Origin: Hexactinellida sp. DTS-2022
Lineage: Eukaryota; Porifera; Hexactinellida
Length of the DNA stretch: 64,000 nt
Assembly (NCBI GenBank): GCA_028753945.1
Contig: JAPNXP010000013.1
Coordinates: forward strand, 3,410,001-3,474,000
Direction of reading: 5' to 3'
A program made the position numbers and the translations under genes. Positions 1 to 64,000 of this stretch are shown piece by piece (positions within the stretch are counted from its first letter, which is position 1; the number at the start of each line of letters is the position of its first letter). The notes beneath the pieces were generated by a model, which had not been told where the DNA came from, ran no database searches, and was given only the letters and a program-made list of their open reading frames with translations.

Positions 1-217
1 GTACGTATTATACGTTAAATCTATGATCAACCAGGAATTTTTCGAAGTAAATTCTATAGAATATTTCTAATTCTTGTTGTAAATACAACATCTAGCAAAT
101 AATCATATTTGTACTATACAAACTATCTACGAGTCGATTAACAATAAAAGAATAACAATTAAACCGAAAGTTGTTCAAAGCAAATTCCATGAGCTCGATC
201 TTATAAGTAAGGTATAC
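1..217. other. AT-rich flank of P element 1, no gene seen
   Basis: No coding or repeat feature is recognised here. The last seven bases (211-217, GGTATAC) are the left copy of the target-site duplication of P element 1; the right copy is at 3918-3924. Confidence 0.6.
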
Positions 218-3200
218 CATAGCCTACTCAAATCAGGCCTCACAATAGAATTGGGATTTTGGACCAGGGATGCGGTCGAAGCCGAACAATTGAATCCGCA
301 TTCCTGACTAATTTGTGGTAATTTAGTTCAACTAACTGTATTATATATGAACTTAAACATTTACATTATATCTAACCCTGAAATTAAACTTAACTTCTTC
401 CATTTTAAAGTATCTATATTGACTATTTACGGTAATATATGTAGATTTTAATCAAAGTTAAATACAACATTAACTATGTACTACTAGCAAACATAAATTT
501 AATTACTAAGATAGTTTCCTCAATACACATAAACTGTATTCCGTCATAGAGTGCTTTGTTGTCTCCCGATAACTTCCTATAGGCTTGAGTGTGGTCATAC
601 ATGTGTGGAGTTTTGTTCATCTTGACTTATTAAGTAAACTGGAATTTAAATAAATAAATATACAATAATAAATTTAACTAGGGTATTAAGAGATAAATTT
701 TTCCAATTTACGTTTTTCAATTCCTCTGCATGCAACCATAGAATTGTAATTTTTGACTTTATTTGCTATCATGCAATTTCCTGAAACGAATAGCAGCTTG
801 TGCAGTATTGAAAATCTAACAACATCACAAGAAGGACAAGTATTTCTCCAAACATCACAATCATGGTTATCCACTATAGAATTCAAAGCAAGCTCCACGA
901 GAATTTTCCTCGCTGGCCCTTCTACTAATGCACCCATCAACTCGCTATTATTTTGGATTATAGAAAATATCTTCCAAAGCGTAACAACTGATTCCAATAC
1001 TATTTCTGTTGGATATTTTAGGCGTCCTCGATCAGAGATTTCCAAGAGCTTATACTGAGATACGAATGCTTCATCAACTAGTAAATATTTATCGATGGTT
1101 AACATATCCATACATATTGAACATGGTACAATTTTTTTCAAATATTGGTGTGTGGAGTATCCTGCAATAAAAGCTAAAGATTGGAGTGTTGGTATATCGC
1201 AATCAATAATCGATAGATCTGATATTTCATTTAAGAAAATGTCAAGGTTGATCTCACTGCCCGATGAGGCGCTATCCTTAGAGGAAAAGGAATGAATAAA
1301 TTATTGTACTGAATAATTACTAGAATCAGACTGGCTTGAAAATAGTTTTAAGATGCTAGAAACCTTCAGACGACGTTCGCTATCTATTATCTGAGATAAG
1401 AAACATGGTAATTGGCACCTGACATCATACGGTATAGTCCAAAATGGTGCTCTAAAGGATCTGTCTGCAAGAAAGACGTTAAGAGGTAAGAATAGCCACT
1501 GTTGCCTGTTAGATGATTAGTTATTTGAGGTAGCACAAGAGAGGCATGTCTAAAGCTGGTGAAAGTTTGTTTTCTTAACTTCCCATCTTTCTCAGGTAGC
1601 GATTGCCAAGCTTCTAACCAAAGATTATCTTAGTCAATAACGAAAAGCGTTCGTCATTGAAAGAAAATGGTCGAGATAGTGGGTCATTTAAACGAACATG
1701 TTTAAAAAGGACATTTAAATTTTAAAAATTTCATAATGAGAGTAGAATTTCAACGAATTATGGAGTGTTATTTCTATATGACGCACAACGTAGCTCGTTT
1801 TGAATTGTTAACGCAGCAATGGTAGTTTCATGAATAACTTTTAAAACTAACTTCACATTCTGACGTTCCAAACTAGAAGGATAACATGTTTTCAATGTCA
1901 AGCGTGGAGCTAGTTTGGCCAAGCTTTCCTTCTCAGAATTATAGAGAGTACGGATATCTTGAAAAGAAGCTGAACACAATCTTAGAGGGAAAGAACAGGA
2001 ATCAGATCGAATATCTTCGAAATTAGGCAAGATGAAACTTTTAGCGTCAGATTTCAGGTTCAACCAATTGTTATGAATGGATTTTAATATGTGTACGAAA
2101 TCAAATGTAAGAAAAAGGACTCTACTATTATCACAAGGAGGGGTACCTTAATTCCAGATCACCAACAGGAGAGAACAACTTAAAGAGTTTCACGTTAAGT
2201 GGGTAGTTGTCCGTTGAAATGATCTCAACTAATAAGCCACAAGCCTCAACATCTCGAATACAAGATTTGACAATGGTAAATATCTTCTCTGCAGATAAAG
2301 ATGCACATGGCAATAGACGAACAATGCAGGACCATTTTTTCTGAAGACTCGAGACCATGATAGCGAATACAGTTTTCGTAGGATCATCAGGACAAATATG
2401 GGACCAAGAATTTTGCCTCCCTTGTATGATATATCGGGTTTTACGTGAATTTCATCCATTTGGAGAATAACATGCTTTTGTTCTATAGAAAAAGAATGCG
2501 TTGCTTGCCTAAGGAATGGAAAGAATTCGTTTTCGAGCCCAAAGGAAGAATACAGTTTTTCCAAAGTTTTGAAGTGTGGAAGGGATAGACAAGACATATG
2601 CTGGAGATACTTATAACAAGCAGGAGATATAAGATGAGTTTTGAGAGAGAGAATTTGAGTGAGTATGTTGTATCTACGTCGATTTTTGGGAACAAGACTA
2701 TTTTCTAGCTGGCATTGAATGAATTGAAGTCGATTAAGTTCTGGAGACTCGGATGTTTCTAAATCCGAAGTGGTATGCATAATATCGATGGCTTGTTGGA
2801 TGTGAGCTTTCGCTGAAGATACATGGGACGCAGTAGTTGAGTCAGATTTCTTAGATGATTGACAGTGATGAGGCGAAAAAGACAGTTCATTCAGAACAGA
2901 CTCTAGATGTCGAATATCACTGAGGCAACTTAACGAAAGTTGAAATGTCTCATTTTCACAAAATGCCTTTATGGAAAGATCGAATTTTACTAACAAATAC
3001 ACATCAACGAGGATACGAGAATTCTCCAAATTAGGACGCATAAAAATTAAGCTATGTTCATCTGGGTACCATAATGACCAAGTTTTAGGTATAGAAATAA
3101 ATGATAACTTATCTTGGAGATCCTGAAAACTTGTAATCTTGAACTTCTCATTCTCTTCTGTATCAGTTTTCAAGCTAAGTGTCAAAGCTTGATTGAGTAA

Positions 3201-3917
3201 TTCATCTTCTTTAGAGTCGAGAGACAGGCGAATCCGCTTTGTTGCAGATTGAGAATAGTAAGAGGGACATCCTGGTAGAAAAACTGGTACAGCACCATCA
3301 TTCAGCTTGGGGTTTACTCTTGGAATTTCCATAAAAGTACCGTCTCCATTGGGAACCCTGTGTGTGTACTCGATATCTTCATCCCTAAAATGCTTCACGC
3401 AAACGTATACAGCCTTTAGTTGATCTATATCATCTCTGCGGAGTGTCCGAGCCCAAGCGTGTCTGATTTGGTCTGGTTTCTGGGGCATCTTGAAAAGAGT
3501 AATCCTTTCTTCAGATTTATAGTTGCTTTTGCAACCAGGTGCCGAACAACTAGTTGGCATCTGCTGGAGTTTAATAATTAAATAGTATCTGTTATAAATC
3601 GGGAAAAATATCGACTGGGGAAAAAAAGATAGATATAATATACGAATATTAATTAAAAATAAAATTTGATTTTATAACAGGATATAATGTTAAATATTAT
3701 GGGTGAATTAAAATATCAAAAATTAAAAATGTTTCCGGTCATGAACTAGTTTCTAAAAAAAGATTACCCAATTTGTAAAAAACCTTGTTGTATTCAAGTA
3801 CCAGGTCAACAAATTTATTCCAAAATATAGGTTTCAAAATTTTGGTATTCCGGCTTCGACCGCATCCCTGGTCCAAAATCCCCATTCTATTGTGAGGCCT
3901 GATTTGAGTAGGCTATG
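218..3917 (-). mobile_element. P-element-like (THAP) DNA transposon 1
   Basis: The ends are long terminal inverted repeats. Bases 218-284 match the reverse complement of 3851-3917 at 66 of 67 positions, beginning CATAGCCTACTC and including GGACCAGGGATGCGGTCG. A perfect 7-bp direct repeat, GGTATAC, lies immediately outside each end (211-217 and 3918-3924). The interior holds one minus-strand THAP transposase gene. This is the best preserved of five related copies in the window (others at 11344, 18091, 33223 and 63138). The right end abuts the iteron array of the neighbouring MULE, so this P element landed just outside the MULE end. Confidence 0.93.
686..3560 (-). pseudogene. THAP-domain P-element transposase, frameshifted
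   Basis: The first 443 codons from the ATG at 3560 are open. The N-terminus is a THAP zinc finger (C2CH): Cys5 and Cys10, then a CVKH motif near residues 54-57, and an AVPVF box that corresponds to the AVPTF box of THAP domains. An LQMDEIH motif near residue 365 fits the first catalytic Asp region of P/THAP9 transposases. The frame is lost around 2360-2420. Recognisable coding continues in other minus frames at 2131-2358, 1758-2063, about 1384-1470 (an LQTDPLEHHFGLYR motif of the P family) and 686-1141 (C-terminal region). I infer a transposase of roughly 900 residues broken by several frameshifts, normally a DNA-binding transposase acting in the nucleus on the 218/3917 TIRs. The C-terminal 151 codons align with 34993-35370 of P element 3. 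Confidence 0.9.
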
Positions 3918-3939
3918 GGTATACGTATTAGTAGGGAAC

Positions 3940-4208
3940 GCGGAATTTGACCAACGAATAAGTAGGAATTTGACCAATGCACAAAATAGGAATTTGACCA
4001 ACGCACGAAATATGAATTTGGCCAACTGTTTGTTCTAAGTAGGAATTTGACCAATGTACAAATAGGAATTTGACCAACGCACGAAATAGGAATTTGGCCA
4101 ACCGTTTGTTTTAAGTAGGAATTTGACCAACGAATAAGTAGGAATTTGAGCAACACAAGAAATAGGAATTTGTCCAACCGTTTGTTCTAGGTAGGAATTT
4201 ACCAATTC
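3940..4208 (+). repeat. Iteron array, left end of MULE 1 (11 copies)
   Basis: Eleven head-to-tail copies of a unit containing TAGGAATTTGACCAAC are spaced about 23-29 bp. They form a higher-order unit of three monomers (short, short, long ending in GTTTGTTCTA) repeated three times with a period near 77 bp. The open frames on the minus strand here are repeat artefacts. Likely transposase-binding sites (inference). Confidence 0.92.
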
Positions 4209-4376
4209 ATAAAGCAGGGGAGTAGCTTTTCCCCGTTGCAGTTGATTGAACCCTTTTAATTCATTATATGATATATTTATTGATTTTAATGGAAAACAAT
4301 TATAAGATAAGTGATAGAAAATAAGTAAAAGATATGGAAGTAGAAGTTTAGTGATAGTATACTAAATAAAGAATTT

Positions 4377-5975
4377 TTATGTAAATATCTCCATAATTGT
4401 ATTTATTGGAGTACGACAAATTGGACAAGGTTTTTCTTCATTGAGAAAATGCTGTCCACAGTTATTACACAAATTTGCGTGTCCACAAGGAACCAATGCG
4501 AATGAAAGTTCCTTGGTTTCGCAACAAATTATGCAGTCGTTTGGTGAACTTTCTTCTTCATCACTATACATATCTTCCATCTCAACCGTGTATTGTGAAT
4601 AATCTGCGGGAATATTTTTACCCTTTCGTCCAATAGTAAGTGAGACAGCAGTCAAATATTGTTCAGTTGAAAATATTCCATTCTCTAACTTTTCTTTATA
4701 TTCCTCCCTCCGTTTTGCTTTTTCGATGATATTTCTTTTTGTAGGTCTTGTTATTTGTAGATCATTCTCTAGCCTCATATATTCAGAAGCAAAATCAGTG
4801 ATTACCTTCGATAACTCGGTTAAAAATTTCCATACATTGGGATGATGCACTTTTATACTCGATTTCAATGATTTGTGGAACGACTCACATCCATTGTTCG
4901 TGGCAATCCGAGATGAATAGACAGACAAATCCTTTTCTCCCAATATCCAAGTTTTTCTAATGTATTTCTTCAATTTATTGACAAGTTCCTTATCAGTACC
5001 ACATAGTTCAAATACTTGTGCCTCTAATACAGAAAAAGTGCTCGTGATTTCGCTTTGTGGTAATAGAGGCAAAGCCATTAGCTTTCTCAACCAATCGGCA
5101 TATATTTCTTGTGTTTTGTACAATTTTCCCAGGCCCAGTATTTGAGTTTTTTTCCAAATTGCCTGGGTGAAATGGAACCAGCATCCTATCATTTTTATTT
5201 CCGGAAAAAGATACATAAATGCGTTTCTGGGGGCTTTTTCAAAATCACTCACCGCTACTTTTGGACTAAATCCAGGAATGAGGTCAAGTAATTTCAAAAT
5301 TACTGCTGAATATAGCCCTTCAGTTTTCTTTTGCATTAAAACGTATATAGCAGGGATACAGTGCCCACGAAATGGAACGAATATTGTGAAGAGTTGATAA
5401 AAGATAGACGGGACGGTGTAGAAAGTGCCATCAAATTGTATAATGTCAGCATTACTCGTTTTCATGAGCATGAAGTTTGCTGCTAAAATGACTGCCACTG
5501 CACCATCATGATTAACAGTTCCCCGATACAAATGTGTAAATGGAGAAGCAACAATAAGTTTGGAAAAATCTTCTGCGTCTTTAGGGAGAGGCGGAAATAA
5601 ACATCTCCTTCTTTTGCACATACTGCTTTCAATTTGCTGAAATGATATCATATTTTTCAGAGGATCTTCTCGACAGGTTTCGTTAAAAACTTCACGCAGT
5701 CTCTCAGAAGAAGTTTCGGCTGCCCGTTTCAACTTATTTCTCAATGAATATACACCACGTTTATACGCTTCCTCTCCATGATCATGCGCAGACGTAGTGA
5801 TCAGGGAGTTAGTAAAATTATCAATTTTAGCATATCCTGGACAACCAAAACTTCTGTTAAGTGTACATCTTACATATGTAAATTGCTGAGAAGTCCTCAC
5901 TTTAACGTACAGAAAACCTTCTGATAAATAATTTAAAGAATTTAACTTCTTTCCTTCAACCAAAGTGACTTGCAT
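4377..5975 (-). CDS. MULE transposase with FLYWCH finger and C-terminal RING
   Basis: This is an uninterrupted 532-codon frame starting at the ATG at 5975. An N-terminal FLYWCH-type finger is formed by Cys37, Cys45, His64 and His66. The MULE/Mutator catalytic core follows: FDGTFY (Asp182), AVSDFEKAP (Asp244), CWFHFTQA near 265, and NNGCESFHKSL (Glu364), which together give a plausible DDE triad. A basic stretch lies at about 412-430. A complete C3HC4 RING finger ends the protein: Cys481, Cys484, Cys497, His499, Cys503, Cys506, Cys517 and Cys520. The expected role is cut-and-paste transposition in the nucleus; the RING suggests E3 ubiquitin ligase activity (inference). It is flanked by inverted iteron arrays and is the only large intact transposase in the window, so the copy may be young. 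A broken relative with the same FLYWCH, MULE and RING order lies at 47241-48430. Confidence 0.93.
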   Translation of the reverse strand: MQVTLVEGKKLNSLNYLSEGFLYVKVRTSQQFTYVRCTLNRSFGCPGYAKIDNFTNSLITTSAHDHGEEAYKRGVYSLRNKLKRAAETSSERLREVFNETCREDPLKNMISFQQIESSMCKRRRCLFPPLPKDAEDFSKLIVASPFTHLYRGTVNHDGAVAVILAANFMLMKTSNADIIQFDGTFYTVPSIFYQLFTIFVPFRGHCIPAIYVLMQKKTEGLYSAVILKLLDLIPGFSPKVAVSDFEKAPRNAFMYLFPEIKMIGCWFHFTQAIWKKTQILGLGKLYKTQEIYADWLRKLMALPLLPQSEITSTFSVLEAQVFELCGTDKELVNKLKKYIRKTWILGEKDLSVYSSRIATNNGCESFHKSLKSSIKVHHPNVWKFLTELSKVITDFASEYMRLENDLQITRPTKRNIIEKAKRREEYKEKLENGIFSTEQYLTAVSLTIGRKGKNIPADYSQYTVEMEDMYSDEEESSPNDCIICCETKELSFALVPCGHANLCNNCGQHFLNEEKPCPICRTPINTIMEIFT

Positions 5976-6115
5976 TTGAATGTTTTATGAAAATGCTCAA
6001 GTAAGAATACTTAAATAAACTCAAAACACAGAAACCATCAATTTCGAAGAAGACAAAACATGAGAATCCGTTAAGTGATGGTAATATAACAGTAATGCGT
6101 TAAATAAAAACAAGA

Positions 6116-6160
6116 GTTGGTAAAATTCCTATTTATGAAAAACAGTTGGTCAAATCCTAC
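6116..6160 (-). repeat. Right-end iterons of MULE 1
   Basis: Two copies of the reverse complement of the left-end motif, GTTGGTAAAATTCCTAT (6116-6132) and GTTGGTCAAATCCTAC (6145-6160), with a partial GTTGG beyond. Orientation is inverted relative to 3940-4208, as expected of subterminal transposase sites. Confidence 0.8.
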
Positions 6161-6412
6161 TTCGTACGTTGGTTTAGTAATCCCAGGGCCAAAGAAAATC
6201 CTCGTCGCCCCAATTTACGGTAACTGATAAATACAGCTCATTAGTACGGAGTAATGCTAATATTATTCGGTTGAACCAGAATATATTTCCCAATTATGTA
6301 GTTGATATTGGAGTTAGGACCAAAATTCAGAATTTGGTTAGCAATTGATTCAGTTACAACCAAATATATTTGCTTAATAGAGTAGCTATTTTTTATAACT
6401 AGGTCTATTAAC

Positions 6413-6839
6413 CTGACCAAACGCGTCACAAGATGCTAACTGTATCCCCTTGAGGTCTGTACAACCCCAATTAACAGCGTGCGAGTGCCCTGAGTAAGTT
6501 TGTACACACAGCCCATTTCTTCCATCCCAAAGAGCTACTCGCTTGTCTGCAGAACAAGAGAGAATGACCTGAGAGTAAGGGAGGAACTGAACACATGTGA
6601 CAGCTTCGGAATGTCCCCTTAAGGTAGAAAGGCACTTTCCGGCCTCTACGTCCCATATCTTTATGTGGTGGTCTTGTGACCCACTAGCTAAGTAGCCCCC
6701 TCCCCAAAACCATGAAACAGACCAAATGCCATGAGTATGTTCATTCAGCGTCTGTACGCAAGATCCTCTACTGAAGTCCCAAATCTTAACTGAGCTGTCC
6801 CCAGAACCTGTAGCCAAACGGTGGCCCGAAGGGTGAAAC
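6413..6839 (-). CDS. SPAG16: SPAG16/PF20-like WD40 protein, downstream exon (B)
   Basis: The exon codes for about three and a half WD40 repeats: GSGDSSVKIWDF, GSQDHHIKIWDV and SADKRVALWD, ending at the signature ASCDAFGQ. This order and wording match the C-terminal propeller of SPAG16/PF20, a central-pair protein of motile cilia and sperm flagella. The acceptor is TTTGCAG followed by G-TTT-CAC; its leading G completes the split AG|G (Arg) codon left by exon A at 58523. From there 142 whole codons run to CAG|GT at 6413/6412. Exon B is therefore 427 bp. The open frame upstream of 6839 is intron read-through. Further downstream exons are expected at lower coordinates but I could not find one in 1-6412. 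Confidence 0.88.
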
Positions 6840-6931
6840 CTGCAAATTGCAAATAAGAATTTAATGTAAACAAATCTAAAATTCAGCTGTGCCGACAGCA
6901 TTTTTCTGGAAGCACTATTGGTCAACCACAA

Positions 6932-9799
6932 ATATTAGTGCCTCAAAAAGAAAATGCTGTCCAAAACTGAGAAGGAATAATTTAATAAAGATTGATATTT
7001 GATATTTCTAAATAATTATTTCTATTGAAACATCTTGGGTACCATTAGACCCTGGACCGTTATATATTATGAATGTGGTAGATGCTACATGTTGTGTAAT
7101 TATCTTAATATATCTTAATGCTTTTGGTGGTTCAAATATGGATTGTGCTGTAATTATGCTGTAAGTAAGTCAAAATTATACCATAAAAACAGGGTTTACA
7201 AGATAAACCGGGTCAAATATATTTTGACTGGGTCCAAGCTTACTGTAGCGACATCATTAATCTTCTAGAGGCACAATCAAAAAAGAACCAATATACAGGA
7301 CCCCATAACAGTGGCTTAGCACCTGGAGATATTAAATATTAATAGGAATACATTTGCCTAGTTTTTTAATGGAAAAATAGAAAGAACATCCTTAGGAGAA
7401 CAAAATCTCTAAATTTGAATTATAACAGAGTCATATACCAGAACACAAATTTCGATATAACTGACGAACAAAAAAGAAATTGAGAAATCGAGCTTATGTA
7501 CATTTCCAGGAAATTCTCTATCGCCTGTCCAAATTTGAAATCTCTATCACCAATGGTCTAGTGAAGCGAGTGCGTACGGCCCCCGGACGGATGGAAGTCG
7601 GACAGAACGATTATAGAACTGTACATTATAGTATAAAACTATAGTAGGACCTTAATATGACGTTTGTTAATAGAAGAAGCACTCTAAAAATCACTGTTTG
7701 AAATAATCCCAAAATCTCTAAATGGAAATTTCATGCTAGCGGGACAGAAAGAAACAAAAATTCTCCGTGAAAATTATACACATTAAAGAATATGTATAAA
7801 ATAGAACTTATTAGGAAATGATAGCTCCCGAAACGGTGCGCGCAACCTGAAATATCTTATCGCATTCCTTTAACAAATTGTGTTGCTGTGCACTTTTCTG
7901 AAGGTATTTTTGAAATGATTAAAGTCAAAATTCTGTATAAACGCAGGTATTATAGTGTTTTTGTTTATCTTAAATTTAATACAATATCTGTTCAGTTCAC
8001 TGTATTTTTGTGAAAAGGAGTATACTGTCTATTTCTTAACTTATCGTAACTATAGGAAAAATTTTTAAATCCATGGTGCCAATAAAAAGTAGGAATAATA
8101 ACTAGGATTGAGTAAATTATACAGTACACAATATTTTGTAAGAATACTATTTAAGCGATACGATTGTAGGCAATATCCCGTCCTGAGAACTGATGCTAAA
8201 ATGGATTACATCAAACATAAAGTCACTGTTAATGACTCAATTGAAATTAAATTTAATGTTATTATGTAATAACATAACAACATTTCATTGTAAAATGCAT
8301 TAAATGAATTATTATATAAAAGTAGTCATATTTACATACCGAAGGTAATTATCATTTTGGATTTTAATTAAATTAATACCAAAATTAACCGTAAATGTAT
8401 AATATTAAGATTTTCCAAATTTTCGCATTTATTTATAAATAAGCAAAATGTGGAATAGTAGCGTCAAAATCTAAGATTTCGTGACAAACCTTAAGTTTTA
8501 TGCCTGATTCTGATACTTCATGGCATATCTCGCAATTTATGGTTCCAATCCGGTCTCGAAAATTTGGGCAAACTTTTTATAGGGACAAATTAAAAGGTCC
8601 TCCGGCAATCATTTTGAAAAATTAAGGCCCCTATCTGAACATTTCATAAATTGAGATTATAGTGTTTTTGAACAGTATACAATAAGTACTAGCTGCACTG
8701 AAAATTTCAACTCTATCGGGACTATACTTTTAATGTAATAACCTTTTGAAGATTCCTACGCCATTCGGCACAATGGGAGGTCCATTCTTTAAACTATTTT
8801 TTTAAGGGATTTGAAGCATATATTATCTTATATACATGCAATAACCTTTTGACTGGCTATGTAGCAGTGTATTATACATCCATTTGTAAATGCGCTCCTA
8901 ATCCTAGTCTGATCCAATTTTAATACGCCTAAATAATCAATTAATGTTACGGCATATGAGAGGATTCCAAATTTTCGCGCTCCTAATTTCAAATTTTTCC
9001 AAAAATCATGCTCCAAAAGGAGCGTCTTGCGCTCCTGAATAAATCCTTGCTATGTAGCATGTCTCCATGTAAATCTCGGTAATAGCTAAATTTAGGTCTA
9101 CATATAGCGTGAACTACAAGATTCAGACAATTTTGAAAAGAAAAACGATGCGTTGATGTCAATAACCTATATGCAAATAATAAATTATGTATAGATATTG
9201 TGCAGACTGATACCCATTCCTTATCAACTGCTATTTTAAGCCCCTGTGCATAAGAACAATGCTATTTACACTAATCAAATCAGGCCATCAATCAAATCAA
9301 ATATTAGAAATATTTTGTTAAATTTATATACGTATGTTATAATAAATTGATTTTTGAGTGACAAATGGTTTGATTTGATTTCTAAACTAAATGATTGTAG
9401 TATTATATTTCATTTGAAATTTCCTTATCATTTTCAAACTATTTTGCATACTTTAGTATAGTCTCCCAGTATAGAGATCACTGCTCTGATTTGTCATTGC
9501 TATTTTTAGTTGTATTTCATCTACAGAATAAATTTTGAATAACTAATAGCTGAAATCTTCAGGATAAGTGTCTCATTTGGTTACATATTTATGTTTGTTT
9601 GTTTGTTTGTTTGTCCGGATTGTATGAAAGTGATAGGAGAATAAACACTGCAAATATTTGAGATAAAGACTAACTTACATATGTTATGGTAAGTTGATAC
9701 AAGAAAAAGCATTGGAATTTGTAGAAAAATTAGGATTTTTATAAATGTCTAGCATCGAATGGCTGGCTTAAAGTTTCAATATCCATAATTTTCAGGTAA
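6932..9799. other. Intronic AT-rich sequence, no gene seen
   Basis: No credible coding sequence was recognised. It contains a short TTTG microsatellite near 9595-9615 and a diverged dispersed repeat at 8880-9040, listed separately. Confidence 0.6.
8880..9040. repeat. Unclassified dispersed repeat, copy 1
   Basis: It shares ordered blocks with 24200-24345: GCTCCTAATCCTAG, a TTTTAATACGCCT-like block, AATTAATGTTACGGCAT and CGCGCTCCTG. No ends or coding potential were recognised. Confidence 0.5.
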
Positions 9800-10395
9800 T
9801 CAACTGCATTATATATTCAACATGTATGAGACAGGCATATTTTTCCCGTGCCCTTCCAGACAACACTATGCATTAGCAGACACAAGAATGTACTAGAGGA
9901 AAACGCCAAAGGATTGAATGACTTGCTTACTTTGTGTTATTAATACATTGGGAGAGTTTGAGCAGACATTGATCATAGGACACTATCTAAACCCTAGATG
10001 TATTAAGAACATGTCCGTTTCATTTACCGGTAACATATCGTGCAAATAAGAAAGCCTGAATGACTAGTACATTATATCATGAGTAGCTAAATTCTTTTGA
10101 CACGAAATGCTCAAACAAAATCAGCATATTTTAGTATTTTTAGATAATGCTCCATGTCATCCACCAGCAATTTCTCTAACGAAGATAAAATTGATATTTT
10201 AACGGCAAATGCCATTTCTGTTTTACAACCACTTGATCTGGGTATTATCCAGGGAATTAAGTGGCATAACTAAAACGTCATCTCCTTCGTGTGAAAAGTG
10301 AAATCAATAACGGTAGTGGGGCTGAAACAGTAGCGCAAAACGTTAATATCCTAGATGCATGTTAATAGATAGCTGCTGCAATAAAGGAAATACGT
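9800..10395 (+). pseudogene. Tigger/pogo transposase fossil
   Basis: Broken frames carry the ordered landmarks of a pogo/Tigger DDE transposase. Near 9819 the NVDETGLFF motif reads N-M-Y-E-T-G-I-F-F, so the first catalytic Asp is lost. FLDNAPCHP with the second Asp lies at 10143-10145, followed by LTKIKLIF. A QPLDLGIIQGIK-like motif with the third Asp lies at 10235-10237, just downstream. Many stops and frameshifts separate these blocks. It is distinct from the Tigger at 15146-18020, whose second-Asp motif reads LLVDNCPAH. Ends were not located. Nonfunctional. Confidence 0.75.
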
Positions 10396-10415
10396 CCTAG
10401 GACTGTACAGTAATG

Positions 10416-10468
10416 TCTCTAGATGTGGATCCAGGAGAGCGGATCTCTAGATGTGGATCCAGGAGCGC
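10416..10468. repeat. Tandem duplication of a 28-bp unit
   Basis: TCTCTAGATGTGGATCCAGG occurs twice at a 28-bp interval, followed by AGAGCG and then AGCGCG. Confidence 0.8.
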
Positions 10469-10879
10469 GAGACGTTCCTTTGGATCATGGTTTTGGGAAA
10501 ATAAGACCAGGATTAGGAGCGTGTCTAAAAATGGCAGTGTAATACACTGTGTGGATTAAATTAAATTCGAAATTTGAAAATTACGCACAAAATGTAAATG
10601 ATGACATTGAAAGGCTTAAGAATTGCTCAACATTACCTCGGAACGGAACATTTGTGGTAATGTGATTTGAAGTCCTCGCGCATATATCCATATATATAGT
10701 AAATTCAGGTTAATGACAATTTAGGAGAATGGGTATCGCGTATTCAGGTAAAAGTGAAATCCCCGAGCTCCTAAGCATTGATGAAGATTAACCAATTGAG
10801 CAGCCAGGAATCGAGAAGTCTACTTTCAGAGATGCATTATACAGGATTTCAAATCTGAAAGTATTCTTAAAACATCAGT

Positions 10880-11015
10880 CAGGGCTGTAGCCAACAAAAT
10901 CTAAGTGGTCAGGTTAATCTGACCAACCTGACCGAGTGGTGCCATTTTTGGAAAATTCATTAACCAAAAGTGGTCAGGTTGAAACCTGACCAACCTAACC
11001 AGTGGCTACGGCTAG
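10880..11015. repeat. Short inverted-repeat (MITE-like) sequence
   Basis: The outer blocks GGGCTGTAGCCA and TGGCTACGGCT are near inverted copies. Inner blocks AGTGGTCAGGTT and ACCTGACCAACCT are also repeated and inverted. TCAGTC occurs on both sides, but no exact target duplication was proven. Confidence 0.5.
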
Positions 11016-11596
11016 GTCAGTCAATTACAGATGATCAGATGAAGCTTAATGCTAAGACAATTTCCATACATGTTTCGGATCATCACATACTATCTAAATT
11101 AGATGCTTATTTTGACTAATATTTATGGAGAAAATTCCAAAAATACTCAAGTTTTTTTAAAATTTCACAATATACTCAACTTTTCACTGACACTCAAATA
11201 TAAAACTAGATCTTTTCGAATCTACTCAAGTTTTTCAAAATAATTCCAGTTCTTCTATAGTTTTTCAAAAAATCCCAAATCTACTCAACTTTTCAGTAAA
11301 TTCACATATATACTCAAGTTTAGAAGGCTATATTTGGTCAATTCATAGCCTAATCTATATATGGCCTGACAGTAACCTATAAAATATGGACCAAGGATGA
11401 AGGAGAATAAGGTAAAATTTATCCAAACACAATATTTAATTTCAAAAATAATAATAATAATCAACCACATTAATTAGAAATATTCTTGAAATATATACAA
11501 CTATTGATCAAATTATATTCCAAACTCTTCTATTGACGTACTATCTCATCCTTTACTTATTTAGCTCTGGTATTATATTCATATTAGCTTCTATTC

Positions 11597-12204
11597 ATGC
11601 CTAACTAGTGTTCTGTCCCCGGTTGCAAGAGCAATTACAACCCAGATGACCATGTTCCTGTGTTCAAGATGCCTCAAAATCCACCAACCCTGAATCATGC
11701 CTGGACATGCGCTCTTCGTCGCGAGAATATTGGTGACCTGAAGGTGGTCTATGCATGTATCAACCATTTTCAGAAAGAAGACATAGACTACACATTCAAA
11801 ATCCCAAAGGAGATTGTCAAGGGCGTAGTCAGGCCAAAATCTAGGGGGGGGGAATGTAAAACCAGCGATCGACTTAAAGGGGGTCTGGGGGGTGAAAATG
11901 GCAGAGCTAGGGGGGGGGGGCAACTGCCCCCCCTCCCCCCCTAAAGAGCTGTTGGCGAAGCTTGTAGTGGACCTTCTAGAAAAATATTTGTTAAACTACG
12001 TTGATGTATTTGGAAGATAGTGATTATCGTGATCCAAGTATTTGGAAGTCTACTTGTATTAGCTGTGGTGTGTTTAGTTGGAACATCTTATCGAAGCTAG
12101 TCTTTACCGCAGCGAATTGCTTTCTTGCAAACAAAGTTGAGAATTATAACTCGCTGGTTCTTTCAAAAAGTAAGGAAAAGCGTAAATTAAAGAAATTCTC
12201 TTAA
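11597..12204 (+). pseudogene. THAP transposase remnant: N-terminus joined to C-terminus
   Basis: The frame from ATG 11597 hits a TAG at codon 4, where the P element 3 copy has TCG. After it the THAP domain is readable (CSVPGCKSNY, FKMPQNP, VVYACINHF). At about 11820 it is replaced by roughly 120 bp of G/C-rich filler with runs of G and C. Homology resumes at about 11942 with the C-terminal block (KLVVDLLEKY, then MYLEDSDYRDPSIW at 12004). The middle of the transposase, including all catalytic motifs, is absent. Nonfunctional. Confidence 0.85.
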
Positions 12205-12559
12205 TTATGTGTTTACTTATTTGTATTTACCATGATTTGTATTACTCTGTTTATTCTTATTTCTATTATGTAGTTAAGTGTGTCGTGTGTCACTGCTAGA
12301 GCCAGAGAGAGAAAGAGGAGAGAGAGGAAAGAAAGCAAATAATGTGTAGTATTTACTGTATATAAATATTAGAAATTGTACTGTTTGTGTTTATTATTAC
12401 TATTAAATTATGAAAATCCAATCACCCTTCTCATTACAGCTAATACTAATTACGGGCTAGCAGGGCTGAGTTATGTTGACGACCTAGAGACGTATAAAGA
12501 ACTTAGTAGTTCAATATACTGACATTAAAAAACTAACATTTCCCATCTTCTTGTGCTTT

Positions 12560-13354
12560 CAGTGGTGTATTAAGGGGGGGGGAGGGTGGATGGGATGGTC
12601 GCCCGGGGCCCGAGCTTAAAGGGGGCCCAATGCAAAGCTGTAATATTTGTATTGAGAAATGTGTTGCATTATAATGTTTGAGTATAGTGAAGCAATAACA
12701 TGATAATGATAGTTTAATTGAGTTTGAACAGTGAAGCAATAACAATGATACAATTAACAGACAGCATACCTTAAAGTAACAAGCCTAGTCCTGATCTACT
12801 TTTACATTGAATTTTTCGAGTCTAAATATATTCTCCACTTCACAATAATGCATCCTATTCACAAGTCGGGGGAAACTAAAAGAAAAGAAAGTCACCTTCG
12901 CGAAGAGCAACGAAACAAGAAACGTCTAAACTACCTAAACTAGACACGTTCTCTAATTTACAATCACAATCCTAAGAATTTACAGCCGAAGACTATGAGC
13001 TTTCTACTTCAACATCTTCCTTTGCACCTCTTGGCGAATCATTTGTATCTAATTAAGACGAATTACTTGCAGTATGGGACTCCAGTTTTATCGAGTCAGA
13101 GTATCAAGTTCCAGAGGTTGTAGAAGCGCAACACGCTTTTAACTCAGAAAGAAATACAACTAGAGAATAACATTGGGTTGTGGGACGATATATCAGAAGA
13201 CTTACGAAATCGTTGGAATGCAAAAGGTAGTGAAGATTGTAGAAACATTTGTAAGGAACCTGTAGGATTATATTCAGGAGTGTCCTCAAAGAAACTCCTA
13301 AAGGCACGTGGTTGATGTCCGCCCGGGACCCAATATACCCTTAATGCGTCTCTG
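12560..13354 (+). mobile_element. hAT element (ZMYM-like) nested in P element 2
   Basis: The left end is CAGTGGTGTATTAAGG; the reverse complement of the right end is CAGAGACGCATTAAGG (12 of 16 match). The 8-bp flanks TGTGCTTT (12552-12559) and TGTGCATC (13355-13362) agree at 6 of 8. The undisturbed site in P element 3 reads CTTGTGCATCCCTGG (about 35780-35795), showing exactly what was interrupted. Runs of G follow the left end, typical of this MITE-rich hAT group. Confidence 0.85.
12851..13315 (+). pseudogene. N-terminal fragment of a ZMYM-type hAT protein
   Basis: Translated pieces resemble the leader of zinc-finger-MYM-like hAT transposases. A lysine/arginine-rich stretch beginning HKSGETKRKES (about 12859) is followed by a stop. 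Later, about 13168, IGLWDDISEDLRNRW followed by GSEDCRN appears, a typical opening of the TTF-type finger region. No catalytic domain follows before the right end. Stops and a truncated length make it nonfunctional. Family assignment rests on motif recall, not an alignment. Confidence 0.55.
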
Positions 13355-13879
13355 TGTGCATCCCTGGTACATCTACTGTCAGGCCATATATAGAGTTGGC
13401 TATGGTCTATTTTATATATTAAATGACAATGTTTTTGTGTTTGTTTATTTGTTTGTTTATTTGTTCAGAATTGATTGAGCAACTGGTAAAAGCTAAAGAC
13501 TTTAAATTTGGCAGGGGGTAGGGAATACTGTATGCACAAACAAGTCAATATCTAAAAATATTCACATCTTCCATCACAAAAGGTGTCAAAACCATTAGCC
13601 ACTTAAATTCGAGGGTTGTTCCAGTATGGATTAGCAGCTAGCATTTAATTTGTATAATCGAATGCTTTAGTGTCTGTCAAATGTTAAGTGTGCATTATAG
13701 TTTACCGAGACAGTATTCTAATTGGTCGAGAGGAAGTTCAGGCATCGAATCAGTTATTCGTGTTCTGTCTGTCTAGTCATACATTTCTAACATTCCACTG
13801 TGTTATTTGATATCAAATTATTATCAACCAATACAATAACTTCCCCTCAACCCAAAGTTTGGGGTCCACTGGTAGTTTC

Positions 13880-13995
13880 TTAGTGATATCATATCATATA
13901 TATATATCATATCATATCTATCATATCATATATATTATATCATATCATATCTATCATATCATATATCAACATATCATATCATATATATCATATTT
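13880..13995. repeat. ATATC/ATATAT microsatellite
   Basis: Runs of TATCA and TATATATC repeats; the short frame across it is an artefact. Confidence 0.9.
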
Positions 13996-14032
13996 AATTT
14001 TATATTTGGAGTTGGTATATTATTATACACGG

Positions 14033-14167
14033 CAGGGGCGGCGAGAGGGTGGGGCCAGGTGGGCCTGTGCCCCACCTGAGTCGGGGGACAGGCATAAATT
14101 AATGTTAGTGTGCCCCACCTAGGGTAGGCTGTGCCCCACCAGTGGTACCGCGCTAGCGCCGCCATTG
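14033..14167. mobile_element. hAT-like G/C-rich MITE (135 bp)
   Basis: The ends are CAGGGGCGGCG and its imperfect inverse CGCCGCCATTG. The 8-bp flanks ATACACGG (14025-14032) and ACACACGG (14168-14175) match at 7 of 8. GC content is far above its surroundings. Confidence 0.75.
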
Positions 14168-15566
14168 ACACACGGACAAGCTTTTATATCTATAAATTTA
14201 TCTGTTCAAATTAGCATTAATAACCAAATCACTTACTCTATCCTTATATAAACATATAACTAGCCTAGGATCCACGGATATAAATAGACAGCTAGGGGCC
14301 ACTAATCAAGAACGACATTTAATTTGAAAAGGAACATGCTTGAAATACAAGCGAGGGCCGCAGGCCAGAGTACAAGTTGTAAGGACGCCGCGCGCAGAGC
14401 AGAGGAGCAGCTTGTACTAATAAATATGTGTGGTTGAAACACCATGCTAGTTTCAATAATCCAATAAAACTTGAGTATAGTTGGAATAATCCAATAAAAC
14501 TTGAGTTATTTGGAAAAACTTGAGTATATTTACAAATTAGTTGAGTATTGTTGAGTATTTTTGGAATTTTCCCTATTATGTGTTCAAACTTCAAACTAAT
14601 ATAATATGGCAAATGTTAATGAAAAAGGGTTTCTTTAAAAGAAAATTTACTGTTACGACAATTCCGAAGGCCATTTGCATCGCTCCCGAGGTTACCATAA
14701 TTCCGGGATTCTACTGTTTACACAAACAATCAAACTAACAAACAAGGGAGAGATATATATATATACAGTAGAACTCGGCTAAGACGTACCACCCTGGGAA
14801 ACAAGAAAAGTACGTACTAACCGAGGTAAGACTTATCAGTGTGCATAATCCACAAGTCGAAAACTGACTTGTTCACGATATGAATACGATGTATGGTATA
14901 CAAGGGTATAACTTACTTAACGATATAATTAAGGCAGGGCCGGATTATCCATAGGGCACTAGAGGCACTGTGCCCCAGGCCTACGAAGGTTTGGGGGCCT
15001 ACGAAAGTTGGGAGCCTAAAATATATACAGTGGAACTCGGATAAGACGTACCACTTCGGGAAACAAAAATTCGTATGTAATATCCTATGTACTATCCTAC
15101 TGTACGTCTTACTTATGAGAATAAATGTTTGGTTTGAAAGAAATACAGTCAACATCCGATAACTCGAACATTCGTTATCTCGAACGAATTTTCATTTTCC
15201 CTCGTTTACTAGTCGATTTATATTAAAAAAACCGTTCGCTATCTCGAATGCCGGTTAACTCGAACATTCTCTATCTCGAACAGATTTTCGGTTTCCCCTG
15301 AAAAATTACAGCCGTTTAACTCGAATTTTGTACTATTTTAGAATGATTTTAAGAAACAAATTGTAACCACTGCCCTCAATTTATTTCTAACCTGATCGTA
15401 GTCCTAGTCCAATCTGAAAACCCCGAACCGGCCGCTATGAACATCTGGCCTACCACCTTATATATACTAGTTACAACCTTTTTAGCCAGCAACAAAACAA
15501 TATTTATTAAAATTTCTGTCAGAAATATACGTATATTTGTTTTTAATTACTGTTGCTAATCATTAG

Positions 15567-16018
15567 TTATATATCTACTACTAATAACTGTCTCTGCAAA
15601 TTCTCAATAAAGTTACTTGAACCTTCAAAGAATAATGTGCATGGGACTTGTATTCCGTCGCCGTGACCAAGATTAACAACCTTGTCCTTTATGAATACAT
15701 GGCATGAACCATACTTGTCTGCCCGAAGGAAATAAAAAAATTGTCTTCGCAAATTTTCCATTGGTTCCTTTTGGTAAATGCCCAATTACTTCATTATTCT
15801 GTAAAACACAAACTGCGTATTTATCTACGACATTGTCAGGCTCTATCGCAGCTTTGGAGTTTTTCCCCAGCATGTGGTTTCCAACTCTTATAAACATGGA
15901 AACCTTTCACGAAAGCATCAATTTTGAATTCTTTCAAATGAATCAAATCGACTGACAGTTGCTCTTCGCTTGATACAGCTTTTCCTTCGTCAGAAACATA
16001 TTCGTTTTTGCTTGCCAT
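15567..16018 (-). pseudogene. HIRAN-like accessory protein of the Tigger element
   Basis: From ATG 16018 the frame reads a polar leader and then AFVKGFHVYKSWKPHAGEKLQ. The sequence continues in a second minus frame with AIEPDNVVDKYAVCV and VIGHLPKG, and in a third with FYFLRADKYGSCHVF, NLGHGDGIQVPC and a final stop at 15567. The order W-x-P-x-x-GE-x-L, then E-P-D-N-x-x-D-x-YAV, then GHLP is the layout of a HIRAN domain, a DNA-end-binding fold found in HLTF/Rad5 proteins and stand-alone invertebrate proteins. Two single-base frameshifts break about 150 residues. It is the only minus-strand gene within the TIRs and faces away from the transposase. A role in transposition or end protection is inference. 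Confidence 0.72.
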
Positions 16019-16254
16019 ACTTAAATTATTATAAGTATCTTCAAAACCCAGCGGCCATGTATTTCATTGAAAAATTCCTTGATCAGTCTCAAAAGTGAAA
16101 ACAAGTGGTTGGCTATAATCTAAGCTATAAAACCTAAGTTTTGATAGCGAAGTATGATGATTAGAATCACAATCATATTGTGTTAATGTGGTTATGAATT
16201 AGTGTTTGAATATTAGATCTGAATCTCAACATATTTCGTTTGTTTGGATAAACA
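16019..16254. promoter_or_regulatory. Divergent intergenic spacer of the Tigger element
   Basis: The 236 bp between the two start codons must hold both promoters if the genes were ever expressed. No specific box could be assigned. Confidence 0.4.
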
Positions 16255-17800
16255 ATGGCGTCTGCAGCAACACGTAAGATATGTCACAAGTCTCTCAAGG
16301 AAAAGTATGATGCCCTCAAAGACCTCATGAAAGGTGCATCAAATAGGAGTGTTGCAAAAAAATACAACATCCCGAAAAACACTCTTTCAACATGGGTGAA
16401 GAACAAACATAAGATTATGAGTTCATTGAATGGAGGAAATAATCCTAAAAGCAAGAAATTACGAACAGGTATTCAAAAAAAATTGGATGAAGCTATATTT
16501 AAGTGGTTTTTGTCTGCAAGAAGCCAGGATGTACCGATTGGAGGAGTGGTTTTTAACTTTTTAAAGCAAAGACATTGGAATATGCTAAAGAGATTGGGTT
16601 AGACGATTTTCAAGCATCTGATGGTTGGATTCGCCGTTGGAAAAAGAGGTACAATATCAGTTTCAAAACGATATCAGAAGCTAACTCTGTGACTGCTGGA
16701 ATGGTCGCACCATGGAAGGAGACATCATTGCCGACCCTACTATCCAACTACCATTTGGAAGATATATACAATGCAGACGAATATGGTTTGTTCTATGAGT
16801 GTCTACCAAGTAAGAGTCTTCACTTAAAGTCTGAGAAATGTGTTGGGGGAAAACACAGCAAAGTACGGTTGACTGGGATGGCAGCTGCCAACGCAGTTGG
16901 CGACAAGTTACCTATGTTTATCATAGGTAAATCCAAGAAGCCACGGTGTTTTGCTGGACTTACGAACTTACCTTGCCGTTACCGAGGACAAGGAAAGAGC
17001 TGGATGGACAGAAATTTGTTTGAAGAGTGGGTGCGAGAGCTAGATTCGAAATTCCTGGAAGATAGAAGAAAATAGCCCTTCTTGTTGATAATTGTCCTGC
17101 CCATTCACATGTGGACAACCTATAGGCAATCGACCTGGGTTTCCTTCCACCCAACACTACCGCGAGTACTCAACCAATGGACCAGGGAGTTATTCGCAGC
17201 CTTAAAGCAAAATACCGCTTCCTGGTTGTCCAAAAGTACATCAGAGCATTAGACAGGAGGATGCCATTACCAAAGATTAATATTATCAGTGCAATGAGCA
17301 ATTGAGCATGCTTGTAAGGCATGGAGTATGGATACAAAGACGACAGTGATCAACTGCTTTACGAAGGCAAACATGTCAGAAGCATTACAGGAGCAAGCAT
17401 TGCAAGATGATGATGACCCATTCAAAGAACTCATAGAAGAAATTGATATACTACGAGAAAAAGATCGAGATATTGTCCCACTTAATGTAACTGTGGAAGA
17501 TTTAGTGGCAGTTGATGATGAAGTTACTGCCACAGCACCTATGGCATCAGAAGAAGAAATACTTGCCGAGCTACGGGGAGAGGATATCTTAGAGATTTAT
17601 GATGAAGAAATATGTGATGATTCTCCGTCGAAACCAACGCAGAACGAAATAAGAAATGCCATGGATCTGGTTTTCCAATATTGCTAGTTTTCAAGTAATG
17701 GAGATGAACTCCGTAACATTCACTAATCCTGAACAAAATGCTTGAGTCGGAGTTTACAGAGCGAATGAAGCAGATGACATTAGATTCATATTTCGTATGA
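16255..17800 (+). pseudogene. Tigger/pogo transposase with C-terminal PIP-box
   Basis: ATG 16255 opens a CENP-B-type helix-turn-helix region (SLKEKYDALKDLMKG, SVAKKYNIPKNTLSTW). A one-base deletion near 16560 shifts the frame into DDFQASDGWIRRWKKRYNIS, the second HTH. All three catalytic aspartates are readable: NADEYGLFY (about 16776), LLVDNCPAH (17087-17089, after another shift) and QPMDQGVIRSLK (17180-17182). A stop and further shifts follow, then an acidic tail (17404-17620). The last codons (17771-17797) read QMTLDSYFV before TGA at 17798. Q-M-T-L-D-S-Y-F fits the PCNA-binding PIP-box Q-x-x-L-x-x-Y-F, known at the C-terminus of pogo transposases. At least three frameshifts and stops make it inactive. 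Confidence 0.9.
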
Positions 17801-18372
17801 AATAGAGAGATAGTATACTAGTATAGTCGAGTTAGAATGCATCGAGATATAGAGATAGAATAGCATTGACCAGACATGGCTCAGTTTTTGTTCAGCTTCC
17901 ACGAATTGAGTAAAATACAATTTTGTTACATTAAATGGTGGCCATCCGTTAACTCGAACATTCGCTATCTCGAACGGATTTTTCATTCCCCTGAGGGTTC
18001 GAGTTACCGGATGTTGACTGTAGTACGTATTAACCGAGTGTACTTCTTATCCGAGTTCTACTAACTGGATTAACAAATTAAAAGTAAATCCATAGCCTAC
18101 TTTACATAAGCCTAACAGTAAACTACGAGTTTGGTACGATGGATGCGGTCGAAGATGGGGAATTTTAGGTAACCACAATATTCTGTCATGATTAGATTAT
18201 TTACAATAAACCATAATATTTGAATATGAGTTGCATTATATGATATCCAACATGAAATTTTCTTTATTTGTTTCTTATACTAATTTTTCTAATCACTTTT
18301 CAACATACCCACTCCCATATAATTATTTACGATTCCTTTTGTTATAGTATATTAGCTACTACATCAATCAGA

Positions 18373-20658
18373 ATGCTGAATACATGCTCTGCTCCCGGTT
18401 GTAAGAGTAACTATAATCCAGAAGATCGTATTCCTGTATTCAGAATGCCTCAACAGCCGGGTGAATTAGAGAGTCTTGGATTCGAGCTCTGCATAGGGAA
18501 GATGTAGATAATCTGAAAACTGTTTTGTATGCGTGAAACATTTTAGAGAAGAGTATATTGAGTACACCCACAAATTTCCTACGAAGATGGGACTTACCAC
18601 GAGCTTCCACACAAAAATCAGTACCAGTTTACTAACCAGGGTGTCCATCATACTACTCTTCACAGCCTACTACAAAACGCAGAAGTCTCTCCTTCGATTC
18701 GAAAGAAGATGAACAGCTCCAGCAGGCCGTAGCACGTAGCTTGACATCACAGACTGAAGAGAAGGAGAAGTATTTGATACACGGTTTTCAGGATTTGAAA
18801 GTGAAGTTAACTTTTTTTTATTTACCTAATTGGTCATTATGGTTTCCGAATGAGCAGAGTCTAATTTTTATGCGTCCTCACTTGCTGAATTCAAATATTT
18901 TGGTCGATGTTTACTTGATAGTTGAATCCGATTTGTCTGTAAAAGCATTTTATAACGGTGATGTTATCCCTCTCTCTACATGCTCTTTAACATGCTCTAT
19001 AAGTGATACTCGACTGCTTGAGTCAATTTTAAGTGAAAATTATGAATTTTACACCAGCCTTGTTCCTCTAATACCTCTAATACCGAATGTACATACGCTA
19101 CCCTTATTTCTATGGTAATGGAACATTTACAACAGCAATTGAAAAAGTACCTACTTCTGATGAATTTTCCTATTGTTCAGAGCTTTCTGGATTTCAATTC
19201 ATTCTTTGTCAGCTAGAAAATAGCCTAATTCCTAAAACAGGCGCAGATATAATTTGATCTCTCAAATTTTGGCACTTAAACCACATCTGATTTCGCCAGC
19301 ATGCTACAAGTATATCCAGAGTTTTAAATACCTTGTTTATTTATCTCTTCCACACTTCCATACCTTAGAAAAGCTATATCACTCTTTTGGACTTGAAAAT
19401 GAATTCTTCTTTCTTAAACAAGTGACGAAATTTTTTTCTATGAAAGCATGTCATCATCCAAATGGATGAACTACACATCAAATCGGACATATCTTACAAA
19501 GTAGGAAAGCTAGTTGGTTATAATCTAAATCCTGATGATCCAACCATAACAGTATTTGCTATCATGGGATAGTCTTCATAAAAAATGGTCCTGTATTGTC
19601 CGTTTATTGCCATGCGCATCTATTTCTGATGAAAAGATATTTTCTGTTATATAATCTTGTATTGAAGATATTGAACTTTGTGGACTACTGGTTCAGGTAA
19701 TTTCAACTGATAACTATCCTCTAAATGTGACCTCTTCAAATGTTTTCCCCTGAAGCTAGAGACTCGAGTACGGAGTACCTCATCCTTATGTATCAACAGG
19801 CCACTTTTCCTTACGTTTTATTTTGTCCACATTCTAAAAACGATTCGAAATAATTGGCTCAATCAAATATCAGACAGCAAAACATTATCTTATCCTGAAT
19901 TAGACAATTTTCACACAGATTACTGTTCCTTTCCTTTGAGATTATGTTCAGCTTCTTTTCGGGATGTCAGAGTCCTTTACAATTCAGGGAAACCAAACTT
20001 GCCCAACGCCTAACTTTGTATTCTTGTTACCCTTAGATATTCTGGAGCGCCAAAATGTCAAACTTGTCTTAAAAGTTATTCATGAATCAACAGTAGCTGC
20101 TTTAGCTGTTCAAAATGACCTACGTTTTTTTAAGGCCGGTCTTGGTGGAAATTTTGGACCAAGAGTTTTTGGAGTTACACCACGTTTCGGGTCGGCCTGG
20201 GCCTGTGCAGTGTTGAGTTACACCACATTATGGGTCGGCCGCGGCCGCTGCAGAGTTGAGTTACACCAAGGCCGCACTGAGTTACATCAAGGTCTCAACC
20301 TTAAAAAAACCCTGACCTACGTTGTCTAGAATTACAAACTGATACGTCGGATTTTATCTAAATTTTTCTCTCGCTCTGGAAAATGTTTAATGTAAACATT
20401 CCATATAACCATGTCCGTTTAAACGATGCATTCTATAGCCCATTCGTGGGTAATGAAGAGCGTTTTTCTTTTTTGAGGCGAGTTGTCTATTGTTTAGAAG
20501 CCTGGAGATCACTCCCTGGAAAGGAAGGAAAATTAAGTCTCCAAACTTTTACAAGCTTTGGACATGCTTGTGTTGCGTTACCCCAAATAACTAGCCATCT
20601 GTTTGAAAATTGTGGATTTTCTTATCTCCTACCATCTTTCTTACAGACAGACCCATAG
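18373..20658 (+). pseudogene. THAP transposase, heavily frameshifted
   Basis: From ATG 18373 the THAP domain starts CSAPGCKSNYNPEDRIPVFRMPQ but shifts frame within about 30 codons; the CKHF-type half lies near 18535 in another frame. Later pieces match P element 1 in order: EEKEKYLIHGFQDLKVKL (about 18762), NWSLWFPNEQSLIFMRP (about 18827), ISPACYKYIQSFKYL (about 19289) and LERQNVKLVLKVIHE (about 20041). The C-terminal block NIPYNHVRLNDAFYSPF follows at about 20395 and ends at FLQTDP before a stop. A separate insertion at 20127-20312 interrupts the frame after LR. Nonfunctional. Confidence 0.88.
20127..20312. mobile_element. Insertion with 11-bp target duplication inside P element 4
   Basis: TGACCTACGTT occurs exactly at 20116-20126 and 20313-20323. 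The insert starts with T-run AAGG and ends CCTT A-run, so its ends are also weakly inverted. Inside, GAGTTACACCA repeats with GGTCGGCC-rich GC blocks. Homology to P element 1 resumes directly after it. It could be a SINE-like retroposon (T-run) or a MULE-type MITE (long duplication). Confidence 0.75.
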
Positions 20659-21207
20659 AGCACCATTTCGGTCTGTATCGTTTATTCTAATGTTACTTGT
20701 TAATGTGTATTATTGTATCTTGTTTAAGAAAATGTATATTTATTATTGTCTATCTTGTTTAAGAAAATGTATAATACATTAATGTATGTTTTCTACTTAA
20801 CTATTATATAGATGTGTACTTTTGTACTAAATTACATAGATGTATACTAAATTTATTATTATTGTCCAGTCCAATCATTAGTGATATTAGCTAATTCATA
20901 CAAGGAAGGGGTATACGACAGTATTTTTATTTATAATGGACACAAAATACTTAAATTAATAATTAGCCACTTAGTATATCAATAATTCAGCTTGCAATCT
21001 ACTTAATTTAGAATTTACAAATCCATCTTCGACCGCATCCATGGTCCAAAATTATCAAGTTACTGTGGGGCATTATGTATAGTAGGCTATGGAAAATCAA
21101 TATTATATGAAATAATGTTGACGGTTTACTGCTCGGAGATAACCTGACATAATATCCTATATCTTATAAATTCTTATTGTTTCGGTTAATAAATTGGTAC
21201 TACCAAT

Positions 21208-21857
21208 CATAGGCGCCGAAAGTGGGAGGGTCAGGGGGGGGGGGGTTTCACCCTCCCTGGTTTTTGTCAGGGAGCGTTTCACCCACCCCCCTGGCTGAGG
21301 AAACAGTCAGGGAGGGTATATTAGACATATTCTTTAATGTTACACGTATAGAAGATAGACTCATTGAAAAATTATATTTTCATAAGGAGTTTTTCTAAAT
21401 AACATTGGATGATTTTTATATGTATACAATTATGCCCGTCCCATATAATGATTTTTAGCCACCATAGCAGTGGCATAAACAGGGGGGATGCGCTGGGGGG
21501 CGTGCGCCCCCCCCAGTGAAAATTGAAGGGGGGCAACATTATTGGTGCGGGAGTTACCGTGCCCTCTGGATAAAAAATACACTGTTCAATATAATTTCGG
21601 ATAGTAAAATATACGTATAATTCATTCAAAACAAATCGATATCTGGGTATCTCGCAGTCCATTTTTTTTCTGGGGGACTTGCCCCCAGAACCCCCAAAAG
21701 GTCGCTCGCAACACTCGCTCCGCCCCCCCCCCACACAACTTTTACCTCATACTTGTAAAAACTTTGTGCCCATGCACATAGGCGTCGTTTCTTTTTACCT
21801 TTCAAATTTAAATGTAAGAGTTACACCCCCCCTGGCGCTGGAGAGTTTCGGCCTATG
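21208..21857. mobile_element. hAT-like G/C-rich MITE
   Basis: The ends CATAGGCGCCGAAAG and (reverse complement) CATAGGCCGAAACTC correspond. The flanking 8-mers CTACCAAT (21200-21207) and TTACCATT (21858-21865) agree at 6 of 8. It has long runs of G, and a second G-rich block starting CAGTGGCATAAACAGG near 21470 suggests another insertion inside. Confidence 0.65.
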
Positions 21858-22245
21858 TTACCATTAACAAATTTGGGGAATTTGGGACCTACGAACGAAA
21901 AATTTGGGGCCTAATTGCTGACTGGTATCCTCAAAGTGCCTAGAGCCTACGAAGACCTTAATTCGGCCCTGAATTAAGGTATATTAGTTGTCACCTACTC
22001 ACTTAAACCAAAAAATAACTGAGTTCTGCTGATACTATTCTAGAGTAAGTGCTAACCGAATTGAAATACATACATTCTATTTACTTGGGAATAAAGATTG
22101 GTACGTCTTATCCGAGTACGTATTAACAGAACCATTTATTTTTGCTCGGGTAGGAGGAAAAATCGGTTATTAGCGAACAGTACATAATATCCGAGAGTAC
22201 GTCTTAAGCCGAGTACGTACTAAGCGAGGTCCAAAGTATAGCGTT

Positions 22246-23396
22246 CATGTTGCAGTGTATATGCACTTTTGGTGTACATGCATGTACTCCAGTGCAGGGT
22301 TGTATCAACTCATTTTGAGTTGGCAAAACAACTCATTTTTTGTCTGCCAACTCATTCAAATTTCCTTCACCAACTCATTCAACTCATTCATTTTGCTATT
22401 ACCAACTCATTCAACTCATTCAAGAAAATGAGTTGATTCTCCCAACTAATTTTTTATTAAACTAATTGTAACTAACGTATATCTTAAATCTTCAGTTTAT
22501 TAATACATTTACAGCTGCATAGGTCGGCTCTCAAAAGTGATCCGGCCAAATTTGGATCTCCCTGGGCATTAATGTTACGACAAAGTGAAAGTTGTCTGGC
22601 CATGGTCGGAAGTAGGTTTGTATCAACTCATTTTGAGTTGGCAAAACAACTCATTTTTTGTCTACCAACTCATTCAACTCATTCATTTTGCTGTCACCAA
22701 CTCATTCAACTCATTCATTTTGCTGTTACCAACTCATTCAACTCATTCAAGAAAATGAGTTGATTCTGCCAACTCAAAATGAGTTGATACAACCCTGCTC
22801 CAGTGCACATGCATTTACACTGATAAGTTGGTGTACATGCATGTACACCGGTGTATATGCACTTTATGAACTATATTGGCTACAAGTGTATATACACCAG
22901 TGTATACGCACTTTTATCCATTTTAAATGTCAATGGGTGCTTATGAATTTAAACTAGTATATTGTGAATTCCTGTGTATCTAATGTTATACAGTCGAAAC
23001 TGGTTTATTATAAACAATTCATTTATGGAAATAAAGTAAGAAAAATCCGATAATTAGAATAAACCGATTGAAGATAAAACAAAATTGGAATTCTTACACA
23101 TTTAGAATAAATAGAAAACGATTAGTTACAAAAAACTGGCATTAGAAAAACCTGTTTCAACTGAATCATAACTAGATATGTAGATACACAGGAATTCACA
23201 ATATACTAGTTTAAATTCATAAGCACCCATTGACATTAAAAATAGATAAAAGTGCGTAACACTGGTGTATATACACTTGTAGCCAATATAGTTAATAAAG
23301 TGCATATACACCGGTGTACACACCAACTTATCAGTGTACATGCATGTGCACTGGTGTACATACATGTACACCAAAAGTGCGTATACACTGCAACAT
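22246..23396. repeat. Foldback repeat with TGTACATGCATGTACACC arms
   Basis: The left arm (22246-22982, interrupted by the insertion at 22295-22797) is the inverse of the right arm (23181-23396). Both include CACCGGTGTATATGCACTT-like palindromes and a unique tail ending at CCTGTGTATC. The spacer of about 200 bp contains CAGTCGAAACTGG and CCTGTTTCAACTGA, possibly a further small MITE. Confidence 0.8.
22295..22797. mobile_element. hAT-like element built of CAACTCATT repeats
   Basis: The terminal inverted repeats begin CAGGGTTGTATCAACTC and match perfectly for about 31 bp. The 8-bp duplication CTCCAGTG is exact (22287-22294, 22798-22805). About 18 copies of AACTCATT or its complement fill two similar halves separated by roughly 140 bp of unique sequence (22470-22615). 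The frames over it are repeat artefacts. Confidence 0.9.
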
Positions 23397-23764
23397 TTGT
23401 AGTATAGATATAATTTGTGATCCATTATATTTAGTTAAACATTTTCTATAATATGACTAATTTCGCCAAGCGAGATGAGGCTCGATTTGGACTAGACGAA
23501 ATTGAGTCACATTTTCGTCTAAAACTCAATCTCGCCGGCTATAAATGTATCTGTGGCAGTAAGAACGCGATGCGAATAGTCAGAAATTTTCATAGGAACT
23601 TTTAAGAAATTTAAATTTAAATTCATGGACTTTTTAATCTGTTATGAATATTTCTTGAACTTTAGTAGTTTTCTGGCAAGAAGTGTCCACATGATCTGGC
23701 AATACTATCTTAATCGTGCAGAAATGGTTTACCATTTAGCCCTAATAAATCAATACAATTTATT

Positions 23765-23864
23765 CAGGGCCGACGGAAGCAGTTGAAAGCTGTCAGTCCA
23801 TTGTTTGACCCATCTAACTAGTGAAGTAAGTGTGGTCAAGCCCTGACCGCCTCCGCCAGCACTG
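23765..23864. mobile_element. Possible 100-bp hAT-like MITE
   Basis: CAGGGCCGACGGAAGC at the left and the reverse complement of the right end, CAGTGCTGGCGGAGGC, match at 12 of 16. No clean target duplication was found. Confidence 0.45.
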
Positions 23865-24199
23865 TTATTTATTTACTCACTATACATAAAGCGATGTATG
23901 AGCTATCAAGCTGGAGCAAATAATTACAATCAAATTAGTGAAATTTAAAAATGCTTAAGAGAGGATTTTTAAGAAAAAATTGTGGTTACGAGATTTCGGT
24001 TACATTATATTATAGAAATGGTTTACAAGTTCAAGTTCACTATATGCAATTGCTTATTTTTCGGAAGTTTTGATACATGATCAACAACACTGTTTCAGGG
24101 TAACTCAGGTAAGTTATTAGGTATATTTGATATAATATATTTTTCAGATAGCAAATACCAGTAATTCTCAATTTCTCACTAGTAAACTGTGTCTTATGC

Positions 24200-24345
24200 A
24201 ATCATTTGAGAACAGGCTCCTATCCTAATTCGATCAAATTTTACGCCTATCACAAATTAATGTTATGGCATAGGAAATGCTAAATTTGTATAATTTCATA
24301 TTTACTAAATCATACGTATAAGGATCATCTCGCGCTCCTGGATTG
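24200..24345. repeat. Unclassified dispersed repeat, copy 2
   Basis: Ordered blocks shared with 8880-9040, including AATTAATGTTATGGCATAGG and CTCGCGCTCCTGG. Confidence 0.5.
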
Positions 24346-24420
24346 ATTCATTGTTAGTTATTCCACCGATTCATTCATTGAATTGGTAGATACTAACTAT
24401 AAATTCTCTAAATAGAAATA

Positions 24421-25012
24421 CAGTAACTCCGCTTAATGGGTCACTTTAACCGAGTAGCGAATTTAACCGAAAATATGCTATTTTGAGGATATAACTACTA
24501 AATATAAATTTTTATCGTTTTCTAGTAGTAGAATATGACCATGGGCAATACTATACTACAGGTGTGATTTACTACATTAGAACCTCGTTAGTACGAACAA
24601 GGATAATATGAAATTGATGTTAAGACGAACACTATTTCAGTCCCCTTCAAACCCTTTTCAATACAAATGACACCAGTTAATACGAATTCCGGATAAGGTG
24701 AAAGCACTTTAATTTATAATGCTCTCCTGGTGTTCGTACTAACGAGGTTGTAGTGTATATACAAATTACGCAAGAACTTTGACACAAGTAACCAAAATTT
24801 TGAGCCGAATAATCAAAATATTGATTTATTTTTTAAGTTAAAAATTGAGCTAATTAATTAAAATTTTTCAGCGTTACCCAACTTGTACTCGAATCTAGAT
24901 ATTTCAAACCATTAACCGAAAAACTTTTGTATTTGATTGAGTGGCTACTAGTAGAATGATTGTCGAGGATCCAATTATTAAATGGTAGATCCCTATTAAG
25001 CGAAGTTTACTG
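24421..25012. mobile_element. pogo-like MITE, host of a nested MITE
   Basis: The left end CAGTAACTCCGCTTAATGGG (TA at 24419-24420) pairs with CTATTAAGCGAAGTTTACTG (TA at 25013-25014). The element at 24575-24755 is inserted inside. Confidence 0.8.
24575..24755. mobile_element. pogo-like MITE (181 bp), nested
   Basis: The inverted ends share AACCTCGTTAGTACGAAC exactly. TA flanks at 24573-24574 and 24756-24757. No coding capacity. Confidence 0.88.
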
Positions 25013-25019
25013 TATAAAT

Positions 25020-25430
25020 ACCCAGCGTTTCAATAGATTTTAGTAATCTTTTTACTGAAGAACTTGCCAAGAGAGGAGACAAGAGTAGCTTTCCGCAGAT
25101 GCACTTTGTTTTTTTTGCCCGAGATTCTATAGTTTCCCAAATCAAATAGATCAATTACGAATTCAGCAAATTCAGCTTACACTTGTACTCGGATGTATTG
25201 ACGGCACACATTTACCTATTTTGGCACCTCCATGTAATGAAGATCTATTTGTCAACAGGATGAACTTTCATTCCATCAATGCGATAGCGAATAAAAATTT
25301 ATTGATATTGTCGCCAAATGGCCTGGGTGCACTCATGATGCTTTATTTGGAGGCAGTCTGGTATCAATCGAAGGATTGCTGGTTGAGATATACCCACTGT
25401 CAAATGAGCTACAATGGTACTGCATAATTT
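25020..25430 (+). pseudogene. Harbinger (PIF/HARBI1-like) transposase fragment
   Basis: The central block reads LVLGCIDGTHLPI, followed by FVNRMNFHSINAIA, the hallmark first catalytic Asp region of Harbinger/DDE_4 transposases (GCIDGTH, then N-R-K-x-FHS-IN). After about 25325 the frame shifts into a THDALFGGS-like stretch, equivalent to the second Asp region, followed by LLVEIYPLSNELQW. Only about 130 codons remain and the third catalytic residue is not seen. The Myb/SANT-like gene at 25773-26264 on the opposite strand is probably its partner, since Harbinger elements carry a second gene of that kind. Inactive. Confidence 0.8.
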
Positions 25431-25772
25431 TTGCATCAATCATAAGCTACAATTACAAATAGATACAATTGAGCAAGAAGATTATATTATAGAAAGACAC
25501 TATTGCAGAAGATAGTTATTCGGGTGATACATCACAACTAATCGAAGTATTGTTCGCCAGTCAGTCAATAAAAATTATTTTGACTAATTATTAAGTTTGA
25601 TGGTATAAACCTACAAATATTATAATTGATATACATTGTGTACAATATACACATTAAGATTATAAATTTATCATTAGTTTGATAATGATGAGGGTGCGGA
25701 GGAACGAAGGATTGAAATAAACCGTGACGTCTCCTGTTCACTTAGCAAAATAAAGATTCTTTACCTAGGGAG

Positions 25773-26264
25773 TTAAAGCACATCATCGTCGAAGAATTTT
25801 CTTTTTCGGCGTGGTCTGATGTCTCTATCTGTAGCACTGCCGATGGACATCTCAGATTCACTTAAGGGACTGATTGGCAATAAAAGGGAAATATCAATGC
25901 CTGATGCCCCACCTTCGAAGAGTTCCTTTCCCTTAATACTTTTGATCTTCAGCTCCATTTCTGACAAATTGCCTTCAACGGACCAAACCTCCTGTTTTAC
26001 GGATGGAGGACAACTTGTCGCTTATAATCGGCTTGTGTTTTGGCAAGATGTTAGACCACTTCTTAGATACATCATCTTTGTTCTAACTGTTCCATGAGCC
26101 TGTGTAAGCTTTTGGGCGATATCTTCCCAGATGTTAATTTTCTCTTCACTGGTGAGAGAAGAACTTAGAGCACCGATTAGTTTTGGCTTATTCTTTTGAA
26201 CTAAGTCAACTAGTAATGCTATCTCCTCGGCGGAAAAATTCTTGGCACGAATTTTCAAAGACAT
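25773..26264 (-). pseudogene. Myb/SANT-like partner protein of Harbinger
   Basis: ATG 26264 starts RAKNFSAEEIALLVDLVQKN, then SEEKINIWEDIAQKL: the tryptophan- and acid-rich pattern of the Myb/SANT-like DNA-binding domain (trihelix subtype) found in Harbinger second genes. A single TAA at 26022-26024 interrupts, after which the same frame continues to 25773 and ends in a basic RPRRKRKFF stretch that could be a nuclear localisation signal. About 163 codons in all. In the family, this protein helps bring the transposase to the nucleus and the element ends. One stop is the only visible lesion. Confidence 0.7.
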
Positions 26265-27232
26265 CGGAAGTGACAGACTGCAACAGTTATTGTAAGTTGG
26301 GATAAAATTATTTACTCTTTAGCATCGAAAATTAATTATTTATATATTTTCCATTTCAGGATTCAAATCTGGTCTTCCTTACGAGTATTGCAATTGATTG
26401 CAAAACAATACTATCGCAATATCTACGAAATTATACGTATATTATTATTATATCCTAGCCCATCCATTATTTAATCAATAATTAAGCCATGTTCTTACTG
26501 TAAGTGTACACTTTGTTGGGAGTTAGTATTAATTGTGACAAAGTTCTAAAATTATATTTATTGATGCCATCAATCACTACAAAATCCAAAAAAGACAAAT
26601 TATCAAGTTAAGTCTGCTCGGACTCGACCTAACTTTTGCTTAGTTTTACAGCAAAAACTTAGCTTATGTTTAAGTTTTAAGTTTAAGAATTTTAGGAAAA
26701 TAACTCCCAGATTGTGAATTATGATGTGTTCATAAGAAATTTTTCGCATACAATAAAATACTACGTGTATAATGTAGGTGGAACATTTGTTAGTTAAATA
26801 AACACATATTTAGACCCCTTATACGTATCTGTAATTGTGATAGTTTTGCTGTTCAACTTGAAAACAATATGATTCTAAATATACCTTGAATGCTTTCTGG
26901 TTCTAAAATAATTACGAGAGGTACCGTAGCATCCCCTGGAGCCGCCACTGTTGGTGACACCATATTATCCATACTCTTACTGATTATCTAATGATTACGT
27001 AATCACTAAAGTTCAATTTGACTAATTTTATGCTTATTTACGCGATAATAAACTTTTGAAGAAATTTATTATCGTATTCTGCCGTCAATCGACCCAGCAA
27101 GCGAAGCGCACTAGTAATAATGGTGCGGACAGTATTATGGCTTCTCATTTTTGAATTTTGATAACGATAAAAAATTAAGATTGTTCCAATTTGACTATTC
27201 TAAACCTATTATACATAATAATTTAGGTTATA
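26265..27232. other. AT-rich intronic sequence, no gene seen
   Basis: Nothing coding recognised. A fragment ATCCCCTGGAGCCGCCACTG near 26930 may be the end of a hAT-like MITE. Confidence 0.5.
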
Positions 27233-27408
27233 CAGTAGATGTCGGATATAAGTACACCGGTTATAAGAACATATCTGATATAAGCACACTATGTTGGGAA
27301 ACGGTTGCCATATACCCTGGTATAATTTATGTCGGTTATAAGAACATGTCGGTTATAAGCAGATCAAGTGCAGTTCCGCGACGATGTGCTTATAACCGGC
27401 ATCCACTG
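27233..27408. mobile_element. pogo-like MITE (176 bp)
   Basis: The left end CAGTAGATGTCGGATATAAG and the reverse complement of the right end CAGTGGATGCCGGTTATAAG match at most positions. TA flanks at 27231-27232 and 27409-27410. Internal GGTTATAAG units repeat. The overlapping open frame is an artefact. Confidence 0.85.
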
Positions 27409-27669
27409 TAATAATAAAACCACACATAAAACGCGAAACTGTTGTCGTCTGGTTGTGTTTTGTTGTGAAGCGGGTAGTTTTAACTATCTAAGTTTGTATT
27501 TAATATATGGAGACACCTGAAATTAGTTCATTGTGGATTACTTAGTGAGTTCGCAGAAATAAATTAATTGTAGACAATTTTTTTAATTGTAGAAGAAGTA
27601 GCATGGCAATTTCAGATACAGTCAACTCTAGTTATAACAACATGTAGGGACCTGAAAATCCTTTCATTA

Positions 27670-27798
27670 CAGTAGAACATCGCTAATACGAACACCAAAG
27701 GACGGTAAAAATTGTTCGTATTAACCGGAGTAATACCGATTTAATAGCCAATGTAAAGACCGGATTTTGCGCAACTTCGTACTAACGAGATTCTACTG
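27670..27798. mobile_element. pogo-like MITE (129 bp)
   Basis: The ends CAGTAGAACATCGCTAATAC and CAGTAGAATCTCGTTAGTAC (reverse complement of the right end) match closely. TA flanks at 27668-27669 and 27799-27800. Related to 24575-24755. Confidence 0.87.
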
Positions 27799-28163
27799 TA
27801 CGTATATCGCATATTCGTTACAAACGAATAACCTTGCATGCATTTGTGCTCTAGGAGAAAATTTCCATTTGTTATATCAGACTTAGTAATAACGGGAGTT
27901 TACTGTGCCGACAGTATATCAAGCTACAGAAGATAGAAAATCTAAAATTGAAATAGTTTATAAACTCAAGCTGTTAAATCTTGTAGGCAAAAATTTAATT
28001 ATAGTATTAACAAACAATGACTTATAGAAATCAAAATTATTTCAAAGATGTTAACTTTATCAGATTAATATTGTGTGAATTAATGATACATTACACCATA
28101 AAGAAAGATTACATCAATCTATGATGGTGCAAAGAAGAAAACTTTCAGAGGTTCAATCTAGAC

Positions 28164-28499
28164 CAGGGGTTCTTAACCTCTTTTATGTAATTTCCCCTTT
28201 TGTCCTGTTCACTCTACCCTATTTCCCCCTTCATTTGTATAAGGAAAAAAAGTAGCCATGAACAAACAACCTTTTGGATGTCTGCTTGTTACATATTTAG
28301 CAAACCATAGAGCATAATATCAATATGATTGGCGATCAGTACTTTTGAAATGACCTATGTAGATAAAATATATGCTTTATAATATTTTATTTACGTAATT
28401 AAGTTTATTATTATTATTAATTTTGTCTAAATTGATTTCCCCCTTATATTCCCGAAATTTCCCCCCAGGGGGAAACTTCCCCCAGGTTAAGAACTCCTG
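28164..28499. mobile_element. hAT-like MITE (336 bp)
   Basis: The ends CAGGGGTTCTTAACCT and CAGGAGTTCTTAACCT correspond. A perfect 8-bp duplication ATCTAGAC lies at 28156-28163 and 28500-28507. Pyrimidine-rich TTTCCCC blocks lie inside. Confidence 0.92.
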
Positions 28500-28941
28500 A
28501 TCTAGACTCTACTACACAAAAGGGTTAAATACATTAATGACATGACAATGATGCTAGCAAAAAATTGAAAAATATATTCAAGTCAATTTGGGAAATCTAA
28601 GGTTTGGTGATGTTTGGAGAGTGCTTACGCAGACAAATTTATGGGCATAATTCATCTTGGGATTAATTAATGGGAAACTTAGAAATGGAAAATATTTATT
28701 ATGGCCAGGAACACTTTCAGTGGTCGATTCACTAAAATGTAGTGCTTAAGGCAATTTTAAGTACGAAATTTAAGGAAGCTAGGGAGGTTGCTTAAGTAAT
28801 AATTTATTGTACGTATATTGATTATTAGTGTGTGCATAGCCTACTTTAAATACAGCTAGACACGCTGCATAAATATTAAAAAATAGGATTCCAGTTTTAT
28901 TATCTTCATTTTAGATCTACTAAGCCTCTTACTGTCTAAAC

Positions 28942-29224
28942 CAGGGGTGGCCAACCCGTGGCCCGCGATGCACTTCAGTGTGGCCCGTAGAGCCTCAATA
29001 TGAGAATGAGTCTTATGTACAGTGGAACCTCATAATTACAGCCATATTGCTAATAACATCTTATTCTTGTAGGATTTCAATTTTTTTTTAATATTAAATA
29101 ATACTAATGACAAATAATAATAATCTAGATCCAAAAGTATAAATTTACTTTGAAAAGTGAGGCCCGCCGAGTTCTTCAAATAGCTAAATGTGGCCCGCTG
29201 GGTGCAAAAGGTTGGCCACCACTG
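28942..29224. mobile_element. hAT-like MITE (283 bp)
   Basis: The ends CAGGGGTGGCCAACC and CAGTGGTGGCCAACC correspond. A perfect 8-bp duplication GTCTAAAC lies at 28934-28941 and 29225-29232. GTGGCCCG blocks repeat inside both ends. Confidence 0.93.
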
Positions 29225-29232
29225 GTCTAAAC

Positions 29233-30029
29233 ATTCAACTTTCTTCAGGTTTCCATATGTGACCTTACTATGGGGTTTAGGCACCAAATAAATTATGACT
29301 AAATATAATATACTCGTATATTGTATATACTATTGTAAGTAATAAATCGAGAGAGATATTGTTAATTCACTCTGCAGAATGAATTACACAATACTTTAAA
29401 TATTATGAGTATACAAAACAAATTCTAACGTTCATAACTTTTGGCGTTGAAGACTCTCGAAATTTCAACTTGGTGCTCACGCTGTGTATCTTTTATGACA
29501 AATTGGAGAAGAGAATCATAGACGTGCACGCGGTCCGCCAGGTCCGGACACTTATTTGACCAGGTTCTGCTGACCGATGATCTGGTTTTGACTGGACCAG
29601 GGGTTTATTCAGGCGTGTAGAACGCGCCTGTAGTCGCGTAAATTTGGAAGAAAGGCGCTCTAGCCGCGCGAAAATCGAGAAATGCTCCCATAGACTTAAT
29701 ACATTAAGTAATATAGGCGCGTGTGAGCGATCTCAAATTAATCTAGGCGCGTGGAGAATTTTGACTAAATGGAAGCCTGGGCTGAACCACTCATTTATCC
29801 TCTCCGGCAGGTCCGGTTTTAGCCGGACCACTTTTTGAAGTAGTGCTACGCCATTGTAAAAGGTAGCTACTTTGCCATGATGCTCTTTGTGAGTGTCACA
29901 ATAAATTCGAATCCTAACAAGAACATAATGAATCCAAAGTTCTACAATCAAAACTTTAAAGGGAGACCAGAACTACACATCACATATTGATTCTCTTCAA
30001 TTAAGCAAAATATAGTTTCGACGTGGTAA
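29233..30029. other. Non-coding stretch with GC-rich repeats
   Basis: Between 29520 and 29830 GTCCGCCAGGTCCGG-type and GCGCGTG-type blocks stand out from the AT-rich surroundings and are partly inverted, suggesting a decayed MITE. No coding sequence. Confidence 0.5.
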
Positions 30030-30758
30030 TTGAGTGACATTGATGGTAAGTCAAATCCACCTCTGTTTGAAATATCAACATATGGGCTTGTAACCAGCTA
30101 TGGCAACAGCCATTGCCGTGCAACTGCAAATTATACAAGTTCTCTACGTTCAACTCTCCACAGAACTGTTGAATTTCAGGTTATGTCTCTAGATAAAACT
30201 GCAAATCTTTCCCAATTATGTTTGTGTAAATTTTCATCTTAATTATATATTCCGACTCTAGGACTTCTTTCAAGCAAACTAAGAAGCGGGCACCGCTCAA
30301 CCGCCCATACAGTGAAAATCTTTTTCTAGTGGATCTGTTTGCAATCTTCCAAGTAGAACAAATTGATAGCCACTCTCTAGCAAGTCAGCTATAACATTAT
30401 TAGTGCAAATTAGAGCATTGACCGTCTGTTCTGTTAAACAAAGCTGTTTGAATCTCTCCATTCGATAAGCCGCTTACTCATTAATTTACGTAAATCAATT
30501 TTATCATCATTCGATATCAAGGAGCTAAAGATAGGATTAGGATTATACCTCTCCTGTGCATTCACTATTAGCCACTATGAATCGAAGTTTCAGAAATGCT
30601 AGCGTGACAGCATCGTTGGGGATGTATTTGAGAAGTGCAGTAATTGTGGTAAGTTCGAAAATAGCCAATGCTAAGGGAACGGATTGTTTATTGTTTCCAG
30701 GATGGAGAACCGAGTAGTTTATTTCTGTAGATGGAGACTGGAGACTGTACGTTGTCAA
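30030..30758 (-). pseudogene. P/THAP9-like transposase fragment, family 2
   Basis: Minus-strand frames read YSVLHPGNNKQSVPLALAIF (from 30700 downward). In another frame, near 30330-30400, they read LLGRLQTDPLEKDFH. Both correspond to the C-terminal half of P/THAP9 transposases. The LHPGNNKQ motif also occurs in the 52690-53990 fragment, so these two form one family distinct from P elements 1-5. Several frameshifts; ends not found. Nonfunctional. Confidence 0.65.
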
Positions 30759-32269
30759 GCGAATTGATTGAATTTAGACGGGACCAATGAGCTTCACCAG
30801 CCGGAAATTATTAAGTAAATGGTGGCATAAGGATGGCTCACAGGTACTTGAGAATATCGAGATAAATTATTTCTTATGTTTTAATGAGATGCACTGTGTC
30901 AAACATCAGGTAATGTGTCTAAGAGTATCGTATGGATTAAATATACAATTCATTTTCTCCTGATTAGAATAAGTGTGAGGCAAGTGTTGGAATGGACTAA
31001 TGTTACTTCGATAATTATCAGCAATAATAGCAGGAGTAAAAGTTAGCCTGACTTAAGATTAGTGAAGCAATTTAAAATCCCATCAGTTTTATGGTTGAGG
31101 ATAGTAGTTTAACAAAAATACCTGTTGTTGTAGATACATTTAATCGAGTAGCAAAGCAACATCATTACCAATAATATCATTGTCTCTCAATCCTGAAAAA
31201 TAAAACCACATTTTTAATAGAGTTGGATTTTAGGCTTTTTAGGAGAGTTTCGCTCGGAATAGGCAAGTGTTACTTGAGGAATTATATCCAGAGTTTGAAG
31301 TGTACCACAAGAGTAAAGTGAAGCGTATGCACTATAAGAGTACTTTGGACTTATAAACTTTAATACACCTGATGAATTATTTCATAACATTGATTTCATA
31401 ATCCTCATAATTAAAATAGTTTGGGAAATTAGTTAGTTTTCATGTCAAGTGAACTATCTTGATAGGAGATTGCCTAATGTATGCAGGGACTGGAAGGAAA
31501 ATCCCCTCATAGCTAAGCTGCAGATTAAATTTTTGATCAATATATATGCATTCCTTGCCCAGACTCAATATTAAGACTAAGCTACAACTTGTGATTAGAG
31601 ATGTAGCGATCCAGACCGGGACGGACGGACCGGTTTCAGGTCGGTCCTTCCGCTTATTTTCAAATGCGGTCTGGACCGGTCTAAACTATCGATTTAACGG
31701 TCTGGATAGCTTCATTAGTCTGGACCAGGCTTGGGGCTGATTATGATTACAATCGTAATCGTTTTTCAGTAATCGTAATCGTAATTGTAAACACTCACTA
31801 GTAATCATCAGTTGGAAAATGATTAGGGATAGGAATATCAGTTGGAAAATGATTAGGAATAAGAATATCAGTTGGAAATGATTAGGGATAATAATATATC
31901 TTGCAGAGTATTGATTTTAGATTTAAATAAAGGAAATTCATCTTCTTGATAGATTCTTTTGAGAGGAGATTTTCTAGGTGTGTGATATCACTCTGACTCT
32001 TGGGGATAAATGATGGATGAATAGAATTAATAGGGTCAAGATATAGATGAGCCGCGGTGTGTTGGAAAGCTGACTATATACTTGCCTTAAAAATTATCTA
32101 TAAATACGTGTACACACGTATAGTTGAATTATAATTTGGAGAGTGTTTTTTATGTTTAAAACTCGATCCACCTTTCTTGTAAAGATATTTTCTTTGGGAA
32201 GTGAAATAAGGGCTTCATTGGACCACCAGAATAGCCGACACGACCCCCAACAACTGCGCATTTAAACTT
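30759..32269. other. Intronic sequence with minor repeats, no gene seen
   Basis: It includes a GC-rich GGACCGG-repeat block (31590-31735), an AATCGT microsatellite (31746-31790) and a 33-bp tandem repeat (31809-31895). Confidence 0.55.
31809..31895. repeat. 33-bp tandem repeat, three copies
   Basis: ATCAGTTGGAAAATGATTAG followed by GGATAGGAAT-like sequence occurs three times with small changes. Confidence 0.85.
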
Positions 32270-32506
32270 TCAATTGAACAGATTACTATAATCAAAGGAA
32301 ATTACCACACAATTATGGCACACAAAAAGCCCAATTTGCAAATTCGTGCACTGTGAAAAGGTGTATAATTCAATTATTTATCGAATGCATAGATTGAATG
32401 TGGGTACTAATTATTGTTCCTTTCGTCACGTTAAACAGGTGTAAAATGTGTCCAAAGATGTAACCAAAATCGTAACTACTACTAATACTAATAATAGTAA
32501 TAATAA

Positions 32507-32617
32507 CAAAATTGCAGCCTGTGCCGACGCATGTTCCTTTGGTGGCACTATATTTTGGTGGTGGTTTATTGATAGTGCCTCCAAAGGAACATGCTGTCGG
32601 CACAGGCTGCAATTTTG
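32507..32617. repeat. Long hairpin of repeat R, copy 1
   Basis: The 45-bp arms CAAAATTGCAGCCTGTGCCG... (32507-32551) and its inverse (32572-32617) pair with two 1-nt bulges around a 20-nt loop. The overlapping open frames are artefacts. Confidence 0.93.
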
Positions 32618-33222
32618 GATTTTTTTTTCGCCATGTCATCATCACTATGAAGGTGTTAAATTATTTCAAAAAGGTGTTACAGAAGCCATCGACCCTTAGA
32701 GTGGTGGAAGTTTCCATTTAGTTCACTTCATTTTAGAGATATTAAAGTTTGACCAGAATATAATAGCTGATGACTCAGCATTTTTTATGCGAGTGTTGTG
32801 TCATCACCCAACATCAACTAACCCATTTTAAATATCGAATTAACAAAATTGTAAAAACACATTTTTTTAACGATGTCATCATCACCTCAAGGTGTCAAGA
32901 CCCACTTGCATAGGTGGCACGTGCCATATGGACCAAATGATAAATTGAAAGTTTGTTTCTATATTCTATGATCTCTGAGATTTATGATATTTAATTAATT
33001 AGTATAAATAATTATTAATATTATTTATAATTTAACACCAATTTCAATGTCAACTTAAATTTATTAAGATTAGTTATTTGTCATAAATAGTAATTATTGT
33101 TAATTTGGCTACCATATTTCAATTTCGCACAGACGATAACCCCTAATAAACAAATTGGAAGCATCTACGTATATATAAGTGAAAATACGGACTGAATTAA
33201 TTATATAATTAATTACGTCAGT

Positions 33223-35830
33223 CATAGCCTACTCTATATATGGCCTGACAGTAACCTAGAAAATGTGGACCAAGGATGAAGGAGAAGATGGTAATATTTA
33301 TCCAACCACAATATTTAATTTCAAAAATAATAATCATAATCAACCACATTAATTAGAAATATTCTTGAAATATATACAATTATTGATCAGATTTTATTCC
33401 AAACTCTTCTATTGACGTAAATCTCATCCTTTTATTTTCGCTTTGGTATTTTATTCATACTAGCTTCTATTCATGCCTAACTCGTGTTCTTTCCCCGGAT
33501 GAAAGAGCAACTACAACCCAGATGACCATGTCCCTTGTGTTCAAGATGCCTCAAAATCCACCAACCCTGAATCATGCCTGGACATACGCTCTTCGTCGCG
33601 AGGATATCGGTGACCTGAAGGTGGTCTATGTATGAATCAACCATTTTCAGAAAGAAGACATAGACTACACTTTCCAAGTCCCAAGAGGAGATAGTAATTT
33701 TACTGAAATACCGCGGGCAAAGCCAAAGCTGAAGGAAGGCGCTGTACCAAGTTTACTAACTCGCTGCCCGGCATATTACTACGGAATCGCTTCTCATACG
33801 ATGCAAAAGAGGAAGAATTGATGAACCAAACACTACAACTCAGCTTGAGATCCGAGAGTCAAGAGAAAGAGAAGTTTGTGGTAACTCTCTACAGGACTTG
33901 AAAGATAAGTTAACCTTGATTTCTTTACCTTATAGTTGGTTGGTGTGGTTCCGTAATGAGATTAACATAACGTTTGTTCTCGCAAAAATGGCTGAAAAAA
34001 TATCTCAGTAGATTTGTACCTTGAAATCAATGCTTATTTATCCACCTCAACCTATTTTAATAGACAGAGTATATCCGTTTCCATTGCTGCAATTAGTGAC
34101 ATCCGAGAAATTGAATCTGTTTTGCAGGAACTTGCTTTAAAATACAACTCTAGTTCTTATTGTGATTATCCTCTTAAGTTCGGTTGTGCATCCTTTGAAG
34201 ATGTATGTCAATTATATAATTCAGAAAGAACAAGTTTAGCCAAGTTAGCTCCTCATTTGACTATGGAGTCATGTTTTCCGTCTAGCATAGAGCGTCAAAA
34301 TGTAAAACTGGTTTTGAAAGTCGTTAACGAATTAACAATATCTGCGCTAACTATCCAGAATATAGAAATAATACTCCGGAGTTTGTTGATACCCTTCTTA
34401 CTGTTTGGAAATTATTCAACGTTAACACACCGTTTAAAGGAATACGTTTGAACGATATTTCTCTAGACCTTTGACTTTTAATGACGAGCGATTTCTATTT
34501 TGACTCATGTAGTTTTGGTTAGATGTTGGCAAACTTTACCAGAAAAAATTGGCAAACTGAGTAAACAAACATACACCAGTTTTAGACATGCTTGTATTGC
34601 CTTACCACAATTACCAACCATTTGACTCTAACATGTGGCTTTAAATATGTGTTATCCTCCTTTCTACAGACGGATCCCTTGGAACACCATTTCGGTCTAT
34701 ACCGTATGATGTCTCCTATCTTCAAATCCTTGAACCGAGCGTCGACTTAAACTTTCTAGCATAATCAAACATATTTACTGACCAACAAGACACTTCCTTT
34801 CAATCTATTCAGTCATTTGTTAAGTCATTTTCTTCTCCGTATAGCGTATTCCACTACTGATGGTGAGTTCAATTTGGAGCCATTTCTTGATGCGATTAAT
34901 GATTTATCAACAATTGATTGTGGTTCATAGTTGCTTCAATCATTAGCCTTTATTGCAGGCTATACTGTCCATCAGTACCTGAAACAAACAAAACCATGTC
35001 ATGTCTGTCACATATGCTAACAGTTGATAAAGAATTTCTCCTTGATTTAGACCTGGACTCTCAGTATAAACTTTTGCAGCTAACGGACCGTGGCGGACTT
35101 AAATATCCATCTGAGCCAGTTTTAAATTCCATATTTGTTATATGGAAGACCTTTAGTGCCATCGAAAACAATAAAAAGCTGATGGCGCAGCTTGTAAGTG
35201 GACCTTCTAGAAAAATACTAGTTGAACTCACGTTGATGTATTTGGAAGATAGCGATAATCGTGATCCAAGTATTTGGAAGTCTACTTGTATTAGCTGTGG
35301 TGTGTTTAGTTGGAACATCTTATCGAAGCTCGTCTTTACTGCAGCGAATTGCTTTCTTGCAAACAAAGTTTAGAATTATAACTCGCTGGTTCTTTCAAAA
35401 AGTATAGAAAGCATAAATTTAACAAATTCTCTTAATTATGTGTCTACTTATTTGAATTTACCATGATTTGTATTACTCTGTTATTCTTATTTCTATTATG
35501 TAGTTAAGTGTGTCGTGTGTCACTGCTAGAGCCAGAGAGAGAAGAGGAGAGAGGAAAGAAAGCAAATAATTGTGTATTATTTAATGTATATTAATATTAG
35601 AAATTGTACTGTTTGTGTTTATTATTACTATTAAATTATGAAAATCCAATCACTGTTCTCATTACAGCTAATACTAATCACGGGCTAGCACGGCTGAGTT
35701 ATGTTTACGACCTAGAGACCCATAAAGAACTTAGTAGTTCAATATAGAAAACATTAAAAAATTAAAATTTCCCATCTTCTTGTGCATCCCTGGTACATCT
35801 ACTGTCAGGCCATATATTGAGTAGGCTATG
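33223..35830 (+). mobile_element. P-element-like transposon 3, with proven boundaries
   Basis: The TIRs start CATAGCCTACTCTATATATG at 33223 and end at GGCTATG (35830); the first 31 bases match with one difference. A perfect 7-bp duplication CGTCAGT lies at 33216-33222 and 35831-35837. The undisturbed paralogue of the target is in the next repeat unit: AATTAATTACGTCAGT at about 37021-37036, running straight on into a TATTAAGAGTGCAA stretch like the right flank. This fixes both ends to the base. Confidence 0.95.
33473..35435 (+). pseudogene. THAP transposase, frameshifted
   Basis: ATG 33473 begins a THAP domain, but the second Cys-containing codon has become TGA (FPG-stop where others have PGCK). 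Further frames continue VVYV-stop-INHF, then CASFEDVCQLYNSERTSLAKL (about 34187), ERQNVKLVLKVVNE (about 34291), LQTDPLEHHFGLYRMMS (about 34666), and a 125-codon C-terminal block from MSCLSHMLTVDKEF (34995) to NCFLANKV (35368). The THAP-to-catalytic region is shorter than in P element 1, so part of the core is deleted. Its C-terminus is nearly identical to that in P element 2. Nonfunctional. Confidence 0.9.
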
Positions 35831-36326
35831 CGTCAGTCTATTAATAGTGCAAGAGTATTCTTGCAGATGGAAATATAATCACATAATCTGTCGTTGTTAT
35901 GAAATATATAATCTTAGTTTTCAATTGGAAAATAGAAGCCTACTCGATCTCACAAGTTGAATCAATATAATAATCACAAGTTGAAACAATAGAATTAGAT
36001 TTAACACTTTCAATTGACCTGAAGTGTTAGTAAACAAAGGAAATTTGCAACTCCATTGTGGCACTAACGAAACCCAATTTAAAAATTCGTGCACTGTGAA
36101 AAGGTGTAGAATTTAATTCTCTATCGAATGAATATAAATTGAATATTCGGGACTATTTATTGTTCGTGTTTAAATATTAAACAGGTGCAAAAATGTGTCC
36201 AAAAAAATGTAAGCAAAAATCCTGACCCCAGGTGCACATCTGTAACCCATGAGACACATATACTGAAATTTTGGGATCTTAGTTAATTAAACTCTGTTCT
36301 GTGGAGTGGCTACGGAAGAATAATAA

Positions 36327-36450
36327 TAAAAATCCAAAATTGCAGCTGTGCCGACGCATGTTCCTTTGGTGGCACTATATTTTGGTGGTGGCTTATTGAT
36401 AGTGCCTCCAATGGAACATGCTGTCGGCACAGCTTCAATTTTGGATTTTT
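36327..36450. repeat. Long hairpin of repeat R, copy 2
   Basis: AAAAATCCAAAATTGCAGCT and its inverse enclose the same stem as copy 1 (GCATGTTCC...GGAACATGC) with loop ATTTTGGTGGTGGCTTATTG. Confidence 0.92.
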
Positions 36451-37173
36451 TTTTCCGCCATGTCATCATCACTATGAAGGTGTTAAATTATTTCAAAAAG
36501 GTGTTTCTGTAGGCAACGACCCTTAGTGAGTTGTAAATTTCGTTTATGCTCACTTCATTTCAAAGATATTCAAGTTTCAGTAGAATATAATAGCTGATGA
36601 CTCAGCATTATTTATGTGAGCTCTGGGTCATCACCCAAAACGAACCGACCCATTTGAATTATATAATTCACAAAATTGTGAAAACACATTTTTTTTACGA
36701 TGTCATCATCACCTCAAGGTGTCAAGACCCACTTTTATAGGTGTTACGTGGCATAAGGATCAATTGATAAATTGGAAGTTTGTTTCTATCTTATTTGATT
36801 TCTGAGATTTATGATATTTAATTAATTAGTATAAATAATAATTAATATTATTTATTATTTAACACCAATTTCAATGTCAACTTACAATTATTAAATTAAA
36901 TTATTTTGTCATGAATAATTAATTAATTATTTTGTTATCAAATTTCAATTAAGCACTCTCGATAACCCCTAATAAACAAATTATAAGCATCTATATAAGT
37001 AATATACTGACTGAATTAATTATAATTAATTACGTCAGTATATTAAGAGTGCAATAATATTCTCGCAGAAGTAAATATAATCACATAATCTGTCGTTGTT
37101 GTGAAATATATAATCTTTTTTTCCAATTGGAAAATAGAAGCCTACTCGATCTCACAAGTTGAATCAATATTAT

Positions 37174-37302
37174 AAAAAAATCCAAAATTGCAGCCTGTGC
37201 CGACGCATGTTCATTTGGTGGCACTATATTTTGGTGGTGGTCTATTGATAGTGCCTCCAATGGAACATGCTGTCGGCACAGGCTGCAATTTTGGATTTTT
37301 TT
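37174..37302. repeat. Long hairpin of repeat R, copy 3
   Basis: Same stem-loop, directly preceded by GTTGAATCAATATTAT because about 370 bp of block a are missing. Confidence 0.92.
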
Positions 37303-38392
37303 TTCACCAAGTCATCATCACTATAAAGGTGTTAAATTATTTCAGAAAGGTGTTTCAGAAGGCTACGACCCTTAGAGTGGTGGAAGTTTCCATTTTGCTC
37401 ACTTCGTTTCAAAGATATTCAAGTTTCAGTAGAATATAATAAGTGATGAATCAGCATTTTTTATGTGAGTGTTGGGTCATCACCCAACTCCAACTAACCC
37501 ATTTTAATAATATAATTCACAAAATTGTAAAAATACATTTTTTTGACGATGTCATCATCACCTCAAGGTGTCAAGATCCACTTGTATAGGTGGTACGTGC
37601 CATAAGGACCAATTGATAAATTTAAAGTTTGTTTCTATCTTGTATCATTTCTGAGATTAATGAAATTTAGATAATTAGTATAAATATTTAATTAATCTAA
37701 GATAATTTAACACCAATATTATTTACATCAAAATAAATTAAGTTCAATTATTTGCTATAATAATTAATTTAAATTTAATTTCACTATCATATTTGAATTC
37801 AGCGCACTCGATACCCTAATAATCTAATTGGAACCGTTTCTCTAAGTTAAACACAGAGCGAATTAATTAGATTTAAATATCTCATGTATCCATTGTTCAA
37901 GAATATTCTGTGCAGAAATAAATATAATCACATAATCTGTTGTTGTTATGGAATGTAAAATCTTAGTTTTCAATTAGAAAATAGAAGCCTACTCGATCTC
38001 ACAAGTTGAATCAATGTAATTATCACAAGTTGAAACAATAGAATTCGATTTAACACTTCAATTGAACTGAAGTGTTAGTAAACAAAGGAAACTTGCAACT
38101 CAATTGTGGCACAAACGAAACTCAATTTAAAAATTCGTGCACTGTGAAAAGGTGTAGAATTTAATTCTCTATCGAATGCATATAAATTAAATATTTGTGC
38201 ACTATTTATTGTTCTTTTTCTAATATTAAACAGGTGCAAAAATGTGTCCAAAAAACTGTAGTAAAAAATCGTGACCCCAGGTGCACATCTGTAACCCATG
38301 AGACACCTGTCCTGAAATTTTGGGTTCTTAGTTAATTAAACTCTGTTCAGTGGACGATCTACGGACCAAAAATAATAATAATAACTAACCAA

Positions 38393-39063
38393 AGCACTAA
38401 GATTAGAACTGGGCCACTATACTATAGTATAGTCGGCACAGTAATAACGAGTTGAAACAATAGAATTAGATTTAACACTTTCAATTGAACTGAAGTGTTA
38501 GTAAACAAAGGAATTTTCCAACTCAATTGTGGCACAAACGAAACCCAATTTAAAAATTCGTGCACTGTGACAAGGTGTAGAATTTAATTCTCTATCGAAT
38601 GCATATAAATAGAATATTCGCGCACTATTTATTGTTCTTTTTCTAATATTAAACAGGTGCAAAAATGTGTCCAAAAAAATGTGATAATAAAACGTGACCC
38701 CAGGTGCACATATGTAACCCATGAGACACATATCCTGAAAATTTGGGCTCTTAGTTATTAAAACTCTGTTCAGTAGAGAGGCTACGGACTAATAATAACT
38801 AACCAAAGCACTAAGATTAGAACTGGGCCACTATACTATAGTATAGTCGGCACAGTAATAACCAAGGCAGTAAGATTAGAACTGGGCCACTATACTATAG
38901 TATAGTCGGCACAGTAATAATAATAATAATATACCAAAGCACTAAGACCAATACTGGGCCACTATACTATAGTATAGTCGGCACAGTAATAAATAAATAA
39001 ATAAAGGCAGTAAGATCAATACTGGGCCACTATACTATAGTATAGTCGGCACAGTATTATTTA

Positions 39064-39100
<37 letters not shown>

Positions 39101-39240
39101 ATACCAAAGTAGTAAATTAGAACTGAGCCACTAAATTAATATAGTATAGTCAGCACAGTAATAACATACCAAGGAAGTGAGAACTGGGCCACTATACTAT
39201 GGTATATTTGGTACAGTAAAAATACAGTCTCAGCATGTAA
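38393..39240. repeat. Palindromic satellite at the end of repeat R
   Basis: Seven copies of AACTGGGCCACTATACTATAGT-like sequence are followed by GTCGGCACAG, with TAA-type microsatellite links. The core ACTATACTATAGTATAGT is a perfect 18-bp palindrome in five copies (38416, 38830, 38889, 38961 and 39029) and decayed in the last two. The first copy is separated from the rest by another block a (38450-38770). Confidence 0.93.
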
Positions 39241-40317
39241 CCACTATTAGCCCATATATATGTTCTCCAACTAAGAATATATTTTCCAAGTAGATTCCAA
39301 TTTGTGAGAAGTTCTATATTTTCTCATCGAGCACTGGTCCAGGAAATCTCGCTATACATGGGAGAATCCAGTGTGTTGACATAATCAGCTTCATCCTCAG
39401 AATACCGCTGAATGCAATGTGTTCCATCCACAAGTCCAAGAAATCCAGGGAAGTGGACGAGCTCCCAAACCTGGGTAATAGTTGCTTTCTCTGCCAGACA
39501 TGCTAAGAAATGTGGAATAGATTAATTGCAATCCAAATGCAACTGCTCTAATGTACAGCAAGCTGATGTTTAGCTTATGTGAACTCTCTACAAATAAATT
39601 GAAATGTACCAGAAACTATAAATTGTAGATCAAACTTCATCAAAGCATACTTTTACATGTCGATGTGCAGCATGGACCTATCAGTCGAACTGAGATGATT
39701 TTCGATCACCTTTGTAATCTTAAAAATTTCTGACCAGGAGAAACGATAACGTTGGACTAATTCGAGATCATCCTAGCAATCCAATGGATCACTACGTTCC
39801 GTGAAAACTCGCTCCCGAGATAGATAATTTTTTTTTCTTCTGGCAAGAATGTTGAATTAAGCCGGGCATTTGAATAAATATATTGGTGAAATTGTATATT
39901 TGTCGTTTTTGTATTCAGTTCGTGTGTTTAATTCAAATAGATAAATTACATATAAGCTAACAACGCTTTGTCAAATGGTATGAACTTGGGTTGTAATTAA
40001 TATAATGCATTCCTTAGATCCATTGATGAAATATTACTCAAGTTACTTTAGTGTGAAACATGATCGGAATTATAATTTATCAATTCCAGTTAATAATTTG
40101 ACCAATTTCAAACGAAAAAAGAAAGAAAATTAATAATATGTACACTTCATAACAAAAAGTTGGTAATTAAGAAAAAAAAGCTGACTCATGACATACTATT
40201 GTTCTAACGAACTTGAATAACTCGAAAACGTAATGGGTTCGAAGGAAACATGCAACAAACCTTATGACTTCCGAAAGATATTTTTAATTGCTTTAACAAC
40301 TTTATAGTGATGATGGA
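39241..40317. other. AT-rich intronic sequence, no gene seen
   Basis: Nothing recognised on either strand. Confidence 0.5.
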
Positions 40318-40437
40318 ATCTAAATTGCAACTGTGCTAACATAATTATCTTGTTGAGGCATTATCATCAAACCACCAAAGTATAGTGCATCAAAAAAAGG
40401 GAAATGGATCGGCACAGCTGTAATTTTAGATTTTAAC
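40318..40437. repeat. Decayed copy of the R hairpin
   Basis: TCTAAATTGCAACTGTGC and GCACAGCTGTAATTTTAGA pair; a CACCAAAGTATAGTGC segment matches the loop side of the hairpin in inverse orientation. Confidence 0.6.
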
Positions 40438-40879
40438 TTTAACTTGAGCACAGTGGTCTAAAATCGCATTTAGTAAACTTTAGGTATCTGTGTAAATCCT
40501 AGCGACACATAATGTATTATTTACATATGGGTTATCAATACTTGTGAATACATCCCTAATTTTGAAAAGTTGGTGGGATTTATATTTTTGGAGTTATGAC
40601 GTCATTGTCACCTTAGACGATTTTCGAAAATTTTCAAAACCAAATGTTACTTTGCCAATATTATATATTTTTGTTTCAAAGTTGACTTGATCGTGGTTCT
40701 ATTTATGTTTTATGCTATGGCACTATTATTTTCTCATAAACTTCAACTCGTCTTGGGATTATTACATCATAATGATTATACAAAATTTAATATAATTGAA
40801 ATACCTGTTACCTTTGCAAAGATTGGCTATTTGTTATACGAAATTCCTAATCGTACAATTTCCGACCAACAAGTTATTT

Positions 40880-41390
40880 AACCAAATAGCACTATTTGAA
40901 TATTTGTGTAAGTTACAGTGTGAATATATTTGAATATCAGTAAATTCATCTATTCTAGATTTCTACGAAAAATCTTTTTCTCAATCTGCATTGGTAGAAA
41001 TTGATAATAAAGAAATTAGATTCTCAATGTTTTAGGTTTGTCGGCTTTCTATCTTGCATTTCATTCTCTCGGTATGCCCTGATTGACCACATCTTGCACA
41101 AAAAAAAATTCCTCCGATATTATACCAGTTCAGGGTCGCTTTGTGATGATAGTCTCACAAAAATATCAATAATATTACTTTCAAAGTTGTTCTTACGCGA
41201 TAACGCGATGTTATGCAGATGTAGTAGTTTCAAATGCTTTGTTAGTTACTATTTTATGCACTATATAAAGAATGAGGCCATTAAAACATATATTTGCCAA
41301 TATAGCGTAACCTAGCAACGAATACATGACTATGGAATGTAACAATTTTTATAATGTTGCGCATCGAAGCGCATCTTATAATTCAAATAT
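40880..41390 (-). repeat. 500-bp repeat with gag-like zinc-knuckle relic, copy 1
   Basis: It is the inverse of 57085-57600. On the minus strand a frame reads NNFESNIIDIFVRLSSQSDP before frame loss, the protein-like part of the repeat. The zinc-knuckle cysteines are clearer in the other copy. Confidence 0.75.
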
Positions 41391-42237
41391 GTTAATTATA
41401 TGGCATTACAGGATCAGCATACAAAATTTCAAATTGGTCAAAGGTGGTCTTTATTTTTGCGGCTAATTTGAAACTTAAAATATCATAATGTTATAATGTT
41501 TACCGACTCCATCAAAGTCGAAGCTAAAAATTTCACAAACTAGATTTGAAATCAAATATTTTGGTTCCAAAATGTTGTTTAGTGTCAATACTATGTACTA
41601 AAATAGTTAAATGTATTTATATCTTACTGAGGTTAAAATTAAGTATGTACATTTTAGAGTGTTTTCAAACCGCAGAATGTGAATTTTAATGTAGCGACAA
41701 TCCACATCAGACTTCGAAGTCGTTTTGTATTTCTAAGCTTTCAATTCGTACCAAATTTGATATGCATACTATTTAGACATCTAGGAAGCAAATCACGATG
41801 CTTCTTTGCGTTTTGGGGTTGACGATTTTTTTGCCAAATACGTGCCCCAAACCACTGTGTTGAGTTCCTATCATAGGCGTGCTTTTTCAATTTTCAGAAT
41901 ACTTGGAGATTTCAAGGTCGTAATCGAATTGAAAATTTGAATTATAGTACAAAATATTTAGAACCCGTGGGTTCGTAAGATCAGGCGCACAAGGTTTTGA
42001 TCCAATTGTTCAGGGACTTAGTTGGAACATATCTATTTTTTCAACTTCAAAATAACAATTATTGATTCTTATATTAATCAAATAGTTTTACAAAAAATAT
42101 ATTCTTAATTATGTTCTGAATTTAGCGTAGCGAACGAGAGAAATTTTAAGACTTTCGATCTATGGCTTACAATTTCGGGCTGTGGATCAGTGTTTGCAAA
42201 GCGCTGGCTCTATACAAACCTTACTACACTGCACTGG
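41391..42237. other. Intronic sequence, no gene seen
   Basis: No coding sequence or defined repeat recognised. Confidence 0.5.
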
Positions 42238-42371
42238 CAGGGCTTCATTTAGGGGATGGCTATCGCCATCTCTTGTACCCCTACCTTACAGCGTGCTTCT
42301 GCGCGAGTCACATCCTCTCCATCCTTTATTCCTGAAAACGATAATTTTGCCATCCCTTGAGTGAAACCCTG
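42238..42371. mobile_element. hAT-like MITE (134 bp)
   Basis: The ends CAGGGCTTCATTTAGGG and CAGGGTTTCACTCAAGGG (reverse complement of the right end) correspond, with inner GATGGC/GCCATC. Flanking 8-mers do not match. Confidence 0.6.
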
Positions 42372-42516
42372 ACTGAGCTTATTATTTTTGGTCGTCCGCT
42401 GCACTGCGCTAGTGATTTATTTGGATCCGGCTGCGCTGCGCATTCATATACTACTGTGCCAACGGATAGCACAATATAACAGCCCCAACTTACATATTTA
42501 TTGTGTCTACTGTATT

Positions 42517-42808
42517 CATAGGCGTAGCAACATGTCCCAACCATGGGGGGGTGGACGAAAGAAGCTTAGCTTCCTTACCAGGTCTCTTAAAAAGTTAACT
42601 ATATTTATGGGACGCTTAATTAACCCTATAGGGCATGTTATTCGTAGAGTAGATTTCCCTTAATTATCACCATGACCTTTATTAACTCAAAATGATTCCA
42701 ATAGCGCATTAGGTGAATACTAGTGGATGTCTGCATATTTATCGTAATTTCATGGGGGGGCGGACAAATACAGCGCCCCCCCCCTGCCCCCCCTCAGCTA
42801 CGCCTATG
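42517..42808. mobile_element. G/C-rich MITE with CATAGGCGTAGC ends
   Basis: CATAGGCGTAGC and its exact inverse GCTACGCCTATG bound about 290 bp. Runs of G and C lie just inside. No clear target duplication. Confidence 0.75.
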
Positions 42809-42894
42809 ACTATTAATAAATATATAAGAATACATTAATTTGAATAACTTTTTGGAATTAAATCTATTGACGGATTTATGAATATTCTCTTGAA

Positions 42895-43116
42895 TTGATT
42901 TCAAAAAAATTGGTATGTACAAGTATTTATCCCTCACGTTTCAAAGAACTGTTAATGGGCTTAAATCCAGAAATGCGCTGCGCTGTAAATCAAGAAAGTG
43001 CTTCGCTGGAAGTCCATGTAGCGATGCACCGTATTCGCTGCAAACAGCGCTTGCAAACACTGATCTCAATGCATTATCCTTCCGAGATTGAATCCCGGGG
43101 ACTCAAAGATTTATAA
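42895..43116 (+). pseudogene. Possible retrotransposon gag fragment
   Basis: A 73-codon frame contains FKELLMGLNPEMRCAVNQ followed by SLEVHVAMHRI, reminiscent of the capsid C-terminal region of LTR-retrotransposon gag proteins (G-L-N-P-E-x-R...S-L-E-E-A). No reverse transcriptase or LTR is recognised nearby. The assignment is weak and it could be a chance frame. Confidence 0.25.
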
Positions 43117-44721
43117 AGTAATTAGTTTATGTTGTAAATTTAATGAACTTGACTTCAGTAATATGAAACAATTCTCAATAATTCTGTTTTATCACCTTCT
43201 ATCACAAAAGGATATACTTTTCTAATTCATTTTAAGACAATCATTTCGTTTCCACCACCAGTTATTATGATTCAAATCTTTAAGAAACATTGACTGGGGT
43301 TAGAGAGACGAATAGGTTCATAAAGATTATATTACAAATACCAATTACTGCACATATTATGTAACTAAACATCCTTTACGATTCCTTATATCTCGCTTCA
43401 TTCAATATAAAGTTTTCGTTGGGTATTACAGAAAGTTTATGTGGGAAATTGGCAGAATGCAAAATATGTAAGAGTAAATAAAAGTGGGAAAATTGATCAA
43501 CGAAAGGTTTATACGTGTATCTAAAATAAGTGCATCACATTGAACTATTAAACGTAATAATGTAGCAACTATCGAAGCTGCTACTCAAACAAAAGCTGCA
43601 AAGGTTTCCAAATTGATCATTTTGACAAGATAATATAATTTCTGCAGTACAGTATTTTCTATCTAATAGTCCACCAGTGAGCAAAGGACCCCAGGTGGAC
43701 TATTAGAGAACATGGACAGTTTAAAAATTAGCCTTAAGTAATATTAAAGGTAATATAAATTGTACTAACATGTTAAAGTAGTATTAGTAAAAGCGATTAT
43801 AATCGAGGATATATAGTAGACTATTAAGGAGTAGGAACTGTGTAATATGGTGTGGACGTTAATTTAAATACTATCTATGTATTGAAATAATCTCGCATAT
43901 ATGTACGTACAATATCCAATAATATAACATGATAAGGAAGTAACCTATAATCGATGTGGACTAGTAGAGAATTAGACTATTAGAAAGTGAATATTACATA
44001 TAAAATTATCTAAGTTTTTAAGTCACTGTTCAACTGATCATAACTGTTCCAAATTAATTAAGCTTGAAGAGGATACAGATTGTTTAACTGTAATAGTGGT
44101 ACACATAAGGAATATTCAGGGGTGTAAGTGGAGATAGGAAAACTATACTAGATAAACTCTAATGAAGTATTTTTGTCATATAAGTTATCGGTATTTGCTA
44201 ACTGATGGCATCAAAAATGATATATTTAGTCTCTTAAATGTAGTTCTAGACGTTTAATAATCTTTCGGTGAAAAGTTATATTTTAGATTTGTTAACAAAT
44301 TTGTATTGTGTTTTTATTGCGACTAGCGCGCTACACTTGCTAGGTAGCTTCGCACATAACACAACCCCACTCACCTACCGCTTGGCGGTTGATGTATGGT
44401 TTATATACTTCTAACATTGATTATAATGCCTAAATAGGCCTGTTGCGTAGATTTCTGAGATCGTAGAATCCTGAGATTCCTGTAGTAAAAACCATGGACG
44501 CAAAGGAGCATTGAATTCGGAGATTCAGTTGTGGTTGGATATTAATTAAGATTATCACAGTTCGTTACGTTACTACTTACTAGGATTGAAGTATATAATC
44601 GAAAATTATTAAATATCAGTATATACTTTAATATTATTTTCTTTTGCCTTTTATTCTCTAAACAAACACTATTTGTAAAGATCTACGTTGATAATTATTG
44701 TAAAGTTGAAACTTGAAATAA
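43117..44721. other. Intronic sequence, no gene seen
   Basis: Short inverted block TAATAGTCCACC / GGTGGACTATTA at 43670-43710, repeated in degenerate form near 43970; otherwise nothing recognised. Confidence 0.5.
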
Positions 44722-46908
44722 ATTCTACTGAATTTGGAGAAATTGTCAAGTTCCTTGAAAGTGGTTGCACTCCTGAAAAATTGAAACATTCCGCTCAAGG
44801 ACAATGGAATTTCAGGACAAGGGCAGGAAATTATACCCTCCGAATCTAGACACCTGTATAAAGTAAGTTGATTCTCCTCAATATAATATCCATATTATAA
44901 TGCACCTATCAATTATTGCCCCCATTCTCCCCAGTCTTGGGACTATGATTATCATAGTATAAAATTGGAATAGAAAAAGAATTTATTTTTGCAATAATTT
45001 AATAGAAACACTAGGATTTAATTCAAAATTGTTTATTGTTTACAATCAATTAATCTTTTATTAGAAGATCGTTCAGAATGGAAACAAGTTGAGGCTTCAG
45101 GTTCCTTTTCGAGAAGATAATAGTCAGGTTTATGAACAATATCACGATTGAGTTGGTCACACTGGGATAAAATCCACTCTACAAGCAATCAAGCAGAGAT
45201 ACACTTGGCCCGGGATGTATGTGGATATTACCAATTATGTAAGTAATTTTGAATGAATTACGATTTTGAATCTTGTTTATCTCGAAAAAATCTTTAACTT
45301 CGCAGGAATTGTTGAAAATCCTCATGATATGTTAATATAGGTGAAAACTTGTGACATTTGTCAACAAACAGCTGTTCTACCACCAAATCCTAAAAAGAAG
45401 CTGCAACCTATTCCACCTCCAAATGTTCCAAGGAAACATATAGGGATGGATCTAATATGCGATCTCCCTGAATCATCAGATGGCTGCAAACACATTCTTG
45501 TTACTGTGTGTTACCTTTCTAAGTACGTCGTCGCTCGAGTAATCAAAAATAAACAACTATTGAGGTTATAGGTCAAGTGGAAGATATCTACCTCGAGCTA
45601 GGATTACCCGATATCATTCAACACGACCAAGGGAAGGAATTTACATCTAAGGTACTTATGCTAAACTAATTAGAATTACATATAATCATATCTTTGTATT
45701 AGATTTAGTAAAGTTCTAGTACCTAACTAACATATTTGTATTATTATTATATTCCTAGATATTTCAGGATTCCATCACAAATTGAATGTTCAAAATCGAA
45801 GACTCGAGCATACCACCCAATGGGCTCATAACAAAATACTGTAAACGTAAGATTTTTTAGCATTTTAAATAATTAGTTTCGAGATTTATCTTTAATTATA
45901 ATACAGTGGAATCTGCTTAATTAATCGGGAGACGGATTAATAACGGATATTCTGCTTAATCGGGACAAAGAATTAGAACGGATTCTTATCTTATAATTAT
46001 CTTCGTTAATTGGGACTCCACATCTTAACTGGGTGAAAAAGTATGCTCCCGAGGTGTCCCAATTAAGTAGCTTCCACTGCAATACTAATTAATTCCCTAG
46101 TAAGTTGAACAAGATGCACATTCAGTGTGGAAAGGATTGGACTCAACTCCTAAAATCCGCTGTGCTTTGCATGCGACTTTCTTGCTGAAAAAGATGAGGA
46201 AGACATTTTCTCTCTCCCAACTGAACACCCAGATGATCCAACTGCTGCACTGACGGAATTTCGTGATACCACGTGCAAACTTGCTGGTGAAAATATTATT
46301 ACTGAGCAACTGAAGCAAAAAGAGGCAGTATGATAAAAAAGTGACTCGAAATAGGTTTGTTAGCAAGCACTATTTGCTCCTTTTACGTATCTAATATAGG
46401 GCAATTCTATATAAAATGTTTTAAAAATTTATTCATTTGATTGTAATAATTTGGCTTGTTAATTCATCAAGTATCTGAAATGTAGTTCGGAAATATAGAT
46501 ACATTCGATCAATTTCGATCAGGTACAATATTAAATTTAGTTCACTGCTTGGTGGTAACTTGACTTAATTGTAATAATATAGATCTGAGATACACGAGGG
46601 TGATGAAATTCTGTATACTAACATGCCAAATTAAAGAAAATGCCAGGAGAAATATATCGGTCCATTTACTGTCTCACGGCTAACAGATAGCCAATATTAG
46701 CCATGCCTTCATTCCAAACACCCAAAGATTGAAAAATGACAAGAAAATTCCGATCGATCTAGTTCGACCTTACCATCAAAGCGAGAATACATTGTGTCGA
46801 ACTACGACATGTAAAAGCAAGTCGGAAGTTCCTAAGGATCAGCCAGCAAGCAAGAAACCACAAATGGTATTTAGATTTAATGTCGGAATGAAATGTGATG
46901 GCTACTAG
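44722..46908 (+). pseudogene. Intron-containing integrase (Ginger/GIN-like)
   Basis: Five or more exons can be read. Exon 1, about 44722-44862, has an FRTRAGNYTL-type leader and donor GTAAGT. Exon 2, 45065-45238, has LYEQYHD-stop-VGHTG then YTWPGMYVDITNY: the His pair of an HHCC finger, with TGA inside it. Exon 3, 45341-45651, has KTCDICQQT (the Cys pair), HIGMDLICDLP with the first catalytic Asp, a one-base frameshift near 45560, and IIQHDQGKEF with the second Asp. Exon 4, 45759-45846, has TRAYHPMGS-stop. Exon 5, about 46101-46352, has GKDWTQLL and YDKKVTRNR. Later pieces read EKYIGPFTVSRLTDSQY (about 46652) and a tail ending at TAG 46906-46908. Introns have GT-AG ends. No reverse transcriptase is present, favouring a Ginger-type DNA transposon or GIN-like gene over an LTR element. 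At least three lesions make it inactive. Confidence 0.78.
45904..46079. mobile_element. pogo-like MITE in an intron of the integrase gene
   Basis: The ends CAGTGGAATCTGCTTAATTA and CAGTGGAAGCTACTTAATTG (reverse complement of the right end) match. TA precedes the left end; the right flank has diverged to CA. Confidence 0.8.
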
Positions 46909-46928
46909 TTGACGTATATATGTGACTG

Positions 46929-46994
46929 TACATTTTGATCAACGAAAAAGTAGGATTTTGATCAACAAAAACACATGTAGGATTTTGATCAACG
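46929..46994 (+). repeat. Left-end iterons of MULE 2 (3 copies)
   Basis: TACATTTTGATCAACG (46929), GTAGGATTTTGATCAAC (46950) and GTAGGATTTTGATCAACG (46977). The 17-mer differs from the MULE 1 motif at two positions. Confidence 0.92.
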
Positions 46995-47006
46995 TATATT
47001 TGAATG

Positions 47007-47165
47007 TAGCATAACACAACATAAAATATATTTAATGACAATTATAATTATCTTGAATACTATTTGAAATCCCAGAAAAAAACAATTTGTATGCAGCATA
47101 ACCAAAATAAAATTTATTTAATGACAATTATAATTACCTTGAATACTATTTGAAATCCCAGAAAA
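47007..47165. repeat. 89-bp tandem duplication inside MULE 2
   Basis: TTTAATGACAATTATAATTA followed by CTTGAATACTATTTGAAATCC occurs twice, with GCATAAC near the start of each copy. Confidence 0.9.
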
Positions 47166-47240
47166 CAGAAACAAAAGGTTAACATATGAAATGATGAGAA
47201 AAGATACGAGAATGGGTATGGTAGTACGATCTAAGCCAAA

Positions 47241-48430
47241 TCACAGGAACTGCCGAACTGCTTGAACTATTTCACTTCTACAAGTTGGGCATCTATCACA
47301 ACGAGCTGTTAATTCTCTTGCACAAAAACCACACAAATTTTCATGACCACATGGTACTAACACATGAGGTTCGTGTCTTGTTTGCAAACATATAGTTGGA
47401 TATGTTCAGATTCACCTTGAGTAGATGAATTATCATCTGAATATTCATATTCAATTATATTTTCGTCAGGACTTTGGTAACTTATCTCTAAAATTTGTTC
47501 TTCAAGGACTTTAAACATATACGGTAGTTCTTCTTGCGGCAATAATGGTAGTGCTAATATGCAACGAAACCATGTATTAAACTCTTAATTGGTCCGATAG
47601 AGGCTAGATAACTCAACTTTAGTTAGTCGAGCCAAAATTGCTTGAGTGTAATGAAACAAAGAGCCAGTAATTTCGATTCCGGGAAAATAATTTCGAAATG
47701 CCTTTCTTGGTGCATCTTCAAAATCACTCATCGCGATATTTGGTTTAAAATTTGGAATAATTTCAAGGATCTTTCTAACGCAAGCAGAGAAAAGCTCTTC
47801 TGATTTATTAGTCATTAATATGTGAATCATCGGAATTGCATGTCCGTGGTGAATGGAAAAAATTGTAAATAGCTGGTAGAAGATTTTGGGAACAGTGTAA
47901 AATGCACCATCGAATGAAATTTCTTTACAAGACTCAATTGACATCATTTTTTGCGACATAAAAATGACTCCAATACTACCTCCTAAGTTCACGGTTCCCC
48001 TATGAATATTTGAATACCTATTGTCGATTAGAAATTCGCAAAACTCTTCTGCAGACTTTGGCATTCCAGGAAGTTGGAGCTTACGCCGTTTATAGTATAC
48101 ATTATGGATCTTGCATTTCGATACGTTATTGATGCAGCTTCTGCTTCATGACGACATGTCTTATCGAAAACTTCGCGCAATCTATCACTTGAAGTCTCAG
48201 CGGCCCTCTTTAGTTTATTTCTGAGGATTATTTGGTTTGAGTTATAAACATGTGTTTCATGATTATGTTCTTGTGTCTTGATAAATTTGTTCGTCATTTT
48301 GTCTATCTTACCAAACCCTTTGCACTAAGATTTCTAAAGAGAGTACATCTGAGATATTGAAATTTTCCATTGCATCTTACCTTAGAGTAAATGAAATTAT
48401 CATGCTGAATGTTATAATGATTTAGTTTAT
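47241..48430 (-). pseudogene. FLYWCH-MULE-RING transposase, deleted and frameshifted
   Basis: Reading down the minus strand: a FLYWCH-like start (NGKFQYLRCTL, then EHNHETHVY), NKLKRAAETSSDRLREVFDK, and a catalytic block FDGAFYTVPKIFYQLFTIF ... IAMSDFEDAPRKAF ... LFHYTQA. At about 47560 it resembles residues 300-325 of MULE 1, then jumps to an acidic linker. About 130 residues including the third catalytic Glu are deleted. After a frameshift the RING finger is readable at 47393-47255: LVPCGHENLCGFC and CDRCPTCR, stop at 47241-47243. Domain order equals MULE 1, so the RING fusion predates the split of the two copies. Nonfunctional. Confidence 0.88.
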
Positions 48431-48676
48431 TTGACTCAATTTCTGAATATGCAATCAAAACTAGATTAGAAGTGACTTAGATCGTTGTTTACTCAAGTTG
48501 AAGTTGTGTAAGTATATATACCTGGATAGTATATTTCGAAAATATTGTCAAATGCCACGAAAGGTTGTGCATATTTAGTATTACTAATAAGTTTATATGG
48601 TATATGTGAAAAGGTAAACAATAATGATGTCAATAGAAACAAGTATTGTTCATAGAATTGGTTGCACATCTAGGGA

Positions 48677-49038
48677 TTGATCAAAATCCTACATCCATTG
48701 ATTGATCAAAATCTTACACAATTGTGTTTATCAAAATCCTACAGTCGCGTTGATCAAAATCCTACATCCATTTGATTGATCAAAATCCTACACAATTGTG
48801 TTGATCAAAATCCTACAGTCGCCTTGATCAAAATCCTACATCCATTTGATTGATCAAAATCATACACAATTGTGTTGATCAAAATCCTACAGTCGCGTTG
48901 ATCAAAATCCTACATCCATTTGATTGAACAAAATCCTACACAATTGTGTTGTTCAAAATCCTACACTCGCGTTGATCAAAATCCTACATCCATCGATTGA
49001 TCAAAATCACACATACTCGTTGATCATAATGTACAGTC
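48677..49038 (-). repeat. Right-end iteron array of MULE 2 (15 copies)
   Basis: Fifteen copies of GATCAAAATCCTAC are spaced 23-26 bp. They form a three-monomer higher-order unit (tails ATCCATTTGATT, ACAATTGTGTT and AGTCGCGTT) of about 75 bp repeated four to five times. Orientation is inverse to the left end. Confidence 0.95.
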
Positions 49039-49317
49039 TCGTATATATTACAAAATATTTAATCTCCTTTTAAGACAAACAGCAACTGTTTGGATTCTCG
49101 AGGCAAGTAATACTTTCAAAACTTGATGACTTCAAGGTATTTAAAACACTTACTTGTCGTTTCGTAAACTTTACTGTAAACAATTGTTCAATCGACTTCA
49201 AAGCATCTCACAATTCGGTGTTTTTTCACTATTTGCGAGACCAAAGAATAATTAAGTCATTGTCTTTTATCTCCCTTAAAGGTAATTCTACGACGAAATG
49301 TCAGGAAAAACACCTTT

Positions 49318-52300
49318 ATGACACCATTCCATGAAGAATTGCACAATAAGCTCCAAAACATCATGAGCAAAAGGTCTTCAGTGGTGCATGATTTTTTTGT
49401 AAAGAATGGTGAGTCGTTTGAATGCATTGTAATCGGTGCGGATCAGAATCCTTGTAGTTTCAAATCAAAGACATCGAACGGTCCTAGCAATCTCAAGGAG
49501 CACCTGCACAAGAGGCATCCTAAATCATTTGAGGAGTTCAAGGATGCGGAGCGAGAACAGGCTGCAAAGGCCAAGACCGAGGAGAAGCCAGTAAGGTGAA
49601 GAGGCTAGGAGGTGAGAATAGTAGCATCACAGATTACTTTGTCAAAAAAGCTAAGGACTGAAGAGGCAATGGTAATAATTAAATTTGAGAATTATGTTTA
49701 CTAGCAGGTAGTTACTACTAGATTTAGCCTCATAATTAAATCTACTTTATTCCTAGAAAACTGAGATCAGGGACCTCTTACTGAGTTGGACAACTGATCT
49801 CTACCCCGCGTTCGGAGACATTCTTGCAGCTAAATACACCTTAAAGTATTGTATGCAGTGCTAAGTATAGTACATTTATTATTTGATATACAATCAAACT
49901 ACAAAAATTTTACATTGTAACTACCTTTGATAAGTATCGAAATGATAATATACAATTCCGATAGTTATACTAGCTATTATTTAAAAGTTATCAATTAAAT
50001 ACAAGCGATTAAAACTAATTCTAAAATTCTAAGCAGCATGAGGTTACATACAAGCACGATATTTTAGGCAATCCAAAATCTCAACACGATACTTTGGGGC
50101 ATTAGTCATTTGACATGAGTTCGTGAATGCGGACCTTTGTCGGAATAATATTAAAGTGACCATTTGAAATGCATGATGGAGGTCATAATGTATCCGGCGG
50201 AAGTGGATCCTACCAAAAATCGACTGCCCAAGCAATGGTCTGTAAGTGGAAAAAATTTGGTGCTTTGGTCCGGGATGTCCACATCCATCCAAAATATGGG
50301 CTTAAGCTGCCCTACTAAAATAATACAATACAGTTTCAGTTGACAAAAATAATACATTTCAGTTGCAGTTTCAGTTGAATAGTTATTCCCGGGTTTCCTG
50401 AGGGAAAGCTTCTCTCCACAAATACCTCATAAATATACTATAATTTTGTTGTAAATGAATACTTACTATCATTATGAATCAACACTTCTAGGTCTACCCA
50501 ATTTACCACTTGACAATTAAATATTGTGAATTCATTGCAAGAAGATTATTTGAAGTGTAAATTGATAACATTGGGTTAATTAATCAATGACACGCAGATA
50601 CAATTGCGAAAGAATAACATATTTTCATTGCACAAGCAAGTACTTATATAAATACACGTTTCACTTTTGTTGTGAATTCTATTTCGGTTGCACACGTGCC
50701 AATACAACCAGCAACATTATCGACAGAGACACTTCAACAAGTTGCTTTCTACCTTTGTTGCTGTGTCACCGAGGTCGAGTGCACACATGTTTACGAATAA
50801 AGAATACGGTCTTCAGAAAATTTTGTCGTATGTTAGTGATGGTAATTTGGAATTCCCCATCACCAAACAAACTATAATATCATCACAAAGCAGGCAAGCT
50901 TAATCGAATCTAACATCAAACTCGAGCTAACAACTGTCTCAAACACAAGAAAGGACCCTGTACTCCCTAATTGTCAAGTCAGCGTTGATTGTTGGACCCG
51001 TAAAGGTTATCAAGGTTCATTTTATGGGGAGACTTAATTTCTATAATTTTGACAAACACTGTGTCACTCAGAGAACTTTTTCAATCGACGAATTCTAACA
51101 CCCACATACTGCTGAGCGAATAATAGAGAAATACTAGTCTGTACACGATTCCTTTGGTATCAAGCCTGCCAAAATTGCTCTTATATTTTCAGATAACGCT
51201 CCAAACATGTTCAAGGCATTTGATCTCCTAGACACCGAGTTAAATACCATTACGATACCATATGTAGAAGAACATAATTAACTGGAGAATTTGGACACTG
51301 ACTTCGAGGACTTGGTAAAAGAGTTGTCTTCATTGCAAAGGAGAAGCCGGCACTATGGCGATCCAATACACACCAAAAATTTCACAATGAAACTCTGCAC
51401 CAAGTCCAAGTTTAAGAGCACATGCACCTTGTTAATACGGTACAATGATCAGCAAGTTGAAACAAGATTGGGATCGCATGTGTCCATTGTCACTCGTAGA
51501 TGTTCCACACGATTCGACTCAACATTCCTTCTTACCTCTCGTTTAGCACCCGAAGAATTTTCTGCAGTAATCCAAGATTTTGTAAAACATCACAGTGAAA
51601 GGTCACCACAAACATTCTTCCTGGGACTTTCCTCTGAAATATTTTGAAAGAATTCAATCGGCTAATGGAACCAATGTGGAGTTCGACGCAGATATTGAGC
51701 AGTGACCACTTTAGTGTATCACATCTATTCCCTCTGATGACAATGCTGTTACCGCGTTACCTGGAAAGAGAAACGACAGCACACTCGAGTTTTCATATCC
51801 TAGCCAAGATGATGTTGGATGATCTAAAGAAACGTTTCTCATGGCTCTGTAATGATACTTACTTCCAATTTTTGACATCCCTTGATCCAGGGTACTACGT
51901 AATATTCAGCAAACTACCTCTCGCCGCCCGCAACAAACAGATGAAAGAGCTTTTCGCTACTGAGTATGAGACAAGGATTGTAAATCCAGGATGAAAAAGT
52001 TCATACCCAATCTTAAAACAATTCGAGGAATATTGTAATGAACCTCATCAGCCCGTAGAGCCAACTATTTCTGTAAAACATCTCAAACAACGAGGAAATC
52101 AATTACACCAATACTGGCAAAGCAAGAAGCGACAGTGGCCCGAACTATCAACTTTTTCCCTCGGTCATCTAGCGTTCTCAGGCGCAGGTGTTGGGGTAGA
52201 AAGATTGTTTTCTGGTGCTTCTATTTAAGTAGAAGGCAGGATGCGATCTTTATCTAACGTGGCACTTAAAGAAAGAACCATGATTGCATCTAATCGTGAT

Positions 52301-52321
52301 CTGTTAGATTTGATGCAGTAA
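49318..52321 (+). pseudogene. hAT transposase with N-terminal BED finger
   Basis: The first 94 codons contain a BED zinc finger: SSVVHDFFVKNGESFEC, a second Cys (NPCSFKSK), then GPSNLKEHLHKRHPKSFEEF with the His pair. A shift follows into SITDYFVKKAK. After a gap of about 1 kb the catalytic region resumes: NKEYGLQKILSYVSDGNLEF (50797), LPNCQVSVDCWTRKGYQG with the usual first Asp (about 50968), MKEFNRLMEPMWSSTQILSS (51644) and LDPGYYVIF. The C-terminal hAT dimerisation block GVGVERLFSGASI-stop-VEGRMRSLSN lies near 52190. Translation ends at TAA 52319-52321. Many lesions; the 49,860-50,690 gap may be a separate insertion. Confidence 0.8.
50330..50387. repeat. TTTCAGTT repeat cluster 1
   Basis: CAGTTTCAGTTGACAAAAAT and CAGTTGCAGTTTCAGTTGA resemble the cluster at 52424-52502 in direct orientation. 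Confidence 0.75.
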
Positions 52322-52423
52322 TTGTATTAGCAAATTTAGTAATCCTAGGACCATGTTACATGCTAGTACATATACAAGTATTTGCCATGACTAATTACCA
52401 GTGATATTATGAGTAATATCTAT

Positions 52424-52502
52424 TCAGTTTCAGTTAACACTAATTATACACTTCAGTTTCAGTTTCAGTTGATACAAATAATATATTTCAGTTTCAGTTC
52501 GA
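52424..52502. repeat. TTTCAGTT repeat cluster 2
   Basis: Six or more TTTCAGTT units, including CAGTTTCAGTTGATACAAAT, matching cluster 1 directly. The pair brackets the catalytic part of the hAT pseudogene. Confidence 0.75.
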
Positions 52503-52689
52503 TAAAAGGATAAAAATAATTTCAATTGGATTTGAGTTTCACAAGCATTCTATGTTTTATGGTTGTATCGCTCAAGAAATCGATCCCGCTTGGTATTTCG
52601 GCAATACCCCTGGTTAAGAATTCTGGTGGAATTGTTTACCAAAATTTAATTGTGTCTCTCATTACTCGCACAATCTCAGTTCAGAGTAA

Positions 52690-53990
52690 GAGCTATAGTT
52701 TCTGATAACCATACAACTAATGTACGTGAAAGCTTATAATATACTCTCAGCTAATTACAAATATCAAGACAAGAATTACAAGACTACTAACCCTTTCCTA
52801 TCTCATGGGAAATTTATCTTGAATTTGATAAATGTCACCTCATCAAGAACATCAGAAAGAACCTAGTGTCAAAAAGTTTTTGATAATCCAGGTTTTGAAT
52901 TTATTTCTGTAAATTTCAAGATTTCTTTTCCTCCGGGATTTGTTTGGTGGTCTCATTTACACACTATTCATGAAAGAGACCTAATTATATCTGCACACCT
53001 CCGTGCTGCAAATAAAATAAACTCTTCAGTGCTACACCCAGGAAATAACAAGCAATATGTTGCTTTAGTTCTTGCACTATTCCCACGAGACGACTATTGC
53101 AGGTATTCGTTTATACCTTCCTGAAGAAGCTGGGTTATAAACTTAATTCGGTTTTGGTGGCTTTGTGCCAATTCTAAAGTGAAGTTTCACCCTTTAAGTC
53201 AAGGAAAGCTTGAGTTTCAAATGATTGCAAAATTGAATTTCTCTGTTCTTTTAGTAATTGGCTGGATGCATGACAAGACTAAAAAATTCATCAAAAGCAT
53301 TAATACAGACTAATTATGCCATATCTGAACTGTCTCTTGAATTGTTCAATGAAGGATATGATTACATACTAACTGGTAGTTTTCAATGTAATCCATTGGA
53401 ATGAAGGTTTTCATAATATCGGCAGCTTAGTGGAGGACGATTTTAGTGAGTTTGCAACAAGTGCTCAGGTTTGAGCCAATAAAATCAAGGAATACGCATA
53501 TGAATTACTCATAAATGATTCAGATACTTATAATTAAATGGAGATTTCCAACAAGTAGCTGTTTACATTTCCGGATATATTTCCTTGTCGTTAGCTGAAA
53601 GATTGAAGTGATCTGACTGTCTATATTTCTTGCAGAATGACCAAGTTTCATCTGACTACTTCAACAATGTGAATCAGAAGGGTTTAAGTGTTCCTTACAC
53701 AGCTTTACATCAATCTGTGTTGAGTTCATTCAGCATATTAGAACTATCAGAAGGACAAATTCGAGATTCTGACTTTCCTTGGAAAAACTCTAGCTCAAGA
53801 AATAATCAATGTAACAACAACTGAGTGGGATACTTCGTTTTCAAGTCTAGAACACTCGATCAAATCAAGAGAAATCGTGGATAATATCCTTTCCAATATT
53901 TATTTTAACAACTTGAAAAAGAAGATTAGTGAAACCTACCGTAAGGATCAAGTTTGCGCAATTAAATCCAACAAGCGGCAGAAAAGTTAA
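52690..53990 (+). pseudogene. P/THAP9-like transposase fragment, family 2
   Basis: Frames in order read KFDKCHLIKNIRKNLVSK (about 52828), FPPGFVWWSHLHTIHERDLI (about 52929), INSSVLHPGNNKQYVALVL (about 53020), LSLELFNEGYDYILTGSFQ (about 53331) with YRQLSGGRF (about 53418), and DQVSSDYFNNVNQKGLSVPY (about 53639). These are the C-terminal landmarks of P/THAP9-type transposases. Stops and shifts separate them, and no THAP domain or TIRs were found. Related to 30030-30758 on the opposite strand. Confidence 0.68.
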
Positions 53991-53999
53991 TTATGTACC

Positions 54000-54942
54000 T
54001 TGACCTTTTGTACTGTAGTGGATACACTGTTTTTTGTCTTATTAGAGAATAGAGAGAATAACTGCTGAATGTTTAAATATTGTTTAAAGTCAAGTAAACA
54101 ATTAGTATTAATTACCATATATGGGTATGTATATTCGATTACGTCATTGTGGTTAAATCCGATGAGAAATCATCTCAAAAGTATATTTGATGCTTCTAGC
54201 GATTGAAAACCCAAGTTTAGTTTATTCCTGATAATACGTAAATCATTTTACGAGCAATCAGAAAGTAAATTGGCCTGGAAATTAAATGAGTTAATACTTG
54301 ACTTATCTAGCCGTATAATATACAATAAACGACCAAAAGGATTTGAACAACAATAATTTGTATATATACATCTAAGTTTCTAGCAGCATAATAACATTGG
54401 TAGATGTAACAACACTGCGATTTACATAAAACGACATGTAAAATATAACATAACAGCAAATCTTTTGTATTTACAAATATATGGAGGTGTTAAACTCACT
54501 AACTATATAATTAGCTAAATAAATATATTATTCTGATCTCCAGATGAAGTTCTGATTGCAGATTTGAATTCCACATGGTCGAATTAATAGTCGTTTCAAA
54601 GTAGTTTTTACAGCCGTTAATAAGTTACCAGACGACTATTGTGTCTGCATTAAAATTACAATTGTTCAAATACTTTTGGCTGGTTAGTGTAGTAGGTCAA
54701 TGGACTTTTCAATGGAATTTTCAAAGTTTGCTTCCACTCTTTTACCAAACTTCAAAATTGAATGCTTATAACTCCAATATTTTTGGGAAATTTTAAATAA
54801 AAATTATATCACATAAACCTCCATCTATCCAAAGTATGAATACATTTTTCAGAATTGTAAACAAATTTAAGATAGTGATTTTTTATGAAATACCAACCCT
54901 GCATTGTATGATAAAAATAACGAACTGAATTTTTTTTTACTG
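54000..54942. other. AT-rich intronic sequence, no gene seen
   Basis: Nothing recognised. Confidence 0.5.
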
Positions 54943-55400
54943 TGCTGACTATTTTATAGTATAATCTTATGCCTTTAAAATAATTATAATTATTTTATTT
55001 TTTCTCCGTAGACGGTGCCCTGACAAGAGCTTTATAGTTGATGGGCTGAAACTTGGAATGTAGGTGCGGTGTACGTCTAATTTGCACCTAGGGTTACGAT
55101 TTTTGATTAACAAATTTTAGACACATTTTTAACTCATTTCAAAATTTGTCTGGTCCATAACTCAAAAAATGTTATACTAAACCCCCAATTTTTACTTTAC
55201 AATTGGATTCATCATAAAATTCTGCGTCTGATGGGAGAAGAGAAAAATCACAATGGGTTTAATTCATGCCATAAATGGAGGTTGAAATTTATTTACTCAC
55301 ACTTCAGTTTCAGTAAAAGTGTTAAATCTAATTCTATTGTTTCAACTTGTAATAATTCCATTGATTTAACTTGTGAATTCGAGCTGGCTTTATTCAATCG
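54943..55400 (-). repeat. Inverted, diverged copy of repeat R blocks
   Basis: On the minus strand it runs through CACAAGTTGAAACAATAGAATTAGATTTAACAC-type sequence (55315-55390) to a decayed palindrome unit GTCAGCACAGTAA (54943-54975). This is the same order as 37990-38450. Confidence 0.7.
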
Positions 55401-55670
55401 CAGAAAAACAATACAATAGATTGAGACAAATTAAATAAATTAAATAATGAATTTGTTGATTTTTACTCAACTCACCGTGGATAACATACTAAATAATTAA
55501 CTAATAATATAATATGTAATTATGTACTATTATCAATAAATAAATAATGAATGGCATTAAAATCAAGATGGTTCAACATAGAAATAAACTTCAAATTCAA
55601 CAATCATTCCCTTGTCCCGTAACAACTTGTTAAATGAGTCTAAACACCATTAGGCGTTCATGACATGGCG

Positions 55671-55797
55671 AAAAAATCCAAAATTGCAGCCTGTGTCGAC
55701 AGCATGTTCCATTGGAGGCACTATCAATAGACCACCACCAAAATATAGTGCCACCAAAGGAACATGCGTCGGCACAGGCTGCAATTTGGGGTTTTTA
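55671..55797. repeat. R hairpin in inverse orientation
   Basis: AAAATCCAAAATTGCAGCC opens the stem and GGCTGCAATTTGGGGTTTTT closes it. Asymmetric bulges show it is the reverse of 32507-32617. Similarity ends about 11 bp outside the left arm (ATGACATGGCG). Confidence 0.9.
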
Positions 55798-56616
55798 TTA
55801 TAATAAATCATATTACAGTAAACCTCCCTGTCTCCTCTCTCGAAAGATATTAAATTATTCAAATCTGATAACTAAAAGTGAGTCCAATATCTGACTCTAG
55901 TGATCCTGGTCGAATACTAAGCCAATTTCACACTCGTAAAAAAGATATAAATTAGACTACATGTAGTTCAAGCTCAGAAATCATATCTGAAATTGCTGGC
56001 ACACACATTCCACCCTTAGTAAGAGAAATTACAAGCAGCCATCGCTGCTTCTATGATGAACCCTCAAGATATTGCACAAAGTAAACACTCATTAGCACAT
56101 TGTTTGAAATATGAATTGACAATTGGTAGAAAAGGCCACTATTTAGAATTTTAGATAGTACCATAACAGAAGAATATTCTCTTCCTGTGCATATATCTGC
56201 AAGAGGTTTAGGACTGGATTGAGCGATAAACACTATGTTCATTAGAAATAACACGTTAAATAAAGATAATTAATTATATAGATCAATGTCATTGATATAT
56301 TATATACATTGCACAGTGGTTTAGGGCAGTCCTTACGGAGATAATTCATAGACTCAAAAAGCCAATTTTCTAACTCTATTTGATTCATAATTGTTTACAT
56401 ATTATGTATATCAAATAGGGAGTGAATTGAAAGCCTAATAGTACTTCATTTGTATAGTCAAGTCTGACGTACTTTCAACATGAAAATTAAATATTTTGCG
56501 GTTGGAAAAAGTAAGAAAATTCACATTCTTTAAGTTGCTATCCCAGACTCGATATCCTTGTTGCTACTTAACATACTCAACATTGAGTATATAATTGTTG
56601 TATACATACCTCCATT
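55798..56616. other. Intronic sequence, no gene seen
   Basis: Nothing recognised. Confidence 0.5.
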
Positions 56617-56906
56617 CACGGTACGTGGTATACCGATGGTATAATTAGGTATAATTAATTATACCAAATTAGGAATTGTTCGGTATAACATTCAAAACTT
56701 CCATTACACATCTAATATACCTACATCTATACTACCTTAAATACTCGAAATTAACGTGGTATATTGTTGTATAATATTGGTCTAATCTAGGTGCAATCTA
56801 GGTAAAATTTAATAAATATTAAGTATAAGGTAGTTTACCGAAACTAGACTCTAACTTGGTATAATTGGTTATACCTAATTATACCATCGGTATACCACGT
56901 ACCGTG
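56617..56906. mobile_element. MITE with CACGGTACGTGGTATACC ends, copy 1
   Basis: The 290-bp element has perfect 30-bp-class inverted ends (CACGGTACGTGGTATACCGA, then TGGTATAATTAGGTAT). It is the same family as 59333-59624, in the opposite orientation. No clear target duplication. Confidence 0.9.
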
Positions 56907-57084
56907 CGGATCCATTATGCTAGATTTTCCTCTTGCTTTGAAATTTTCTCTTTTGAACTTGCATAGATAAATTTCACAAAAATATATATACTTATAATCT
57001 TAAACTGGTCGCAAAAAAAAAGAGCACCTAAGACCAGTTCGAATGATTATGTGATCAACCTCATAAGTTATATAAACAACATAT

Positions 57085-57600
57085 CAAATTTATAGGGCCC
57101 GCTTCGATGCGCAACTTTCTCAAAATTGTAAAATTCCATAGTCAAGTATTCGTTGCTAGGTTACGCTATATTGACAAAGATATGTTTTAATGGCCTCATT
57201 CTTTTATATAGTGCATAAAATAGTAACTAACAAAGCATTTGAAACTACTACATCTGCATAACATCGCGTTATCGCGTAAGAACAACTTTTAAAGTAATAT
57301 TATTGATATTTTTGTGAGACTATCATCACAAAGCGACCCTGTACTGGTATCATATCGGAGGAATTTATTTTGTGCAAGATGTGGTCAATCAGGGCATACG
57401 GAGAGAATGAAATGCAAGGTAGAAAGTCAACAAACCTCAAAAATTGAGAATCTAATTTCTTCATTAACAATTTCTACCAATGCAGATTGAGAAAAAGATT
57501 TTTCGTAGAAATCTAGAATAGATGAATTTACTGATATTCAAATACTGTATATTCACACTGTAACTTACACAAATATTCAAATAGTGCTCTTTGGTTAATT
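57085..57600 (+). repeat. 500-bp repeat with gag-like CCHC knuckle, copy 2
   Basis: Inverse of 40880-41390. The plus strand reads SNIIDIFVRLSSQSDPVLVSY, then NLFCARCGQSGHTERMKCK. The C-x2-C-x4-H-x5-C pattern resembles the CCHC zinc knuckle of gag or LINE ORF1 proteins, with one extra residue. Stops lie on both sides. This is a relic only. Confidence 0.7.
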
Positions 57601-57751
57601 GGGACACTTTTGTTCCAGTCTCTTGTCTCAATTAAACAGAGTTCCGATTATTTATGTAAAGTAGGGATATACTAACGATATGCAACAATTTCAGTTTTAA
57701 ACCTGTTATAATAATTCCTCCACTACCTGCGACCTGTGAGGCTACTTACAC

Positions 57752-57843
57752 CGGGGTGGCGCCAGGATTTCCCCGACAGGGGGGCTAAGATCCCCGACGG
57801 GGGGGCTACTTCCCCCCCTGCCTCCCCCCTAGCGCCACCCCTG
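57752..57843. mobile_element. 92-bp G/C-rich MITE
   Basis: The ends CGGGGTGGCGCCAGG and CAGGGGTGGCGCTAGG (reverse complement) match. Flanks TACTTACAC (57743-57751) and TACTCACAC (57844-57852) agree at 8 of 9. Tandem TTCCCCGACGGGGGGGCTA-type units inside. Confidence 0.8.
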
Positions 57844-58193
57844 TACTCACACCCATAGTATGAGCCTTAATATTAAATGGACCGTTTGGAACAATCCCTG
57901 AACACAAGGTCATATTATCTGGTAAATTTCGATTTACGGAAATCATCAAGAAAATAAACCCCATTTAGATATTTTGTTATGCCTTTATCAGAATTGATCA
58001 AGATTATTAGAATATGTTCTGATTCTTGGGGAGTTGTCCCGATTAACCGGTGTCCCAATTAAGCGGAGTATACTGTATATCCAAATAGAGTCCCTAGACT
58101 CAAAGTGTTATTTTATGTACATGTAGTATTGAATATATTTGGCAAGTAACTTAAGTAAGTACTATTTGTCGGTAAAAGTCTCCAAATAACATA

Positions 58194-58378
58194 CAGTCAA
58201 CTCCCCTTAATAGAGCCACTGGTTAATCGGTTTCTTCGCCTAATCGGGTCAAAATTTCACAGGATTTATAGGACAGAATTACAGTTTGGCTTACAATATT
58301 TTCTGCTAATGGGTTTCTCCGCTTAATCGGGTCAAAACAACCTGGTCCCGAGGTGGCTCTATTATGCGAAGTCGACTG
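58194..58378. mobile_element. pogo-like MITE (185 bp) next to SPAG16 exon A
   Basis: The ends CAGTCAACTCCCCTTAATAG and CAGTCGACTTCGCATAATAG (reverse complement) match. TA flanks at 58192-58193 and 58379-58380. CTAATCGGGTCAAAA repeats inside. It lies 145 bp downstream of the exon's donor site. Confidence 0.9.
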
Positions 58379-58522
58379 TACTTCTGTTTTGCCTAAAACC
58401 CTAGATTTGGGACAAAAGTCCACATCTAGGGACAAAATTTAGATATATATAAATCTTAACGTTGTATAGCAAAGATAGTAAGCACAGTAAAATGACTGCA
58501 TATTATAATATGTAAGTTTGAC

Positions 58523-58745
58523 CTGCAGGAAGCAATCCAGTCGTGGTGACCCTCACCGCTCATTATCAGTTTCAGTTCGGGAAGTGTCCATAACATCCAC
58601 GTGTGATCGTCACTCCCAGTGGCTAGCACCGGCTTGTTTGGGTGGAAGATAACATCCGAAATTCCATGGAAGTGGGTTTCCTTCTTTAGAGACAGGTGAA
58701 ACCCCACTGTTTTGGCAAGATGGCCACAAGGAGGCAGCTCTTGCT
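58523..58745 (-). CDS. SPAG16: SPAG16/PF20-like WD40 protein, upstream exon (A)
   Basis: The exon codes for the start of the WD40 propeller: VIFHPNKPVLATGSDDHTWM, then LWTLPELKLIMSGEGHHDWI and ASC. SGEGH-x-DW is a recognisable signature of SPAG16/PF20, where it directly precedes a C-x-FHPSG segment, supplied here by exon B 51.7 kb away. Acceptor CATTTTCAG ends at 58746 and the exon ends AG|GT at 58523/58522. Two leading bases, 73 whole codons and two trailing bases make 223 bp, so the phase fits exon B exactly. The gene is transcribed leftward. The protein acts in the axonemal central pair of cilia and sperm flagella. Upstream exons were not found in 58746-64000. Confidence 0.88.
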
Positions 58746-59332
58746 CTGAAAATGGATTGTCAGTCGTGAATATGGCTTTGATAGTAGTACCGCAGCGTGT
58801 TTCATTGACATCAGCTATAGTATAAATAAATTGGACTCAATGAGGTCGTCAAATAAACAATTGTTCTCAAAGAATGAGGGAGGAATCATGGCATACTAAA
58901 TACAGTAGAACCTCGTTAGAACTGTTGTATGACAGTTTCACTATACATAATTACTACTTTATGCAACAGTGGACATGGATGCGCTAGCCATGACAGTTTT
59001 ACTTCCTGTACAACTTTGGAGGACTCGGCCTGACAAATCATGTTAGAAATTCGTTAGAAAAACATATTACCCCTAAACAAATCAGTGATCCATTAGATCA
59101 GTTAGTGATTCAACAAGACCACCAGCTAAAGGGATGTCAAATTATCCAGCAACAAACAAAGGATAGAACTCATAATTCCAAACGGAAAACCGAAAGGAGG
59201 ACGCTAATCATCTGAAACCCAGACTCCCAAGTCATCTCCAAAGGAGTATGGAAGTGGGTCATGAGAAAGGTACTTCAACTTGGCTCACAGCACAAATCAG
59301 CATTTAGAGATGCTCTTGCTTTGGGTGAAAAT
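58746..59332. other. Intronic or upstream sequence, no gene seen
   Basis: CAGTAGAACCTCGTTAGAAC at 58905 resembles one end of the pogo-like MITE family; no partner end found. Confidence 0.5.
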
Positions 59333-59624
59333 CACGGTACGTGGTATACCGATGGTATAATGAGGTATAACTAAATATACCAAATTAGTATCCTGTTTCG
59401 GTATACTGCCTTATGCTTAATACTTATTAAATTTTCCCAACATTACACCTACAATATACCAATATTATTATACACAATATACCACGTAAATTTCCAGTAT
59501 TAAGGTAGTATGGATGTAGGTATATCATATGTGTAATGTAAGTATAGATTGTTATACCGAAACTATTCCTAATTTGGTATAATTAGTCATACCTAATTAT
59601 ACCATCGGTATACCACGTACCGTG
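59333..59624. mobile_element. MITE with CACGGTACGTGGTATACC ends, copy 2
   Basis: 292 bp with the same terminal inverted repeats as 56617-56906 and recognisable interior (TACCAAATTAG, GGTATACC), in the reverse orientation. Confidence 0.9.
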
Positions 59625-59870
59625 CTAGCCACCAGTTCGACAATTGGTCGCTACGGAACTTTCCATCTCATTGTGTATGTAGTCATCCATTCAGCATAGA
59701 GAAGCAATAATATCGTGTGACTATATTACTCCAATATTTATCGCTAATGTATACAAATTCTATGAGATGTCACAACTTTGGTATCAGAATCGTATTCTAC
59801 GCCACCGAATTGACCATTGTAGAAGCTTTCAACTCAATTACATATTTATTAGTTTGAAAATTATCATCCG

Positions 59871-59941
59871 GTGTTACCATGTACCACTTCTTCCATTTGT
59901 CCCCATGGTACAAGATGGGAATAAGTGGTACATGGTGGCAT
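59871..59941. repeat. Short inverted repeat
   Basis: TTACCATGTACCACTT and AAGTGGTACATGGTGG pair around about 35 bp. Confidence 0.8.
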
Positions 59942-61479
59942 AGGATTATAATTTTAAACCTAATCAGTAGCTAATAGAGTTCAAAGCTTCTTTAAATGTA
60001 TATTTCGAATGCGTAGATTACGAATATGAAATCTAAATTGCAATATTGCATGTATTTAGTGTACAATAAACATTAGTATTGACACACTATATTACTATTT
60101 TCTATGGGAATGCTTATGGAGTACGAATACTTTTGGTAGGGCAGTGTATAGTATACTTGAATACTATAGACTAATATTACATAAGCCTACTATCTTCTAG
60201 ATAATGACTGTTATTAATTGGTTTGTAAGTGAATATGTGTTTCATACAAGTGCAATGAAAACACTTGGAAGTTGGAACATTTTACAAGTTGATGATGATG
60301 TCAATAATGAATTCTATTATTCAAATAGTAATGTAAATACTACACATATTCCTAATTTTATTTGTAATAATTAATCTTTAATTAATTTAAACATTTTAAG
60401 TCTTCACAATTCAAACATTAATTAAATTATATTACACTAAGATAAAATGAAATTTGAATATTGAAATTCTAGTTATTAAAATTAAACATTGGGCAAGTGC
60501 AATCAGAAGGAGCACACTCCCATCCCGTCTGTGAGGGGTTTTTATTTTACTGTTTTTGGTCCAAAAATCTCAGGTTGAGGTACAGTCGACATCGGGTTTT
60601 TGGCACACAAATCTCAGCAATTTTAGCTCATAACAGCCACTGCGAAGAGGCGTCGATTTGAAAAGTTGAAAAGCGGGAGGCGAACATAATGTGGTCTCAT
60701 TATGATTAAATCGTCCGTAGGTAATAACACAAAGTTATTACATAGACAAGGGAGCGAAACGAGCGAGAAAGGATTTTAGAGGATCTTCAAATATCATTGA
60801 ATAACACTAAATATTTTTAAGACATTAATATTTACTAAATTTAGGGGGAGATACAAATATGAGGTGTAGAAATATTAAGGGGGGGGGGAGAATGCTTACG
60901 GCTGTGATAATTGAATTCTTAATCCAAACCGTTGACCACTGATGACAATCTACTTACTCTATACTTTATGTTAACTATTCCTGACTTGATAGAATAACTA
61001 AATTAGTGTACATCGTGACAGAAAATTCGGGTGTGGGGGGGGGGGGGGGGGGAGACTGAGGCATGCCCCCTCAACTTTTTGTATCTATTTTCTCCAATGT
61101 GTAGTTAAAAATTAACACGAATCCTCAGTATTTGAAGGAAACTAAATGATGGAAATAATAATTGAAGCGAATCCAATTCAGAATATCCCAATTAATAATT
61201 GAAACCTTTTGAACGAAGGAGTTTTTGGTAAACCTAACTGGTTCTTGTGTAATGAAATGGTTGTCAGTTTTTCACAATAATGTCATCTGTGTAACTAAGT
61301 ATATAATAAATTTAGCAATTATACAAGTATATTACAACGAGTATAGTACGGAGAAGAGAATGCGAAAAGAATAGACGGGTATTGTAGATTGCACTATTCC
61401 TATCCATAAGCCTAGAAAGTCTTCTAATTTAGCTGAACTCTCCACTTCACATAAATTAAATGACCTCTGCTCTAAATGT
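59942..61479. other. Intronic sequence with G-runs, no gene seen
   Basis: A run of 10 G near 60882 and a run of 18 G at 61035-61052 are the only remarkable features. Confidence 0.5.
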
Positions 61480-61735
61480 CTATGACAGCTAAATACCGGG
61501 GCCCCAGAAAGGGTGCAAGAACCCTACCGGAACAGGGGAGAAAATAAAACAGTGAACACAAACCCCCACGAACGCCTACAGGCCTCTTGTGCGCACGGTA
61601 AACAACCGCTTTTAACGACTCACTTGAACCAAGGGTGACCTGACAAAGCCAAGCAAAGGCAGGAGTTCGCATCCAAGCTGAACAACCAGGAAACCAAAAC
61701 TTCACTCGCCAATCCAGGAATACACGGAAACCGTG
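61480..61735. other. GC-rich island of unknown identity
   Basis: About 250 bp with clearly higher GC than either flank, bounded by AT-rich sequence. It includes CCGGGGCCCCAGAAAGGGTG and CGAACGCCTACAGGCCTCTT. A 77-codon minus-strand frame (61472-61705) crosses it but resembles nothing I know. No TIR was recognised. Confidence 0.4.
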
Positions 61736-62240
61736 GATTGCAAAGGAGCAACCGAAAAGAATATTATGATAAAAATTATTTTGGGTACAAACTCTACATT
61801 TAAGAGCCCAGATATTGATAAATAGTAAATTCTGGTCACTTTTATATTTACTTCATTACTTTTATGGTTTACTATTGCGAAAGATAGACAAATTGGATTT
61901 TGGGTTAATTAATTAGTGGATTCTGCGCTTAATTGTGGAACACAACCTAGTACTAAAGTGACCCAATTAGCGGAGACATTGTTTTATTAATTAAAAACAC
62001 TTAATGACACATATCAAATGGAAATAACTGTCTACTTCACTATCCAAGAGATCCCTAATATACGACATACCGTGTTTCCCCGAATAAGCGCCGATAAAAC
62101 TAAAATGTCATTGGTTGAAAAATTAAAACACATTTGTAGATAACTGGAGAGTAATACCATTGATTTTGGCAACTTCGGTGTGTATACTGTCGGTGAGAAC
62201 CACTAAACCGACCTAAATATTATATTCTACATTTTTCAAA
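61736..62240. other. Sequence with MITE remnants, no gene seen
   Basis: A decayed pogo-like MITE (TGCGCTTAATTGTGGAACAC ... CCAATTAGCGGAGA, about 61920-61980) and a CGTGTTTCCCCGAATAAGCG block at 62073 are recognisable. Confidence 0.45.
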
Positions 62241-62269
62241 AAAATTAAGGATAAATTTGGTCTCCTGCG

Positions 62270-63066
62270 GTTTGTGGTATTAATAGAACTACCGAAATTA
62301 TCAATAAGCAGCTTACAAGGTGGGAATGCGAAAATACATTCCTGAATATGTAAGTAAACCAATAAAGCTATCATCCAACTTCAATACTATTAATATCATT
62401 TAGATTCAAGGTTGTAATCAATGTCAGATGGTAGCATCTCTTCACCGCAGCCCCAGCGTAAACTTTAACCCAAAGTACCGCCTAAACAACCTTGGTATCA
62501 TGTGGGGATGGATCTTCAAACAGATTCTAGTTATTGTTTGTTTTCTAAGCAAATTTGTAAAGGCCCGTCCTCTCTTTACAAATACAACGAGAGTTGTTCT
62601 TGAGGCACTAACAGAAATGTGTGGTGTTACTAAATTTATGCAACACGATCAGAGTAGAGTTTACAAACAAGCCACTTGTATCTTTTCACTTGGATCTTTT
62701 AACCACTTGGATCTTTTAATTTATTGATTGCTCCTGATGTAAGAAAAATATGCGACACATTTAAGAGTCTAAGCATAAGAATTAAACATTATTCCTCCAT
62801 TCATCCTAGGAATAAGATCGCCAATATTCTTTGAATACCTTTATAATAGTTATATAACTTATATTAGATAAAAGTTAGTCCCAGAAAACCCCCTATGCGA
62901 ACGATAGTAAACTGTAGTATTTTTTATTATTTTTTAAAATTACATCATTATTTCTAAAGGAAAACAAGCAGCTTAATATTGCTCTTGATGTCGATGATCG
63001 TTCGGTTACAGCATACCATTCCAAAAGAAACGAATTGGTCGAAGCACACAATAAAATCATCAAGAG
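62270..63066 (+). pseudogene. Intron-containing integrase (Ginger/GIN-like), copy 2
   Basis: The first exon (to 62349) reads GINRTTEIINKQLTRW, then after a shift GMRKYIPEY, followed by donor GTAAGT. The next exon starts at 62404 after TTTAG with IQGCNQCQMVA, so this intron splits the HHCC finger at the same place and phase as the intron 45239-45340 of copy 1. The exon continues with an ILVIVCFLSKFVKARPLF block (first Asp position is not conserved) and EMCGVTKFMQHDQSRVY with the second Asp. A last exon (about 62959-63066) reads VTAYHSKRNELVEAHNKIIK with the catalytic Glu and a donor at 63067. Frame breaks are present. P element 5 lies 70 bp downstream. Confidence 0.75.
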
Positions 63067-63137
63067 GTAATCGTTTTCTGTTAACCAATTTCATAGTACT
63101 ATATCAATATCAATCAGCATTAATGAATATGCTATAC

Positions 63138-64000
63138 CATAGCCTACTATACATAAGGCCTAACATCAAAATGTGGATTTCGGACCAGGGATGTGCTAGC
63201 CGATATGAATTGATTTCGAAGGGAATATCATTTATTGGCTATTTCTGATACTAAATAGTCTATAATATGCCAAACCAACCATAAAATTGGTCAATTTGCA
63301 ACCAGGGTTGATTTTGAAGATGAAATTGTTAATAACCCATAATGTATATATTCACTAATGTACATATATAAACATTTATCTAAAAATTTGTATTTCCACT
63401 AATATCTCGTTATTTTTCACTATTTCTCTTTATTAATCCACCTTTCTGATACTTTCCAATCTGTTTCCGTTAACCTAGCTATTATCATGCCCAACAACTG
63501 TTCTGCACCAGGTTGTAAAAGAAATTATGACCCAACCGACAGAATACCTGTGTTCAAGATGCCACAGACGCCGGATGAACTGAGACATGCTTGGTTACGA
63601 GCGCTACACAGAGATGATATAGATGAACTGAAAGTCGTGTACGTGTGCTCAAAACATTTTAGAGTAGATGAAGTCGAAACAACACAAAGTTCCCAATGGA
63701 GACGGAAGTTATCGAGAAATACCAAGAAACCGTCCTGACTCCTAAGCTGAAAGATGGAGCTGTGCCAACTATTTTACCAGGATGTCCACGGTACTATTCA
63801 TCTCATACTGCCACCAAATGCACACGTCTATCTCTAGAGGACAAGGATGACGAACTTCTCTATCAAGCAGTTAAACTAAGTCTAGAGTCATATGTCGAAG
63901 AGAATGAAAAGTTCAAGATCCACAGTTTCCATGATTTACAAGCTAAGTTACCCTTACTCTCAATTGCTAGTATATGGTCTAATTGGTATCCCGACGAATA
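63138..64000 (+). mobile_element. P-element-like transposon 5, left part
   Basis: The TIR begins CATAGCCTACTATACATAAG at 63138 and contains GGACCAGGGATG. The preceding 7-mer GCTATAC (63131-63137) is the expected left duplication; the right end lies beyond the window. Confidence 0.85.
63487..64000 (+). pseudogene. THAP transposase N-terminus, cut by the window end
   Basis: ATG 63487 opens a complete THAP domain: Cys5, Cys10 (NNCSAPGCKRNY), then FKMPQTPDELRHAWLRALHR, and VVYVCSKHF with the C-x2-H pair. At about 63690 a one-base change shifts the frame: the expected VPNGDGSYREIPR continues in the next frame and a further shift near 63745 leads to LKDGAVPTILPGCPRYYSS. From there the frame is open to the window end (LSLEDKDDELLYQAVKLSLE, then SNWYPDE). 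The wording is close to P element 1. Apart from these shifts the N-terminus is well preserved. Confidence 0.87.

Follow-up and report, generated by a model that had tools for sequence, protein, structure and literature searches.

The locus described here raises the question of whether a cut-and-paste transposon of the Tc1/mariner class can hold, beside its transposase, a resident gene for a small protein of the HIRAN type, HIRAN being a domain known for binding DNA ends. In the window, by which is meant the whole 64-kb stretch of DNA that was analysed, a pogo/Tigger-type element of 2,875 bp occupies positions 15146-18020, and a transposase gene and a HIRAN-like gene diverge from one another between one matching pair of terminal inverted repeats, or TIRs (Table 1). 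This arrangement had been proposed in an earlier note, and the TIRs, the TA dinucleotides and the Pfam domains bear it out; that the HIRAN-like gene sits inside the element is close to certain. The TIRs had also been described as perfect in quality and accompanied by TA duplications; TA does lie on both sides, whereas the repeats, with their single mismatch, are nearly perfect. The sequence CAGTCAACATCCG occurs exactly at two places in the window, 15146-15158 on the forward strand and 18008-18020 on the reverse strand, and the next best site has two mismatches. The termini are CAGTCAACATCCGRTAACTCGAAC ends, and the TIRs are of the type CAGT...TAACTCGAAC.

MITE-like ends are present in the flanks, and a TA within a small MITE would have been the site into which the element inserted. 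A MITE relative at 14803-14837 weakly resembles the empty insertion site, as it aligns locally over the junction of the joined flanks in 31 of 37 columns, without the T of the TA and with part of it also aligning elsewhere in the MITE; it was not placed at that junction by global alignment.

The broken transposase gene gave Pfam matches to CENP-B_N (37.9 bits), HTH_Tnp_Tc5 (29.5 bits) and DDE_1 (41.5 and 44.8 bits), all above the Pfam cut-offs, and 30 residues separate the second and third catalytic D of its product (DD30D). Together with the TA duplication and the short TIRs, these features are shared with the pogo superfamily, including Tigger and pogoR (PMC7386202, PMC9219625), and the length of the element and of its TIRs falls inside the ranges given for arthropod Tiggers (1018-4225 bp and 12-33 bp; PMC9219625). 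The identification as a Tigger made in the earlier note holds at the level of the pogo/Tigger class, while Tigger in the strict sense is undecided against pogoR, since the features tested fit both families: DD30D lies within the Tigger range of DD29-36D and fits equally the pogoR spacing of DD29-59D/E (PMC7386202). The best relative among solved structures, a set with few relatives, was CENP-B, itself reported to derive from pogoR (PMC7386202). As read from the sequence, the gene has at least three frame changes (at about 16545-16584, 17069-17072 and 17295-17310) and one in-frame stop (at 17123). Beyond it, QMTLDSYFV and a stop form a possible C-terminus of the transposase with a PCNA-binding (PIP-box) pattern, which joins the gene only via further frame changes. 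The pattern applied was a loosened form of the PIP-box. As printed, the PIP-box reads Q-x-x-I-x-x-F-F, and the transposase of Drosophila pogo is reported to bind PCNA (PMC4549789). A second pogo-like transposase fragment lies in the window at 9789-10046, with no HIRAN signal nearby.

Inside both ends of the element the motif TAWCTCGAA is repeated, with the left sites beginning at 15160, 15176, 15240, 15256, 15272 and 15317 and following 16-bp steps inside two groups. There were 11 exact matches in the window as against 1.1 expected in shuffles, nine of them inside the element and six of these nine in the left array; the arrays are probable binding sites for the transposase. A CENP-B-box pattern was dropped, as its four window matches compare with 3.8 expected; two of the four fall within the subterminal repeats.

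Table 1. Features of the element and of its insertion site (window coordinates)
Feature	Position	Strand	Basis
Left TA target-site duplication	15144..15145		Sequence; weak resemblance of a MITE relative to the joined flanks
Left terminal inverted repeat, 24 bp	15146..15169	+	23/24 match to right TIR
Left subterminal TAWCTCGAA array, candidate transposase binding sites	15160..15325	+	Motif matches
HIRAN-like gene of about 149 aa with two frame breaks of one base each	15567..16018	-	Pfam HIRAN, joined reading
Region between the divergent genes, 236 bp, candidate shared promoter	16019..16254		Position only
Pogo-superfamily transposase gene, broken	16255..17684	+	CENP-B_N, HTH_Tnp_Tc5, DDE_1, DD30D
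Candidate transposase C-terminus, QMTLDSYFV-stop, PIP-box pattern	17771..17800	+	Pattern match only
Right subterminal TAWCTCGAA sites: 17950 (+), 17966 (+), 17998 (-)	17950..18006		Motif matches
Right terminal inverted repeat, 24 bp	17997..18020	-	23/24 match to left TIR
Right TA target-site duplication	18021..18022		Sequence

The layout and the state of decay of the HIRAN-like gene bear on how it came to be in the element. It is read in three frames, the frame changing around 15857 and again around 15736 within a run of T, and the joined reading runs from ATG to TAA with no internal stop and no sign of introns. Two lesions in about 450 bp, as against four in about 1,430 bp of the transposase gene (to 17684), are small numbers, and the decay of the two genes is of the same order. 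Third-position GC was 0.27-0.36 in the HIRAN pieces, slightly below the 0.32-0.46 of the transposase pieces, in what are again small samples. A bacterial-type promoter scan of the region between the genes found two promoters where 1.4 were expected, no excess over chance. A start-to-stop gene in a divergent layout leans towards a resident, and a resident gene of the element family is the origin that we moderately favour from this one broken copy.

The strongest alternative is that a single copy or a minor subfamily took up a stand-alone HIRAN gene of the host by faulty gap repair, and that this gene has no role in transposition. Such a capture would suit the one copy known here, animal TIR elements are on record as taking up host sequence (PMC8277862, PMC2572040) and 2-3 kb is given as the usual size of Tiggers (PMC9219625); the captured piece would, however, have to be a whole gene, start to stop and without sign of introns, that lies divergent from the transposase gene and has decayed to the same order, and the explanation is possible though rather doubtful. 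Literature searches on HIRAN and transposons revealed no HIRAN-carrying pogo element among the matches listed, which were judged by title and the start of the abstract. That a separate HIRAN-bearing mobile element landed later in a Tigger copy is unlikely: several further transposon readings in the window indicate that nesting is common there, yet the repeats that frame the HIRAN-like gene, whether inverted or direct, do not exceed chance. An inverted repeat (15551-15563 / 16157-16169) was equalled in 86 of 100 shuffles and a direct repeat (15518-15542 / 15989-16013) in 17 of 60, and both were set aside as chance.

The assignment of the encoded protein to HIRAN, as put forward in the earlier note, is upheld by E-value and falls short of the curated Pfam cut-off in every reading. 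The gathering cut-off of Pfam HIRAN (PF08797) is 24.7 bits, and 24,736 families were included in the scan. The read-through of the gene scored 22.8 bits (E 8.4e-5, profile positions 7-65 of 96) and the N-terminal 93 residues 23.4 bits (best E 5.5e-5), with 18.1 bits for a shorter read-through by another join, 17.9 bits for a read-through with X at the joints and 18.9 bits (E 0.0014) for the middle fragment alone. None of the five readings reached the cut-off, which is why the protein is called HIRAN-like, and the score of this broken gene varies with how the frame breaks are joined. HIRAN was the sole Pfam family reported for the joined reading. Taken singly, the first and the last fragment had no Pfam match even at an E threshold of 1, and the protein found no match in NCBIfam and weak matches only in PHROGs. 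A model of its first 93 residues was poor (mean pLDDT 61), with HLTF 4s0n at rank 32 (E 4.8), a match without significance.

A second line of evidence came from the pattern EPDNxxDKYAV, which picked out one viral-contig stretch and four prokaryote stretches, the bacterial HIRAN proteins L001-L005; four of the five pass the Pfam HIRAN cut-off and the fifth scores 24.0. With a profile built from these five, the locus was the top HIRAN-scoring place in the frames of the window (28.6 bits, the next 5.6), and the protein scored 31.4 bits where the best of 5,000 shuffles gave 10.3, a control that is partly circular because the five were chosen by a motif common to the HIRAN-like protein. The profile alone found the HIRAN chains of HLTF at 16.2 bits (E 0.095-0.13), and once the HIRAN-like protein had joined it the score was 19.7 bits (E 0.0075-0.0099). 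A chance resemblance around EPDN..DKYAV in a protein that is no HIRAN would fit the scores below the cut-off, the unmatched outer fragments and the inconclusive model, yet it is very improbable given that HIRAN was named before the search and emerged with its E-value from so many families, that the HLTF match rose and that the shuffles, partly circular as they are, stayed below the protein.

By its sequence, the protein is not recognisably an HLTF copy, and phmmer matched it to none of the solved chains, even with E values as high as 10 allowed. The bacterial protein L002 likewise misses HLTF in phmmer. The HIRAN domain of HLTF (2mzn, 4s0n, 5bnh, 4xzf, 4xzg) reads DPNNPYDKNAI where the HIRAN-like protein reads EPDNVVDKYAV, followed by GHL, and the difference is that HIRAN here stands alone, without a motor domain. 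HLTF residues are only partly kept; HLTF N90-N91, in what we take to be the numbering, aligns with D-N of EPDN, so that one of the two residues is retained. The HLTF domain is reported to bind the 3'-OH at ssDNA ends and to lose its function in an N90A-N91A mutant, while the end binding of HLTF takes place within a motor protein and HIRAN in isolation acted as an inhibitor in that work (PMC11237066).

The biochemistry of HLTF makes it plausible that the protein helps to handle DNA ends, and for a resident HIRAN gene such an end-binding role would be about evenly poised. The paired DNA-binding domains of the transposase would sit on the TAWCTCGAA arrays and its DDE domain would cut the element ends, whereupon the small HIRAN protein, from a gene presumed resident in the element lineage and not the passenger of a single copy, would bind the 3'-hydroxyl ends exposed on the element after excision or in the gap left at the donor site. 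Once bound, it could shield these ends or steer host repair or replication enzymes there, and reintegration or regain of the copy would be favoured. The full reading, a dead two-gene cut-and-paste transposon of the pogo superfamily (Tigger or pogoR type) with a HIRAN that was both resident and end-binding, has an even chance of being right. Stand-alone HIRAN proteins of the same pattern are common in invertebrate proteomes, and it is suggested, tentatively, that an invertebrate pogo/Tigger lineage has a standing second HIRAN gene that handles the 3' ends of transposition, and that this lineage was one origin of the stand-alone HIRAN genes found in animals. Should the pair prove general, a Tc1/mariner-class transposon would encode its own DNA-end-binding partner, with a bearing on the coupling of pogo elements to repair and replication, and the origin of stand-alone HIRAN genes in animal genomes would be explained.

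Second genes have precedents in other transposons. Pogo-superfamily elements are described as having one or two ORFs that encode transposases (PMC7386202), and the extra divergent HIRAN-like gene sets the present element apart from them. One gene is right as the rule for the Tc1/mariner class, as had been stated, with an exception in the ciliate Tec and TBE elements, each with three ORFs, of which one lies in the complement in Tec (PMC7325037). These resemble the present element as Tc1/mariner-class transposons with accessory ORFs and differ in their DD34E transposase and restriction to ciliates; their accessory genes are different ones, for a site-specific recombinase in Tec and, in TBE, a small ORF together with a gene for a zinc finger protein (PMC7325037). 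ISL2EU, with a YqaJ exonuclease gene, and Harbinger, with a gene for a Myb-like DNA-binding protein (PMC9179366), are likewise cut-and-paste elements that join a transposase to a separate second gene, but their transposases belong to another superfamily and neither second protein is a HIRAN.

Pattern searches found no relatives of the transposase in viral contigs or plasmids; one viral-contig pattern was the general NADETG, which the NADEYG of this transposase would escape, and VDNCPAH gave two viral-contig stretches, both short readings unrelated to the transposase. For the HIRAN-like protein there were no relatives among the 7 and 10 viral-contig pattern stretches, nor in phages or plasmids, and no eukaryotic relative emerged from the searches carried out in viral, phage, plasmid and prokaryote sequences. 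GFHVYxxxWxP had no viral-contig stretches, its spacing being one residue longer than that of the HIRAN-like protein, whose own sequence it would miss. L001-L005 share with the HIRAN-like protein the EPDNxxDKYAV core by which they were picked, and differ from it in an overall identity of 21, 25, 25, 16 and 22 percent. The gene of L001 adjoins a HipA_C gene.

The element between 15146 and 18020 is a real structure, present as a single decayed copy in which the role of the HIRAN-like protein is putative. The earlier note had described a unit bounded by terminal inverted repeats (TIRs) and TA, and this was borne out: TA adjoins both sides, the 24-bp TIRs are identical at 23 of 24 positions, and the 13-bp end CAGTCAACATCCG occurs exactly only twice in the window, at the two ends of the element. 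The flanks carry MITE ends, CAGTGGAACTCGGATAAGACG at 15028 (+) and, with three mismatches, at 18043–18063 (−), and the element appears from this arrangement to be nested in one MITE copy. A local alignment of a MITE relative starting at 14766 with the joined flanks spans the junction (31 of 37 columns), as would be expected if all between the TAs arrived later. The support that this lends to a later arrival is weak: the TA's T is missing from the relative, a portion of that stretch can also be aligned elsewhere in the MITE, and the junction match did not recur when the two sequences were aligned globally. MITE-like ends of this kind were seen at three places (14766, 15028 and 18063), and resemble Tigger-type ends.

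The transposase fragments match Pfam CENP-B_N (37.9 bits), HTH_Tnp_Tc5 (29.5) and DDE_1 (41.5, with 44.8 for the second half), all exceeding the cut-offs. The earlier note had read the parts correctly, as a pogo/Tigger-class transposase with a HIRAN-like gene on the opposite strand. Among solved structures, the sole strong relative is the DNA-binding part of CENP-B (45.4 bits; next match E 0.012). The spacing between the second and third catalytic aspartates is 30 residues; as read from the translations, the gene carries three or more frame changes and a single stop in frame, at 17123. Published ranges accommodate the element's features as Tigger (PMC7386202 section 8; PMC9219625) and also as pogoR (PMC7386202 section 8). 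The peptide QMTLDSYFV at 17771, followed directly by a stop, fits a PCNA-binding pattern, and could be the transposase C-terminus only via further frame changes; the pattern occurs 22 times in the 127,996 codons of the six-frame translation, six of them directly before a stop. PCNA is reportedly bound by the Drosophila pogo transposase (PMC4549789). The 9-mer TAWCTCGAA occurs 11 times in the 64 kb against 1.1 expected from shuffles of the whole window, with nine copies inside the element; its left end has six of these and its right end three, in 16-bp steps within groups. These repeats are putative sites for the paired DNA-binding domains of the transposase.

The second gene runs from 16018 to 15567 (−) and encodes about 149 amino acids, ATG to TAA, in three frames with no internal stop. 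The frames are joined at two one-base breaks, both adjoining short A or T runs, which can be decay or sequencing error. Profile searches of the joined reading gave the HIRAN assignment significant E-values, while every reading stayed under the Pfam cut-off of 24.7 bits: 18.9 for the middle fragment alone, 17.9 for the read-through in which X fills the joints, 18.1 for a shorter joined version, 22.8 (E 8.4e-5) for a longer join and 23.4 (E 5.5e-5) for the N-terminal 93 residues. Neither the first nor the last fragment, scanned by itself against Pfam, matched any family. Five bacterial HIRAN proteins, picked by the shared motif EPDNxxDKYAV, scored 50.7, 50.2, 32.4, 32.3 and 24.0 bits, so that one of the five likewise fell under the cut-off. 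A profile of these five alone reached the HIRAN chains of HLTF at E 0.095 to 0.13, and at 0.0075 to 0.0099 once the HIRAN-like protein was added, whereas the bacterial structure 3k2y worsened from 0.00027 to 0.15. The HIRAN-like protein scored 31.4 bits against 10.3 for the best of 5,000 shuffles, and the second gene ranked first among the window's own frames (28.6 bits, next 5.6); both controls are partly circular, because the bacterial sequences were chosen by a motif of this protein. The Pfam result is free of that circularity.

Evidence internal to the element leans towards a resident HIRAN-like gene, because its coding sequence is whole and without sign of introns, the two genes are divergent with starts 236 bp apart, decay is of the same order (two lesions in about 450 bp against four in about 1,430 bp of the transposase gene), and flanking repeats checked within the element gave no trace of a separate insertion. 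Capture of the gene by the element is possible. Searches in viral, phage, plasmid and prokaryote collections for the HIRAN-like protein, and in viral contigs and plasmids for the transposase, gave no eukaryotic relative, which says little since these collections are not meant for animal genomes.

The HIRAN domain of HLTF is described as binding the 3′-OH at single-stranded DNA ends and guiding HLTF to 3′ ends, including those freed in a Cas9 cleavage complex; that reaction is inhibited by isolated HIRAN (PMC11237066). By analogy, if the element produces its small HIRAN protein, this might shield transposase-generated 3′ ends, prevent HLTF or other host enzymes from reaching them, or direct repair; the functional residues of the HLTF domain are only partly kept. 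Two-gene cut-and-paste elements of other superfamilies include Harbinger, with a Myb-like protein, and ISL2EU, with a YqaJ exonuclease (both as outlined in PMC9179366), and the ciliate Tec and TBE elements have extra ORFs (PMC7325037). The accessible text of the literature searched for HIRAN and transposons held no HIRAN gene within a pogo element. HIRAN genes also occur in other mobile settings of eukaryotes, as shown by one reported from a fish iridovirus, whose closest match by identity is a fungal protein (39.1 percent; PMC6563503).

Other coding features of the window
Feature	Position	Strand	Evidence
MULE transposase ORF, unbroken, 532 aa	4377-5975	−	MULE domain and, at the C-terminus, a RING finger (zf-C3HC4_3), each over its cut-off
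Second MULE transposase fragment, 159 aa	47585-48064	−	Domain match
THAP-domain ORF, 443 aa	2229-3560	−	49.3 bits; TNP-like RNase H match under cut-off
Pogo-like transposase fragment, within 8865-10549	9789-10046		tblastn E 0.005
WD40-repeat ORF	6386-6931	−	Axonemal Pf20 matches along one unbroken stretch, among many WD40 proteins

The longer MULE ORF, in which a FLYWCH match falls under the cut-off, reads as a fusion between transposase and ubiquitin-ligase-type finger, and the THAP ORF as P-element-like. Past the Tigger-type element, at distances of about 250 and 720 bp, lie two short readings (18268–19118, +) that look by eye like parts of a relative, with only THAP at E 0.15 in the first and no match in the second. 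No HIRAN signal was found near the pogo-like fragment in the scan of window frames; this fragment is enclosed by inverted repeats, one set 49 nt long (82 percent) and another 25 nt long, with no clear TA duplication seen. The WD40 ORF likely belongs to a host gene.
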